Assembly (NCBI GenBank): GCA_013298565.1
Contig: JAAFIC010000010.1
Coordinates: 1 to 55,764, forward strand
Direction: 5' to 3'
Source: Alphaproteobacteria bacterium
Lineage (GTDB): Bacteria; Pseudomonadota; Alphaproteobacteria; Elsterales; Elsteraceae
DNA length: 55,764 nt
Every line of letters starts with the position of its first letter. Positions within the stretch are counted from its first letter, which is position 1. The position numbers and the translations under genes are program-made. Positions 1-55,764 of the stretch are shown in pieces. The notes under the pieces were generated by a model, which saw only the letters and a program-made list of their open reading frames with translations, had not been told where the DNA came from and made no database searches.

Positions 1-21
1 CCAACAACGGTGTTCTCCGGC

Positions 22-113
22 GGGAGGGTGGCCGAGTGGCTGAAGGCGACGGTTTGCTAAACCGTTGTACGGGTTAAACCGTACCGTGAGTTCGAATCTC
101 ATCCCTTCCGCCA
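22..113 (+). tRNA. tRNA-Ser (anticodon GCU)
   Basis: Class II tRNA with a long variable arm. The seven-base acceptor stem (22-28 with 103-109) pairs fully with one G-U, the anticodon GCT lies at 56-58 in the loop TTGCTAA, the T arm carries GTTCGAATC, and CCA is encoded at 111-113. It decodes AGC/AGU serine codons. The next gene ends only 28 bases downstream on the opposite strand, the usual position of an integrated element, but I saw no second copy of the tRNA 3' end in the window. Confidence 0.97.
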
Positions 114-141
114 ACTTCTTCTTTTTATGTATAGATTATTA

Positions 142-1470
142 TCAAATTCCATCCCGGCGTTCGGATGTTGCCTCTTTGCGTAAGGAAATAGTCTTCACCA
201 ACTCTTCCGAAAACGGCGAATCGATGAAATGCGCCTTCGGTAAGCGGCGATGCAAAACTTCTTTGAGTTGGTCGCGTGGAACCCGGAAAAATTCTTTCCG
301 GTCGTTGATTTTATTGATCCGGTAAGCGTTAAAAGCCATTTGAAGTTCTCGTTCCAGCTTCGGAGCATCCTCGGTAAAGACCAGGGCATGTACGTCGAAT
401 GGGAAAGGAACTGACGCATCCCCCAATTCCCGAACCCGGTCGAGCGGATCAAGACGGCGGGTCATGCCGATCTTGAATACGTCTTTTCCAAAGGCACCGT
501 AATTGCTGACAACGTAAACGTGGCCAACGCGAGTCTGTTCCGCCATCGATAACGCACGCTCCTTGGCTTGATGCGCTTGTCGTAGTTTTTCTTCCAGCAT
601 CTGAATCCGTTTTTCAAGCACCGCTCGCGCCGAACCTGCTAACTGTGCCGCTTCGGCCCGCGCGCGCTCAATGGCCGCCACTGCCGTATCTTCGTCCTTC
701 TCGGCGCGCTTGATAGCGGCTTGCAATTCTCGCTGCGCTTTTTCTTCCTCACGGACCGCTTCCCGCTCTTCCCGCATTCGGTCTCGTTCCTGCTGTTGAG
801 CCAGTCTTTCCCGATGGGTCGCCTCCAACTCTCTCAGTTTTAACGCTACATACGGTTCGGCCAAAGTGACTGCACTGCTTTCGTTCAGTTTGTCGATGGC
901 TGTAGCCGACTTGCGGATGCGATCCTGTGCCGTATCGTGATTTTTCCAGGTGGTGCGAGCGATAATGACCTCACATTCATTATTAAAGGCCCGAAGGGCC
1001 ATCTTTGCCGCTCGATCACTCAGTTTCTGGCCTTCCTTAGCGCTTCCGTCGATTGTCCACGTCTTGTTCGTGACCGTCGCCTGACCGGCTTTTAGCATCG
1101 CTTTCTGGCGATCCTTTAATCGTTCAATCTCGACACGGTAGGTTTCGGATGATTCCAAATCCTCAACCAAGTCGTAATGACCCACCTCAGCCAGATCGAC
1201 CGTATCTTGCAAGGAGTTAACCTCACGGCTCAACTGCACTCGCCGAGCCTCTAACGGTTGAAGTTGGGCTTCGATTTCCGCCCGCTTCGCCTGAATTCCT
1301 GCAACCTCTTGCCTAGCTTGTATCACTGCGGCTTCTACATCAGCGATCTTGTTATAGCGCGTCAGCCGTGCCGACAACCGCTTGATTTTTCGACGGTGGG
1401 TAAACGCCAAAACTAGCAAATACGCCCAGCTAATGAGCAGAAAAATTGCAAAAACTGCGCTCGCTTCCAT
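142..1470 (-). CDS. Membrane-anchored coiled-coil protein with DUF4041 and GIY-YIG (T5orf172/MUG113) domains
   Basis: 442 residues. Residues 1-23 form one hydrophobic segment followed by basic residues, so the protein is probably anchored in the inner membrane with the rest in the cytoplasm. Residues about 35-125 and 205-312 are long, highly charged coiled coils; the part between (about 130-205, around WTIDGSAKEGQKLSDRAAKM) resembles DUF4041. Residues 316-398 form a GIY-YIG-like domain of the T5orf172/MUG113 type: HVYVVSN, then FKIGMTRR, an Arg-Glu pair near 347, and ending NDRKEFF. Such domains occur in phage and accessory-island proteins of largely unknown function; nuclease activity is inferred. 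Start supported by GGGAGA upstream. Base composition looks lower in GC than its neighbours, and the gene faces tRNA-Ser, both compatible with acquisition. Confidence 0.8.
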   Translation of the reverse strand: MEASAVFAIFLLISWAYLLVLAFTHRRKIKRLSARLTRYNKIADVEAAVIQARQEVAGIQAKRAEIEAQLQPLEARRVQLSREVNSLQDTVDLAEVGHYDLVEDLESSETYRVEIERLKDRQKAMLKAGQATVTNKTWTIDGSAKEGQKLSDRAAKMALRAFNNECEVIIARTTWKNHDTAQDRIRKSATAIDKLNESSAVTLAEPYVALKLRELEATHRERLAQQQERDRMREEREAVREEEKAQRELQAAIKRAEKDEDTAVAAIERARAEAAQLAGSARAVLEKRIQMLEEKLRQAHQAKERALSMAEQTRVGHVYVVSNYGAFGKDVFKIGMTRRLDPLDRVRELGDASVPFPFDVHALVFTEDAPKLERELQMAFNAYRINKINDRKEFFRVPRDQLKEVLHRRLPKAHFIDSPFSEELVKTISLRKEATSERRDGI

Positions 1471-1700
1471 AAATCCCTATCTCCCTCATTATTTATATAT
1501 CTGAAATAGCAAGGCGCTGTGCCTAAAAGTCAAGTTCAGTGCGAGTTTAAGAGAAAACCAGTTAACGACTCCAGCCCGAGGCACCCTCGAAACATCTGTC
1601 ATTTTAATCGTGTTTTGAGAGCAGCTTTCCCCCCACTGAATCTGGCGAAATTCCCCAAGGTTTCTGCTATAGGAGTTCTGCTGAAAACGGAGAGTGAAAG

Positions 1701-4103
1701 ATGGCGCGCCCGGAGTCTGGTCGAAACGTACCGCGCCCGTGGTGGCGTCGCTTTCTGCGCGGGGTTGTCGGCGGGTTGCTGCTGCTCTGTTTTGCTCTCG
1801 CGGGGCTAGCGCTTTACCTTCGCACTGGCCTGCCGGATTTAACCGGGCGCGTTGCCGTTGCCGGGCTTCAGCATGACGTAGGTGTGTATCGCGATGAGGA
1901 CGGGGTGCCGCATATTTTTGCGCGCACTGCCGCCGATGGCTACCGGGCGCTCGGGTATGTTCATGCTCAAGACCGACTGTTTCAGATGGATCTCATGCGC
2001 CGTTTAGCCTCGGGCCGTCTTGCCGAGGCGATTGGCGGGCTGGGGCTGGAGAGCGACCGATTTATGCGAACGCTCGGGCTGCGCGCGCTGGCGACGCAAG
2101 ATTTTCCCGGTCTTTCGGTTGATACGCGCGCGGCCCTCATTGCTTATTCCGAAGGGGTGAATAGTTACCTTTATCACCGTACGGGGGCGCTACCGCCTGA
2201 ATACCTGCTGTTCCCCACCCCGGAACCTTGGACGCCAACCGATAGCCTGCTGTGGGGCAAGCTGATGGGCATGGCGCTATCCGGCAATTGGCGGGATGAA
2301 GCCTTGCGCGCCCGGATGCTGGGGCAAGGGATGCCGCCTGCCACCATTGATCTTCTATTTGGGCGAGTAACGCCGCCGCGCCAACAGGCGGAAGGCGGTG
2401 CCGATTTCTGGCGTAGCCTCGATCCTGCGTTGGGCCGCGCCTTGGCATCGCTGCCGCCGATAGCCGAGCCGCGCACCGCCTCCAATGCCTGGGCGCTGGC
2501 GGGAAGCCTAACGGCCAGCGGCAAGCCGTTGCTGGCGTCGGACCCGCATTTGAGCCTGACTATGCCGTCGCTGTGGTATCTGGCGCGGATCGTAACCGGG
2601 GACGGGATTCGCGTGGGGGCAACCGTTCCCGGTGTGCCGTTCCTCATTTTAGGTCATAATGGTCGCTTGGCTTGGGGAATGACCACGACCGGGGCTGATA
2701 CGCAGGATCTAGTCATCGAGCGCCTCACCGAAGGCCGCAAGGATGCCGTGGATCGCGCGCTGGAGCCACCCGAGACGCTCGAAACCCAGACCGAAATCCT
2801 CCAGGTTCGCTGGGGCGCGGATGAGACGATTACCGTGCGCAGCAGCCGCAATGGCCCCATTCTCTCGGACGTGCCGAACATCACTGCGGACGTTGCCGAA
2901 GATCGGCATCTCGTCGCGCTCAAGGCGACATTTTTGATACCGGGGGACCGGTCCGCCGATGCGCTGATGGACCTCAATAACGCCCTAGACTGGGGCAGCT
3001 TCACTGCCGCTCTCAGCCTATTTGCGGCCCCGATGCAGAACTTTCTAATGGCGAGCGAAGACGGCACTATTGGAATGCTCTCGGCGGCTAAAATTCCCGT
3101 GCGAAGCGGTCATGACGGCTGGGTGCCCGCGTCGGGCTGGAAGCGCGAGGGCGAATGGGCCGGGTTTGTGCCGAACGCCCTGCTGCCCCAGTGGCGTGAC
3201 CCCAAGCAAGGCTATGTTGCCAATGCCAATAATGCCGTCGTCACGCCCGATTATCCGGTGCAGGTAGCGCTGAATTGGGAAGATTCCTTCCGGGGCGACC
3301 GTTTGGCCGAACGGCTTGAGGGCGCACACAATCGGCAAATGGCGGATGAAGCTGCGCTTCAGATGGATATTGTTTCGCCTTTTGCGGTGGAGATACTCAA
3401 AAGCCTCGGTACTTGGGAGCCTGCGGATAAGGGCGCCCGCCAAGCCCTGCACGATCTACGCGCGTGGGATAAGCACATGCGCGCAGACAGTCGCCTGCCG
3501 CTACTGTTCGCCCGATTTGCTCAAAATCTCGCCGAAGCGATGTTAGCCGACGATCTGGCGGCGTTAAGCGTGGGCGATACCAGCCGTAGGCCGTGGCGAC
3601 CGCGCGCCGGCGTAATCCTGGAACTTCTCAAAACCAACTCGGCCCTGTGCGATGATTCCCGAACCGCGCCAATCGAAACCTGCCAAGATCAAGTGAGTAG
3701 CGCCCTGCGCCAAGCCGCCACGGATACGGGCAGCCGCGATACCTGGGGCGTAGTACACCAGGCCCGGCACGATCATCCAGTCTTCGGGCGAATTCCTGGC
3801 CTCGGCAGGTTATTCGGGCGCGCGTTTCCGGCGGATGGCGGCAATGATACGCTGTTGCGAATGGCGTCGCGCGGCAGCAGTTTTTCGGCGGTTCATGGGG
3901 CGGGGTTCCGCGCGGTTTACGATCTGGCGGACCTGGACGGCTCGGGCTTTATTATCTCAACGGGGCAATCGGGCCATGTGTTCTCACCTTATTATGCGTC
4001 TTTCCTAAAGCGGGCGCAGGAGGGCAAACTGCGCCCGCTCACGGGAACCCCCGCCCTGTTGGCGCGGAGTGGCGCAGCCCTCCTAACCCTCACCCCGCCC
4101 TAA
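1701..4103 (+). CDS. Penicillin acylase family protein (S45 N-terminal nucleophile hydrolase)
   Basis: 800 residues, the usual length of the precursor of penicillin, cephalosporin and acyl-homoserine-lactone acylases. Residues 22-42 are a hydrophobic signal or anchor segment after a basic start, so export to the periplasm is likely. The family maturation site is at PRTASNAW: Ser261 would become the N-terminal nucleophile of the beta subunit after self-cleavage, followed by the family block SGKPLLASDPHLSLTMP. The substrate (beta-lactam side chain, N-acyl-homoserine lactone or another amide) cannot be told from sequence. ATG preceded by GGAGAGTGAAAG. Threonine ammonia-lyase starts 12 bases after the stop, so the two are probably cotranscribed, although no shared pathway is obvious. 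Confidence 0.93.
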   Translation: MARPESGRNVPRPWWRRFLRGVVGGLLLLCFALAGLALYLRTGLPDLTGRVAVAGLQHDVGVYRDEDGVPHIFARTAADGYRALGYVHAQDRLFQMDLMRRLASGRLAEAIGGLGLESDRFMRTLGLRALATQDFPGLSVDTRAALIAYSEGVNSYLYHRTGALPPEYLLFPTPEPWTPTDSLLWGKLMGMALSGNWRDEALRARMLGQGMPPATIDLLFGRVTPPRQQAEGGADFWRSLDPALGRALASLPPIAEPRTASNAWALAGSLTASGKPLLASDPHLSLTMPSLWYLARIVTGDGIRVGATVPGVPFLILGHNGRLAWGMTTTGADTQDLVIERLTEGRKDAVDRALEPPETLETQTEILQVRWGADETITVRSSRNGPILSDVPNITADVAEDRHLVALKATFLIPGDRSADALMDLNNALDWGSFTAALSLFAAPMQNFLMASEDGTIGMLSAAKIPVRSGHDGWVPASGWKREGEWAGFVPNALLPQWRDPKQGYVANANNAVVTPDYPVQVALNWEDSFRGDRLAERLEGAHNRQMADEAALQMDIVSPFAVEILKSLGTWEPADKGARQALHDLRAWDKHMRADSRLPLLFARFAQNLAEAMLADDLAALSVGDTSRRPWRPRAGVILELLKTNSALCDDSRTAPIETCQDQVSSALRQAATDTGSRDTWGVVHQARHDHPVFGRIPGLGRLFGRAFPADGGNDTLLRMASRGSSFSAVHGAGFRAVYDLADLDGSGFIISTGQSGHVFSPYYASFLKRAQEGKLRPLTGTPALLARSGAALLTLTPP

Positions 4104-4115
4104 GACGAGAAATCC

Positions 4116-5324
4116 ATGCCCTTAACCTTCGATGCAATTTCTGCGGCGGCTAATCGGCTGCACGGGGCCGTTCTCCATACTCCGACGGTCGAAGCGCGTG
4201 CCTTGTCGGCCAAGCTCGGGCTGCGGGTGTCGCTGAAGCTGGAAACGCTGCAACGCACGGGGAGCTTTAAGGAGCGCGGGGCGCTTAACCGCCTGTTGTT
4301 GCTAACCGAAACCGAGCGCAATGTCGGCGTTATCGCGGCCTCCGCCGGAAACCACGCGCAGGGCCTCGCCTATCACGGTCAGCGCTTGGGCATTCCGGTA
4401 ACAATCTGTATGCCCGCGCATACGCCGTTTGTAAAAGTAGCGAAAACCGCGCGCTACGGGGCCAATATCGTGCTCATCGGGGCCGATTTTTCGCAAGCGG
4501 AAGCCGCTGCTAACCGACTGGCGAAAGAGCGCGGGCTAACCCTGGTGCATCCCTACGATGACCTCGGCGTGATGGCCGGGCAAGGTACCATCGGGCTTGA
4601 AATACTGAATGATCGGCCAGACATTGATACGCTGATCGTGCCCATTGGGGGTGGCGGGTTGCTGGCCGGGATCGCTTGCGCTGCCAAGCATCTCAACCCC
4701 ACCTGCCGCTTGATCGGTGTGCAGGTGGCAGGGTTCGATGCCATGCGCCGCGTGCTCGCAGGCGATCCGCCGCCGCCGGGCGGGATGACGTTGGCGGAAG
4801 GCATCGCGGTCAAAACGCCAGGGCACTTAACCCGCATAGTGCTTCAAGATTTGGTTGATGAGATCGTGACGGTCGATGAAGACCGGATCGAGCAAGCCGT
4901 GCAAATCATCGCCGAAACCCAGAATCTGATTGCCGAAGGCGCGGGTGCTGCCGGGGTTGCCGCCCTGTTGGCAAAACCGGAGCATTTTATCGGCAAGAAC
5001 GTCGGAACTCTATTGTGTGGTGGCAATATTGATGCGCGCTTGCTCTCCTCCATTCTCATGCGCGGGTTGGTGCGCGATGGGCGGCTGGTGCGGATTCGCT
5101 CGGAACTCGGGGATTTACCCGGCACACTGGCGCGCTACTCAGATGTTATCGGCAAGGCAGGCGGCAATATCGTCGAGGTCCACCACCAGCGCATGTTCCT
5201 CGACGTGCCAATCAAACAAACCGAAATCGACACGATGATGGAAGCGCGCGGGGCCGATCACGTGCGCGATATTCTGGAAGCCCTCAACGAGGCGAGCTTT
5301 CCATCACGACTGCTAACCGATTGA
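4116..5324 (+). CDS. Threonine ammonia-lyase, short form with one ACT domain
   Basis: 402 residues. Deaminates L-threonine to 2-oxobutanoate and ammonia using pyridoxal phosphate, the entry step to isoleucine or a catabolic route. The PLP lysine is K52 in TGSFKERGALNR; the glycine-rich phosphate loop is PIGGGGLLAG. Residues about 325-402 (starting ELGDLPGTLARYSDVIGKAG) form a C-terminal ACT regulatory domain, the architecture of the roughly 400-residue forms (tdcB/ilvA-like) rather than the long E. coli IlvA. Whether it is the biosynthetic enzyme is undecided because no other ilv gene is nearby. Its last 12 bases overlap the convergent flavin reductase gene. Confidence 0.93.
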   Translation: MPLTFDAISAAANRLHGAVLHTPTVEARALSAKLGLRVSLKLETLQRTGSFKERGALNRLLLLTETERNVGVIAASAGNHAQGLAYHGQRLGIPVTICMPAHTPFVKVAKTARYGANIVLIGADFSQAEAAANRLAKERGLTLVHPYDDLGVMAGQGTIGLEILNDRPDIDTLIVPIGGGGLLAGIACAAKHLNPTCRLIGVQVAGFDAMRRVLAGDPPPPGGMTLAEGIAVKTPGHLTRIVLQDLVDEIVTVDEDRIEQAVQIIAETQNLIAEGAGAAGVAALLAKPEHFIGKNVGTLLCGGNIDARLLSSILMRGLVRDGRLVRIRSELGDLPGTLARYSDVIGKAGGNIVEVHHQRMFLDVPIKQTEIDTMMEARGADHVRDILEALNEASFPSRLLTD

Positions 5325-5816
5325 CTGGAGTCGGGCGTAACGGCCTCGGAAATACAGCAGTGGTGGCGAATCTGCGCCCGCCGATAACTTTTCGACCTGC
5401 CCAAGAATCAGCACATGGTCCCCCGCGTCAATGCGGTTGAACACCCTACATTCAAAATGCGCGAGGCAGCCCGGCAACACCGGCACGTCACCCACGCCTA
5501 GAATCGGCTGAAGGTTGCCGAAACGATCCTCCCCCGCTTTGGCGAAACGGCGGCTAAGATCTTCCTGATCGGCGGCCAGGAAGTGCAGGGCGAAGTGGGT
5601 GTGGGTTTGGAACGCTGCCAGCACCCCCGCCTTCCGATCCAAGCAAAAAGAAACCAAGGGTGGCTCTAGCGAAACCGAGGCGAAGGAGTTGATCGTACAG
5701 CCGACAGGCCCCCCATCGGCATCGCACGTTGTAACGATGGCAATCCCTGTGGCAAAATTGCCTAGCGCATTTCTAAGGTCGTGCGCATTAAACTGCGTAT
5801 TGGCTATCGTATCCAT
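5313..5816 (-). CDS. Flavin reductase family protein (FMN-binding split barrel)
   Basis: About 167 residues. NALGNFATGIAIVTT, GCTINSFASVSLEPPLVSFC and the later FECRVF, GDHVLILGQVE blocks are those of short-chain flavin reductases (HpaC/RutF-like) that supply reduced flavin to a monooxygenase. No partner monooxygenase is in the window, so the role is open. I place the start at the ATG at 5816, which has GAGG eight bases upstream and gives the usual N-terminus shortly before the LRNALG block; an in-frame ATG at 5855 would add 13 residues and has a weaker site. Convergent with, and overlapping, the threonine ammonia-lyase gene. Confidence 0.88.
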   Translation of the reverse strand: MDTIANTQFNAHDLRNALGNFATGIAIVTTCDADGGPVGCTINSFASVSLEPPLVSFCLDRKAGVLAAFQTHTHFALHFLAADQEDLSRRFAKAGEDRFGNLQPILGVGDVPVLPGCLAHFECRVFNRIDAGDHVLILGQVEKLSAGADSPPLLYFRGRYARLQSIG

Positions 5817-6037
5817 CGGTTCGGCCTCGGATTGGGGGTCGGGTTGCAGCACCATGCTTCTAACACGATCTCATATCCTTTTGCCAAGCCATTGTAATAC
5901 GTATGAATTTCATTGGTTGCCTTGACGACACTGACCTTCGCTGGTAAACCCTACGGAGAGAAAAATGGGGTAAAGCCTATCCATTGCCTCTCGTGTGTCG
6001 GTTTGGACAATCGGAACAGAACGTCGGAGTTTGGTCC

Positions 6038-6898
6038 ATGCTAAAGATCGCCGGTATCGTCATCATCTTTTTTGCGGTCTTTGGCAGCTTTGCTCTGCTT
6101 GGCGGGCGCTTTGATATTCTCTTCCAACCCGTTGAATTGGTTATTATTGGTGGGGTTGCCATCGGCTCCTACATGATCTCCAACCGTGGTCCGGTTCTGG
6201 CGCAAACGATTGGAGCCGTTGCCAAGATTTTCGGGGGGCGTCGCTATAATAAAGACAGCTATCTCGAACTCCTGAGCCTGCTTTACACGTCCTTCAAGCT
6301 CGCGAAAACTAAGGGCATGTTGGCGCTGGAACAGCATGTGGAAAACCCGCGCGAGAGCAATTTGTTCATGCGCTTTCCAACCTTCATGAACGATCAATCC
6401 TCCTTGGTGTTTTTGTGCGATTATTTGCGCCTGCTCACCTTGGGAACGGATAATCCGCACGAAGTTGAAGCGTTGATGGATGAGGAAATCGAAACTCACC
6501 ATCAAGAATCGATGCAGATTCCGGGTGCGCTTCAGGTTATGGCCGATGCCCTGCCCGCGATTGGGATTGTTGCCGCCGTGCTCGGCGTTATCAAGACGAT
6601 GGCGTTGATCGACCAACCTGCCGCCGTCATCGGCGCGTCTATCGGCGGTGCACTTGTTGGTACGCTCCTTGGGGTTTTGCTCTCCTACGGTTTCGTCGGC
6701 CCGATTGCGACGGCGCTGAAAAACGATGTCGAGGCCGAAATGAAGTTTATGCTGTGCATGAAGGCCGGTATTCTCGCGCACATGCAAGGTTATGCTCCCG
6801 CAGTCTCGGTGGAGTTTGCGCGGAAGGCTTTAATGAGCGACGTTCGTCCCACTTTCTACGAAGTGGAAGCAACGGTTTCGTCGCTGCCGCCGGTTTAA
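6038..6898 (+). CDS. motA: Flagellar motor stator protein MotA
   Basis: 286 residues from the ATG at 6038 (CGGAG seven bases upstream; an in-frame upstream ATG at 5984 would add a non-family tail). Inner-membrane proton-channel subunit that forms the stator with MotB. The first hydrophobic segments are residues 1-20 and 28-48 (FQPVELVIIGGVAIGSYM); a cytoplasmic loop of about 120 residues follows, then ADALPAIGIVAAVLGVIKTM and IGGALVGTLLGVLLSYGFVGPIA, the conserved third and fourth helices with the proline signature. Transcribed with motB 50 bases downstream. No other flagellar gene is in the window. Confidence 0.97.
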   Translation: MLKIAGIVIIFFAVFGSFALLGGRFDILFQPVELVIIGGVAIGSYMISNRGPVLAQTIGAVAKIFGGRRYNKDSYLELLSLLYTSFKLAKTKGMLALEQHVENPRESNLFMRFPTFMNDQSSLVFLCDYLRLLTLGTDNPHEVEALMDEEIETHHQESMQIPGALQVMADALPAIGIVAAVLGVIKTMALIDQPAAVIGASIGGALVGTLLGVLLSYGFVGPIATALKNDVEAEMKFMLCMKAGILAHMQGYAPAVSVEFARKALMSDVRPTFYEVEATVSSLPPV

Positions 6899-6948
6899 GG
6901 TTGCTGTGAAGCGCGATAAATCTGCGGAACAGGTAAGAGGATTAGATT

Positions 6949-7947
6949 ATGGCTGCACATAGCTCGAACCTGCCGCCGATCATTATCAAAAAAGTCAAAG
7001 GTGGGCGTCACGATGCCCACGGCTCATCGACTTGGAAAATTGCTTTGGCGGATTTTATGACCGCCATGTTCATTATCTTTCTGATGCTGTGGATTATCAA
7101 TCAAACCACACCAGAACAAAAAGTAGCGATTGCCGAATATTTTGCCCCGGTCAGCGCATCGCGTAACCCGTCGGGATCTGGGCAAATGTTAAGCGGTGAG
7201 ACGATTAGTAAAGACGGCGCGCTAAAGAACCCCTCCGCCCCGCTTGGAACGCCTGGCGGTGGCCCCTCCCTGCCGAAAGAAGGCGATGGGAATACTGATG
7301 TCCCCGGCTATCCCGGCGCGCTGCCAAAGCCGCTCGGCGTTGAAACCGAACCCGGCGCGCTCTCCGGTCAAAAGATTCAATCGCCGCCTGCCTCCGAGGT
7401 AGAGCGCCAAGTGCGTCAAGCCTTGCAAGGCGTTGCCGAGCTTCAAGGTTTTCAGGCGAATGTTCAGTTCGCGCAAACCCAAGAGGGCACTCGTATTGAT
7501 CTGGTTGACAACGAGAAGCAGGAGCTTTTCCCAAAAGGCAGCGCGCGTCTTTTACCGCAGACCGAAAAGCTGATGGCACAGGTGGCTAAGATTGTTGCCA
7601 GCGTGCCCAACAAAGTTGCCATCTCGGGCCATACCGATGCCATAGGCTTCGGTCCAAAGTCGCAATATGATAACTGGGATTTATCGGCAGACCGCGCCAA
7701 TGCTAGCCGCCGTGCCCTTACCCGCAACGGTATTGCCGATGATCGCATTGCGTCGGTAGAAGGTAAGGCTGACCGCGAGCCGAAGATGCCTGAAGACCCC
7801 AAAGCTGCCAGTAATCGCCGTATTTCGATCACGCTGCTGAACGAGCCGGTTGCGCCCGCTCCTGCTGGCGGGGCAACATCAGCATCTAGTGCGCCAATAG
7901 CGCCCCCGCCCCCCGGCCCCGATGGTCGTTTAATCCCGCGTCAGTAG
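6949..7947 (+). CDS. motB: Flagellar motor protein MotB
   Basis: 332 residues. Peptidoglycan-anchored stator subunit. The single transmembrane helix IALADFMTAMFIIFLMLWII carries D35, the proton-binding aspartate. A Pro/Gly-rich periplasmic linker (about 60-145) leads to an OmpA/MotB peptidoglycan-binding domain at about 180-285, recognisable from VAISGHTDAIGFG, NWDLSADRANASRRAL and SNRRISITLL. The C-terminal 35 residues are Ala/Pro-rich. GAGG lies upstream of the ATG. A strong terminator follows the stop codon. Confidence 0.96.
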   Translation: MAAHSSNLPPIIIKKVKGGRHDAHGSSTWKIALADFMTAMFIIFLMLWIINQTTPEQKVAIAEYFAPVSASRNPSGSGQMLSGETISKDGALKNPSAPLGTPGGGPSLPKEGDGNTDVPGYPGALPKPLGVETEPGALSGQKIQSPPASEVERQVRQALQGVAELQGFQANVQFAQTQEGTRIDLVDNEKQELFPKGSARLLPQTEKLMAQVAKIVASVPNKVAISGHTDAIGFGPKSQYDNWDLSADRANASRRALTRNGIADDRIASVEGKADREPKMPEDPKAASNRRISITLLNEPVAPAPAGGATSASSAPIAPPPPGPDGRLIPRQ

Positions 7948-7957
7948 CGTCTTTTTC

Positions 7958-7992
7958 ATCTCCCGGCCTTAGCGCCGGGAGATTGCTTTTTG
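7958..7992 (+). terminator. Rho-independent terminator after motB
   Basis: Perfect 10-base stem ATCTCCCGGC (7958-7967) with its complement at 7974-7983, six-base loop, followed by TGCTTTTT. It lies 11 bases past the motB stop and before bpt. Confidence 0.88.
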
Positions 7993-8042
7993 GCGTTAGG
8001 CTTGTCAGGGTTAGGGCAGGACCAACCGAAAGGGGGTACGCC

Positions 8043-8801
8043 ATGACGGATAGACCGGGTTTTGGGGCCACCGGGCTAGAGGGGGCCGCATTAGAGGGGA
8101 TCGTCGAGCCGATCTTCTACCGCACCCGCCCCTTCCCCTGCTCTTACCTGCCGGGCCGCGAAGAAACCCGCGTGCTCACCGAAATCTCCGCCGATATGGC
8201 CGCAGGGGGGTTTTTCGAGTTTCTCCAGCAGTATGGCTTCCGTCGCAGTCAGCGTTATCTCTATCGCCCGGTGTGCGACGGCTGCACGGCCTGTATTCCC
8301 GTGCGTATTCCGGCAGCGCGTTTTATGCCGAACCGCAGTATGCGCCGCGTCCTTCGGCAGAACGGCGATTTACGCGCGAGTTTCGAGCCTGCCCGCGCTA
8401 CCGAAGAACTGTTTGATCTGTTCGGGCGCTATCAGCGCCAGCGCCATGGCGATAGCGATATGGCGCTGATGTCCTATGCAGAGTTCCAACTGCTGATCGA
8501 AGAATCGCCGGTAACGACTGGTTTGCTGCACCTGCGCGACGCGGCGGGGCGGCTGTGGGCGTGTGGGTTAACCGATGTTGGGCGGGATAGTCTCTCGGCG
8601 GTTTATAGCTTCTATGAGCCGGACTACCCGGCGCGCAGCCTTGGTACGCTCATTGTGCTGTCACTGGTGGCCGAGGCGGTGAAGCACGGCCTATCCCACC
8701 TTTACCTCGGCTATTGGATAGAAGACTGCCGCAAAATGGCCTATAAATCCCGCTTCAGCCCGCTCGAAATCTTCGATGGACACCGCTGGATACCTGCCTA
8801 A
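8043..8801 (+). CDS. bpt: Aspartate/glutamate leucyltransferase (Bpt, N-end rule)
   Basis: 252 residues from the ATG at 8043, which has AAGGGGG just upstream. Transfers leucine from Leu-tRNA to proteins with N-terminal Asp or Glu, marking them for ClpS/ClpAP degradation. Family blocks are all present: PCSYLPGREETRVLTE, GFRRSQRYLYRPVCDGCTAC with the conserved cysteines, YQRQRH, SFYEPDYPARSLGTLIVL, and the end GYWIEDCRKMAYKSRFSPLE. Translation upstream to 7983 would use a TTG within the motB terminator and is rejected. The stop codon is followed directly by the palindromic element at 8802-8833. Confidence 0.95.
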   Translation: MTDRPGFGATGLEGAALEGIVEPIFYRTRPFPCSYLPGREETRVLTEISADMAAGGFFEFLQQYGFRRSQRYLYRPVCDGCTACIPVRIPAARFMPNRSMRRVLRQNGDLRASFEPARATEELFDLFGRYQRQRHGDSDMALMSYAEFQLLIEESPVTTGLLHLRDAAGRLWACGLTDVGRDSLSAVYSFYEPDYPARSLGTLIVLSLVAEAVKHGLSHLYLGYWIEDCRKMAYKSRFSPLEIFDGHRWIPA

Positions 8802-8835
8802 AGCGTCTTGCGTCAACCTTTACGCAAGACGCTCT
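8802..8835. repeat. Intergenic palindromic element, copy 1
   Basis: Perfect inverted repeat AGCGTCTTGCGT (8802-8813), loop CAACCTTT, complement 8822-8833. The same arms and the same loop recur at 11143-11178. It fills the space between the convergent stop codons of bpt and pssA, and its last bases overlap the pssA stop codon (8834-8836, CTA on this strand). No U-tract follows on either strand, so it is not a classical terminator. Confidence 0.85.
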
Positions 8836-9640
8836 AATCCTGCTGCTGTGTCTCTGTTATCGGCCCCTGGCTGCGGTCGATAGCGCGCTGCAATCGCCGG
8901 GCCGAGCGGATGGAAAGCGGGATGGAGATGAGATACAGCCCTTGAATCGTCATCAGCGTCAGCCAAGGCTCGGTCGCCAAGCCCGCCGCCATGCCCCCCG
9001 CTGCAAGCATGAACGGCAGGACGAGCCAATTGGGAATCCGTACTTTCTTGAAGGAGAAGGTGGGAATACGGCTCACCATCAAGCCGCCGATAATCAACAA
9101 CCAAGTTCCCAGTAACAGCGGGCGCTTCAAAAACTCCGCCTGAAACTCGAAATAGGCCAGCAAAGGCAACAACGCCAGCGCCGCACCCGCCGGGGCCGGA
9201 ACGCCCGTGAAGAAGTTATACGTCCAGGGAGGACGGGCCGAATCCTCTAGCGAAGTGTTGAAACGCGCGAGGCGCAAGGCCATGCACACAGTATAAAACA
9301 GCGCAACGCCCCAACCGATCCGCCCGCCCTGATCAAGCCCCCAGAGATAGAGCACGACGGGCGGTACGACCCCGAAGCAAACGAAATCCGACAGGCTATC
9401 GAGTTCTGCGCCGAACTTGGATGTCGCGTTCATCAAGCGCGCAAGGCGGCCATCCAGTCCGTCGAAAATCGCGGCCAGAAAAATCGCCACGACGGTCGCC
9501 TGCCAGCGCCCTTCTAGCGCAAACCGAATCGCCGTGAGGCCGGAACAGAGCGCGAGCAGCGTGACCATGTTCGGGATCAGCCGATTGATCGACTGCGCCC
9601 GCATACGGCGCGGAAGACGGGAGGGCCTGCGACGGAGCAT
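8834..9640 (-). CDS. pssA: CDP-diacylglycerol-serine O-phosphatidyltransferase
   Basis: 268 residues. Makes phosphatidylserine from CDP-diacylglycerol and L-serine in the inner membrane. The CDP-alcohol phosphotransferase motif D-G-x2-A-R-x8-G-x3-D-x3-D is seen around residues 60-85 (DGLDGRLARL ... GAELDSLSDF). Several hydrophobic helices follow, including TWLLIIGGLMVSRIPTFSF. It starts two bases after the stop of psd, the next enzyme of the phosphatidylethanolamine pathway, and the two surely form one transcript with psd first. Confidence 0.95.
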   Translation of the reverse strand: MLRRRPSRLPRRMRAQSINRLIPNMVTLLALCSGLTAIRFALEGRWQATVVAIFLAAIFDGLDGRLARLMNATSKFGAELDSLSDFVCFGVVPPVVLYLWGLDQGGRIGWGVALFYTVCMALRLARFNTSLEDSARPPWTYNFFTGVPAPAGAALALLPLLAYFEFQAEFLKRPLLLGTWLLIIGGLMVSRIPTFSFKKVRIPNWLVLPFMLAAGGMAAGLATEPWLTLMTIQGLYLISIPLSIRSARRLQRAIDRSQGPITETQQQD

Positions 9641-9642
9641 GA

Positions 9643-10329
9643 TTAGCTGGCAAACCCTGGCCGCATGGCCTCGGTGGACTGAAGATCAGCCAGCACGCTT
9701 TCGCCCGCGATCATGCGCTGACCGATGCACACCTGGGGCGACACGCCCTGCGGCAAATAAACATCGACACGGCTGCCAAAGCGGATCATGCCGAAGCGGC
9801 TACCTGCCGTCATCGCGTCACCCACACCAATCCACCAAACGATCCGCCGTGCCACCAGCCCGGCAATCTGCACCGCGCCAACCGCCCGGCCATCGGGCAG
9901 TTCAAACACTACGCCGTTCCGCTCGTTATGCTCGCTCGCTTTATCGAGCGAGGCATTGAAGAAGCGGCCAGGGCGGTAGGCCATGTGGCGAATACGCCCG
10001 GTGACGGGCGCGCGGTTTACGTGAACGTCGAACACATTCATGAACACGGCAACGCAGGGGAGCGGCTGATCGCCAAGCCCAAGTTCGGACGGCGGAACAG
10101 TTGGCCCTAAGCTAACCACAATACCATCAGCCGGGCTGACAACGAGACCGCTTCGCATCGGCGTTACCCGCACGGGATCTCGGAAGAAATAAACGCACCA
10201 CGCCGTCAGCAGCAGGCCGATAAAACCGAGCGAGCCGTGAATCCATGATAAAACAATGCTCACGACGATGAAAATCGCAATGAACGGCCAGCCTTCACGA
10301 TGAATGGCGGGGAACACTGTGGGCCGCAT
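9643..10329 (-). CDS. psd: Phosphatidylserine decarboxylase proenzyme, short type
   Basis: 228 residues, the short form common in alphaproteobacteria. Decarboxylates phosphatidylserine to phosphatidylethanolamine. The self-cleavage site that makes the pyruvoyl group is the Gly-Ser in [13 protein letters not shown] near the C-terminus. Two hydrophobic stretches at about 14-50 anchor it to the membrane; the block [16 protein letters not shown] holds the conserved His residues. GGAGG lies upstream of the ATG. First gene of the psd-pssA operon. Confidence 0.95.
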
Positions 10330-10473
10330 AGCTAAAAACCTCCAAACATTCCGCAGGATGCCGACGCACTGTCAGCGAGTGGTTGGACCGCTTCCCGAAG
10401 CATGGCACAATGCACAGGCGGCGCGGAAGGATGCAATGCCTCTTGCCCGTCACCCCTCGCGTGATCGTAAACC

Positions 10474-10968
10474 ATGATCGTTAACCCTGTGGATCCCTTG
10501 ATGCAACAGAATGAGAATATGAGCCTGTTGGCTAATCAGAAACTGCCGCTGGCAATGCACAGCTTCGCGGTAGGGGCCGATGGGCTACTGGTTAAACAAG
10601 TTCTATCACGCATCACGTTCCACTTCACCTTCGATGGCCTTACCTACCATGCCGTCGCCATGCAAGGGGAAGATGCTGGATTCGTGGAAATCTGGACCGA
10701 TCTTGGCGGCATTCCTTATTCTGCCGAGGGAGTTTCCCGCCGGGTAGATGTCGCCGAAATCATTTATGCTTCGCGGGATTTGACGAATGTGCGCGTGAGC
10801 GTAACGGATAAGCAGCGCGTGCTGCTATCGGCCAGCACCGCAGTCGATAGCGCTACCGTCTCGCAAACCATCTTGGCAACGGCGGCGATACTGGTAATGA
10901 AAGCCCGCCCCTGGGCCAGCCTACTCGCTCTCTATGGTTTCCCTGAACAACGTCAGAGTGCGGCTTAG
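10474..10968 (+). CDS. Conserved-looking protein of unknown function
   Basis: 164 residues, family not recognised. The ORF shows normal coding composition and a mixed alpha/beta pattern: strands around SRITFHFTFDGLTYHAVAM and FVEIWTDLGGIPYSA, then VRVSVTDKQRVLLSAST, and a more hydrophobic C-terminal helix. The arrangement loosely recalls YbjN/type III chaperone-like folds, which is only a guess. No signal peptide and no clear membrane span. The start is uncertain: the ATG at 10474 has no good ribosome site, and in-frame ATGs lie at 10501 and 10519. It stands alone between psd (divergent) and a hairpin-rich spacer. Confidence 0.6.
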   Translation: MIVNPVDPLMQQNENMSLLANQKLPLAMHSFAVGADGLLVKQVLSRITFHFTFDGLTYHAVAMQGEDAGFVEIWTDLGGIPYSAEGVSRRVDVAEIIYASRDLTNVRVSVTDKQRVLLSASTAVDSATVSQTILATAAILVMKARPWASLLALYGFPEQRQSAA

Positions 10969-10981
10969 GGCTTTTTGAGGC

Positions 10982-11114
10982 TTAAAGCTGCGTGCAATTA
11001 ATCGGACGCAACTTTAAAAGCAGCGTCGGGCGTGTTTGACACGCCAAGCGTGTCGAGTGAGGCTGCGGCCAAGGGCGCGGATGCGCCCGGCGATGCGCTT
11101 GGCGCGTCAAACGC
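10982..11114. repeat. Two imperfect inverted repeats in the spacer after the orphan gene
   Basis: The 208-base space between convergent genes holds (a) a stem TTAAAGCTGCGT (10982-10993) with ACGCAACTTTAA (11006-11017), one mismatch, and (b) a long imperfect hairpin with 24-base arms at 11032-11055 and 11091-11114, about 20 of 24 positions complementary. Arm (b) itself contains a smaller perfect hairpin GACACGC-CAA-GCGTGTC. A third palindrome follows at 11143. Confidence 0.7.
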
Positions 11115-11142
11115 ACCGGGCGGCGAGGGCTAAGATAAAACT

Positions 11143-11178
11143 AGAGCGTCTTGCGTCAACCTTTACGCAAGACGCTCT
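11143..11178. repeat. Intergenic palindromic element, copy 2
   Basis: Perfect 14-base arms AGAGCGTCTTGCGT (11143-11156) and complement (11165-11178) around the loop CAACCTTT. Core and loop match the element at 8802-8833 base for base. Its last two bases overlap the stop codon (11177-11179) of the LysM gene, in the same way as copy 1 overlaps the pssA stop. Confidence 0.88.
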
Positions 11179-12454
11179 AAGGCTTTTTCGCGGGTGGCAG
11201 GCTGAACACCTGCCCCGGATAAATCAAATCGGGATCGCGGATTTGATCGGCGTTGGCCCGATAAATCACCGTATATTGCACGCCGCCGCCATAGGCCCGG
11301 CGGGCGATACGCCACAAGCTGTTGCCGGGTTGCACAATAACGCGGCTGCCTTCCGGCGCGAGGCTGATTTGTTCCGGCGTTGCGCGCGCGAATGGCAGTT
11401 CGAGGCGCTGCATTACTTTGCCTTGCGGCGAGAGTTGATCAATCCGCAGGGTTGAAGGGCCGGTCGGCATGTCCGCTGCTGGGTGCAGGCGCCACAAGCC
11501 GTTGCTGCCGATCTCCGAATCGCCAATCGGCGCGTTATTGATATAAGCGCGAATGCCGTTTCCCGCCTCGCCGCGCCCGGCCAGCATCAAGCTGCCATCG
11601 GGGCCGTAGTCGATGCTATCGACGGTCAAGCGGCCCGATCCGCCGGGGGCTTCGGTCGGGGATTGCAGCAAAATGCTGCCCGCACTGCCATCGCGGTTAA
11701 CGACGACCGCTAATGGCCGGTCGAGAACCGGGGCGGCTAAAGGCCGCTCTGTATTGGAGGCCAGTGCTTCAGGCGGTTTAGCTGCAACGGTTTCCGGCGT
11801 CGGTTGAACCGCGCTCGGCGGGGTTCTTGGGCTAGGATTAGGGCTAGGAATTGAGAGAACGACCACCTGTTCGGACTCAAGAATCGTACCGCTCGGGCTG
11901 GTTGCCGTTAGAGAAAGCTCCCGGTCGCCACTGGCGAGCGGACGGTCGGGCAACAATACCCATTCACCGCGCTTATCCGCTGTTACCGAGCCGATGGGTT
12001 TGCCGCCGTCTAACACTGTTACCACCGCTTCCGGCTGCGCCCGCCCGGCGATCACGGCATCGCCCTGCGGATTAACCCGCACGACATCGAAGCTGGGTTT
12101 AACCTCGACGGGACTAGGATTCGGCGCAGGGGCGGCGGTTGGCGGCTGGGCTAGGAGGGGCGCGGCTGGTACGACGGGCGCGGAAATAGGCGCCGATTCG
12201 GGCGCGGGCGGAGACGCGAGAGTTTTGGCAGGCGTTTCTGGCGCGGGTGGCGCTTCCGGCGGCATAACTGGCGGCGGCACAACTGGTGGCGGGGTAACAA
12301 GCGCCACCTGCGGGGTTGCGGGTGGGGCGGGCGGGGTTGCTGTCAAGCTACCTTCATCGCGCGAGGGTCGGTTGAGGACCAGGGCGGCAAGGACCAGAAC
12401 GAGGCCGACAAGGCCAAGAAGTATAGCCCGACGGCTAGAAAGGCGTTCCGACAT
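11177..12454 (-). CDS. LysM-domain envelope protein with proline-rich and Ig-like regions
   Basis: 425 residues. Basic N-terminus and hydrophobic segment at about 10-27 (AILLGLVGLVLVLAALVL) indicate a membrane anchor. Residues 35-118 are Ala/Pro-rich and low in complexity, likely an extended periplasmic linker. Residues about 120-205 (DVVRVNPQGDAVIAGRAQPE ...) look like a bacterial Ig-like domain, a second similar stretch runs at about 280-360, and a LysM peptidoglycan-binding motif occupies the end (VIVQPGNSLWRIARRAYGGG ... YPGQVFSLP). Proteins of this layout are common in alphaproteobacteria; an envelope role is inferred, the exact task unknown. Confidence 0.88.
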   Translation of the reverse strand: MSERLSSRRAILLGLVGLVLVLAALVLNRPSRDEGSLTATPPAPPATPQVALVTPPPVVPPPVMPPEAPPAPETPAKTLASPPAPESAPISAPVVPAAPLLAQPPTAAPAPNPSPVEVKPSFDVVRVNPQGDAVIAGRAQPEAVVTVLDGGKPIGSVTADKRGEWVLLPDRPLASGDRELSLTATSPSGTILESEQVVVLSIPSPNPSPRTPPSAVQPTPETVAAKPPEALASNTERPLAAPVLDRPLAVVVNRDGSAGSILLQSPTEAPGGSGRLTVDSIDYGPDGSLMLAGRGEAGNGIRAYINNAPIGDSEIGSNGLWRLHPAADMPTGPSTLRIDQLSPQGKVMQRLELPFARATPEQISLAPEGSRVIVQPGNSLWRIARRAYGGGVQYTVIYRANADQIRDPDLIYPGQVFSLPPAKKP

Positions 12455-12622
12455 GAGCTTCTTTTTCCCTACCCTAAGGCTACCGTTTTTTGCCCACTTG
12501 GGGCAAACACCCTACTATGGACGCCTCGCCGCTGCAATCATGGGCGGAAGGCTTGCACCGCCCTGCCCGCTCGCGCTATCCCTGCCAAGAAGATATTCAG
12601 GCGGGTTCCCTGGGGAGGCGAT

Positions 12623-13222
12623 ATGACGATTGTGAAAACCGTTTGTGTTTATTGTGGCTCGGCAGGGGCCGTGGACCCAGCCTATCGCGCGGCAGCCACC
12701 GATCTTGGCATCCTACTGGCCAAGGCGGGCGTCGATCTCGTTTATGGCGGTGGGCGCGTTGGGTTGATGGGGTTGGTCGCCGATGGCGTCATGGCGCAAG
12801 GGGGCCGCGTTATTGGGATTATTCCTGAGTTCCTCGATAAGTACGAGGTTGGCCACACGGGCCTGTCGGAGTTGATCGTCGTCGATACGATGCACACCCG
12901 CAAAAAACTGATGATGGACCGCGCCGACGCTTTTATCGTTCTGCCGGGCGGCTTCGGCACACTGGAAGAGTTGTTTGAGGTGCTAACGTGGAAGCAGTTG
13001 CGCCTGCACGATAAACCGATTCTGCTGCTCGATCTTCCTGGGACAGATGGTCGCGGTTTCTGGCAACCGCTCACCGCCTTGCTGGATCACATCATCGCGC
13101 AAAACTTCGCAAAGCCCGAAATGGCGGGGCTTTGGCAGGTGATAACACGCCTTGAGGATGTTTTAATCGCGTTCCAGTCCGGCCCCACCCCCATGGTCGC
13201 GGTTGAAACCAAGTGGCTTTAA
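12623..13222 (+). CDS. LOG family protein (nucleoside 5'-monophosphate phosphoribohydrolase, TIGR00730)
   Basis: 199 residues, Rossmann-like. The signature PGGFGTLEELFEVLTWKQL holds the PGGxGTxxE catalytic motif, and YGGGRVGLMGLVADG the N-terminal glycine-rich loop. Family members hydrolyse N6-modified or plain nucleoside monophosphates to base and ribose 5-phosphate; plant and bacterial LOG enzymes release cytokinins this way, but the natural substrate here is unknown. ATG preceded by GGGGAGGCG. Stands alone upstream of icd. Confidence 0.93.
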   Translation: MTIVKTVCVYCGSAGAVDPAYRAAATDLGILLAKAGVDLVYGGGRVGLMGLVADGVMAQGGRVIGIIPEFLDKYEVGHTGLSELIVVDTMHTRKKLMMDRADAFIVLPGGFGTLEELFEVLTWKQLRLHDKPILLLDLPGTDGRGFWQPLTALLDHIIAQNFAKPEMAGLWQVITRLEDVLIAFQSGPTPMVAVETKWL

Positions 13223-13314
13223 GGCGTGCGCCCCCCCCTTGCGCGCCCTGTTTGGTCTGCTAGTCTGCTGCGCGATTTTACCCGTATTGGTTCAGCCGAT
13301 ACCGTGCCTGCCTC

Positions 13315-13356
13315 TCGGCATTCTGCCGATACCCTAAAACGTCGGCATCCTGCCGA
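13315..13356. promoter_or_regulatory. Two identical small palindromes upstream of icd
   Basis: TCGGCA-TTC-TGCCGA (13315-13329) and TCGGCA-TCC-TGCCGA (13342-13356), 27 bases from start to start, ending 30 bases before the icd ATG. The identical half-sites and regular spacing suggest a tandem operator, or two leader hairpins. No known regulator consensus is recognised. Confidence 0.5.
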
Positions 13357-13386
13357 ACAGCACCGCCAAGCTGGAGAGTTCGTTCC

Positions 13387-14607
13387 ATGAGCAAGATTAA
13401 GGTCAAAACCCCGCTGGTCGAATTGGATGGGGATGAAATGACACGCATCATCTGGAAGATGATTCGTGAAGATCTCATTCTGCCGTTCCTAGACATTGAT
13501 CTGAAGTACTATGACCTGGGCATGGAATATCGCGACCAGACCAATGATCAGGTTACGATTGACTCGGCGGAAGCGATCAAAACCTACGGCGTTGGCGTGA
13601 AATGCGCTACGATCACGCCGGATGAAGCCCGCGTGAAGGAATTCAATCTCAAAAAGATGTGGAAGTCGCCGAACGGCACGATTCGCAATATCTTGGGCGG
13701 CACTGTGTTCCGCGAACCGATCATCTGCAAGAACGTCCCCCGCATCATTCCAGGTTGGACTCAGCCGATTGTGATTGGCCGTCATGCGTTCGGCGACCAG
13801 TACAAGGCTACGGATTTCGTCGTTCCCGGTCCGGGCAAGCTAACGATGACCTACACGCCCGATGATGGTAGCGCGCCGATCAGCCACGAAGTTTATCAGT
13901 TCGATGGCGGCGGCGTGGCAATGGGCATGTACAACGTCGATGAATCAATCAGGGGCTTTGCGCGCGCCTGCTTGCATTATGGCCTATCGCGCGGCTGGCC
14001 GGTCTATCTTTCGACCAAGAACACTATTTTGAAATACTATGATGGCCGCTTTAAGGACATCTTTCAGGAAGTCTTTGAGGCTGATTTCAAGGATGCTTTC
14101 GCCGCAAAAGGCATTGTGTACGAGCATCGCCTGATTGACGATATGGTCGCGTCGGCCCTCAAATGGTCGGGCGGGTTCGTTTGGGCCTGTAAGAACTACG
14201 ATGGCGACGTGCAGTCGGATTCGGTCGCGCAGGGCTTCGGTTCGCTGGGTCTGATGACCTCCGTACTGCTCACCCCGGATGGGCAGACGGTGGAAGCCGA
14301 AGCCGCCCACGGCACCGTGACGCGCCACTATCGTGAACACCAAAAAGGCCGCGAAACTTCGACCAACCCAATCGCCTCGATCTTCGCTTGGACGCGCGGA
14401 TTGCACTATCGCGGCGAATTCGACGGCACGCCGGACGTGACGGACTTTGCCCTAACGCTGGAGCAAATGTGCGTGAAGACGGTTGAATCGGGTTTCATGA
14501 CCAAGGATCTCGCCCTCCTCATCGGCCCGGATCAACCCTGGCTCTCGACAACGCAGTTCTTTGCCAAGCTGGCGGAAAATATGCACAAAGCCATGAAGAC
14601 CGACTAG
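13387..14607 (+). CDS. icd: NADP-dependent isocitrate dehydrogenase, eukaryote-like dimeric type
   Basis: 406 residues. Oxidative decarboxylation of isocitrate to 2-oxoglutarate in the citric acid cycle. The sequence follows the mitochondrial/cytosolic IDH1/2-like class found in many alphaproteobacteria rather than E. coli Icd: [11 protein letters not shown]-like start ([15 protein letters not shown]), [20 protein letters not shown] with the substrate-binding Ser/Asn/Arg, [20 protein letters not shown] with the metal aspartates, and [16 protein letters not shown] for NADP. GGAGAG precedes the ATG. A strong hairpin follows the stop. Confidence 0.97.
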
Positions 14608-14614
14608 GGACCAA

Positions 14615-14648
14615 GGCCCCGCCGGATATTTCAGCGGGGCCGTTTCTT
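14615..14648 (+). terminator. Terminator-like hairpin between icd and nagZ
   Basis: Perfect stem GGCCCCGC (14615-14622) and GCGGGGCC (14634-14641), 11-base loop, followed by GTTTCTT. It starts 8 bases after the icd stop and its tail runs directly into the nagZ start codon at 14649. Confidence 0.75.
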
Positions 14649-15665
14649 ATGAATATGTCCCTTGATTTCGGCCTGCATTTTCTTATCGGCCTGCAACCCA
14701 CTGCCGCGCTTACCGCGCACGATCAGGCGCTTCTTGCCGAGGTTCGCCCGGCAGGAATTACCCTGTTCAAAGGGAATTTCGACCGCGATCAGCCGGAGGC
14801 ACGCTGGCGCACGCGCCTCGCAGATCTGCTGAAACGCGCCCAAGACGCGATTGGCCGAGAGAAGATTCTGGTTGCACTCGATCATGAAGGCGGGCGAGTG
14901 CATCGCACACCTGCAAGCATTACTCATTTCCCCGCCGCGCGCGCTTATGCTGACCGCGCCGAGGCCGTCGCCAGGGTGATGGCAGCGGAATTGCAGAGCA
15001 TTGGGGTGAACTTCATTCTGGCCCCCTGCTGCGATATCGACTCGAACCCGCAGAACCCGATCATCGGCGACCGCAGCTTTGGGCCGGATGCCGAGAGTGT
15101 GACGAGGGCGGCAATAGCCTTCCTGCGTGGGCTGGAGAGCGCTGGAATGATTGGTTGTGCCAAGCATTTTCCAGGGCATGGCGACACCGATATCGACAGC
15201 CACTATGCCCTTCCCCGCCTGCCCTTTAGCACAGCCGAGCTTGCCGCACGGGAATTACTGCCGTTCAAAGCGCTGATCGAGGCGGGCGTTCCTGCGGTGA
15301 TGACGGCGCATATTCTGTTTCCGGCAGTCGCGGGAAATTTGCCCGCCACCCTATCACCCGCAATTCTCACGGGCATTCTGCGCCAACAATTAGGATTTAC
15401 GGGCGTTATTGTCAGCGATGATCTTGGCATGAAGGCAATAGCCCCCTGGTTCGACGTACCAGAGGCGGCGGTTCAAGCCATACTGGCAGGGTGCGATCTG
15501 CTGTGCATCTGTGCCGCACAAGCCGATACAGGCAAAACGCGCGGAATGTATGCTGCCCTCGCCCGCGCGGCTGAAACGGCGCTACAAAACGGCACGGGAC
15601 TTGCTCAAACTCTGTACGACAGTCAGGCGCGCGTAGCGCTGTTGCTAAATCGTCTCAAGGTGTAA
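14649..15665 (+). CDS. nagZ: Beta-N-acetylhexosaminidase, GH3 (NagZ-like)
   Basis: 338 residues, cytoplasmic. Removes N-acetylglucosamine from anhydromuropeptides in cell-wall recycling. The GH3 signature KHFPGHGDTDIDSHYALP holds the catalytic His-Asp pair of NagZ, and VIVSDDLGMKAI contains the aspartate nucleophile; ALDHEGGRVHR is the family substrate block. The first two in-frame ATGs (14649, 14655) sit right after the icd hairpin, so there is no ordinary ribosome-binding site; translation may depend on GCGGGGCC or on read-through coupling from icd. No other recycling gene is nearby. Confidence 0.93.
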   Translation: MNMSLDFGLHFLIGLQPTAALTAHDQALLAEVRPAGITLFKGNFDRDQPEARWRTRLADLLKRAQDAIGREKILVALDHEGGRVHRTPASITHFPAARAYADRAEAVARVMAAELQSIGVNFILAPCCDIDSNPQNPIIGDRSFGPDAESVTRAAIAFLRGLESAGMIGCAKHFPGHGDTDIDSHYALPRLPFSTAELAARELLPFKALIEAGVPAVMTAHILFPAVAGNLPATLSPAILTGILRQQLGFTGVIVSDDLGMKAIAPWFDVPEAAVQAILAGCDLLCICAAQADTGKTRGMYAALARAAETALQNGTGLAQTLYDSQARVALLLNRLKV

Positions 15666-15851
15666 CAAGCCTGTCTTACCGGGGATGCGCCGACTCGCCA
15701 TTTCGCGGTAAACTGTGGTAGGAGAAACGCAGTGTGATCTATTGTTAATCCCGGTCCTTGCCGTAGCATTGGAACAGGATCCTCTGGATGGCAGACTGTA
15801 GTGATTTTGGCCGCCGTACTGTCGGCCCTAGCCTAAGTGGAAACGACGACC

Positions 15852-16607
15852 ATGATACCCACGCCTACGTCTCTGTCTCGCCTATGCCGGGTTCTGTCCC
15901 TCGTGGCCGTGCTGGGGCTTGGGGCTTGCGCCTCCTCGCAATCGGCAGAGAATGATCCGATTGAAGGTTTCAATCGGGGCGTTTTTGCCGTGAATGACGC
16001 GCTGGATCAGGGAATCATCCGCCCGGTAGCCTATGGTTATCGCGAAGTTGTGCCAGAACCGATCCGCGACCGCGTGCGCGATTTTGTGGCAAACCTCGCC
16101 ACCCCCGTGGTGCTGCTGAACGATTTGCTGCAAGGCGAATTTGATCGCGCCGGAACGACGTTCACGCGCTTCTGGATCAATACGATTGCCGGCGTCGGCG
16201 GTTTAGTCGATATCGCCTCGTCAATCGGCATTAAACGCCATACGGAAGATTTTGGCCAAACGCTCGCCACCTGGGGCGCAGATGAGGGGCCTTATCTGGT
16301 ATTGCCGCTGCTGGGGCCGTCGAACCCGCGCGATGCCATTGGCCGCGTCGTCGATATTTTTACCGACCCGATGACCTATATCTTCGGCGCGCATGGGCCT
16401 GAGTGGGGGCCGTATGCCCTAACCGGAACACGGATCGTCGATGGTCGCTCGCGTATCATTCGAGAAACGGACGATCTGCGCCGTAATTCTTTCGATTACT
16501 ACGCCACTATCCGCAGCATTTACCGCCAGCAGCGCGCAGATGAGATTGCCAACGGTCGCGCCAAGCCGGGCAGCAAGCCTAGCTATCCGGGGCAGGACGG
16601 GAATTGA
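15852..16607 (+). CDS. mlaA: MlaA/VacJ family lipoprotein
   Basis: 251 residues from the ATG at 15852. Lipobox LGAC puts the lipidated cysteine at residue 26 after a hydrophobic signal. The mature part shows the family blocks NDPIEGFNRGVFAVND, RDFVANLATPVVLLNDLLQG, FWINTIAGVGGLVDIAS, EDFGQTLATWGADEGPYLVLPLLGPSNPRDAIG. Outer-membrane component of the Mla retrograde phospholipid pathway that removes misplaced phospholipid from the outer leaflet. A GTG at 15837 in frame is a possible longer start but adds nothing family-like. mlaC follows after 48 bases, the usual alphaproteobacterial pair. Confidence 0.95.
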   Translation: MIPTPTSLSRLCRVLSLVAVLGLGACASSQSAENDPIEGFNRGVFAVNDALDQGIIRPVAYGYREVVPEPIRDRVRDFVANLATPVVLLNDLLQGEFDRAGTTFTRFWINTIAGVGGLVDIASSIGIKRHTEDFGQTLATWGADEGPYLVLPLLGPSNPRDAIGRVVDIFTDPMTYIFGAHGPEWGPYALTGTRIVDGRSRIIRETDDLRRNSFDYYATIRSIYRQQRADEIANGRAKPGSKPSYPGQDGN

Positions 16608-16655
16608 CCTGTTGTCGCATTGGATCATGTGATTTGGTAAATGGGAGCTAAAGAC

Positions 16656-17267
16656 ATGAACACGTCACGTCGGGCAGTGCTTTTGGGGGGTATTGGTCTC
16701 GCCATCCTGCCGAGTTTTGCGGTTCAGGCTGCCGATATTTCTAAAGAGGCCAGGGAGTTAATCGAAACCCTGGGAGCGCAGGCAATTACCACCATTAACG
16801 ATGATTCGCTGAGCGAAGTAGATCGTCGGGAAAAATTCACTAAGCTGCTCGTGGATGGTTTCGATATTCCTGCCATAGCGCGCTTCTGCCTGGGGCGCTA
16901 CTGGCGTTCGGCCAGCGACGCTCAGAAAACCGACTATCAGACTGCTTTCCAGAAAATGATTATCGCGATCTATGCTACCCGCTTCCGCGAATACCGGGGC
17001 GTGAACTTCCGTGTTGTCGCTAGTCGCAACGAGGGGGAGGATCACGCTATGGTCATCAGCAATCTACAACCGCCGACCTCTAGCCAAGCGGCTAAAGTGG
17101 AGTGGCGTGTGCTGAAGGCACAGGGCAAAACAAAGGTGGTTGACGTTATCGTCGAGGGTGTCAGCATGTCCCTGACACAGCAGCAAGATTTTGCCGCAGC
17201 GATGCAGAGTAATGGCGGTAATTTAGATCGTTTCATTGCGGACCTTAAGCAGCGCGCTGCCGTTTAA
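16656..17267 (+). CDS. mlaC: MlaC-type periplasmic phospholipid-binding protein
   Basis: 203 residues from the ATG at 16656, preceded by GGGAGCTAAAGAC; the upstream ATG at 16641 overlaps that ribosome site. N-terminal signal peptide with a twin-arginine-like beginning (TSRRAVLLGG) and cleavage near AVQAADI. The mature protein has the MlaC/Ttg2D fold signatures REKFTKLLVDGFDIPAIARFCLGRYWR and RFREYRGVNFRVV. It would shuttle phospholipid between MlaA and the inner-membrane MlaFEDB complex, whose genes are not in this window. Confidence 0.94.
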   Translation: MNTSRRAVLLGGIGLAILPSFAVQAADISKEARELIETLGAQAITTINDDSLSEVDRREKFTKLLVDGFDIPAIARFCLGRYWRSASDAQKTDYQTAFQKMIIAIYATRFREYRGVNFRVVASRNEGEDHAMVISNLQPPTSSQAAKVEWRVLKAQGKTKVVDVIVEGVSMSLTQQQDFAAAMQSNGGNLDRFIADLKQRAAV

Positions 17268-17315
17268 TCTGTGTTTCTACGTTTCTCAATGAATTAAACG
17301 AAAAAGGAAAGCGCA

Positions 17316-18794
17316 ATGCTGGATTGGTTCGCCTGTCTCGGCGCCGCATTTATTGCGCTTATAAGCCTATTTTATCCGACGCGCACTTGGATGCGCGGCG
17401 GTTTAGCTGGCGTTGGTTTGTTGGGGGCGGGTTATGGCACGTGGGTGCAAGACAGTGGCCTTGTGGTGGCATTCGCTATTGTTATCGCCATTCAGATCGC
17501 CCACGTTTTCTCTCTTGCAAAGCTGGTGAGGAGCGCCAAACAGAGTGGCGACACGGATATGTCGCTGGATTGGCTCGTATCATCAATGACTGTGCAAAAA
17601 TTCTCCGCTGGGGAAACCCTATTTCGGGCGGGGGATCGGTCGGATGCGATGTTCGTGATAAAGTCTGGCTCTATCCGGTTGGTCGAGTTTAACGCTTCGG
17701 TTGGGCCGGGGCAAATGCTGGGTGAGATTGGTATTTTCTCGCCCGAGGGCAAACGCACCGCCTCTGCTGTGTGCGATAGCGCCGTTGAGTTGCTCCAGCT
17801 GTCGGCCCAGCGCGTGTTCGAGCTATTCGCCCAACAACCCGCCTTCGGCTTTCAGTTAATGCAACTCATCATTCGCCGTATGAACGAGCGGGTGCAGGCC
17901 CACATGGCCGAGCAGCGCGACATGGAACGCCGGGTTGAGATCGAAAAACAATCAACCCGTTTGGCCCTAGCCGATACGTTTGAAGTGAGCGTGCAGCGCG
18001 TGCTCTCCGGTGTTACCAGCTCAGTTGGGCAAATGCAGTTCTGCGCGCAGGCCATGTCGAGCGCTTCCAATCAAACCCAGGAGCGCAGTCAATTAGTATC
18101 CCGCGCGCTGGAATCGGCCCGCACCTCCACGTCGCTGATGGCGCAAGCCGCCGAAGGGTTGAGCCAAGCCATCGCCGGGATTCACCGTCACGTCGAAGGC
18201 TCGGCGAACATCGCCCGGCAAGCCTCGACCCAGGCACAGACGGCCAACAGCACGATCGAGACCCTTAGTCAGGCGGCTACACGCATCGGCGCTGTCGTGG
18301 CGCTGATTACCGAGATTGCGGAACAAACCAACCTGCTGGCTCTCAACGCCACCATCGAAGCCGCTCGCGCGGGGGAAGCTGGGCGGGGGTTTGCCGTAGT
18401 TGCCACGGAGGTGAAGAACCTCGCTAACCAAACCGCGAAGGCGACAGAAGAGATCACCGCGCAAATCGAGAATATGCAAAGCGCAACCGGCGCGGCGGTG
18501 ACTGAAATTCAGTCTATCGGTTCCACAATTCTAACGATTAACGAGATTACGACGACCATCGTTAACGCCATTCAGGAGCAGCGCGGCGCTTCGTCTAAAA
18601 TCTCTCAGAACGTCACTCAGGCCAGTGCCGACGCCGACGAAGTGGCCCGCCACATCGCACAGATCAATAATTCGGTTGGGGAGTCCAGCCAAGTGGCGGC
18701 GCAAGTGCTGCTGACCGCCTCCGACTTAGTGCGGGATTCGGATATTCTGCGTTCTGAAGTAAACGGTTTCTCTAGTCAGGTTAGAACGAGTTAA
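17316..18794 (+). CDS. Chemoreceptor-like protein with cyclic-nucleotide-binding and MCP signalling domains
   Basis: 492 residues. Residues 1-75 hold two or three hydrophobic segments, with no periplasmic sensor domain. Residues about 86-190 form a CRP-like cyclic-nucleotide-binding domain; the phosphate-binding cassette reads [17 protein letters not shown], keeping the Glu and Arg that contact the cyclic phosphate in CRP. After a helical linker, residues about 215-490 form an MCP signalling domain with the conserved tip [41 protein letters not shown]. It should signal to CheA/CheW in response to an internal ligand, cAMP or cGMP by inference. AAGGAAA lies before the ATG. Its stop overlaps that of the convergent Hpt-like gene by three bases. 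Confidence 0.9.
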
Positions 18795-19207
18795 GCAACT
18801 CTCTCTGGCGCTGCTTGATCAATCCATACCAACAGCGCTTCGACCGTGGTTTCCCCCACGCTGACCAGTTCCCGCGCTTGGGCAGGCAAATCGTCCGCCT
18901 GGCCGCTCTTAGCGCTGCTCACAACCCGCTCGGCGGCGCAGGCCAACGGGATCAAGCCGAAATTAGCGGCAGTCCCATACAAATCGTAAGCATTTCGCAA
19001 CGTATCGTCGTTCACTCGGCCCCGCGTTGATCGGATTGCGCGCGTGCAGTTTTGCACAACGTGGATAACATCTGCTATCAGCTTACGCAGATCACTAGGA
19101 GATAGTATTTCCCGAAGTTCACTCAGCCGTGTCGTATCCAGAAGTGTGGGCCGCTCGGACAACCGATGATCCTGGTTTTCCAATGCTGCTGTTTGCATTC
19201 TGCCCAC
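18791..19207 (-). CDS. Hpt-like protein lacking the phosphorylatable histidine
   Basis: 138 residues, soluble and mostly helical. The middle has the histidine-phosphotransfer pattern: [18 protein letters not shown], then [21 protein letters not shown], then a C-terminal helix. In active Hpt domains the second block reads A-H-x-L-K-G; here it is A-Y-D-L-Y-G, so the phospho-accepting His is Tyr74 and the Lys is Tyr77. The codon is TAC, one base away from CAC. It therefore cannot relay phosphate through this site and may be a competitor or scaffold. Convergent with the cyclic-nucleotide chemoreceptor; a functional link is inferred from location. The Hpt assignment itself rests on motif reading. 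Confidence 0.65.
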
Positions 19208-19494
19208 TCCCCCGAACGATCTCGACGCTCAGACCGCGCCCTACCTTAGTAACGATTGTGTGGCTCGCTTGGATGCAGCTTTTTGATCGTTACTCGATAT
19301 ATATGTTATGCAATTCTTATCAAACCTGTAAGACAATGACCAGAGTCAATTCTAAACATTATGATTTTTATGTAATAACGGTCTCAGCTTTGGCCGTATA
19401 ACCGAGAGGCTTGCGAGGGTAAATCGCGCTCCCCTACCTCCCCACCAATCTTCGATATGGACAGAGGTTAGGAACAGCGGTAGAGGTGGATCTT
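19208..19494. other. AT-richer spacer between the Hpt-like gene and the thi leader
   Basis: About 290 bases with no supported gene. The part 19280-19385 is clearly AT-rich compared with the rest and should hold the promoters for the Hpt-like gene (leftward) and the thi operon (rightward), but I cannot fix -35/-10 boxes with confidence. A 90-codon rightward ORF at 19129-19401 has no family features and overlaps the Hpt-like gene. Confidence 0.5.
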
Positions 19495-19577
19495 CTCAAC
19501 GGGGTGCCCATTCTGGGCTGAGAGGCTAACGCCAACCCGCCGAACCTGATCCGGATTATGCCGGCGGAGGGATTGAG
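19495..19577 (+). promoter_or_regulatory. TPP riboswitch (THI element)
   Basis: The conserved core is present in order: GGGGTGCCC (19501-19509), GCTGAGAGG (19517-19525), ACCCGCCGAACCTGATCCGG (19534-19553), ATGCCGGCGGAGGGA (19558-19572). Helix P1 closes with CTCAA (19495-19499) and TTGAG (19573-19577). It binds thiamine pyrophosphate and controls the thiBPQ transport operon that follows. Confidence 0.97.
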
Positions 19578-19597
19578 CGTAGGCGTTATCGCCGCTC

Positions 19598-19622
19598 CTC
19601 CCTGTGCGCGCTGGCGAGGGAG
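19598..19622 (+). promoter_or_regulatory. Shine-Dalgarno-sequestering hairpin of the TPP riboswitch
   Basis: CTCCCT (19598-19603) can pair with AGGGAG (19617-19622), which is the thiB ribosome-binding site five bases before the ATG. The adjacent GGAGGGA of the aptamer (19566-19572) is an alternative partner for the CTCCTCCC stretch. This suggests control of translation initiation rather than of transcription termination. Confidence 0.6.
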
Positions 19623-19627
19623 ATTAA

Positions 19628-20647
19628 ATGACTAAATCCAACCTGAGTTTCCGCCTCTTTCCCGTTCTGCTGGGCCTCGCCCTTATCGGCACCGCGCTGC
19701 CTGCGGTAGCTCAAAAACCTGAATTGACCGTCTATACCTATTCCGGTTTCGCCGCAAAATGGGGGCCGGGACCGGCCTTGAAGGCGGGGTTTGAAGAAAC
19801 CTGCGGCTGCACCCTGTCCTATGTCGCGGTCGATGACGGCGTGGCCCTGCTCACGCGGGTGCGCCTAGAAGGGGCGTCCACTAAGGCCGATGTTGTGGTG
19901 GGGCTGGATCAAAACCTAACGGTGGAAGCCGCTGCCACGGGCCTGTTCGCGCCGCACGGTGTTGAGACCAAAAGCCTCGCACTGCCGGTCGCTTGGTCCG
20001 ATGCGACGTTTCTGCCCTTCGATCATGGTGCCTTCGCCGTGATCTACGACACCAAAGCCTTACCGCAGCCGCCGAAGAGCCTGAAGGAGTTGGTGGAAGG
20101 CGATCCTAAGCAGAAGATCATTCTACAAGATCCGCGCACCTCCACCCCCGGCCTCGGGATGCTGCTGTGGGTGAAGGCTGTTTATGGCGACCAAGCCCCT
20201 GCCGCCTGGGCCAAGCTGCGCGGGCGCATTCTGACGACGACGAAAAGCTGGGGCGATGCCTACAGCCTGTTCACGAAGGGCGAAGCGCCGATGGTGCTGT
20301 CCTACACCACCTCCCCTGCCTACCATTTGATCGAGGAAAAGAGCGATCGTTACGCCGCCGCCCTCTTCAGTGAGGGCCATTACCCGCAGATCGAAGTGGC
20401 GGCTGCGGTGAACGGCAGTAAGCAGGCAGAGCTTGCCCAACGCTTCTTAGCCTTCCTTATCACCGACAAAGCCCAAAGCATCATCCCAACAACGAATTGG
20501 ATGTTCCCTGTCACGGCAACCGCAATGCAGCCGGAGGAGTTCAAAACCCTGCCAAAACCCAGCAAGATGCTGCTGCTGCCGGGCGATCAAGTGGCTCAGA
20601 ACCGCAAAGCCTGGACGGATGAGTGGCTAAAGGCGCTTGCCCAATAG
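19628..20647 (+). CDS. thiB: Thiamine ABC transporter, periplasmic binding protein
   Basis: 339 residues. Signal peptide 1-28 (LALIGTALPAVAQ). The mature part matches ThiB: PELTVYTYSGFAAKWGPGPA, FEETCGCTLSYV, DVVVGLDQNL, PFDHGAFAVIYD, LQDPRTSTPGLGML, APMVLSYTTSPAYH. Binds thiamine and its phosphates in the periplasm and delivers them to ThiP. First gene of the operon behind the TPP riboswitch; its end overlaps the thiP start by 11 bases. Confidence 0.96.
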   Translation: MTKSNLSFRLFPVLLGLALIGTALPAVAQKPELTVYTYSGFAAKWGPGPALKAGFEETCGCTLSYVAVDDGVALLTRVRLEGASTKADVVVGLDQNLTVEAAATGLFAPHGVETKSLALPVAWSDATFLPFDHGAFAVIYDTKALPQPPKSLKELVEGDPKQKIILQDPRTSTPGLGMLLWVKAVYGDQAPAAWAKLRGRILTTTKSWGDAYSLFTKGEAPMVLSYTTSPAYHLIEEKSDRYAAALFSEGHYPQIEVAAAVNGSKQAELAQRFLAFLITDKAQSIIPTTNWMFPVTATAMQPEEFKTLPKPSKMLLLPGDQVAQNRKAWTDEWLKALAQ

Positions 20648-22238
20648 AGCGCCGATTTTGCCCGCTCTCGCCTGCGCGCTGATCCTTCTCGCGGCCCTGG
20701 GTGCGGGTATTGGCCCGGTGCTGGCCCTCGGGATGGGGTCGGAGCGCGGCGTTGGGGCGAGCCTCTCGGCGCTGTGGGGCGATGCCTATTTGCGTCAGGT
20801 GATCCTGTTTACGCTCGGGCAAGCTGCGCTCTCGACCCTGCTTGCCGTGGTTGGTGCCGTGCCCGTGGCACGGGCGCTGGCACGGCGGCAGGCGTTTTTG
20901 GGGCGAGGGCTGCTGCTGCATCTGCTCGCGGTGCCGCTGCTGCTTCCGGCCTTGGTGGGTGTGCTGGCCCTGGTCACGCTCTATGGGCAGAAGGGCTGGA
21001 TCGCCGGGATCGTGCGCGCTTTGGGGGGGGAGATGCCGCCGCTGTATGGCCTGGGCGGTATTCTACTGGCGCACACATTCTTCAATCTGCCGCTCGCCGC
21101 CCGTCTGCTGTTGCGCGCGCTCGAAACCGTGCCGGGGGAAAGCTGGCGGCTTTCGGCGCAACTGGGGTTCTCGCCGGGGCATGTGTGGCGTTTTATCGAC
21201 CGTCCAGTGATCTTGCGCGCCCTCCCCGCGATTGCAGCGCTGGTATTTTTGCTGTGTGCGGGCAGCTTTACCATCGTGCTCGCCCTCGGCGGCGGTCCCG
21301 GCGCGACGACGCTGGAAGTCGCACTCTATGAGGCGCTGCGCCTGGATTTCGACCCAACCCGCGCCGCCCTGCTCGCGCTGTTGCAGACCGGCCTGTGCCT
21401 TACGATTGGCGCGTTGGTGCTGCGCTTCACCCCGCCTACCGTGCCGCTGAGTCTGGGGCCGGGGCGCTGGGCGACGCGCCCCGACGTGGCCCTGCTGCGG
21501 ACCCGGTTAACCGATGGGGCGACGATCCTTCTCGCGGCGCTATTCGTCGGCCTGCCGATTGTGGGCATAATCGTCGCGGGATTGCGCGGGCCGATGGCGC
21601 GCGTACTGCTTGATCCAGACCTCTGGGTCGCGCTCGCCAACTCCCTCAAGCTGATTGGGTTTACGACTCCGCTCACGCTGCTGCTCGCGGGCGGTTTGCT
21701 GCTGGGGGCGCGACGGCTGCCGGAGCGTGCCCGCCAACGTCTCGCCGGGCTTGGAATTCTGCCGTTAGCACTGCCGCCCATCGTGATCGGGACCGGCTGG
21801 TTCATTCTCTTCCGCCCGCTCGTGCTGGCCCCGTGGGTCGCGATTGCCTTGACGGCCGCCTTAACGGCGTTGATGGCCCTGCCCTACGCCTTACGCGCCC
21901 TCGCGCCTGCGGTTATAGAGGCGGCAGCCCGCCATGATCGGCTGTGCCGCGCGCTTGGAGTCACGGGCTGGCAACGGTTTCGGCTCATTGATTTTCCCAG
22001 CCTCCGCCGCCCGCTAGCAACCGCAACAGCGCTGACAGCGGCCCTTAGTCTCGGCGATCTTGGCGCGGTGGCGCTGTTTGGCGCAACCGAGACTGCCGCG
22101 CTGCCCGCGCTGCTGTTCAGCCGCATGGGCAGCTACCGTTTCGATGAGGCCGCTGTGATTGCGCTGTTCTTTTTGCTTGTCGGCCTGGGGCTGTTTTGGG
22201 GAATCGAGAAAGGCTTTGGCTATGACCGCCGCGCTTGA
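20637..22238 (+). CDS. thiP: Thiamine ABC transporter, fused-type permease
   Basis: 533 residues with about twelve hydrophobic helices, the length of ThiP, which contains two permease halves. The EAA-type loops that dock on the ATPase are seen near ESWRLSAQLGFSPGHVWRFI and in the second half near ALGVTGWQRFRLIDFPSL. The start is a TTG at 20637 inside the thiB end; the first real ATG would remove the first transmembrane helix, so TTG or a nearby TTG (20658) is preferred. Translationally coupled to thiB and overlapping thiQ by 17 bases. Confidence 0.93.
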   Translation: MPNRAPILPALACALILLAALGAGIGPVLALGMGSERGVGASLSALWGDAYLRQVILFTLGQAALSTLLAVVGAVPVARALARRQAFLGRGLLLHLLAVPLLLPALVGVLALVTLYGQKGWIAGIVRALGGEMPPLYGLGGILLAHTFFNLPLAARLLLRALETVPGESWRLSAQLGFSPGHVWRFIDRPVILRALPAIAALVFLLCAGSFTIVLALGGGPGATTLEVALYEALRLDFDPTRAALLALLQTGLCLTIGALVLRFTPPTVPLSLGPGRWATRPDVALLRTRLTDGATILLAALFVGLPIVGIIVAGLRGPMARVLLDPDLWVALANSLKLIGFTTPLTLLLAGGLLLGARRLPERARQRLAGLGILPLALPPIVIGTGWFILFRPLVLAPWVAIALTAALTALMALPYALRALAPAVIEAAARHDRLCRALGVTGWQRFRLIDFPSLRRPLATATALTAALSLGDLGAVALFGATETAALPALLFSRMGSYRFDEAAVIALFFLLVGLGLFWGIEKGFGYDRRA

Positions 22239-22938
22239 GGTGCAAGACCTGCGCTTTACCTTTGAGACGATGGCAATGCGCTTCGATCTTACGGTCGCGC
22301 GCGGCGATTTTCTGGCGCTTATCGGCCCAAGCGGGGCGGGAAAATCGACTCTGTTGAACCTCATTGCCGGGTTCGAGACGCCGCAGTCGGGCAGTATTCG
22401 CCTGCTCGGGCAGGACGTAAGCAACCTTCCGCCGGCTCGCCGCCCGGTAACGACGGTGTTTCAGGACCATAACCTCTTCGATCATCTCGACTGCGGCACT
22501 AACGTGCGTCTAGGGCTATTGCCCGCGTCGATCAAAAATCGTGCGGCCCATACCGCTGCAATAGAAGCGCTGGAGCAGGTTGGCCTTGCCGGGTTCGAGA
22601 CCCGCCCGGCGCGCGACCTGTCGGGCGGGCAGCGGCAGCGCGTGGCGATTGCGCGGGCATTAGTACGGGCGCGCATCTGCCCACTGCTTCTGTTGGATGA
22701 ACCTTTCGCCGCCCTCGGCCCTGCCCAACGCCGCGAGATGCTGGACCTCATCGACGGGTTGCGACACCGCTACGGGTTAACCGTGCTGCTGGTCAGCCAT
22801 CACCCCGACGAAGCCCGCCACGCCGCCCAACGCTGCGCGTTTCTCGATGCAGGGCAAATCGTTGCGCTCGACGAGACCGCAACCCTGCTGGCGCGCACTG
22901 ATTTGCCGGGCTTAACGGCCTACCTCGGTGATGTTTAG
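22222..22938 (+). CDS. thiQ: Thiamine ABC transporter, ATP-binding protein
   Basis: 238 residues from the ATG at 22222 (GAGAAAGG upstream). Walker A GPSGAGKSTLLN, ABC signature LSGGQRQRVAIARALV, Walker B LLLLDEPFAAL and the switch histidine in LLVSHHPDEA are all intact. Powers thiamine uptake through ThiP. An upstream in-frame ATG at 22159 lies inside thiP and adds a non-family tail. Last gene of the TPP-controlled operon; converges on ppx with a three-base gap. Confidence 0.96.
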   Translation: MTAALEVQDLRFTFETMAMRFDLTVARGDFLALIGPSGAGKSTLLNLIAGFETPQSGSIRLLGQDVSNLPPARRPVTTVFQDHNLFDHLDCGTNVRLGLLPASIKNRAAHTAAIEALEQVGLAGFETRPARDLSGGQRQRVAIARALVRARICPLLLLDEPFAALGPAQRREMLDLIDGLRHRYGLTVLLVSHHPDEARHAAQRCAFLDAGQIVALDETATLLARTDLPGLTAYLGDV

Positions 22939-22941
22939 AGC

Positions 22942-24432
22942 TTACTTGGCCGGAACCATGCCAACGTCCGGCACAATTCGGGTGGTGACTTCCAGGATTT
23001 TGCCTAAAGTTTCTATGCGCCGATACACCGCATCGCCCAACACGACAGAGCCATCAGTGGGTAGCGATAGGGTTAGCAGACTGCCATCAACCGTGAGCGC
23101 CACATGATCGAGCACGCCCGGCGCGCCGCCAGAGAGCAGATAGCCCAAGCGCAAGGCGATCCCAACGGCGCTTGCTATCTGAAGCTGGGCGGGGGTGAGC
23201 AAATGCGTTGGCACTGTATCGGGCAAGGCTTCCCGGCTTGCGCCATAGCGCATGGCAATCGCCGTAGCCAGGAACGCCCGGCCAGGATGATCTATGCCGG
23301 TTAGCTGCGCCTGCAAGACGCGGCGATAGGCAAGGGCCACGCGGTAATCGGGATGCTCGGTCCAGGCGATATCTGATAGGCGGCAGGCGGCCTCGGTCAA
23401 GCGGCGCGCGTCGGCATCATCCGGCGGCAGCAACGGCGCAACGAAACGCAGCAACTCCCGGTACGATAACGCAAAGCGGCTATCGCCCACTAAGGTCTCG
23501 CAGCTTGCCATCAGCGGATCTTGTGTGCGAACCGACGGGTGCAGCCGATCGAACAGCGCCCCTTCCCGCAGGCCCGCCGCCGAAAAGATAATGGTGGCAG
23601 GATTGGCGACCGCAAAAAGCTGCTCATAGACCAGTGCCGCCCACGGCAACGTATCGGCCCGGCGGCGCGACACATCGGGATGGCGGCGGATCGTGTCGCG
23701 GTCCATCCGATGAATGCGCTGGAAAAAGCTCGCCGCCGTGGCAGCGGGAACGGCGTAGTGGTGAATAATATGGAGCGGGTACTGATACTGCTCCATCATC
23801 ATCCGCGCTAACGTGCGCCACGCCCCGCCGACCGCGTAAAAATTACGACCGTTTAGGTTGGGCAACCACGGTACATCCTGCAACGCCCGCTTAATCAAAC
23901 CCGCGCCGCGCCGCACCGAATTATCGGCGGCATCCATGAGGCGCAAGGGGCCGATGGGCAGGGAAATTCGCTCGCCGAGCTTCCCCCCGCCAACGTCGAT
24001 CAACTCCAAGCTGCCCCCACCCAAATCGCCTACCACGCCATCGGCATCGGGAATGGCCGATACGACCCCAAGCGCCGACAGGCGCGCTTCTTCGGTTCCG
24101 GCAATCACGGTAACGGGCAGGCCCATCACCCGTTCAGCTTCCGCAACAAAACTGGGGCCATCTTCGGCATCGCGTACTGCCGCCGTAGCGTAGATCAAGG
24201 TTTCGCACACGTTCATTGCCTGAGTGAGCGCGCGGAACCGCCCAAGGTTGGCGATAGCGCTGCGCCGCCCTTCGGGACTGAGACGGCCCGTGGCCGTAAT
24301 CCCCCGCCCCAAGCCGCACATAACCTTTTCATTAAAAAGGGTAAGCGGCGCGCGCGACGTGTCCCGATATACGACAAGACGGCAGGAGTTCGAGCCTATA
24401 TCGATAATGGCGATACGTTTAGAGGTAGGCAT
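22942..24432 (-). CDS. ppx: Exopolyphosphatase, Ppx/GppA family
   Basis: 496 residues. Hydrolyses the terminal phosphate of polyphosphate or of pppGpp. The ASKHA-fold phosphate loops are IAIIDIGSNSCRLVVY at the N-terminus and VVGDLGGGSLELIDV near 145; AVGGAWRTLARMM is the adenosine-motif-like block. The C-terminal part (about 310 on) is the helical extension of bacterial Ppx. Downstream of ppk on the same strand with a 71-base gap, the classical pair for polyphosphate turnover. Confidence 0.93.
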   Translation of the reverse strand: MPTSKRIAIIDIGSNSCRLVVYRDTSRAPLTLFNEKVMCGLGRGITATGRLSPEGRRSAIANLGRFRALTQAMNVCETLIYATAAVRDAEDGPSFVAEAERVMGLPVTVIAGTEEARLSALGVVSAIPDADGVVGDLGGGSLELIDVGGGKLGERISLPIGPLRLMDAADNSVRRGAGLIKRALQDVPWLPNLNGRNFYAVGGAWRTLARMMMEQYQYPLHIIHHYAVPAATAASFFQRIHRMDRDTIRRHPDVSRRRADTLPWAALVYEQLFAVANPATIIFSAAGLREGALFDRLHPSVRTQDPLMASCETLVGDSRFALSYRELLRFVAPLLPPDDADARRLTEAACRLSDIAWTEHPDYRVALAYRRVLQAQLTGIDHPGRAFLATAIAMRYGASREALPDTVPTHLLTPAQLQIASAVGIALRLGYLLSGGAPGVLDHVALTVDGSLLTLSLPTDGSVVLGDAVYRRIETLGKILEVTTRIVPDVGMVPAK

Positions 24433-24503
24433 CTAGCGCAAATCCCGAGCAAACAGCATCGTTTGCGACGACGCATTCGCGTAAAAAAATCAACACCTAA
24501 CCC

Positions 24504-26702
24504 CTAGTCCTTCGGCTTTTGGCGCGTGCGGGTTTGGGCGCCGCGACGCTGCCCCGATCCGCGACCCGATAGGCTGGGATTGGTCATAAAAAAGGTATGG
24601 GCCGAAAATCCATCCAAAGCCTCCGGTGGCCGCACATAGCTGCCATCCGGTTGCAAGAACCAGGTTTGGGCTTGATCTTTCATATTCCCCGCCATGATCT
24701 GATCGAGGATCTGCTGATGCACGGTGGGCGTTTCAATCGGCACCAGGGTTTCAACCCGCCAATCCAAATTACGCGGCATCCAATCGGCGGACGAGATGAA
24801 GACCTTGGCATAGCGCGAGGGCAACTCGTGACCATTACCGAAGCACACCACCCGGCTATGCTCCAAGAACCGCCCAACGATGGAGCGAACGCGGATATTC
24901 TCCGATAGGCCCGGAACGCCAGGGCGCAAGCAGCAAATGCCGCGAATGACCAGTTCCACTTTCACGCCGGCTTCGCTGGCGCGGTAGAGAGCATCAATGA
25001 TCTCGGGATCGACAAGAGCGTTCATCTTTGCCCAAATACCCGCCGGGCGACCGGCATGGGCAAAATCAATCTCTTGCTGAATATACTTCAGAATCGCCGG
25101 GCGCACGGTAAGCGGCGCAATCGCGATTTTTTCCAAGCGGTCGGGGCTAGCGTAACCCGTCATGAAGTTGAACACGCGCGTGGCATCGCGGCACAACACC
25201 GGATCGCAGGTAAAGAACGACAGATCGGTGTAAACCTTCGCCGTAATCGGATGATAATTGCCCGTGCCGAAATGCACGTAAGAGCGCAAATCACCGCCCT
25301 CGCGCCGCACAACCAGCGACACTTTGGCGTGGGTTTTCAAATCTATAAACCCATAGACCACTTGCGCGCCCGCGCGCTCCAAATCGCGCGCCCAGCGAAT
25401 ATTGGCCTCTTCATCGAAGCGGGCTTTAAGCTCCACCAGCGCTGTAACCGACTTACCCGCTTCCGCCGCTTCTACCAGCGCGCGGACGATGGGGCTATTG
25501 TCGGAGGTGCGGTACAGCGTCTGCTTAATCGCAATAACCGCCGGGTCGCGCGCGGCTTGCAGCAAAAACTGCACGACCACATCGAAACTCTCGTAGGGGT
25601 GATGAACGACGATATCTTTCTGGCGAATCGCAGCAAAACAATCGCCGCCGAAATCGCGAATACGCTCGGGGAAACGGGCGTTGTAGGGGGGGAACAGCAG
25701 ATCGTGACGCTCATCGACGATCATCTGTTTCACGTCGGCCAGCCCCACGATAGCCGAAGTATCAAACACATCGGCGCGGGCTACGTGCAACTGGTCGATA
25801 ACAAACGCCCGCAAATCTTCCGGCATCCCTGCATTCACGACAAGACGAATGACAAGACCGCGACGGCGGCGCTTTAGAGCCGATTCGAACAGGCGAACCA
25901 GATCTTCCGCCTCTTCATCAATTTCCATTTCGCTGTCGCGATTGATGCGGAACAGGCCCTTGGCTAGAATCTCGAAACCGGGGAACAGCCGATCAAGGAA
26001 CTGGCCGATCAAATCTTCCACGGCGAGAAAACGGATGCCACTGCTGGCGGGTACGCGAATGAAGCGGCGAATTTGCGCCGGTTGCGGCAGCAGCGCGCGC
26101 ATCACCTTGCCGTCCGACGGACGCACCATCTGCACCACCATCGCCGAGCCGCGATTGGGGATGAAGGGGAACGGATGCGCCGGATCAATCGCCATTGGCG
26201 TCATCACCGGAAAAATCTGTTCATCGAAGAAAGTGGAGGCCCAGGCACGCTCTTCCACGGTCAGCGCGTTGGGGTCGGCCAGGGTAATCCCGGCCGCCGC
26301 CATTTCTATGAGAAGCGTCTGCCAGGTAGCTTCCTGCAAATCGGTCAGCACGCGCACGGCTTCGCGCAGATCAATGAGTTGCTGAGTGGGGGTCAGCCCG
26401 TCTTGGCTTACGCCGGCAACGCCTTCCGCCACTTGGCCTTCAAGACCTGCGACGCGAACCATAAAAAACTCATCGAGATTAGCTTCGGCAATCGACAAAA
26501 ACCGCAGCCGCTCCAGCAACGGATGCCGGGCATTCTCCGCCTCTTCCAACACTCGGCGATTGAACGCCAACCACGAAAGCTCCCGATTGATGAACCGCTG
26601 CGGCATGGTTTTGGTGATTTGCGCCAACGGGACGGTTTCAGCGTGGCCGAGGTCTTGGCCAGCAACAGAATCGGGGGCTTGGGCGGGAAGAACCGTGGTC
26701 AT
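24504..26702 (-). CDS. ppk: Polyphosphate kinase 1
   Basis: 732 residues. Reversible synthesis of polyphosphate from ATP. The N domain ([20 protein letters not shown]), head domain, and two phospholipase-D-like C domains are present; the autophosphorylated histidine is in [16 protein letters not shown], followed by [19 protein letters not shown]. The C-terminal tail is basic. I place the start at the ATG at 26702, which has GAGGA at good distance; the in-frame ATG at 26714 is the alternative and overlaps that site. First gene of ppk-ppx; a possible Pho box lies upstream. Confidence 0.96.
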
Positions 26703-26765
26703 AGTCGTCCTCATATCATCGCTGGGCCGGATGGGCGGCTATAACACACTCATGACACCGGGAGC

Positions 26766-26783
26766 ATGACAGAGTGATGACGA
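26766..26783 (-). promoter_or_regulatory. Possible Pho box upstream of ppk
   Basis: On the minus strand the bases read TCGTCATCACTCTGTCAT: two GTCAT-containing repeats 11 bases apart, the second a perfect CTGTCAT. About 14 of 18 positions agree with the enterobacterial consensus. It lies 64 bases before the ppk start. PhoB control of ppk is known in other bacteria; here it is inference. Confidence 0.4.
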
Positions 26784-26802
26784 TACGCAAAGCACAGCCC
26801 AC

Positions 26803-27501
26803 TTATTCGCGCTTGCCCGCGTCATCCGGCTCCTGAAGAACCTTCCGCGCGAGGGCCAGGGTGATCGGTTTTTGCGCCGAGAGCGCGGCCTGATTAAGCT
26901 CGGTCGCAAGCCCAGCAATCGCGGCAAAACTGCGCTCGATGCGCGGCAACAGATAGCGCAGCACCGCAGGGTCGAGACTTGCCCCCAGGTCCGCTAAATG
27001 TTTTACCAGCAGGGCCGACAATAGCGCATCATCGGGCGGACTAATCTCCACCTGCGGTAAGGCCGCGAGGCGCGAGGCGAGATCGGGCAGGCGCACCGGC
27101 CAACGCGCCGCAGGCTCCCGCGCCACAATCAGCGCTTGGCCCTTTCGCTCCCGCAGAAGATTGAGCAGGTGAAACCAGGGGGCTTCGGCAGCAGGTTCTG
27201 GGTGCGACTCGGCGTGCAGATCAATCAGCAACCTCGCCCCCTGTGGGACCAGGGCATCGAGATCGACGCTCACCCCAGGCCGCGCGCGGGTGGCTCCGCT
27301 GCGCTGCGCCCAAACCGAGGCGAGATGGGATTTCCCCGCGCCCGCAGGCCCGTTGAGAACCAGCGCCGAGGCGGACCAGTCCGGCCAACGATCAATCCAC
27401 GCTACAGCCAGGGCGTTGCACGGCGTAATCAGAAAATCTTCCTCTCCCAAGGCCGGACGAAACCCGAGCGCGAGGGGGAGTTGAAGGGAGGATGCTGTCA
27501 T
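26803..27501 (-). CDS. hda: DnaA-homologous regulator Hda-like (AAA+ without DNA-binding domain)
   Basis: 232 residues from the ATG at 27501, which overlaps the stop of the preceding AI-2E gene as ATGA. Close to the start, QLPLALGF is a clamp-binding-type motif as in Hda, which docks on the sliding clamp to switch off DnaA-ATP. Walker A LNGPAGAGKSHLAS is intact, and the protein ends after the AAA+ lid region with no DnaA domain IV. In alphaproteobacteria the orthologue is HdaA. The longer reading frame upstream (to 27771) lies inside the AI-2E gene. Confidence 0.9.
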   Translation of the reverse strand: MTASSLQLPLALGFRPALGEEDFLITPCNALAVAWIDRWPDWSASALVLNGPAGAGKSHLASVWAQRSGATRARPGVSVDLDALVPQGARLLIDLHAESHPEPAAEAPWFHLLNLLRERKGQALIVAREPAARWPVRLPDLASRLAALPQVEISPPDDALLSALLVKHLADLGASLDPAVLRYLLPRIERSFAAIAGLATELNQAALSAQKPITLALARKVLQEPDDAGKRE

Positions 27502-28574
27502 TGGGCCGCAGGCGGGGGCGGCGGATCGTAAAGCTCGGAGGCAAGATAGTTTGCCACCCCAAACCGGACGAGCACCCCTATTACCGCCATGACCGGCACC
27601 GCCATCAAGACCCCCAGGAAACCGAACAGCGTGCCGCCCGCTAACAAGGCAAAGATAATCCAAACCGGATGCAGGCGCACACGGTCGCCCACCAGCCACG
27701 GCTGAAGCACATAGCCTTCCAGCACTTGACCGACCCCGAAAACCCCGGCCACGATAATCACTGGTAGCCATGAATCAAACTGTAGTACAGCAAGGCCAAC
27801 AGAGGTTAAGCCGCCAACGAACACCCCGACGAAGGGAATGAAGGACAATAACCCGGCAAGCAAACCAACAATAATCCCGAAATCGAGACCAACAATCCGC
27901 AAGCCAATTGCGTAAAATAGGCCAAGACTGAGGCATAGCAGCGCTTGCCCGCGCGCGAACCCGGAAAGAATCGCATCAATTTCACGGGCTTGCGCGCGGA
28001 TCGTCTCGGCGGCGCCAAGGGGCAACCACGAGTCGATTTTCGCAATCAACATATCCCAGTCGCGCAACAGGTAGAAGGCGACCACGGGTGTCACAAAAAT
28101 CAGCGAGAGAATGTTGACGACGGCAAGCCCGCCGACCAACAGATTGCCGATGAATTGTGCCACATAGCCCAAGGCTTTGCCTGCATCGGCCCCTGCGGCG
28201 GCGCGCAGGTTGATGATGTCGGCATCCGACACGCCAAAATCGCGCTGGGCATCGACCAGCCACAGGTTAGCCCGGTCTTGGATCGTCGTTAAAATGGTGG
28301 GAAGCCGCTGGGCCAGTTCTACCGCCTGAACCTGAATGATCGGCACGAACAGCAAAAGCACGAGAAAGCAGGTGAGAAAAAAGGCTAAGATAGTGACAAG
28401 ACTACCAAGCCCCCGCCCCAACCCACGCCGCTCTAACCAATCAACGGTTGGATCGAGGAAATAGGCAATCCCCGCCCCCGCCACGAAGGGCAGCAGCACT
28501 GGCGTAATATGCCACAGGATGATGAAGCCCAAAATGCCGAACCCAATCATCCAACGCCACTTATGCACGCTCAT
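27498..28574 (-). CDS. AI-2E family transporter (PerM-like)
   Basis: 358 residues from the ATG at 28574, overlapping the preceding stop as ATGA. About seven to eight hydrophobic helices, beginning WMIGFGILGFIILWHITPVLL, and the family blocks VAGAGIAYFLDPTVDWLERRG and LSFIPFVGVFVGGLTSVGLA. Members include TqsA and ion antiporters, so a role in autoinducer export cannot be assumed. An upstream extension to 28895 is antisense-free but runs through the phosphatidyltransferase gene in another frame and is rejected. Middle of a tightly coupled run: phosphatidyltransferase, AI-2E, hda. Confidence 0.92.
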   Translation of the reverse strand: MSVHKWRWMIGFGILGFIILWHITPVLLPFVAGAGIAYFLDPTVDWLERRGLGRGLGSLVTILAFFLTCFLVLLLFVPIIQVQAVELAQRLPTILTTIQDRANLWLVDAQRDFGVSDADIINLRAAAGADAGKALGYVAQFIGNLLVGGLAVVNILSLIFVTPVVAFYLLRDWDMLIAKIDSWLPLGAAETIRAQAREIDAILSGFARGQALLCLSLGLFYAIGLRIVGLDFGIIVGLLAGLLSFIPFVGVFVGGLTSVGLAVLQFDSWLPVIIVAGVFGVGQVLEGYVLQPWLVGDRVRLHPVWIIFALLAGGTLFGFLGVLMAVPVMAVIGVLVRFGVANYLASELYDPPPPPAAQ

Positions 28575-29170
28575 GCCTGCTCTCCCTTCGCCTGTCCAAT
28601 CAGGCGATGCCAGCGCCCGGCGTACATCAAACCGCTTACCGCAGTTGTCACGATCATCAGCGCCTCCAGTGCCAGGGTCAGCGGCTCGGCTCTTGCTGCC
28701 GACAGGCCCGTAAGCTGCGCCACCATTCCCGATTCGAGCGATAAAATCCAGGCAATCACAAAGACTTGCAAAAACGTGTTCACCTTCGATACGAGAATGG
28801 GGCGAATATCTGCGGGAAACTTGCGCCAGTGGCACCACGCCAACCCGCCAAGAATCATCACGTCGCGCCCTAAAACGAACAGCGTTACCGCCCAACTCAG
28901 CACGCCTTGGGCCGACAGCGCGATATACATGCTGACCAAGAGCAGCTTATCGGCAGCGGGATCGAGATAGGTGCCGAGGGTGGATTGCAGGCGAAAAACC
29001 CGCGCAATGGCACCATCCAGCGCGTCCGAGATTGCCGCGATCACAAAGAGCCAAAACCCCGTCATAAACTCTCCTTGCACGAAAGCTGTAACCGTAAACG
29101 GCACCAGCAGAATACGCGCGCAGGAGATGATGTTGGGGATATGACGGATTTTACGGCCCGGCGCGGGCAC
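28571..29170 (-). CDS. CDP-alcohol phosphatidyltransferase (PgsA-like)
   Basis: 199 residues, membrane protein. Begins IPNIISCARILLVPF, the usual PgsA N-terminus, with the catalytic motif D-x2-D-G-x2-A-R-x8-G-x3-D-x3-D in SDALDGAIARVFRLQSTLG-TYLDPAADKLL. Likely makes phosphatidylglycerol phosphate from CDP-diacylglycerol and glycerol 3-phosphate, although cardiolipin synthase of the same family is an alternative. Eleven bases after the DUF2066 gene and overlapping the AI-2E start. Confidence 0.9.
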   Translation of the reverse strand: MPAPGRKIRHIPNIISCARILLVPFTVTAFVQGEFMTGFWLFVIAAISDALDGAIARVFRLQSTLGTYLDPAADKLLLVSMYIALSAQGVLSWAVTLFVLGRDVMILGGLAWCHWRKFPADIRPILVSKVNTFLQVFVIAWILSLESGMVAQLTGLSAARAEPLTLALEALMIVTTAVSGLMYAGRWHRLIGQAKGEQA

Positions 29171-29181
29171 CTTCGCCTCCG

Positions 29182-30306
29182 TTATGGTGTTTTTGCGGGG
29201 GCAGGCGCGGTAGCACCACTGCCCGTAAAGCGTAGCACGTAACCGTCAGCCTCTTGGCTCAACTTCAACTCCCGCTGGGCGAGATTGCGGGTGGCCTGAT
29301 CGGTGGCAGCGGTTAGCGATAAATCAATCATCGCGTCGGTCTTGCTCAAGGTCTTCAAGGCTGCCCCGCGCACACCGGGAACGGCTTCGAGACGCTTCTT
29401 AACCTCGATCCAATCAGACAAGGCCCGCAGCGGCACTTTAACGACGAGGGTTTCGAGCACTGCCCCCGCGTCCCCACCCGTCGCCATAGTCTTTTGCGCC
29501 GCGCGGTCTTTTCGCCACAGGGCTTCTAGGTCTGCGATCATGCGGGTAACGATCCGGTCGTAGAAGGCTTCGCGGGTTTCACCGACAGTAAGCGCAAATC
29601 GCTCGTTAAAAATCGCCTGACCGGAGCGGCGCAGTGTTAAACTCCCACCATCGGCAGCGGTCACGAACTCCGCCACTAGCCCTTCGTAGGCGTCATATTT
29701 ACGCAGGAGCGGATCGAGCTTCAGCGGCGTTGCGTCGTAGGCGGAGGCAGGATTGAGCGCCGCCACATCAGCCTCATCGCCCTTTGCGAGCACCAGGGGT
29801 ACGAGACCCGTTTTAAGCGGGCGGGCGGCCAGCGCCTGACGCCACGGATTGCCCACTTCCCAAAGCTGAACCTTATCGCCCTCGCGAAACAGGGGCAGCA
29901 GCAGGAGCGGTTTCGGCGCGGCGCGCAACTCTTCGGCCCCTACTTGGCGCAGCAGCGCTCTAACCGAGGTGGGGCGGAAACGGTAGGTGAGCGTGCCAAG
30001 GTAGCGCACAGCAGAGCTTGTTTCTTTCTCCACCTCAAAACCTTCAAGCAGCGGGGCGATTTCTTTATCGGTAAAACCGAGCAGGCGGCTGGTATCGCCC
30101 CCCACCGCCACACGCTCGATCAGCTTACGCCACGCGCGGATTTGCCCTTCGGTGATACCAGAGTCGCGCGCTTGCGCCGCTGTGGCCGCCGTTTTATCAA
30201 TGGCGATCCCCGCCACGCTAAAGCTCTCATCCGCAGCCCCGCTCAGGCCAGAGCCGAGCAGAAGGGCAGTGACAGCCAGACCCGAAAGAAACCGACGAGC
30301 GCGCAT
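29182..30306 (-). CDS. DUF2066 protein, exported
   Basis: 374 residues. N-terminal signal peptide (FLSGLAVTALLLGSGLSGAA). The mature part has the DUF2066 features: FSVAGIAIDKTAATAAQARDSG, GQIRAWRKLIERV, then RYLGTLTYRFRPTSVRALLR, and a later domain with VKVPLRALSDWIEVKKRLEA. Function unknown; the family is widespread in proteobacteria and its divergence from purM is a conserved neighbourhood. First gene of the minus-strand run into the phosphatidyltransferase, AI-2E and hda. Confidence 0.88.
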   Translation of the reverse strand: MRARRFLSGLAVTALLLGSGLSGAADESFSVAGIAIDKTAATAAQARDSGITEGQIRAWRKLIERVAVGGDTSRLLGFTDKEIAPLLEGFEVEKETSSAVRYLGTLTYRFRPTSVRALLRQVGAEELRAAPKPLLLLPLFREGDKVQLWEVGNPWRQALAARPLKTGLVPLVLAKGDEADVAALNPASAYDATPLKLDPLLRKYDAYEGLVAEFVTAADGGSLTLRRSGQAIFNERFALTVGETREAFYDRIVTRMIADLEALWRKDRAAQKTMATGGDAGAVLETLVVKVPLRALSDWIEVKKRLEAVPGVRGAALKTLSKTDAMIDLSLTAATDQATRNLAQRELKLSQEADGYVLRFTGSGATAPAPAKTP

Positions 30307-30482
30307 TCTGGAACATCCCCTTATCGTGGCGAAACCACCAATCGCCGCCCCTGTTGTATCTCAGCCGGTGCCCGAAAGTCATCCGCTGTGATGAAGTTCG
30401 CCCGCATTGCAATCGCGCGCCGTTTCGCTATTGTCCCAGCAAAATTCTGACCAAGACCGCCATCGGGCGATAGAGGTGCGCT

Positions 30483-31544
30483 ATTTCTAACGAACGGACC
30501 TACCGGCACGCCGGTGTTGATATCGACGCGGGCAACGCGCTCGTCGATGCGATTAAACCCCTGGCAAAATCCACCGCGCGGCGCGGGGCCGATGCCTCCT
30601 TGGGCGGTTTTGGTGCTTTGTTCGATCTAAAGGCGGCGGGCTTTACCGATCCGCTGTTGGTCGCTACCACCGATGGCGTTGGCACGAAGCTGAAGCTCGC
30701 GATCGAGACCGGTTATCACGATACGGTCGGGATTGATTTGGTTGCCATGTGCGTTAACGATTTGGTCGTGCAAGGGGCAGAACCCCTGCTGTTCCTCGAT
30801 TATTATGCCACCGGTAAGCTAGACGTTGCGGCGGGCCGCGCCATCGTTGCCGGGATTGCCGAGGGTTGCCGTCAAGCGGGCTGCGCGCTGATCGGCGGCG
30901 AGACGGCGGAAATGCCGGGGCTTTACGCCGACGGCGACTATGATCTGGCTGGGTTTTCGGTCGGCGCGGTCGAACGCAGCCAAGTGGTGACGGGCCGCGA
31001 GGTTGTGGCGGGCGATGTGGTTATCGGTCTTAAATCAAGTGGCGTCCACTCCAACGGCTTCTCGCTGGTCCGGCGCATTCTGGCGGAAGACGGCATAAAC
31101 TTGTCGGACGATGCCCCCTTCGCCCCCGGCACCACCGTTGGCCACGCCTTGTTGATACCAACGCGGATTTACGTGAAATCCTGCCTCGCCGCGCTGAAAG
31201 CCGTGACGGTGAAAGCCTTTGCCCACATCACTGGCGGCGGGCTGACCGAGAATATCCCCCGTGTACTGCCGAATGGTTTAGGCGCCATCCTGGATGGAAC
31301 AACGTGGCAGGCCCCTGCCGTGATGGGCTGGCTCGCCAGCCGGGGCGTGGCCCTTACGGAAATGGCGCGCGTGTTCAACTGCGGTCTCGGCATGGTTATC
31401 GTTGTGGCAGAGGCCGATGCGCCCGCCGCCCTCAAAACCCTGACCGAAGCCGGGGAAACCGCGACCATCGTTGGCCGCATCGAAGCCGCCAGGGGTGACG
31501 AGCGGGTTCATATTCAGAATCTTGGCGCGGCATGGCGCGCGTAA
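30483..31544 (+). CDS. purM: Phosphoribosylformylglycinamidine cyclo-ligase, apparent AUU start
   Basis: 353 residues if started at the ATT at 30483. Makes aminoimidazole ribonucleotide in purine synthesis. The reading frame is open back to the stop at 30471 and encodes the conserved N-terminus [20 protein letters not shown], so the TTG at 30600 would cut off 39 family residues. Between the stop and this block there is no ATG, GTG or TTG in frame. AGAGG ends six bases before the ATT, an ideal ribosome site. Other family blocks: [63 protein letters not shown]. Overlaps purN by 13 bases. Confidence 0.92.
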
Positions 31545-32185
31545 AGCTGGGTTGCCTGATTTCGGGGCGCGGCTCCAATCTGCAAGCGCTGATTGATGCC
31601 TGCGCCACTCCCGATTTCCCGGCGGAAATCGGATTGGTGATCTCCAATAAGCCCGGCGTGCAGGGGTTGGAGCGGGCCGCGAAAGCTGGGATTCCGACGC
31701 AGGTAATCCGCCACGCGGCATTCCAAGGCCGCGCGGCCTTTGATGCGGCGCTGGATGCTGCTTTGCGCGCGGCAGGGGTAGAAATCGTGTGCCTGGCCGG
31801 GTTCATGCGCCTGCTAACGCCGGAGTTCGTGACCGGCTGGGGCGATAAGATTGTGAATATCCACCCCTCCCTGCTGCCCGCCTTCAAAGGGCTTGACACC
31901 CACCAGCGCGCCCTCGATAGCGGCGCGCGGTTTGCAGGCTGCACAGTTCACATCGTCCGCCCAGCGATGGACGAAGGCCCGATTCTGCTGCAAGCCGCCG
32001 TGCCGATTCTGGATGACGATACGGAAGCGAGCCTGGCTGCGCGCATCCTCACGGCTGAACACCGCGCCTATCCCGAAGCCGTGCGCTTGCTGGCCGAAGG
32101 CCGTGTTCGGGTGAACGGTTTGCGTTGCCATTTTGATGCGCCCGCTAATCCCGTGCCACAGTTCAACCCGTCTTGTCGCCAATAG
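31532..32185 (+). CDS. purN: Phosphoribosylglycinamide formyltransferase
   Basis: 217 residues. Transfers a formyl group from 10-formyltetrahydrofolate to GAR in purine synthesis. Family blocks: [14 protein letters not shown] at the N-terminus, [14 protein letters not shown], and the active-site region [20 protein letters not shown] with catalytic Asn-His and the later Asp of [11 protein letters not shown]. Starts inside the end of purM, so the pair is coupled. Confidence 0.96.
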
Positions 32186-32284
32186 GGTTTTTTCTGATGG
32201 AGAAAGCCACGGGTTACAGCCTGTTGCCTGAACGCAGGATTTTGGGTATCACCCTGTCAGACCCTTCCTAACGAGGACCGCAGA

Positions 32285-32419
32285 ATGGCCAATATTGCCG
32301 AAATGGAAAAACGTCACGCCGCCTTTTATAGCCGCGTTTTGAAAGCCATGACCTACACGGGCGTTGCCATTGCGGTTCTGCTGGCGGTGATGGCAGCAAC
32401 GCTGATCCATCACAAATAG
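32285..32419 (+). CDS. aa3-type cytochrome c oxidase subunit IV (44 residues)
   Basis: A 44-codon gene starting at the ATG at 32285, with GAGGAC seven bases upstream. It encodes a charged amphipathic start (MANIAEMEKRHAAFYSRVLK) and then a single membrane helix TYTGVAIAVLLAVMAATLIH, the pattern of the small subunit IV of alphaproteobacterial aa3 oxidases. That subunit is a peripheral one-helix part of cytochrome aa3; other oxidase genes are not in the window. The strong terminator just downstream supports a separate small transcription unit. Confidence 0.8.
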   Translation: MANIAEMEKRHAAFYSRVLKAMTYTGVAIAVLLAVMAATLIHHK

Positions 32420-32444
32420 GTTAAATCAGACCGCTGCATATAAA

Positions 32445-32478
32445 AAACCCCGGCAGTCACCTGCCGGGGTTTCTGCTT
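32445..32478. terminator. Bidirectional terminator between the oxidase subunit and ndk
   Basis: Perfect 12-base stem AAACCCCGGCAG (32445-32456) and complement (32461-32472), four-base loop TCAC, A-run before and T-rich bases after. Serves both convergent genes. Confidence 0.92.
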
Positions 32479-32493
32479 TAGGCGATCAAAGCC

Positions 32494-32916
32494 TTAGCCG
32501 ACGATTTCGGTTCCGGCGAAGAAGTAGGCGATTTCATTCGCAGCGTTTTCGAGCGAATCCGAGCCATGAACCGAGTTAGCTTCAATCGACTCGGCAAACT
32601 CGCGGCGAATGGTGCCGGGTTCGGCCTTCGACGGATCGGTTGCGCCCATGATTTCGCGATTGCGGGTTACGGCGTTTTCGCCTTGCAGCACCTGCGCCAC
32701 AACCGGACCTGAGATCATGAAGGACACGAGTTCGCCAAAGAACGGGCGAGCCTTATGGACTTCGTAGAATTTTTCGGCCTGAGCCTGCGACAGCCACAGG
32801 CGCTTTTGCGCGACGATCTTCAGGCCAGCTTCTTCAAAGCGGGCATTGATCTTGCCGGTTAGATCGCGGCGAGTGGCATCGGGCTTCAGGATCGAGAGGG
32901 TACGTTCCAACGCCAT
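32494..32916 (-). CDS. ndk: Nucleoside diphosphate kinase
   Basis: 140 residues. Balances nucleoside triphosphates using ATP via a phosphohistidine. Begins [20 protein letters not shown]; the active-site histidine is in the block [12 protein letters not shown], and [19 protein letters not shown] is the conserved nucleotide-binding loop. Single gene ending at the shared terminator; metH ends 123 bases upstream on the same strand. Confidence 0.97.
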
Positions 32917-33039
32917 GTCGGCATAACTCCAGTGGTGAGCGACTGAAGGAGCGGCCCACGACCTGCGGCCCGCCCTGCTTCAGACTTAAATAGCGTGCGG
33001 GTTATACCCGCCTCCCCCCTTAACAGGCAAGGTCCAAAG

Positions 33040-36000
33040 CTAAACCGAGAAATACTTTGCCTGCGGATGCAGCACGACAATGGCAGAGGTTGACTGTTCG
33101 GGATGAAGTTGATCTTCGTCCGATAGGTTCACACCAATCTGCTCCCCGCCCAGCAGTTTCATCAACAAATGTTGATCCGCAAGATTAGGGCAAGCCGGAT
33201 ACCCAAAGGAATAGCGGCTGCCGCGATACCCTTGTTTCAACATTTTTTCAATCTCGCGATCATCTTCCGCCGCATAGCCCAGTTCGGCCCGAATGCGCTT
33301 GTGAACATATTCGGCCATCGCTTCGGCCATCTCAACGCCCAGGCCGTGAAGATAGAGATAATCCTGGTAGCGGTTTTCGGCGAACCAATCGCGCGCCACA
33401 TCGGCCACCTTCTGCCCCATCGTCACGACTTGAAGGCCAATCACATCGCGCTGCGGATCGTGAAAATCGCGAAAGAAATCGGCGATGCACAGGCCCTGGT
33501 CGCCCGCCTGACGCGGTAGCGTAAAGCGGCCAACTTCGGTGGTGCCGTCCTCCTCGAACAACACCACATCGTTGCCATCGCCCGCGCATTTCCAATACCC
33601 GTAAACGGCTTGAGGCCGCAGAATATCGTCCGTCTGGCACAGGTCGAGCATCCGTTTCAGGATGGGTTTCACTTCCTGCGCCGCCCAGGATTTGAACTCG
33701 TCTAACGACTTGCCCATTTTGCGAAAGCCCCACTGAAACTGAAACAGCATAGTTTCGTTCAAATAGGGCACCAAGGTTGCCACCGGCACCCGCGCTAACA
33801 CACGCGGCCCCCAAAACGGCGGATTGGGCGAGATCACGTCGCGGTGAAGCTCTTGGCGGCGCGTGCGGATTTCGTCGGCATCGACCGGGCGGCGCTCGGC
33901 ATTGGCGGCTTGGCCCAGAATACGCTTCGTGTTCGTCGGGCGGCCTGCCCGCTTCTCTTGCGTTCCCGCGACATAGCTATCGAAACTGCCGCCAACCACC
34001 TTATCCATCAGCGATAAGCCATCGAACGCATCGCGGGCATAGGCAACGCGCTGACCGCCATAGGCCGTAACGCAATCTTCTTCAACGAACTTGCGCGTTA
34101 GCGCGGCACCGCCCAGCAGCACGGGAACGTCGATCCCTTCGCGGCGCAACTCTTGAAGATTGTCTTTCATAATGACCGTGGATTTAACCAGCAGGCCCGA
34201 CATGCCAATGGCATCGGCCTTATACTCTTTCGCAGCATTGAGGATGGTCGCAATCGGTTGCTTGATACCGAGGTTCACCACGCGGTAGCCATTGTTGGTG
34301 AGGATGATATCGACAAGGTTCTTACCGATGTCATGCACATCGCCCTTTACGGTGGCGAGCACGATGGTGCCTTTCTCCTGCCCTTCGATTTTTTCCATAA
34401 AGGGTTCGAGATAGGCTACTGCCGTTTTCATGGTTTCGGCGGATTGCAACACGAACGGAAGCTGCATCTTGCCCGCACCAAACAACTCACCAACGACCTT
34501 CATGCCGTCGAGGAGAAAATTATTGATGATGGTGAGCGGCGGATGGGCTTTCATCGCCTCAGCCAACTCCCCTTCAAGGCCCAAACGGTCGCCATCAACA
34601 ATGCGGTCTTTCAGGCGCTCCTCAACCGTTTCAGCCCGTTTGCGCGCGACTTTAGCAACTGCCTGCCGACCCTCGAACAACCCTAAGAAGACTTGCAAGG
34701 GATCATACCCCTCGCGTCTGCGGTCGAAGATCAAATCTTCCGCCACGCGAACCTCTTCTTCCGGGATTTTATGCAGCGGCGTGATCTTGGAGAGATGCAC
34801 AATCGCCCCGGTTAAACCGCGCTTGGCGGCGTGATCGAGAAAAACCGAGTTCAGCACGTGGCGCGCGGCAGGGTTCAGCCCGAAGGAGATATTCGACAGC
34901 CCCAGGATGATCTGGCAGTCGGGCAGCTCTTTAGCGATCCGCTCGATAGCTTCTAACGTCCAAAGGCCCAGTTTCCGGTCGTCCTCATTGCCCGTGCAGA
35001 TGGTAAAAGTCAGTGGATCGAACATCAAATCCGATGCAGGCAGACCGTAGCGGTTGACCGCGAAATCATAGAGCCGATGGGCAATTTCGAGCTTACGATC
35101 AACGTCCTTCGCCATCCCCTCTTCATCAATGGTAAGCGCAATCACTGCCGTGCCGAAGCGTTTGGCGAGTTCCATGCGCTGATCGGCAGGTACTTCGCCA
35201 TCCTCGAAGTTGATCGAGTTCAGAATGGCTTTGCCGCCGTAGAGCTTCAACGCGGCCTCTAGCACAGGCAGTTCGGTGGAGTCGATCACCAACGGCGCAT
35301 TAACCGAGCCACGCATCCGGCTAACGGCCTGGGTCATATCGTCAATTTCATCGCGCCCAACAAAGGCGGTGCAAAGATCGAGCGTGTGCGAGCCTTCCTT
35401 TACCTGCTCCCGCCCCATCGCAACGCACCCATCCCAGTCGCCGGCCTCTTGCAACTCGCGGAATTTCTTCGAGCCATTGGCATTGCAGCGCTCACCGATA
35501 GACAGGTAGGCGTTTTCCTGACGCAGCGGCACGGCGGTATAGAGCGAGGCGACTGAGGGCACCCACTGCGGTTTCCGTTCCATCGGCACCGGACGGCCCA
35601 AGGAGTTGGCGGTTTGCGCGTCCAGCCGTCGCAGCATTTGATCCAGCGCGCGAATATGCTCAGGGCGCGTGCCGCAGCAGCCGCCGACCATATTGATACC
35701 ATCTTCCCGAATGAAGCGTTCCAGCCACATCGCCAAATCTTGCGCGGAAAGCGGATAATGGGTTTTACCGTCCACAAGCTCTGGCAGGCCCGCGTTCGGC
35801 TGAACGGAAATTAGCCCCGGCCAGCTTTCGCCCAACCACTTAACATGCTCGGCCATTTCCTGCGGACCCGTGGCGCAGTTAAGCCCCATAACATCCACAT
35901 CGAGCGAATGGATCACCGCTGCCGCTGCCGAAATATCAGCGCCAACCAGCAGGGTTCCTGTAGTTTCTACCGTTACCTGCACCAGTAGCCCGATGGATTT

Positions 36001-36543
36001 TCCGGCCTCTTTGCGCGCGCGCTTCGTGCCATTGACCGCCGCTTTAATCTGAAGCGGGTCTTGGCAAGTTTCGATAAGGATTGAATCCACACCGCCTGCA
36101 ATCAGGCCCGCCGCTTGTACGTAGAAGGAATCTTCAAGGCTTTGATAATCAATATGCCCAAGGCTGGGTAAGCGCGTCCCCGGCCCGATGGAGCCGAGGA
36201 TAAAGCGCTGCCGCCCGTCCGCCTTAAACTGGTCGCGGGTATCGTTCGCGTGTTGCCCTGCGAGGCGGTTAAGCTCGAAGGCTTCATCTTGCAAGCCAAA
36301 CTCCGCCAGCGTGATCGGCGCGCCGCCGAAGCTGTTGGTCTGAACGATGTCCGACCCGGCCCCGTAATAGTTTCCATGAATCTCGCGAACAATATCGGGG
36401 CGCGATTTATTCAGAATCTCGGTGCAGTTTTCCTGCCCCAGATAATCGCGGTCCACGTCCAAATCCATCGCCTGCACGAGCGCGCCCGTGCCGCCATCGC
36501 ATAGGAGAACCCGCTGTTTGAGGGCGGTCAGAAAATCACTCAT
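33040..36543 (-). CDS. metH: Cobalamin-dependent methionine synthase
   Basis: 1167 residues from the ATG at 36543, the full four-module length. Methylates homocysteine using methyltetrahydrofolate and cobalamin. The homocysteine module (about 1-330) has zinc cysteines in GLNCATG and VGGCCGTRPEHI; the pterin module starts near LSIGERCNANGSKKFRELQ; the cobalamin module has the cap and DVHDIGKNLVD with the cobalt-ligating histidine; the C-terminal AdoMet reactivation domain ends with RGSRYSFGYPACPNLADQ. Needs vitamin B12. Third gene of sahR-metF-metH; metF ends 23 bases upstream. Confidence 0.97.
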   Translation of the reverse strand: MSDFLTALKQRVLLCDGGTGALVQAMDLDVDRDYLGQENCTEILNKSRPDIVREIHGNYYGAGSDIVQTNSFGGAPITLAEFGLQDEAFELNRLAGQHANDTRDQFKADGRQRFILGSIGPGTRLPSLGHIDYQSLEDSFYVQAAGLIAGGVDSILIETCQDPLQIKAAVNGTKRARKEAGKSIGLLVQVTVETTGTLLVGADISAAAAVIHSLDVDVMGLNCATGPQEMAEHVKWLGESWPGLISVQPNAGLPELVDGKTHYPLSAQDLAMWLERFIREDGINMVGGCCGTRPEHIRALDQMLRRLDAQTANSLGRPVPMERKPQWVPSVASLYTAVPLRQENAYLSIGERCNANGSKKFRELQEAGDWDGCVAMGREQVKEGSHTLDLCTAFVGRDEIDDMTQAVSRMRGSVNAPLVIDSTELPVLEAALKLYGGKAILNSINFEDGEVPADQRMELAKRFGTAVIALTIDEEGMAKDVDRKLEIAHRLYDFAVNRYGLPASDLMFDPLTFTICTGNEDDRKLGLWTLEAIERIAKELPDCQIILGLSNISFGLNPAARHVLNSVFLDHAAKRGLTGAIVHLSKITPLHKIPEEEVRVAEDLIFDRRREGYDPLQVFLGLFEGRQAVAKVARKRAETVEERLKDRIVDGDRLGLEGELAEAMKAHPPLTIINNFLLDGMKVVGELFGAGKMQLPFVLQSAETMKTAVAYLEPFMEKIEGQEKGTIVLATVKGDVHDIGKNLVDIILTNNGYRVVNLGIKQPIATILNAAKEYKADAIGMSGLLVKSTVIMKDNLQELRREGIDVPVLLGGAALTRKFVEEDCVTAYGGQRVAYARDAFDGLSLMDKVVGGSFDSYVAGTQEKRAGRPTNTKRILGQAANAERRPVDADEIRTRRQELHRDVISPNPPFWGPRVLARVPVATLVPYLNETMLFQFQWGFRKMGKSLDEFKSWAAQEVKPILKRMLDLCQTDDILRPQAVYGYWKCAGDGNDVVLFEEDGTTEVGRFTLPRQAGDQGLCIADFFRDFHDPQRDVIGLQVVTMGQKVADVARDWFAENRYQDYLYLHGLGVEMAEAMAEYVHKRIRAELGYAAEDDREIEKMLKQGYRGSRYSFGYPACPNLADQHLLMKLLGGEQIGVNLSDEDQLHPEQSTSAIVVLHPQAKYFSV

Positions 36544-36566
36544 AGCGCATCTCTCTCCAGCACAGG

Positions 36567-37424
36567 TTAAACAGCAGCGGGGGCGCGCACGCCCAAGCGA
36601 CGGCAAAGGGCGAGCGTTAAGTCTGCCCGGTTTAGCGTGTAGAAATGAAAGTCGGAAATGCCTTCGGCCTTCAGCTTCAGCACTTGCTCCGCCGCGACCG
36701 AGGCCGCGACCAGCTTGCGCGTGTCAGGGTCGGCATCAAGGCCCTCGAACGTATCGGCCAACCATTGCGGGACGGAAGTTCCGCAGGCTTTAGAGAATTT
36801 CAGCACTTGCGCCACGTTGGTGACAGGCAGAATGCCCGGCACGATGGGAATGGAAATTCCGGCTTTGCGCGCCCGCTCCAAAAACCTTACGAACAGGTCG
36901 GTCTCGAAGAAATATTGCGTAATCGCCCGCGTTGCCCCGGCATCAATCTTACGCTTCAGCACATCAATATCGGCATCCAGCGACGGCGACTCCGGGTGGC
37001 CTTCGGGATAGGCTGCGACTGAAATTTCAAACGGCGCAATGCGTTTTAGCCCTGCCACTAAATCGGTGGAATAGCCGTAACCGCCCGGCGTCGGCTCATA
37101 CGCCCCGCCTGTGGGGGTATCACCGCGTAAGGCAACGATATGGCGGACGCCCGAGTCCCAATAATCCCGCGCGATTTCATCAATCTCTTCCCGCGTTGCC
37201 GCAACGCAGGTGAGATGGGCGGCAGGCTCTAGCTTGGTTTCCTGGCGCAGCCGCCGAACGGTCGCGTGAGTACGCTCGCGCGTGGAGCCGCCCGCGCCAT
37301 AGGTCACGGAGACGAAACTGGGGTTGAGCGGTGCCAGTTTTTCCACCACTGACCAAAGCGAGGCTTCCATTTCCGGGGTTTTCGGGGGAAAAAACTCAAA
37401 GGAAATGGCGAGGGACTCGCTCAT
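36567..37424 (-). CDS. metF: Methylenetetrahydrofolate reductase
   Basis: 285 residues. FAD-dependent reduction of methylenetetrahydrofolate to methyltetrahydrofolate, the methyl donor for MetH next door. Family blocks: ISFEFFPPKTPEMEASLW, FVSVTYGAGGSTRERTHATV, AHLTCVAATREEI, HIVALRGDTPTGG, AYPEGHPES, AITQYFFETDLFVRFL, and PGILPVTN. Its ATG overlaps the sahR stop codon as ATGA. Confidence 0.97.
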   Translation of the reverse strand: MSESLAISFEFFPPKTPEMEASLWSVVEKLAPLNPSFVSVTYGAGGSTRERTHATVRRLRQETKLEPAAHLTCVAATREEIDEIARDYWDSGVRHIVALRGDTPTGGAYEPTPGGYGYSTDLVAGLKRIAPFEISVAAYPEGHPESPSLDADIDVLKRKIDAGATRAITQYFFETDLFVRFLERARKAGISIPIVPGILPVTNVAQVLKFSKACGTSVPQWLADTFEGLDADPDTRKLVAASVAAEQVLKLKAEGISDFHFYTLNRADLTLALCRRLGVRAPAAV

Positions 37425-38407
37425 CGGGGTAACTCCGCAGCAGAGGATGGATTGGGGGCAAGCACAAGGCGCTGTGCTGACCAGAGAATAACAGTAAGGG
37501 GCTTACCCGGCAGAACCTGCGACTCTTGCGGCTCCAGCCCAGCAGCCTCGCACCAAGCATCGACATCAATCTGCGGAAAGCCCAAGCGGCGGTGCGCGTG
37601 GCGGTCGCGCAGCTCTTCCAGATCGTGCGGCGCAAAATCGACGATGATCAGCCGCCCGCCGGGGCGCAACACCCGCGCCGCTTCGGCAATCGCCCGGCCT
37701 GGGTCTTCCAGAAAATGCAAAACTTGGTGGATCGTCACCGCGTCGAAACTATCGGCCCCGAACGGCAACCCATAGAGATCGCCTTGCCGGACGGAGCAGT
37801 TCTTATGACCGGCGCGATCGAGATTAGCGCGCGCCAAGGCCAGCATTTCCCGCGATAAGTCCAGCCCAATCGCCCGCTCGGTGCGGGCAGCCAGCACGTC
37901 CAGCAACCGTCCAGTCCCAGTGCCAATATCGAGAATATCCTTGAACGGACCCGGCCCAAGATGGGCGAGCACTGCCGCCTCAACTTCGTTTTCCGCCACA
38001 TGGAGAATGCGGATACGGTCCCAATCGGCGGCATTTTCATCGAAATAGCGCGCCGCACTCTCCGACCGCGCGTGTTTTACCGTATGCAGCCGCTCCAGAT
38101 CGAGTTGGATTTGCGGGTCTTGCAGCGACAGCCGTTCCACTAGCCCGCGCGCTAGGGTCGCCCCGCGCCCACGCTGGCTAAGGCGAAAAAATGCCCAAGA
38201 ACCCTCGCGGAACCGCTCCAATAACCCGGCATCGCACAGAACCTTCAGATGGCGCGAGACACGCGGCTGACTTTGCCCCAGAATTACCGTGAGGTCGCTG
38301 ACCGTGAGTTCAGAATCGGCGCAGAGCACCAGCAAGCGCAGGCGTGTTTCTTCCGCTGCCGCGCGCAGGCGTTCAAGAAGCAGGTCGAGGGGTTCTAAAT
38401 CCGGCAT
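37421..38407 (-). CDS. sahR: SahR-type regulator: ArsR HTH fused to SAM-dependent methyltransferase fold
   Basis: 328 residues from the ATG at 38407. Residues about 1-95 are an ArsR-family winged helix (RLLVLCADSELTVSDLTVIL-GQSQPRVSRHLKVLCDAG); residues about 130-310 are a class I methyltransferase fold (ILDIGTGTGRLLDVLA, GLDLSREMLALA, FDAVTIHQVLHFLEDPGRAI). This is the architecture of SahR, which senses S-adenosylhomocysteine and controls methionine-cycle genes in proteobacteria. Its place in front of metF and metH, coupled by ATGA, fits. No ribosome-binding site precedes the ATG, and a palindromic operator with an overlapping -10 box lies directly upstream, pointing to a leaderless, self-controlled mRNA. 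The gene symbol is assigned by architecture and context. Confidence 0.88.
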   Translation of the reverse strand: MPDLEPLDLLLERLRAAAEETRLRLLVLCADSELTVSDLTVILGQSQPRVSRHLKVLCDAGLLERFREGSWAFFRLSQRGRGATLARGLVERLSLQDPQIQLDLERLHTVKHARSESAARYFDENAADWDRIRILHVAENEVEAAVLAHLGPGPFKDILDIGTGTGRLLDVLAARTERAIGLDLSREMLALARANLDRAGHKNCSVRQGDLYGLPFGADSFDAVTIHQVLHFLEDPGRAIAEAARVLRPGGRLIIVDFAPHDLEELRDRHAHRRLGFPQIDVDAWCEAAGLEPQESQVLPGKPLTVILWSAQRLVLAPNPSSAAELPR

Positions 38408-38410
38408 CAG

Positions 38411-38442
38411 CACATATAAATATATCTTTATGTGTTTGTGAA
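38411..38442 (-). promoter_or_regulatory. sahR-metFH promoter and palindromic SahR operator
   Basis: The 24-base AT-rich palindrome at 38411-38434 has 10 of 12 pairs complementary (outer arms CACATA/TATGTG). On the minus strand TTCACA (38442-38437) is a possible -35 and TTATAT (38419-38414), 17 bases further, a possible -10 inside the palindrome. Transcription would begin at about the A of the sahR ATG. The size and symmetry suit an ArsR-family dimer. Confidence 0.65.
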
Positions 38443-38456
38443 GCCCTTTTCGAGAC

Positions 38457-39710
38457 CTATTCGTTAAAGAGTCGCTCGGCTTGCCACGCAAGGCCCGAAG
38501 CCACGCCGCCGAAAGCATCGAAGGGCGTTAGGCGCGCCTCCGGCACCGCAGCCGCAATCGCACGCTGGACCAACGGCATAAGGGAGGAGCCGCCCGTAAG
38601 AATAACCGCTTCAATGGCGCTTGGTGCAACCCCAGCCGCCTTCAAGCAGGCGTGAACCTCCGCCGTCAATTGCAGCCCTGCCCCGGCCAGCGCGGCTTCC
38701 AGCGCCTCAACCTTTAGCACTAGGCTCATGGCCTCTTCGAGATAGACCAACGGCATCCTGTAGTCAGCCTGCGTCGAGAGGGCGATTTTTGCGGCTTCTA
38801 CCGAAGCTGCAAGCCGGTGCCCGTCGCGCTGTTCTAAAATTCGATGCAGACGGTTCAGCGGTTTTGCATCCCGCGCTTCCGCCGCCATGCGGACCACGTC
38901 CCGGCTGAGGGCAGGATCGTAGAGGAAGGCAATTTCCGCCCAGGTTGCGAGCTTGGTGTAGATCCAGTTTGGCGGGGTTAGATCGTTCCGCAACAACGGC
39001 TGCTGATAGCCCAGCAAAGGCATAACATTGGCGAGCGACAGAAAACGGTCCAAATCCGTTCCGCCGAGACGCAAACCGCCGTTCGCCAGAATATCCTCGG
39101 CCTGATCCTCGTCCGAAGCCCGGTTGGGCCGCGCGCGGATCACGGAGAAATCGGACGTGCCGCCGCCAATATCGGCCACCAGCACCAGGGTTTCGCGTTC
39201 AATCTGCCGCTCGAACGCCAGCGCCGCTGCAATCGGCTCGTACTGAAACACGATTTCCTTGAAGCCAACGTGTTCGGCGATATCTTCCAGCACATTCTGT
39301 GCTTCCCGATCAGCCGCCTCGTCGCCATTCACAAAATGCACCGGGCGACCGTGGACCAGTTGAGTGATCTCTTCCCCCAACGCCGCCTCGGCCCGCGCTT
39401 TCACTGTGCGAAGATAGAGAGCGATAACATCGGTAAAGCGCCAGCGCCGCCCCAGCGCCAAGGTTTCCTCATCAATCAAGCTGGTGCCGAGCGCCGATTT
39501 CAGCGAGCGCATCAACCGCCCCGGCTCCCCATCCAGATAAGCGCTCATCGCCGCACTGCCGATTTCGACTGTTTTCTCTTCCGATTGAAAAAACAGCGCA
39601 CTGGGAATAGTGCGCGCGCCCGGCTCTAGCGGCAGCAGATCGGCTTTGCCGTTCCGCACAATCGCCAAGGCCGAGTTGGAAGTTCCGAAATCAAGCCCGC
39701 CCGCTGCCAT
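38457..39710 (-). CDS. Hsp70 family protein (YegD-like)
   Basis: 417 residues from the ATG at 39710 (GGAGAAAGG upstream); an upstream ATG at 39740 adds ten unrelated residues. Contains the actin-like ATPase loops GLDFGTSNSALAI, VADIGGGTSDFSV and VILTGGSSLMPLVQRAIAA of Hsp70, but ends at the nucleotide-binding domain and lacks a normal DnaK substrate-binding domain and lid, as in E. coli YegD. ATPase activity is likely, client or partner unknown. It stands alone between carbonic anhydrase (divergent) and the sahR promoter. Confidence 0.92.
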   Translation of the reverse strand: MAAGGLDFGTSNSALAIVRNGKADLLPLEPGARTIPSALFFQSEEKTVEIGSAAMSAYLDGEPGRLMRSLKSALGTSLIDEETLALGRRWRFTDVIALYLRTVKARAEAALGEEITQLVHGRPVHFVNGDEAADREAQNVLEDIAEHVGFKEIVFQYEPIAAALAFERQIERETLVLVADIGGGTSDFSVIRARPNRASDEDQAEDILANGGLRLGGTDLDRFLSLANVMPLLGYQQPLLRNDLTPPNWIYTKLATWAEIAFLYDPALSRDVVRMAAEARDAKPLNRLHRILEQRDGHRLAASVEAAKIALSTQADYRMPLVYLEEAMSLVLKVEALEAALAGAGLQLTAEVHACLKAAGVAPSAIEAVILTGGSSLMPLVQRAIAAAVPEARLTPFDAFGGVASGLAWQAERLFNE

Positions 39711-39838
39711 AGTCGTCGCCTTTCTCCAAGGGAGTGCCAAAGGGGCGCGGACCCTAACGGCGGACGGGGGGCGTGTCTAGGGGGTTTCGGAAAGCTGCCC
39801 CTTGACCCCAGCCCCGATTCGCTGAAATCATTTCGTGG

Positions 39839-40681
39839 ATGAATGACGCAGCGCAAAAATGCCTCCGGGATAAAGTGCTTACCCGGCTGGTCACAGGTTT
39901 CAAAGAGTTCCGCCGCGACTATTTCGAGCGCGACCGCGCGCTGTACGGCGGCCTGAGCCACAAGGGCCAATCGCCGGAAGTTATGATCGTCGCCTGTTCC
40001 GATGCGCGGGTCGATCCTGCCATCATCACACGCACCGAGCCGGGCGATGTGTTCGTTATTCGCAATGTCGCCGCTATCGTGCCGCCGCGAGAGGCTGATC
40101 GGCACTATCACGGCACCTCTGCGGCGCTGGAGTTCGGCGTGAAGGGACTTGGCGTTAGCCATATCGTCATTCTCGGTCACGCCCTCTGCGGTGGTCTCAA
40201 CCATCTGCGCGACCGCGCCCAAGGCCAGCGCGCCGCCGATGATGCCGGGGAGACGCAAGAAGACAGCGCCTATGAGTTTCTCTCCGACTGGGTGACGATT
40301 GCCCGGCCCGCCTTCGATGCCGTAGAACCGCTGCTCGCAACCCTGCCGCCCCCGGAAGCCCGGCGCACGCTGGAACAAGCGGCGGTACTCGTCTCGCTCT
40401 CGAACCTGCTGACGTTTCCGTGGATAAGAGACCCCGTTGCTGCGGGCACCTTACGCCTGCACGGCTGGTACTTCGATCTAACCTCCGGCGAGCTTTCGGC
40501 CTTCGACCATGCAACCGCCAGCTTCCGCCCCGTGCGCGAATTGCCAGAGTCCCTACCGCCTAATATTGCGGGTATCGCCGCCCGCCAGATCGCCGACTGC
40601 GGCTCTTGCGCGCCAACCTTGGGCCTCACGCGCTTCGTTGCGGAAAAGGCGAAGTTTTGGTGCGAGGCGGTGCAGGAATGA
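39839..40681 (+). CDS. Beta-class carbonic anhydrase, long form
   Basis: 280 residues, longer than the usual 200-230. Hydrates carbon dioxide to bicarbonate. The zinc ligands and catalytic dyad are in CSDARVDP (Cys and Asp-Arg) and GHALCGGLNHL (His and Cys). The C-terminal 60 residues after GWYFDLTSGELSAFD go beyond the core and end VAEKAKFWCEAVQE; I do not recognise a separate domain there. Single gene. Confidence 0.93.
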   Translation: MNDAAQKCLRDKVLTRLVTGFKEFRRDYFERDRALYGGLSHKGQSPEVMIVACSDARVDPAIITRTEPGDVFVIRNVAAIVPPREADRHYHGTSAALEFGVKGLGVSHIVILGHALCGGLNHLRDRAQGQRAADDAGETQEDSAYEFLSDWVTIARPAFDAVEPLLATLPPPEARRTLEQAAVLVSLSNLLTFPWIRDPVAAGTLRLHGWYFDLTSGELSAFDHATASFRPVRELPESLPPNIAGIAARQIADCGSCAPTLGLTRFVAEKAKFWCEAVQE

Positions 40682-40769
40682 GATTGCGCCATTGAATACC
40701 GAAACCAAACACCCAATCGCGCGTGGGTCCAGATGGACTTTGCCGGCGCTTGTGATTACACTATGAATT

Positions 40770-41024
40770 ATGACGTATCGCATCGACATACAGGAAGCTA
40801 CCGCTGAGCGGTTGGCGCGACTGCAAGCCCTGACCGGACAGGACGTGGATGGTGTTCTGAATGCAGCGCTCCATGCGCAGTTAATCAAACTAGAAACCGG
40901 GGCGTTGCGCGCGGTCGTTCAATGCGGTGCGGACGAGGCAGATGCGGGTATATTCTCGTCCCGGAGCCTTGATGAGATTTTTGCACAGGGCATCCTACAG
41001 GCACGCCAGCCCCGGCAAGGTTAA
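40770..41024 (+). CDS. Putative antitoxin of a ParE-type module
   Basis: 84 residues. N-terminal TYRIDIQEATAERLARLQALTG resembles a short ribbon-helix-helix-like DNA-binding segment, though the family cannot be named with certainty; the C-terminal half is acidic and likely wraps the toxin. The toxin gene starts three bases after its stop. As the first gene of the pair it probably represses its own promoter. Confidence 0.7.
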   Translation: MTYRIDIQEATAERLARLQALTGQDVDGVLNAALHAQLIKLETGALRAVVQCGADEADAGIFSSRSLDEIFAQGILQARQPRQG

Positions 41025-41027
41025 TCT

Positions 41028-41327
41028 ATGCGGTTTCACCTTACGCGGCTAGCAGATGCGGATTTGGTCGAGATTTCTGAGTATACGGCCCGACAATGGG
41101 GCGAAGAACAGGCTCGGAAATATGTATCTGCCTTTGCGGAAGCCTTCCAACGCCTCGGTGATGACCCGATGACATTGACGAGCCGGGCGCGGGATGACTT
41201 GCTGCCAGGGTGCCGCATACTCACCCTTGAAAGACATTTCATTGTATATCGTTGCCGGAACGGTGTGACGGAAATTCTGCGCGTGCTTCACCATCGTATG
41301 AAACTTCCTCTACACCGGCTCTCTTGA
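41028..41327 (+). CDS. RelE/ParE family toxin
   Basis: 99 residues. ParE features: FHLTRLADADLVEISEYTAR at the start, WGEEQARKYVSAFAEAFQRL, and the C-terminal strand pattern CRILTLERHFIVYRCRNGVTEILRVLHHRM. ParE toxins poison DNA gyrase, whereas RelE toxins cut mRNA; the sequence is closer to ParE. Directly behind its putative antitoxin. Ends 17 bases from the convergent spoT/rel stop. Confidence 0.88.
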   Translation: MRFHLTRLADADLVEISEYTARQWGEEQARKYVSAFAEAFQRLGDDPMTLTSRARDDLLPGCRILTLERHFIVYRCRNGVTEILRVLHHRMKLPLHRLS

Positions 41328-41343
41328 ACGAAATCCGCTAACC

Positions 41344-43539
41344 CTACCCCCGCGACCGCTCTACCGAGTTAATCGCCGGGGTCGCCCTAAGCGCTGCGAT
41401 AATGTTGGTTAAGTGCCGCACGTCCGTCACTTCCACATCCACTAAAATCTCGAAAAAATCAGTCGAGCGCGCCACGAACTTCAAGTTAGTGATATTGCCC
41501 TGATTTTTGCCGATGACCGTGCCGAGCGTACCAATCGTGCCAGTTTCGTTAGAGGCGATCATGTGTAGCCGCCCAATATGATGTTCGGGCATCGTGGTAT
41601 CGGTTTCCCACGCCACGTCGATCCAGCGTTCCGGCGTGTCGGAGAAGGCTTCGAGGTTCACGCAGTCGATCGTGTGAACGGTTACGCCCTTGCCTGTGGT
41701 CACGATACCGACGATTCGGTCGCCCGGTAACGGGTGGCAACAACGGGCATAGTGAACCGCCATACCGGGGATGAGGCCGCGCAAGGGCACGCCGCTGCCC
41801 TCTTTACGCGGCTTGGGTTTGACCACGGGAGACTGGGGGTTTTTCGCCGTCGGTTTGGTGCCGGGGAAAACCGTATGGATCACTTCCCGGCCCGTCACCA
41901 ACCCCTCGCCAACCATGGCGTAAAGATCGTCAATCGTCGGCGCTTGTAGGGTTTTCAGCACGCCATCGAGGGCTTTTTCGGTAAAGGCATAGCCTTCGTG
42001 GCGAAATTCCTTTTCGATAACCGTGCGCCCGAGCGTCATATACTGCCCCCGGCGTTGAATGCGAACATAGCGGCGCACCCGCGCCTTCGCCTTGCCGGTA
42101 ACAACAAAATCTTCCCAGTCCGCCGAGGGAGTTTGCCCCTTGGAGGTAATAATATCAACTTGGTCGCCGTTTTGCAGAGTGGAGCGCAACTGCACGATGC
42201 GGCCATTGATTTTGGCCCCAACGCAGGTATCGCCAATCTGGCTATGGACGGCATACGCAAAATCAACCGGCGTCGCCCCGCGCGGCAGTTGGATAAGCTC
42301 GCCTTTCGGAGTGAAGCAGAACACTTGGTCTTGGAACATTTCCAGCTTGGTATGTTCCAAAAACTCTTCAGGGCCGGAGGCGTGTTCGAGAATATCGAGC
42401 AATTCCCGCAGCCAGCGGTACTGCGCGCTTTCAGACTTGGCCCCGCCCATCGTGGGGGCTGGGATAATGGCTTTATCTGCCCCATCCAACGCTGCGTCTG
42501 AGCCTTGGCGCTTATAATGCCAGTGCGCGGCCACGCCATATTCAGCCACTTCGTCCATCGCATCAGTGCGAATTTGCACTTCAATGCGCTGGCGCTGTGG
42601 GCCGATAACGCCGGTGTGGATGGAGCGGTAGCCGTTCGGCTTTGGCGTCGAGATATAATCCTTAAACCGCCCCGGCACGCTTGGGTAGAGCGCGTGCAGA
42701 ACGCCTAGCGCCTCGTAGCATTTGTCCGCAGTCGGCACGACAACGCGGAAGGCGATAATGTCTGAAAGTTGCTCGAAGGCGACGTTCTTATGCTGCATCT
42801 TGCGCCAAATCGAATAAGGCGCTTTCTCCCGCCCCTTAACCTTAGCCTCAACACCGGATTCGGTGAGCTTTGCTTGCAGTTCGGCGATGATTTTCTGGAT
42901 AAGATCCTGCCCGCCGCCGCGTAAATACTCCAGCCGCTTAACGATGGAGGCGCGCGCTTCGGTATTGAGTTGGGCGAAGGCGAGGTCTTCCAACTCGTCC
43001 TTCATCGCCTGCATCCCGATACGGTCGGCAAGCGGCGCGTAGATTTCTAAGGTTTCGGACGCGATGCGGGAGCGTTTCTCAGGCTTCGGAATGAAATTCA
43101 GCGTTCGCATATTATGAAGCCGGTCGGCCAGCTTCACCAGCAGCACGCGAATATCTTCCGACATGGCCAGCACGAACTTGCGGAAGTTTTCGGCCTGCTT
43201 CGTTTGGTCCGACTGTAGCTCGATGCGCGTGAGTTTGGTGACGCCGTTGACCAGCCGCCCGATTTCCTTGCCGAAGGCTTTTTCGATATCGGCTAACTTA
43301 ACGTCGGTATCCTCGATCACATCGTGCAGCAGGGCCGTGACGATGGAGGCGGTATCGAGTTTTAAGTTAGTCAGAATCCCCGCGACTTCGAGGGGGTGCG
43401 AGAAATAAGGGTCGCCATTGGCGCGCGTCTGCGCGCCGTGAGCCTTCAGCGCGAAAACATAGGCGCGGTTCAGCACATCCTCGTCCACATCAGGATCATA
43501 GGCCCGAACCCGGTCAACCAATTCGTACTGACGGATCAT
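41344..43539 (-). CDS. Bifunctional (p)ppGpp synthetase/hydrolase (Rsh/SpoT)
   Basis: 731 residues. Makes and degrades the stringent-response alarmone. The hydrolase HD domain is intact (FSHPLEVAGILTNLKLDTAS ... LLHDVIEDTD); the synthetase domain has FKDYISTPKPNGYRSIHT; TGS (VFCFTPKGELIQLPRGATPVD) and a C-terminal ACT domain (about 655-731) complete the Rel/SpoT layout. As the usual single RSH enzyme of alphaproteobacteria it is expected to have both activities. Located near rpoZ on the same strand, a common arrangement, though two small genes intervene here. Confidence 0.96.
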   Translation of the reverse strand: MIRQYELVDRVRAYDPDVDEDVLNRAYVFALKAHGAQTRANGDPYFSHPLEVAGILTNLKLDTASIVTALLHDVIEDTDVKLADIEKAFGKEIGRLVNGVTKLTRIELQSDQTKQAENFRKFVLAMSEDIRVLLVKLADRLHNMRTLNFIPKPEKRSRIASETLEIYAPLADRIGMQAMKDELEDLAFAQLNTEARASIVKRLEYLRGGGQDLIQKIIAELQAKLTESGVEAKVKGREKAPYSIWRKMQHKNVAFEQLSDIIAFRVVVPTADKCYEALGVLHALYPSVPGRFKDYISTPKPNGYRSIHTGVIGPQRQRIEVQIRTDAMDEVAEYGVAAHWHYKRQGSDAALDGADKAIIPAPTMGGAKSESAQYRWLRELLDILEHASGPEEFLEHTKLEMFQDQVFCFTPKGELIQLPRGATPVDFAYAVHSQIGDTCVGAKINGRIVQLRSTLQNGDQVDIITSKGQTPSADWEDFVVTGKAKARVRRYVRIQRRGQYMTLGRTVIEKEFRHEGYAFTEKALDGVLKTLQAPTIDDLYAMVGEGLVTGREVIHTVFPGTKPTAKNPQSPVVKPKPRKEGSGVPLRGLIPGMAVHYARCCHPLPGDRIVGIVTTGKGVTVHTIDCVNLEAFSDTPERWIDVAWETDTTMPEHHIGRLHMIASNETGTIGTLGTVIGKNQGNITNLKFVARSTDFFEILVDVEVTDVRHLTNIIAALRATPAINSVERSRG

Positions 43540-43672
43540 CGGTGCAGAACACTCCCCCTCATTATTACCTTACCATGTTCCCACGCCGCCCGCAGGCAGC
43601 AACTGGCATTCGGCCCGTGACCCAGAAAAAACCGTTTCGGTCAATTCGGGACAGTTTTCGGGGCTAGCGCTT

Positions 43673-44095
43673 TTAGCTTTGCTCAAATGTGAACACTTCC
43701 CGCACTCGCAGGTTCAAAGCGTCGGCGACCTGTTGCAAGCGTTCGACTGTCACGCCGCGATACTGGGAGGCCTCATACCGCTGCACCTGCTGCTCGGCCA
43801 GTACAAGCCGCATGGCCAGTTCCTTCTGGGTCAAATTACGCACGATACGGGCCTTGATAAGCACCCTGCCAATATCAACCAGCGATTCGGCTTCCAGCGT
43901 GACCACCCGGCCTTGGCGCAGGGCCTCATATTCCGCCATCTCTGCCTCTAAATCATCGAGTTGGCTACGCAATCCATTTTGCATGGCCTGGGCGGCCCTC
44001 GGATGCAAGCCTTCCTTCAAGGGTGCGGCCAAAGCTTGCCGGAACCGCCCGACCTGAGCCTGAGTATTTAGGTACTGCCGCTGGTTGGTAATCAT
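43673..44095 (-). CDS. XRE-family helix-turn-helix regulator (antitoxin-like)
   Basis: 140 residues. The N-terminal 70 residues are helical and charged (LRSQLDDLEAEMAEYEALRQG); residues about 78-135 form a Cro/CI-type HTH (LIKARIVRNLTQKELAMRL, VQRYEASQYRGVTVERLQQV). The layout resembles antitoxin-like regulators paired with a small toxin. Its ATG overlaps the stop of the 66-residue ORF upstream (ATGA), so the two are coupled. Palindromes upstream at 44376-44409 could be its operator. Confidence 0.82.
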   Translation of the reverse strand: MITNQRQYLNTQAQVGRFRQALAAPLKEGLHPRAAQAMQNGLRSQLDDLEAEMAEYEALRQGRVVTLEAESLVDIGRVLIKARIVRNLTQKELAMRLVLAEQQVQRYEASQYRGVTVERLQQVADALNLRVREVFTFEQS

Positions 44096-44292
44096 GGCAA
44101 ATCCTTCAATTCCAGAACGATGATTCCTTTGACATGCCCATCCCGGTCCTGCTGAAAGAAACCGAGAAACAGCGTCCCCTGCGGATCGGCCTTGGAATCG
44201 GCGATGAAAAACTCACCGAGAAACGCCGCTTTCTGCGTCGCGCGCCCCGGATCAAAGGTCAGTAGCCGATCATCCACCAAATTGAAATCCAC
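44092..44292 (-). CDS. Small protein coupled to the XRE regulator, possibly a truncated partner
   Basis: 66 residues from a GTG at 44292, family not recognised. The stretch RLLTFDPGRATQKAAFLGEF and the strand-rich FLGFFQQDRDGHVKGIIVLE look coding. In the same frame the codons before the GTG read RRACRKDVCWDAAGVDFNL after a stop at about 44338, with no start codon, which hints that the gene was once longer and lost its beginning. It could be the remains of a toxin-like partner of the adjacent regulator. Confidence 0.5.
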   Translation of the reverse strand: MDFNLVDDRLLTFDPGRATQKAAFLGEFFIADSKADPQGTLFLGFFQQDRDGHVKGIIVLELKDLP

Positions 44293-44375
44293 GCCCGCCG
44301 CATCCCAGCAGACGTCCTTGCGACATGCTCGCCTTTAGGAAGATTGCCAGTTGTTGACTCAAGCGATGGAGTCAT

Positions 44376-44409
44376 AACACAACTTTAGCATTGTGTTGAT
44401 GTTTCAACA
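44376..44409. promoter_or_regulatory. Paired palindromes upstream of the XRE module
   Basis: AACACAA (44376-44382) and TTGTGTT (44391-44397) with eight-base loop, and TGTTGA (44394-44399) with TCAACA (44404-44409). They overlap, lie about 85-115 bases upstream of the 66-residue ORF and resemble a two-site operator. Confidence 0.45.
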
Positions 44410-44474
44410 AGCACTTCCAGCAGCCTATGTCCCCGTCATATACCCGTCATGTATATCGTGAAGCTGATGACCCA

Positions 44475-44511
44475 GAAAAAAACGGCAGCCCCGCAGGACT
44501 GCCGTAAAAAA
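44475..44511 (-). terminator. Rho-independent terminator after rpoZ
   Basis: On the minus strand ACGGCAG, ten-base loop, CTGCCGT (44505-44482 region), followed by a run of seven T (44482 downwards). It lies 25 bases past the rpoZ stop and separates it from the XRE module. Confidence 0.9.
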
Positions 44512-44529
44512 CTAAACCCTTTGAGCGGG

Positions 44530-44922
44530 TTAAGCGTCGCTGTCGTCCTCAGCCGTTACCGACTCGTCGCCATCGACCTCATCCACTTCGGCATCGTCCG
44601 AGGCCAGCACATCGTTCACGGCCATATTACGGGCGAGTTCCTGTTCGGATTGAATGAAATCAACAATTTCTTCTTCCGGCTCATCGGCCTCGAAAGTCTT
44701 CTGATGGCCACGAACCAGCGAGTTTCGCAGGGTCTCATTGTCCAGCTTTTCTTCGGCAATCTCACGCAGGGCAATGACGGGGTTCTTGTCATTATCGCGC
44801 TCAATCGAGATCGGCATCCCGCTGGCAATATCCCGCGCGCGCTGGGCGGCGAGCATCACCAGTTCAAACCGATTGGGAACCCTTTGAACGCAATCTTCAA
44901 CGGTAACGCGGGCCATGATCAT
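44530..44922 (-). CDS. rpoZ: RNA polymerase omega subunit
   Basis: 130 residues. Begins MARVTVEDCVQRVPNRFELV, the omega signature, followed by LAAQRARDIASG and NDKNPVIALREIAE. Promotes assembly of the core polymerase and response to ppGpp. The C-terminal 60 residues are very acidic, with an Asp/Glu-rich end (NDVLASDDAEVDEVDGDESV), longer than in E. coli but common in alphaproteobacteria. A good promoter and a terminator frame it as a single-gene unit. Confidence 0.96.
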   Translation of the reverse strand: MIMARVTVEDCVQRVPNRFELVMLAAQRARDIASGMPISIERDNDKNPVIALREIAEEKLDNETLRNSLVRGHQKTFEADEPEEEIVDFIQSEQELARNMAVNDVLASDDAEVDEVDGDESVTAEDDSDA

Positions 44923-44975
44923 CCTTCGCGTAAAGCAAGCCGCCCGGTAAGCCCGAGGGGCGAAGTCAAGCGCGC

Positions 44976-45004
44976 ACTATAAAAACCCCTCTTGACAAAG
45001 GCAA
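44976..45004 (-). promoter_or_regulatory. Probable sigma-70-type promoter of rpoZ
   Basis: Minus-strand TTGCCT (45004-44999), 17-base spacer, TATAGT (44981-44976), about 54 bases before the rpoZ start. Confidence 0.6.
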
Positions 45005-45030
45005 GAATAGGTTTGCGTTGCGGTACGATT

Positions 45031-45549
45031 TTAGGCGTCTGGCGTCCAAAGCTGGCAATCTTCTGGGGGCAATGCCGCTAGCAACTCTGGCAAAGACCGC
45101 CCGGAGGCAGGGTGGCGCCAGTCGGGCTGAATTTCGGCCAGGGGTTTCAGCACGAACCCGCGTTCATGAACCCGAGGGTGCGGTAAAATAGGCGCTTCCG
45201 GCCCCAGCCAGACAAGATCATGATAGGCAATCAGGTCTAAATCCAGCGTGCGGGGGGCGTTCAACGCGCCACGCACGCGACCGAGAGCAGCTTCAATCGT
45301 ATGCAACAATGCCAATAAAGCCCCAGGATCGCGCGTTGTTTCGACCGCAATCACCCCATTAGCATAAGGGGGATCGGCAGGATTAGGCCAAGCCGCCGAG
45401 CGCCAAACCGACGATTGCCTTAAAAGCGAAACGCCCTCAGCCTCAAGCATCGCCACTGCCGCTGCCAGAATTGCCGGGGAATCGCCCCAAAGCGGGTGGG
45501 ATAAATTCGATCCCAAGGCAATCAAAATTAATTTCTTTGTTGCAGTCAT
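45031..45549 (-). CDS. folK: 2-amino-4-hydroxy-6-hydroxymethyldihydropteridine pyrophosphokinase
   Basis: 172 residues. Pyrophosphorylates the pterin precursor in folate synthesis. Family blocks: LIALGSNLSHP, SSVWRSAAWPNPADPPYANGV, and the signature APRTLDLDLIAY followed by LPHPRVHERGFVLKPLAEI. Acts in the cytoplasm. Upstream of rpoZ on the same strand, with the rpoZ promoter just inside the intergenic space. No other folate synthesis gene is in the window. Confidence 0.95.
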   Translation of the reverse strand: MTATKKLILIALGSNLSHPLWGDSPAILAAAVAMLEAEGVSLLRQSSVWRSAAWPNPADPPYANGVIAVETTRDPGALLALLHTIEAALGRVRGALNAPRTLDLDLIAYHDLVWLGPEAPILPHPRVHERGFVLKPLAEIQPDWRHPASGRSLPELLAALPPEDCQLWTPDA

Positions 45550-45681
45550 GGCGCACCTGTCATAAAGGAAAGCATCGATAAGGGCTTGCTGCCACGGTGT
45601 GCAACCCCATTTGTGTGAGATTGTTAAGCAGTTACAATCTTAGACCAGATTTGATTGTTTTTTGATGGAGAGACCTAAATT

Positions 45682-46344
45682 ATGCATTTTTATCCACAGG
45701 AGCGCATTGCGCTCTTTATAGATGGTGCTAACCTTTACGCTGCGGCGCGCGCTTTAGGTTTCGATATAGATTATCGCAAACTACTGCAATTGTTCCAAAC
45801 AAAAGCCCACATGATTCGGGCATTTTACTATACCGCTTTGATGGAAGATCAAGAATACTCGCCGATTCGTCCGCTGGTCGATTGGTTGGATTATAACGGC
45901 TATGCGATGATTACAAAGCCGACTAAAGAATATACCGATGCGTTTGGCCGCCGTAAGGTCAAAGGTAATATGGATATTGAGTTGGCAATCGACGTGATGG
46001 AAATGGTCAACCATCTCGATCATATTGTTATCTTCTCTGGCGATGGCGACTTCCGCCGTTTGGTCGAAGCCGTGCAAAGCAAGGGCAAGCGCGTGACTAT
46101 TGTTTCGACGATTCGCTCGACCCCGCCGATGGTGGCTGACGAATTGCGCCGCCAGTGCGATATTTTTTGCGAGTTGCAAGAGCTTGCTCCGTACATCGCC
46201 CGCGCCTACGCCGGCCCACGCGAGCCGCGCGATAACTATCCCGCGCCGTCGCCCGCCGGTTTCCGGGACGATACCCCGCAGTTCCTGCGCCGCCCGGCCC
46301 AGCCGGACCAACCGGAAGATGCCCCGGAAGAAGAACAGCGCTAA
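45682..46344 (+). CDS. NYN domain protein (LabA/DUF88, PIN-like)
   Basis: 220 residues. The PIN-like nuclease fold shows its conserved acidic residues in ALFIDGANLYAAARALG, VKGNMDIELAIDVMEM and HIVIFSGDGDFRRLVEAVQS. Residues from about 178 are Pro/Arg/Glu-rich and disordered. Members are thought to act on RNA; the target is unknown. The uracil-DNA glycosylase gene starts 18 bases after its stop. The 5' region (45600-45680) is AT-rich and likely holds the promoter. Confidence 0.9.
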   Translation: MHFYPQERIALFIDGANLYAAARALGFDIDYRKLLQLFQTKAHMIRAFYYTALMEDQEYSPIRPLVDWLDYNGYAMITKPTKEYTDAFGRRKVKGNMDIELAIDVMEMVNHLDHIVIFSGDGDFRRLVEAVQSKGKRVTIVSTIRSTPPMVADELRRQCDIFCELQELAPYIARAYAGPREPRDNYPAPSPAGFRDDTPQFLRRPAQPDQPEDAPEEEQR

Positions 46345-46362
46345 TCAACGTGGTCTGCCTCT

Positions 46363-46998
46363 ATGGCGCTGCCAAGCCCGGCTCATGACTGCCCGATTTG
46401 CCCGCGCCTTGCGGGCTTTCGGAACGCTAATGCCCTTGCCTACCCCAGCTTTTTTAATGGTCCGGTTCCCAGTTGGGGACCGGAAGGCGCACCCCTTTTA
46501 ATCGCGGGCCTTGCGCCGGGTTTGAAGGGGGCCAACCAGACGGGTCGCCCGTTCACCGGTGATTATGCCGGCGATACACTCTATGCGGCTCTGCTTCGGC
46601 ATGGGTTCGCCAGCGGCACCTATGGCCGCAGCCCGACGGATGGTATGGTGTTAATCGGCTGCCGCATTGCCAATGCCGTGCGTTGCGTTCCGCCCGAAAA
46701 CAAACCGACGCCCGATGAAATCAACCGTTGCCGTCCGTTTCTTGTGGGCGAGCTTGCGGCGCAAGGGCAAAGTGGCGTGATTCTCGCGCTCGGCACGATT
46801 GCTCACCAGAGCGTGCTCCGCGCGCTTGGCATTCCGGTCGCGCGCTTCAAGTTCACTCACGGAGCCGAACATCGGCTACCCGATGGGCGCGTTCTGATAG
46901 ATAGCTACCATTGCTCGCGCTATAATACCAACACGGGCAGGCTGACCGAGGCTATGTTTGATGCCGTCATCGCCCGTTGCCGCAGCTTGGTTAGCTAA
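46363..46998 (+). CDS. Uracil-DNA glycosylase, family 5 (UDGb-like)
   Basis: 211 residues. Removes uracil and other deaminated bases from DNA. Cysteines of an iron-sulfur cluster are seen in CPICPRL and GCRIANAVRCVPPENKP. The family 5 signatures are GLAPGLKGANQTGRPFTGD for motif 1 and YHCSRYNTNTGRLT for motif 2; motif 1 lacks the Asp/Asn of families 1 and 4, as expected. Likely cotranscribed with the NYN gene. Overlaps the small ORF on the other strand by eight bases. Confidence 0.9.
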   Translation: MALPSPAHDCPICPRLAGFRNANALAYPSFFNGPVPSWGPEGAPLLIAGLAPGLKGANQTGRPFTGDYAGDTLYAALLRHGFASGTYGRSPTDGMVLIGCRIANAVRCVPPENKPTPDEINRCRPFLVGELAAQGQSGVILALGTIAHQSVLRALGIPVARFKFTHGAEHRLPDGRVLIDSYHCSRYNTNTGRLTEAMFDAVIARCRSLVS

Positions 46999-47113
46999 CG
47001 CAGAACCAAGCCGCTTCGCCTAACGCGACAGCGAGGCCCATTTCGGCCCAGAGGGCGAGACCGCCTGCAATCGCCAGCCCTGCCAACGTCCAAATCGCAA
47101 TAGCTTCTCTCAT
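46991..47113 (-). CDS. Small membrane protein coupled to the MFS transporter
   Basis: 40 residues, one hydrophobic helix (IAIWTLAGLAIAGGLALWAE) and a second partly hydrophobic stretch. Its ATG overlaps the stop of the MFS gene as ATGA, so it would be translated from the same mRNA. Family not recognised; the overlap is the main evidence that it is real. It could be a transporter accessory peptide or a chance ORF. Confidence 0.45.
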   Translation of the reverse strand: MREAIAIWTLAGLAIAGGLALWAEMGLAVALGEAAWFCVS

Positions 47114-48312
47114 ACGGTTCGCCCTTCCGCCCCGCGCATCGGCACGGCTTTTTCCGAAATCGGCAGATGCACCACGGCGGCGACAAGCGCAAGCGCAATC
47201 GAAAGATACCAAATCAGATCGTAGGATTGAAGATGGTCGTAGGCCCAACCGCCGCCGAATGCCCCCAAAAACGCGCCAATCTGGTGAAACATAAACACAA
47301 AGCCATACAGCATCGCCATATACCGCATCCCAAACATCCGCGCGACCAAGCCGGAGGTGAGCGGCACGGTGCCAAGCCAGAGGAAGCCCATTCCCGCCCC
47401 GAAGGCAACCGCCGTTATCGGGCTTAACGGCAGCACGAGGAACAGCGTGATGACCAAACCGCGCGCGAGGTAAATCAGACTCAGCAGATATTTCTGCGAA
47501 AACCGCGCGCCCAACTGCCCAAAGAGATAGGAGCCAAATATATTGAAAAGCCCAATCATTGCGAGCGCCCAGGCAGTTACGCTACCCGGCATATTGTTAT
47601 CGCGCAAAAAGGCCGGAAGGTGAGTGGCGACGAACGCCACATGGAAGCCGCAGACGAAAAAGCCAATGTTCAGTAACCAGTAAGAACCATTACCAAGCGC
47701 GGTGTTAATCGTCGGCTTCAAATCGGCCCCGAAGCCCTGGCCTTGTGGCGGCAGCGGGGTTTTAAGCCCGAAGGAGAGCGGTATCATCAAGGCAACCAAC
47801 ACCGCCAGTACCAAAAACGCCCCGCCCCAACCCATATTATCCAGCATATATTGCGCGCCCGGCACTACGGCGAACATTCCGAACGACCCTGCGGCGGTGC
47901 AAATGCCGAAAGCCTGCGTGCGCTTTTCCGGTGGCACCATGCGCCCCACCGCGCCCAGCACGGTGCCATAGGTTGTGCAGGATAAACCGATACCGATCAT
48001 GACGCCCAAGGAGAATTGCAGCCCAACGGGGTCAGCCCAAACATAGGTTAGAATCAGCCCCAGCGCATAAACCAGCCCGCCCGCCATACCGATCCGAACG
48101 GAACCCCAACGGTCGGAAAACAACCCGATCACCGGCTGGCAGACGCCCCACAGCAGTTGCTGAAACGCGAGCGACAGGCCGATCACACTCCGCCCAACAT
48201 CGAGATCCATCGACAAGGCCGGAACAAAAATCCCGAACGATTGGCGCGTGCCCATCGCAATAATGAGCATCATCACCCCCGACACAAGAACGATAAGCGT
48301 TTGGCCCCGCAT
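47110..48312 (-). CDS. MFS transporter
   Basis: 400 residues with about twelve hydrophobic helices. The loop between helices 2 and 3 reads GLFSDRWGSVRIGMAGG, the major-facilitator motif A; helix 1 starts LIVLVSGVMMLIIAMGTRQSFG, and the first half resembles oxalate/formate- and monocarboxylate-type (OFA) carriers. Substrate unknown. Divergent from the dihydrolipoyl dehydrogenase gene. Confidence 0.9.
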   Translation of the reverse strand: MRGQTLIVLVSGVMMLIIAMGTRQSFGIFVPALSMDLDVGRSVIGLSLAFQQLLWGVCQPVIGLFSDRWGSVRIGMAGGLVYALGLILTYVWADPVGLQFSLGVMIGIGLSCTTYGTVLGAVGRMVPPEKRTQAFGICTAAGSFGMFAVVPGAQYMLDNMGWGGAFLVLAVLVALMIPLSFGLKTPLPPQGQGFGADLKPTINTALGNGSYWLLNIGFFVCGFHVAFVATHLPAFLRDNNMPGSVTAWALAMIGLFNIFGSYLFGQLGARFSQKYLLSLIYLARGLVITLFLVLPLSPITAVAFGAGMGFLWLGTVPLTSGLVARMFGMRYMAMLYGFVFMFHQIGAFLGAFGGGWAYDHLQSYDLIWYLSIALALVAAVVHLPISEKAVPMRGAEGRTV

Positions 48313-48598
48313 GGCGTTATCCCCGCAACTCTATATGATTTTACCCTAGAGAGTCACATAACCGCGTTCAATCGAATAGATGTAGGGGTAACAATTCCAA
48401 AATCGCATGGATGTTTTCCGGGTAGGGTAAGGGTCTGTGTGCGGTGCGGGGCAGAGGATTGACTGTTGCGCGCGCGCGTCTCTTTCCTTTCGTCCCCGCT
48501 TCCGCTACACCCACGGCATCAGGGTAGGATTTCGGCGCCCCTGGTCGAAGCCCCTGCCCGCTTTTGCATAAAGCGCTGTTAGGCGAGGAGTCGATACG
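48313..48598. other. Spacer between the divergent MFS and lpd genes
   Basis: 286 bases with no convincing gene. Must contain promoters for both directions; I see no clear operator. The region just before lpd has GAGGAG as ribosome site. Confidence 0.5.
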
Positions 48599-50008
48599 AT
48601 GGCCGACACTAATTTCGATGTTGTTTTTGTGGGCGGTGGCCCCGGCGGCTACGTAGGCGCGATTCGCGCCGCCCAGCTTGGCCTGAAGACGGCCTGCATT
48701 GATAAGCGCGGCACGTTTGGCGGCACCTGTCTTAACGTCGGCTGCATTCCCTCGAAAGCCCTGCTGAAATCCTCGGAATATTTTCACCTTGCCCAGCACG
48801 GCCTCAGCGATCACGGGTTTTCGGTCGGCGAGGTTACACTCGACCTGCCGAAGATGATGGCGCGAAAAGACAAAGTGGTCGGCGATACCACGAAGGGCAT
48901 CGAATTTCTGTTCAAAAAGAACAAGGTAACGCCGTTCAAAGGGGCTGCAACGCTCACCGGGCCGAACACGATCAAAGTCGTGCTCAATGACGGCGGCGAG
49001 GAGATTTTGACGGCCAAGAATATCATCATCGCCACCGGATCGGACGTTGTGGCCTTGCCCGGCCTAACGATTGACGAGAAAACCATCGTCTCGTCCACGG
49101 GCGCGCTCACCTTAAGTGCCGTGCCGAAGCATCTTGTCGTTATCGGCGGTGGGGTGATCGGCCTCGAACTCGGCTCGGTCTGGCAGCGCCTTGGGGCGAA
49201 AGTCACCGTGGTGGAGTTCCTGGATCGCCTGATCCCCGGCATGGATGGCGACGTTGCCAAAAATGTCCTGCGGATTCTTGGCAAGCAGGGTATCGACTTC
49301 AAACTAGGCAAGAAGGTGGTAAAGGGCGATAAGAGCGCGAACGGCGTTACCCTCACGCTCGAACCCGCTGCGGGCGGTGCCGCCGAAACCCTGGAGGCCG
49401 ATGTGGTGCTGGTCGCTATTGGCCGCCGCCCCTATACCGATAACCTTGGCCTAGCGGCGGTCGGCGTTGCGCTCGATCCGAAGGGCCGCGTCGTCGTGGA
49501 CGGGCACTTCAAATCCTCCGTTCCGTCGATCTTCGCTGTTGGTGACGTGATTACGGGACCAATGCTGGCCCATAAGGCCGAAGAAGAAGGCGTTGCTATC
49601 GCCGAACGGCTTGCAGGGCAGGCCGGGCACGTCAACTACGACGTTATCCCGTCTGTTATCTACACCGCGCCGGAAGTCGCCAGCGTTGGCAAGACTGAGG
49701 AGGAGTTGAAGGCCGCAGGCATCAACTATAAAGTCGGCAAAGTTCCGTTCAGCGTCAACGCGCGCGCGCGCGCCAATGCCGACACCGAGGGCTTCGTGAA
49801 ACTCCTCACCGATGCCCGCACTGATAAAGTGCTCGGCTGCCACATCATCCACGGCGAGGCTGGCACTATGATTGCCGAAGCAGCCCTGGCGATGGAGTTT
49901 GGGGCGTCAGCAGAAGACATCGCCCGCACGTGCCACGCGCACCCGACGGTGGCAGAAGTGATGAAAGAAGCCGGGCTTGCGGCTAACGGGCGCACGCTGA
50001 ATATGTAA
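48599..50008 (+). CDS. lpdA: Dihydrolipoyl dehydrogenase
   Basis: 469 residues. FAD enzyme that reoxidises lipoamide in the pyruvate, 2-oxoglutarate or glycine complexes. Redox-active cysteines in GGTCLNVGCIPSKALL, FAD-binding GGGPGGYVGAIRAAQ, NAD-binding VVIGGGVIGLELGSVW, and the catalytic His-Glu pair near CHAHPTVAEVMKEA. GAGGAG precedes the ATG. Separated from E1/E2 genes here, so the complex it serves is undecided. Confidence 0.96.
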   Translation: MADTNFDVVFVGGGPGGYVGAIRAAQLGLKTACIDKRGTFGGTCLNVGCIPSKALLKSSEYFHLAQHGLSDHGFSVGEVTLDLPKMMARKDKVVGDTTKGIEFLFKKNKVTPFKGAATLTGPNTIKVVLNDGGEEILTAKNIIIATGSDVVALPGLTIDEKTIVSSTGALTLSAVPKHLVVIGGGVIGLELGSVWQRLGAKVTVVEFLDRLIPGMDGDVAKNVLRILGKQGIDFKLGKKVVKGDKSANGVTLTLEPAAGGAAETLEADVVLVAIGRRPYTDNLGLAAVGVALDPKGRVVVDGHFKSSVPSIFAVGDVITGPMLAHKAEEEGVAIAERLAGQAGHVNYDVIPSVIYTAPEVASVGKTEEELKAAGINYKVGKVPFSVNARARANADTEGFVKLLTDARTDKVLGCHIIHGEAGTMIAEAALAMEFGASAEDIARTCHAHPTVAEVMKEAGLAANGRTLNM

Positions 50009-50039
50009 ATTTACGCAAAGGCTTTGCCTCTGCACTCCC

Positions 50040-50168
50040 CTTAAGGGCCAATCGGCCCTTAAGAATCCCATTATCTTTTTCTTCCCAATTCAGAGATCAA
50101 CAAAAACAAATGGGATTACCAAGGGGCGACTGCCCCTTGGTTGGGGTCATTAGGGGCAACGCCCCTAA
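50040..50168. repeat. Cluster of four inverted repeats between lpdA and sodB
   Basis: Stems: CTTAAGGGCC with complement (50040-50063); AATCCCATT (50064-50072) with AATGGGATT (50109-50117); ACCAAGGGGC with complement (50118-50141), perfect ten bases; TTAGGGGC with complement (50150-50168). They abut one another and fill most of the 178-base space between convergent genes. The first has no long U-tract, so it is more than a simple terminator. Confidence 0.75.
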
Positions 50169-50186
50169 CGCTACACTTGCAAACAT

Positions 50187-50786
50187 TTACGCCTTGGCGA
50201 GATTGGCCGCCACGAAGTCCCAATTCACCAGATTATCCAGGAACGACTGCACGAAATCCGGGCGGCGGTTTTGGAAATCGAGGTAGTAGGCGTGTTCCCA
50301 CACATCGACCGTGAGCAGCGCGGTTTGGCCGTGGGCCATCGGCAGATCGGCGTTGGGGGTTTTGGTGATCTTCAGCGTGCCGTTTTCCGACACGAGCCAA
50401 GCCCAACCGGAGCCGAACTGACCGACGGCGGCAGCTTTGAACTGGTCCTTAAAGGCATCGAAGGAGCCGAAAGCGGCTTCGATCTTAGCCAGCAGGTCGC
50501 CCGAGGGCTTCCCGCCGCCATTCGGCGTTAGGCAATGCCAGAAGAAGGTGTGGTTCCACACCTGGGCGGCATTATTGAAGATACCCGCCTTGGCAGGGTC
50601 TTTCGCTGCGTCGAGAATGATCTCTTCCAGCGATTTATCGGCCAACGGGCCGTCTTTAATCAGGTTGTTGAGGTTGGTCACATAGGCCTGATGATGCTTC
50701 GCATGGTGGAAGCTAAAGGTCTGTGCGGACATGTGCGGTTCGAGCGCGTTCGGAGCGAAGGGCAGAGCGGGAAGTTCGAAAGCCAT
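50187..50786 (-). CDS. sodB: Iron superoxide dismutase
   Basis: 199 residues. Dismutates superoxide in the cytoplasm. Metal ligands in FSFHHAKHHQAYV, NHTFFWHCLTPNGGG and DVWEHAYYLDFQN. The AQVWNHTFFWHCL block and FGSFDAFKDQFKAAAVGQFGSG favour iron over manganese. No signal peptide. Convergent with lpdA across the hairpin cluster. Confidence 0.95.
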   Translation of the reverse strand: MAFELPALPFAPNALEPHMSAQTFSFHHAKHHQAYVTNLNNLIKDGPLADKSLEEIILDAAKDPAKAGIFNNAAQVWNHTFFWHCLTPNGGGKPSGDLLAKIEAAFGSFDAFKDQFKAAAVGQFGSGWAWLVSENGTLKITKTPNADLPMAHGQTALLTVDVWEHAYYLDFQNRRPDFVQSFLDNLVNWDFVAANLAKA

Positions 50787-50899
50787 GGTGTCCTCGAAAA
50801 ATTAGGTGGTGAGTCAAACCAGACCACTAGATAAGGATGTTCCGGGCCAAAGGGAACCCTTGGCAAATTAGGGTTGTTCTAAAAAAGGATGATTTGGGT

Positions 50900-51742
50900 A
50901 TGGAAACGCCGCCGCCGCCCGCCCTCAGCGCCTGTGGAACTCTGCTGCGGCAGGGCGATAAAGGGCGGTTTCTCAGCGCCTTGTTCGCTCCGCCTGACGT
51001 GCGGGAGGGGCTGTTTGCGCTCTATGCTTTTAATTTGGAAGTCGCCAAAACCCGCGAAATGGTGAGCGAGCCAATGCTGGGGCAAATCCGCCTACAATGG
51101 TGGCGGGAGGCGCTGGAAGAAATCTTTGCAGGCAGGCCCCCGCGCAAGCACGAGGTGGTGACGCCGCTGGCAGAAACCATCCAGCGCTTCGCCCTGCCCC
51201 ACGCCCCCTTCGTAGCCCTGATCGACGGACGGGAGCAAGATTTGCAAATGCCACCGCCCGGAACGGAAGGTGAGTTTCAGGCTTATCTGGATGCAACGGG
51301 CGGCATGTTGGGGCGGCTCGCAGCAAAGATCACGGGGGCCGATCCCGAAGCTGCCGCCGCGCGGGCCACTGCCTATGCCAAAGCCGGAACGCTTATCGGT
51401 ATCGCCCGGCGCGCACAGTTGGGGCGGGTTGATCTGCCGTTGGACCGCCTCGGGGCTGCGGGGCTAACGGCGCGCAGTATCCGCGATGGCGTGCCGTCCG
51501 AAGCGCTTTCGCGGCTGGTTCTAGCTTTCGTGGAAGAGATCGAGCAGGGGCTGGCGGCCCTGCCGAAAACCGCGCGCGCTGGCGGGGCAGCCCTTCTGCC
51601 TGCCACGCTTGCCCGGCGGCTCACCAAAGCGCTGCGGGCAGCGTCGGGCGATCCCTTTCTGGCGGCAGCGCACCTACACGCCCGCCCCGATGGGCTGTTG
51701 CCACTGTATCTCTGGTGGTCGTTGCGATTTGGGCGGCTTTAA
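50900..51742 (+). CDS. Squalene/phytoene synthase family protein, NDUFAF6-like
   Basis: 280 residues from the ATG at 50900, with AAAGGATG upstream; an earlier in-frame ATG at 50837 has no ribosome site. The block LYAFNLEVAKTREMVSEPML-GQIRLQWWREALEEI corresponds to the first Asp-rich region of squalene and phytoene synthases but has no DxxxD, and follows the NDUFAF6 pattern (AFN, VSEP, R-x-Q-x-W). LIDGREQDL keeps the second region. In mitochondria NDUFAF6 assists complex I assembly; a similar or non-catalytic role here is inference. No isoprenoid genes are nearby. Confidence 0.85.
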   Translation: METPPPPALSACGTLLRQGDKGRFLSALFAPPDVREGLFALYAFNLEVAKTREMVSEPMLGQIRLQWWREALEEIFAGRPPRKHEVVTPLAETIQRFALPHAPFVALIDGREQDLQMPPPGTEGEFQAYLDATGGMLGRLAAKITGADPEAAAARATAYAKAGTLIGIARRAQLGRVDLPLDRLGAAGLTARSIRDGVPSEALSRLVLAFVEEIEQGLAALPKTARAGGAALLPATLARRLTKALRAASGDPFLAAAHLHARPDGLLPLYLWWSLRFGRL

Positions 51743-51909
51743 TTCTGAAAAACCTTGCTGGCGCTTGCCATCCCAGGCTTGCCAACGCGGGGTGTTTTCA
51801 GCCATATTCAAGTGCTTGCTGAAGAATGCTTAGGTTTTTCTTCGACTCGCAAAGGGTCCGGGGGGGCCAGTTGCCGCCCTGGCTTTCGGTTCAACGAAGT
51901 GGGAACGCC

Positions 51910-52182
51910 ATGCCGATTACGCCGTTCCAGGCCTTTCGCCTGTCGAAAAGCGAATATGAAGTTTTACGGGTCATCGAAAAAAAGATCGATGAGTTCCTGG
52001 AGGAAAACTACTTCCCCGGACTGACCGTGACCGTGCCACTACCGACAAAAATGGTCACGGATCGCATTCTGCACTCGATCATGCAACGCTACCAGGAAGC
52101 GGGTTGGCTGATCGAGCGTAAGGGTGTTGCGGGTGAAGCGATTACGGTCGAATTCACGCCAACACGCGCCGATTTAGAGTAG
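51910..52182 (+). CDS. Small protein of unknown function
   Basis: 90 residues from the ATG at 51910 (GTGGGA upstream), family not recognised. Mixed composition, with helices around SKSEYEVLRVIEKKIDEFLE and TDRILHSIMQRYQEAGWLIE; the second half has the look of a winged-helix or nucleic-acid-binding fold, which is a guess. No membrane segment. A hairpin (52189-52216) and a terminator (52276-52310) follow. Confidence 0.6.
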   Translation: MPITPFQAFRLSKSEYEVLRVIEKKIDEFLEENYFPGLTVTVPLPTKMVTDRILHSIMQRYQEAGWLIERKGVAGEAITVEFTPTRADLE

Positions 52183-52188
52183 CAATAA

Positions 52189-52216
52189 GGCTTTCCAGGG
52201 CTTGCCTTGGAAAGCC
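52189..52216. repeat. Hairpin downstream of the 90-residue gene
   Basis: GGCTTTCCA (52189-52197) and its complement (52208-52216), ten-base loop. No U-tract follows. Confidence 0.6.
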
Positions 52217-52275
52217 GCCTTCGGGTAATCTCAGTTTATGAAATTGGTTCTCGGACTCAGCCTGCGAATTACGGA

Positions 52276-52310
52276 CCCGGCCCTTCGATAAGGGTCGGGC
52301 AGTGTTTTTT
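52276..52310 (+). terminator. Rho-independent terminator before the ACT-like gene
   Basis: Ten-base stem CCCGGCCCTT (52276-52285) with AAGGGTCGGG (52290-52299, one G-T pair), four-base loop, then CAGTG and six T (52305-52310). It ends the upstream transcript; lying 34 bases before the next ATG it could also act as an attenuator. Confidence 0.8.
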
Positions 52311-52344
52311 GCTGTTTTAGGCTGATTATTCCGAGGAGTGACCC

Positions 52345-52782
52345 ATGTCACAATGCCAGTCACACCCCGCCGATGCTGCGGGTGCCGTTGATCTACCCCA
52401 CGCCACTGCCTGCTTTTCCGTCTCGGCTGTGGCCGATCCGGGGCTATTGCCGCGCCTACTACAGCCCTTTGCCAAGCGTGGACTGACGCCCACTGCGTTC
52501 TACGCCCGCCAACACGGCGAGGATGTTTCAGTGGATATTCAAATCGACGGGTTGGGGCAGGAAGACACTGCGATGATCGGGCGCGGCCTGCGCCAGATTT
52601 TTGGCGTGGATGTCGTGCTGGTCTCGCAACGGGTTTCGGCAGAACGATTGTGTATCTCCCCTCCGCCTCGCCCTGGCTACAGGCTCGCAGAATTATTGGC
52701 TGAGTCGGACTACTCGGCCCCGCAGTCCGCAGAAGAGCGCGACTTGATTGATGCGACCGCCGTTGGCGGTGAGGTGATTTGA
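52345..52782 (+). CDS. Stand-alone ACT-like protein
   Basis: 145 residues. Residues about 20-95 (ACFSVSAVADPGLLPRLLQP-FAKRGLTPTAFYA ... VDIQIDGLG ... FGVDVVLVSQRV) have the beta-alpha-beta pattern of ACT domains such as IlvM/IlvH small subunits. No acetolactate synthase or other catalytic gene is adjacent. The C-terminal 40 residues are Pro/Ser/Glu-rich. It may sense an amino acid and control a distant enzyme; unproven. GAGGAG precedes the ATG. Confidence 0.65.
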   Translation: MSQCQSHPADAAGAVDLPHATACFSVSAVADPGLLPRLLQPFAKRGLTPTAFYARQHGEDVSVDIQIDGLGQEDTAMIGRGLRQIFGVDVVLVSQRVSAERLCISPPPRPGYRLAELLAESDYSAPQSAEERDLIDATAVGGEVI

Positions 52783-52803
52783 ACGGAAGGTCTTTATACG
52801 ATC

Positions 52804-53043
52804 CTAGCGATGCTTTACGTCCTCCGATCGCTCCCTCACGGCTGCAATCCGACGCGGAATCAAAGCGTGCAATAGGCCAGACTGCTCCTCTAGTCGCCCC
52901 TCAATGCGCGCGACTTTTTCCTCAAGGCGGGTAGTTTTTTCCTCAAGCCCTCTCAAGCGAGTGTCCATACCCGTGCAGATCGCCAGAAGGCTGTCGAGTT
53001 TGTATAGAATTTCGTCGTTATCGCGGCTCACGGCGTCCCTCAC
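52804..53043 (-). CDS. Small coiled-coil protein
   Basis: 79 residues. Heptad-like charged stretch LRGLEEKTTRLEEKVARIEG forms a coiled coil over most of its length. No membrane segment and no named family. Convergent with the ACT-like gene (22 bases apart). It may be a chance ORF, but the heptad regularity favours a real protein. Confidence 0.5.
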   Translation of the reverse strand: MRDAVSRDNDEILYKLDSLLAICTGMDTRLRGLEEKTTRLEEKVARIEGRLEEQSGLLHALIPRRIAAVRERSEDVKHR

Positions 53044-53183
53044 CTTTCCATGAGAACTAACTATAGCGGTAATCCCCCCTGAAGGGGAGTGAAATGCTCC
53101 TCACGCCAGCCTTGGATCATCCGATCATCGTGATGACAAGACCGATTGCCGCCCCGCACGCCACTTGCTAGCCTACCTTTGCT

Positions 53184-54161
53184 ATGATTGCCACGCCCCC
53201 CACTATCGCCCTGCTCGCCAGTCCTGGGTTTCGCCGTTCGGAGAATAGTCCGCTCGCGGCGCTGCTGACAGTGCTGGCCCCCTTCCTTAGCCACGTTTGC
53301 CCGGCCAAGCTGGTGGCGATGCGCCCCACCTATGACGCGGCGCAAGCGGCAGGGTTTCTTACCGATTATCCCGGCTGGGACGTGCTGCCGCCGTGGGAGG
53401 AAGGCTCGATTGCCACGGTCGCAGCCCGGCTAGTCGAGGGGCAGATTGATTGGGTGATCTATCTGGCCGATCCGGGCGATTTGATCTCGCTGTTCCCCGA
53501 ATCAATTGCGTTAAAGCGCCAGTGCGTCGTGCATGGCAGGCCGTTTTTGGCGACCGTTCGCGCCGCTGCGGAATGGTGCCTATTGCACTGGATTGAGCAT
53601 GATCCGGTTAGCGCTGCCCAGCACCTCTGCCGCCTCGGCGATAACGCGGCGGCAGAGTGCCTGCCGTCGGCCACCGCCCTCGCCCTAGTTGCCCACGACA
53701 CGCGCAAGGCGGCGATGCTGACCTATGTGGAAACTTGGTTTCCGCTGCTCGATCAATTCCGCCTGCGGCTTTCAACCGGCACCACGGGCGGGCTGCTGAA
53801 TGGGGCGCTACCGGAGCGGCTTGGCACCGTGACCGACGACATGCGCGCCCAGGTTGCGCGGCAAGCGGCACGGCTGGAGGGGAAACCCGGCCCGTGGACA
53901 GTGCCTTATCTCTCCGGCCCCAAGGGCGGTGACGCCCAGATTGCCGACCGTGTGTTGCGGGAGCCGGGGGCAACGATCCTGTTTTTTGAAGACCCCCACG
54001 TTGCCCGCGAGCACGAGGCCGATATTCAACTCTTGGAGCGGATTGCTCGGCTCAATACCTATCAGAACGCCTGCCTGCATGATCCTGCGACGGCCCATCG
54101 TTGGGCTGAATTATGGACCCAGGCGCTCAACGCCGGGCTAGCACCCAAGCTAAAAATCTAA
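53184..54161 (+). CDS. Tandem methylglyoxal-synthase-like protein
   Basis: 325 residues, twice the usual methylglyoxal synthase length. The second half (about 165-325) keeps the enzyme's motifs: LALVAHDTRK (H171, D172, K175), STGTTGGLL (phosphate loop at 197-202), YLSGPKGGD (D250), FFEDP (D270) with H277 and D280 after it. The first half aligns in order (IALLASPGF, MRPTYD, EEGSIATVAARLVEGQIDWV, LADPGD) but the HD, TGTTG and GGD residues are lost. This reads as a duplicated domain with an inactive N-terminal copy. It would make methylglyoxal from dihydroxyacetone phosphate if active. matB starts 19 bases downstream on the same strand. Confidence 0.75.
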   Translation: MIATPPTIALLASPGFRRSENSPLAALLTVLAPFLSHVCPAKLVAMRPTYDAAQAAGFLTDYPGWDVLPPWEEGSIATVAARLVEGQIDWVIYLADPGDLISLFPESIALKRQCVVHGRPFLATVRAAAEWCLLHWIEHDPVSAAQHLCRLGDNAAAECLPSATALALVAHDTRKAAMLTYVETWFPLLDQFRLRLSTGTTGGLLNGALPERLGTVTDDMRAQVARQAARLEGKPGPWTVPYLSGPKGGDAQIADRVLREPGATILFFEDPHVAREHEADIQLLERIARLNTYQNACLHDPATAHRWAELWTQALNAGLAPKLKI

Positions 54162-54180
54162 AAACAAAGGGGAGGACGGG

Positions 54181-55689
54181 GTGAACGCGAATATCTACGC
54201 AACGCTCTACGCGCGGTTCCACCATAAGCTCGATGCGACCTGTATCGAAACCAGCGACGGCAAGATCATCACCTTCCGCGCGCTAGACCAAGCGACGGCG
54301 CGGATTGCCAATCTGCTGACCAGCCTGGGGCTACAGAAAGAAGATCGCGTGGCGGCCCAGGTGGATAAATCGCCGGAAGCGCTCATGCTCTGCCTCGGCG
54401 CGCAGCGCGCAGGCTTGGCGTTTTTGCCGCTGAACGCCGCGTATCAAACCGCCGAAGTCGCTTATTTTTTGGAGAATGCCGCGCCGAAAGCCGTGATCTG
54501 CCGGGCGGCGACCCAGGAGGCGATTATTGGCATTGCGGGGGGCGCGCACGTTCTAACGCTAGAGAGCGATGGCAGCGGCTCCCTGACCGAGGCCGCTGCC
54601 GGCCAGAAGGATAGCTTTGCCACCGTCACCAGCGCCCCCGACGATATGGCCGCGATTCTCTACACCTCTGGCACCACAGGGCGCGCCAAAGGGGCGATGC
54701 TCACCCACGGCAATCTTGCCAGCAATGTCGCCGTAACCCATCAGTTCTGGGGGTGGGTGCCGGGGGATGTGTTGCTGCACGCCCTGCCAATTTTCCACGT
54801 CCACGGCCTGTTCGTCGCCTGCAATAACGCGCTCTATAACGCCAGCCCGATGCTGTGGCACGCGAAGTTCGATGCCGCAGCGGTTCTGAAAGACCTCAGC
54901 CGCGCCACCGTGCTCATGGGGGTGCCGACCTTCTACACACGCCTGCTGTCCCTGCCCGACTTCGGTAAAGACGCGGTTGCCGCTGTGCGCCTCTTCATCT
55001 CCGGCTCGGCCCCGCTCTTGATTGAGACGTTCCAGGAGTTCACCGCCCGCACGGGGCACGTGATTCTGGAGCGCTACGGCATGACCGAAGTTCAAATGGC
55101 ACTCTCCAATCCGTTTGCAGGCGCGCGCATTGGCGGCACCGTTGGCCTGCCCCTGCCCGGCGTCAGCGTGCGGATTGTTGATGAGGCTGGGGCCGATAGT
55201 GCAACGGGCGAGACGGGCGCAATTCTGCTAAAAGGCCCAAACATCTTTCGGGGCTACTGGCAAATGCCGGAAAAAACCAAGGAAGATTTCACCGAGGACG
55301 GTTGGTTCAAAACCGGCGATATGGGCAAGCGCGAGGGGAGCGGCTACATCAGCATCGTTGGGCGCGCGAAAGACCTTATCATCTGCGGCGGTCTCAACGT
55401 CTATCCCAAGGAAATCGAAGAGCTGCTCGATGCCGTGCCAGGGATCGAGGAAAGCGCCGTTATCGCCATGCCCCACTCGGATTTCGGCGAGGCCGTTGCC
55501 GCCGTCATCGTACTGAAACCCGGCGCACGCCTGACCGAAGACGCCGTGGTCGAGCACGTAAAAACCCACCTCGCCAACTTCAAAGTGCCGAAAGCCGTGT
55601 TCTTCACCCCTGATCTGCCGCGCAATGCGATGGGTAAGGTGCAGAAGAATATTCTACGGCAGACGTATTTTCCAGCTAAGGCAAGCTAA
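54181..55689 (+). CDS. matB: Malonyl-CoA synthetase (MatB-like acyl-CoA ligase)
   Basis: 502 residues from the GTG at 54181 (GGGGAGGACG upstream). Activates malonate with ATP and CoA. Adenylate-forming motifs: LYTSGTTGRAKGAMLTHGNL, LPIFHVHGLFVACNNAL, ERYGMTEVQMALSNP, WFKTGDMGKREGSGYISIVG, GRAKDLIICGGLNVYPKEIE, and the catalytic lysine in PRNAMGKVQKN. The HGLFVACN and LPGVSVRI blocks fit MatB rather than fatty acyl ligases; methylmalonate is an alternative substrate. Probably cotranscribed with the methylglyoxal-synthase-like gene; the shared role is unclear. No malonate decarboxylase or carrier gene is seen. Confidence 0.88.
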   Translation: MNANIYATLYARFHHKLDATCIETSDGKIITFRALDQATARIANLLTSLGLQKEDRVAAQVDKSPEALMLCLGAQRAGLAFLPLNAAYQTAEVAYFLENAAPKAVICRAATQEAIIGIAGGAHVLTLESDGSGSLTEAAAGQKDSFATVTSAPDDMAAILYTSGTTGRAKGAMLTHGNLASNVAVTHQFWGWVPGDVLLHALPIFHVHGLFVACNNALYNASPMLWHAKFDAAAVLKDLSRATVLMGVPTFYTRLLSLPDFGKDAVAAVRLFISGSAPLLIETFQEFTARTGHVILERYGMTEVQMALSNPFAGARIGGTVGLPLPGVSVRIVDEAGADSATGETGAILLKGPNIFRGYWQMPEKTKEDFTEDGWFKTGDMGKREGSGYISIVGRAKDLIICGGLNVYPKEIEELLDAVPGIEESAVIAMPHSDFGEAVAAVIVLKPGARLTEDAVVEHVKTHLANFKVPKAVFFTPDLPRNAMGKVQKNILRQTYFPAKAS

Positions 55690-55764
55690 CACTGTGCGCG
55701 GCGGGGGCCTTCACCACGGCGGTAATCGGCACGAGCACGAGGCCCTTACCGGGCAGCGTTGGCA
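55676..55764 (-). CDS. Partial gene at the window edge (C-terminus only)
   Basis: On the minus strand a frame open to the window end encodes PTLPGKGLVLVPITAVVKAP and a short tail, then stops at 55676, overlapping the matB end by 14 bases. Only 29 codons are visible, too few to name a family. Confidence 0.35.
   Translation of the reverse strand, partial: PTLPGKGLVLVPITAVVKAPAAHSVSLP

Follow-up and report, generated by a model that had tools for sequence, protein, structure and literature searches.

The last two genes of the window, the whole 55,764-nt stretch of DNA that was analysed, both lie on the + strand and encode a protein with two methylglyoxal synthase (MGS) domains in tandem, followed by a malonyl-CoA synthetase, MatB. 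On balance, we favor the reading that the tandem protein is a fused, asymmetric MGS, in which an active C-terminal half is joined to an N-terminal half serving as a non-catalytic partner, with the chains assembled as a trimer of pseudo-dimers. The arrangement is widespread yet seemingly undescribed. The window derives from a genome of 3.0 Mb that shares its genus with Elstera litoralis, and the orthologues of the tandem protein in two other Elstera genomes are 87% and 81% identical to it.

Two MGS domains in one chain

The features of the tandem protein referred to below are as follows.

53184 to 54161, + strand: tandem MGS-like protein, an ORF of 325 aa
53184 to 53630, + strand: N-terminal MGS-fold domain with catalytic residues lost (residues 1-149), by hhalign, PDB profile search and AF2 model
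53223 to 53417: N-half pocket residues 14, 16, 48, 71, 72, 75, 76 and 78, kept in 51-59 of 59 non-Elstera proteins and all replaced in Elstera
53469 to 53576, + strand: N-half signature DPxDxxSxFPExxALKRQCxxHxxP...T...W (residues 96-131), by conservation in 62 proteins
53631 to 53672, + strand: inter-domain linker (residues 150-163), variable in length and sequence
53673 to 54158, + strand: C-terminal MGS domain with intact active site (residues 164-325)
53802 to 53897, + strand: extra-loop region from TGTTG to SGP (residues 207-238)

Alignments of each half from 13 tandem proteins were compared by hhalign with 20 single-domain MgsA sequences. Both halves matched the MgsA profile (N-half, E 3.4e-14; C-half, E 6.9e-31), in agreement with the first-pass annotation, which had proposed a double MGS-like protein. 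The whole protein scored 87.7 bits against NF003559, the NCBIfam MgsA equivalog, and thus exceeds the cut-off of 84; the C-half alone scored 70.5 bits (E 1.2e-19), while the N-half alone gave an E value of 2.4e-4. Counting against our preferred reading, the score for the older MgsA equivalog, TIGR00160, was 73.1 bits, below the cut-off of 146.9; other tandem proteins scored 69-85 with this model. With 325 aa and two MGS domains, the protein also falls outside the single-domain form of MgsA, which is about 120-160 residues long. The Pfam model PF02142 matched neither half, and the tandem ORF is absent from the PF02142 matches of the genome. All of these fall in two other long ORFs, presumably PurH and CarB, and mark their MGS domains. 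No other MgsA was found in the Elstera genome, and a glyoxalase I over cut-off is present.

A profile of the N-half searched against the whole PDB returned methylglyoxal synthases only, the best being 1wo8 (E 2.6e-5). The same structure was the best match to an AF2 model of the N-half alone (residues 5-143; TM 0.60/0.64, prob 1.00, E only 1.2e-3), a model with a pLDDT of 74 whose input alignment contained zero MgsA sequences. In the full-length AF2 model, which is of low confidence (pLDDT 64, pTM 0.49), the strand and helix order of MGS is seen twice, and the best PDB matches are all MGS. Between the two domains, pLDDT falls below 50 at residues 151-163, and columns 140-163 of the alignment of tandem proteins hold no invariant position.

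In MgsA (E. coli numbering), D71 is the catalytic base, H19 stabilizes O3, and H98 assists at O2, while K23, T45-G49, and S65-G66 are phosphate ligands (PMC7843640). Thirteen MgsA positions, with D20, D91, D101, and R107 also among them, were tested in 62 tandem homologues. The C-half was invariant in all 62 at H171, D172, K175, T198, T200, T201, S244, G245, D250, D270, H277, D280, and R286, so that the base, both histidines, and the phosphate ligands are all kept. In these 13 positions and in the MGS fold of both halves, the tandem proteins are like MgsA as represented by NF003559 and PRK05234 and by the structures from E. coli (1b93), B. subtilis (6f2c), and Thermus (1wo8 and 2xw6). They differ from it in having two domains per chain, the first without catalytic residues. 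Also missing from the C-half are the Asn that MgsA conserves in its last strand and much of the tail at the C terminus, which counts against the reading of an active MGS.

A further difference from MgsA lies in the spacing between TGTTG and SGP, which is 15 residues in a typical single MgsA and 23-24 in other tandem proteins, or 8-9 extra residues, whereas the window protein has 41. The Elstera excess of 26 residues matches closely the insertion of about 25 residues noticed at first pass in the active copy. A helix at residues 218-230 is predicted in this region by the low-confidence full-length model, and dN/dS between Elstera species is 0.18-0.46. Given the 41-residue spacing and these dN/dS values, the extra loop is real but little constrained. 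Longer TGTTG-SGP loops also occur in some phage-borne single MgsA proteins.

In the N-half of the 62 tandem proteins, by contrast with the C-half, the equivalent of D71 is Leu, Ile, or Val, and that of H98 is Ile, Val, Leu, or Thr. Position H19 is occupied by Asn, Ser, or His, K23 by His, Arg, or Gln, T45 by Val, Met, or Ile, and T47 mostly by Arg. Because these six positions are replaced, the N-half is best described as a pseudo-enzyme domain. It does retain residues equivalent to D91 and R107, and Glu always occupies its D101 position. The proposal that a degenerate MGS copy is joined to a copy whose active site is intact thus appears well founded across the 62 homologues, but the more specific statement that only the second copy keeps the later His and Asp holds for His98 and fails for Asp91. 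Direct comparison of the N-half and C-half profiles gave a weak match (E 0.0015, probability 17%). As judged from these profiles, the likeness between the halves stems mainly from the relation of each to MgsA, and the weak direct match makes a recent internal duplication unlikely.

Conservation of the N-half and its possible regulatory role

Thirteen residues of the N-half are invariant in all 62 proteins: D96, P97, D99, E106, A109, L110, K111, R112, Q113, C114, P120, T124, and W131. Two more, S102 and P105, are kept in 61 of 62. Across residues 90-131, dN/dS within Elstera is only 0.01-0.05. Purifying selection within Elstera is stronger on the N-half than on the C-half, with dN/dS between species of 0.07-0.10 and 0.13-0.16, respectively.

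Elstera differs from the rest of the family in what was once the active-site pocket of the N-half. In the 59 non-Elstera tandem proteins, H16 is kept in 59, R14 in 55, R48 and R72 in 53 each, and K78 in 51. All three Elstera proteins carry Phe in place of H16, Pro in place of R14, Pro or Thr in place of R48, Glu in place of R72, and Thr in place of K78. The changes extend to the flanking glycines at 71, just before R72 and replaced by Trp, and at 75. This pattern suggests that an anion-binding N-half is possible in most of the tandem family and unlikely in Elstera.

These observations bear on whether the N-half is an allosteric effector domain comparable to the MGS-like domain of carbamoyl phosphate synthetase (CPS), with binding of a small anion switching the C-half on or off. 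Non-catalytic MGS folds that bind an effector do exist, as in human CPS1, whose L4 domain binds N-acetylglutamate (PMC4655335). The CPS domain (CarB/CPS1 L4; PF02142) likewise has a non-catalytic MGS fold, is joined to an enzyme, and so offers a regulatory precedent, and the conserved basic pocket of the 59 non-Elstera proteins is in line with such a role. The CPS domain, however, is C-terminal and attached to a different enzyme, whereas the N-half of the tandem protein most resembles true MgsA and goes unrecognized by PF02142. Moreover, replacement of the basic pocket residues weakens a ligand-sensing role for the Elstera protein and makes a shared anion site unlikely to operate in it, and the best-conserved part of the N-half lies elsewhere, at residues 96-131. 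We therefore regard an allosteric effector domain as rather unlikely. On the analogy with CPS, regulation by the N-half, as first suggested, is possible. Since the pocket is lost in Elstera, the feature common to all members is the 96-131 block, which probably forms a structural or domain-contact face.

Linkage to matB

The features upstream and downstream of the tandem gene are listed below.

52345 to 52782, + strand: small conserved ORF with no family match, upstream of mgs and present in three Elstera genomes
54162 to 54180, + strand: 19-nt gap between mgs and matB, with a strong ribosome-binding-site-like GGGGAGGA ahead of a GTG start
54181 to 55689, + strand: matB, malonyl-CoA synthetase, full length

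The downstream gene is a clear member of the MatB family (NF005702, 757.1 bits against a cut-off of 558; PF00501, 4e-80). The 19-nt gap with its ribosome-binding-site-like GGGGAGGA makes cotranscription of mgs and matB plausible; a scan for promoters and terminators found nothing above chance. The pair is kept in three Elstera genomes, along with the whole flanking block, which comprises lpd, sodB, a squalene/phytoene-synthase-like gene, and two small ORFs. Past matB, 75 bp of the contig remain (55689-55764). In E. litoralis, genes on the opposite strand follow matB, including a urease-like ORF.

We compared 36 tandem-MGS regions in which the position of the gene could be fixed, namely, the window and 35 others, mostly with about 6 kb on each side. 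matB was present in Elstera regions only, and one of the 35 regions outside the window is from Elstera. Non-Elstera neighbors vary by lineage, with glutamate-synthase-like genes in 10-11 regions and a thymidine-kinase-like gene in 6. In one region (L043, from genome G397), a glyoxalase/VOC-superfamily gene (PF00903, 8388-8786) lies 19 nt downstream of the tandem MGS. A make-and-detoxify pair is plausible in that region; it is not general among the regions examined.

The mgs-matB linkage pointed out at first pass is thus conserved in the three Elstera genomes and absent from every other genus examined. A functional link between methylglyoxal and malonate finds no support, as matB adjoins the tandem gene only in Elstera, where the whole flanking block is equally kept, and we rejected such a link. 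Conservation of the linkage is confined to Elstera and so implies no pathway between methylglyoxal and malonate. The linkage is probably local synteny, with matB a genus-level bystander. A search for malonyl-CoA decarboxylase in the genome of the window came up empty; it had no positive control and is unusable as evidence of absence.

The neighborhood also enters into a different reading, that the protein is no longer an MGS and its two halves bind another phosphorylated substrate, the product in Elstera feeding malonate or acyl-CoA metabolism together with MatB. The close same-strand spacing to matB, the good ribosome-binding site in Elstera, and the long extra loop beside the active site would fit such a change. 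However, the tested dihydroxyacetone-phosphate-binding and catalytic residues are all unchanged in 62 of 62 proteins, and the other genera examined have no matB neighbor, making a change of substrate very improbable.

The small ORF at 52345-52782 had no matches in Pfam, NCBIfam, or the PDB, and the by-eye idea of a recognizable ACT-type regulator was rejected on these grounds. Its first 99 residues are conserved, its tail is missing from the other two Elstera genomes, and in one genome (G002) it adjoins mgs closely.

Distribution, origin, and proposed assembly of the tandem form

Among 385 sampled alphaproteobacteria, the tandem MGS was found only in Elstera, and within the family to which Elstera belongs, only in three Elstera genomes. 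It was also recovered from 120 of the 594 genomes sampled in three other proteobacterial families (20 of 251 in f44, 58 of 198 in f47, and 42 of 145 in f72). The same two-domain architecture occurs in Acidovorax sp. DW039 on plasmid pACDW039_1, in a protein annotated plainly as methylglyoxal synthase (WP_338799346.1). That protein is 35% identical to the window protein over the match; it differs in its shorter loop (23 residues) and in adjoining an IS30 transposase, not matB. One of the 42 tandem genes of f72 (G1230:C26:31170-32025) is interrupted by stops into two pieces and is a pseudogene or an assembly error.

In these other families, the tandem form tends to replace ordinary mgsA. Family f44 has 20 tandem proteins, 55 single MgsA, and no genome with both, with 4.4 expected, and family f72 has 42 tandem proteins, 44 single MgsA, and 3 genomes with both, with 12.7 expected; these coexistence statistics ignore phylogenetic relatedness. 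Family f47 yielded 58 tandem proteins and not one full-length single MgsA. Such mutual avoidance is as expected if the tandem protein and single MgsA do the same job.

In trees built from few columns and containing some long branches, all N-halves group in a single clade (99), and all C-halves group in a second (88). This is consistent with a single old fusion, and the tandem MGS probably arose once and has been inherited as a unit. A functionless first half in decay is scarcely credible, since the loss of catalytic residues and phosphate loop and the bare recognition of the N-half by single-sequence family models are outweighed by a signature block that is mostly invariant across 62 proteins from several families, by the N-half dN/dS of 0.07-0.10, and by the lack of any single-domain derivative of the C-half clade in the sampled tree, which together largely refute internal decay.

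Viral sequences contained no tandem MGS, only single-domain MGS matches. In IMG/VR, relatives of the C-half are encoded on at least 309 viral contigs; the relatives examined (L048-L127) are single-domain methylglyoxal synthases. In one viral type, the TGTTG-SGP loop is longer, and a motif, LLRQCRIHNIP, is similar to LKRQCVVHGRP of the N-half. In the open-licence literature, no paper brought methylglyoxal synthase together with a pseudoenzyme or malonyl-CoA synthetase, and none of the papers listed dealt with a tandem MGS, which is a weak absence.

In the fused, asymmetric MGS that we favor, the C-half would convert dihydroxyacetone phosphate to methylglyoxal and phosphate by ordinary MgsA chemistry. 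Asp250 would act as the base, His171 and His277 would serve the enediol, and Lys175, the TGTTG loop, and Ser244 would hold the phosphate. The N-half would be a non-catalytic MGS-fold partner kept in place by the fusion and obligate for assembly or regulation, and may stabilize and tune the active half by contacting it through the DPxDxxSxFPExxALKRQC face. Single-domain MgsA is a hexamer in its established structures, hexameric modeling templates among them, and the tandem chain would therefore most likely assemble as a trimer of pseudo-dimers, in which three positions are active and the other three inactive.

Textbooks present MgsA as a single-domain enzyme that draws carbon from glycolysis into a toxic compound. 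More tentatively, the tandem proteins might form a family descended from an ancient fusion in which the pseudo-enzyme domain controls or completes the active domain and so limits this toxic side-product of glycolysis, unlike phosphate-inhibited MgsA; in Elstera, with the pocket lost, the N-half might act purely through domain contact. The matB pairing alone reveals no new pathway. The ordinary "methylglyoxal synthase" annotations of many genomes denote a different architecture, perhaps with different control. As a common variant with a conserved non-catalytic half, the tandem form would offer a clean natural setting in which to ask how active subunits are tuned by pseudo-enzyme ones.
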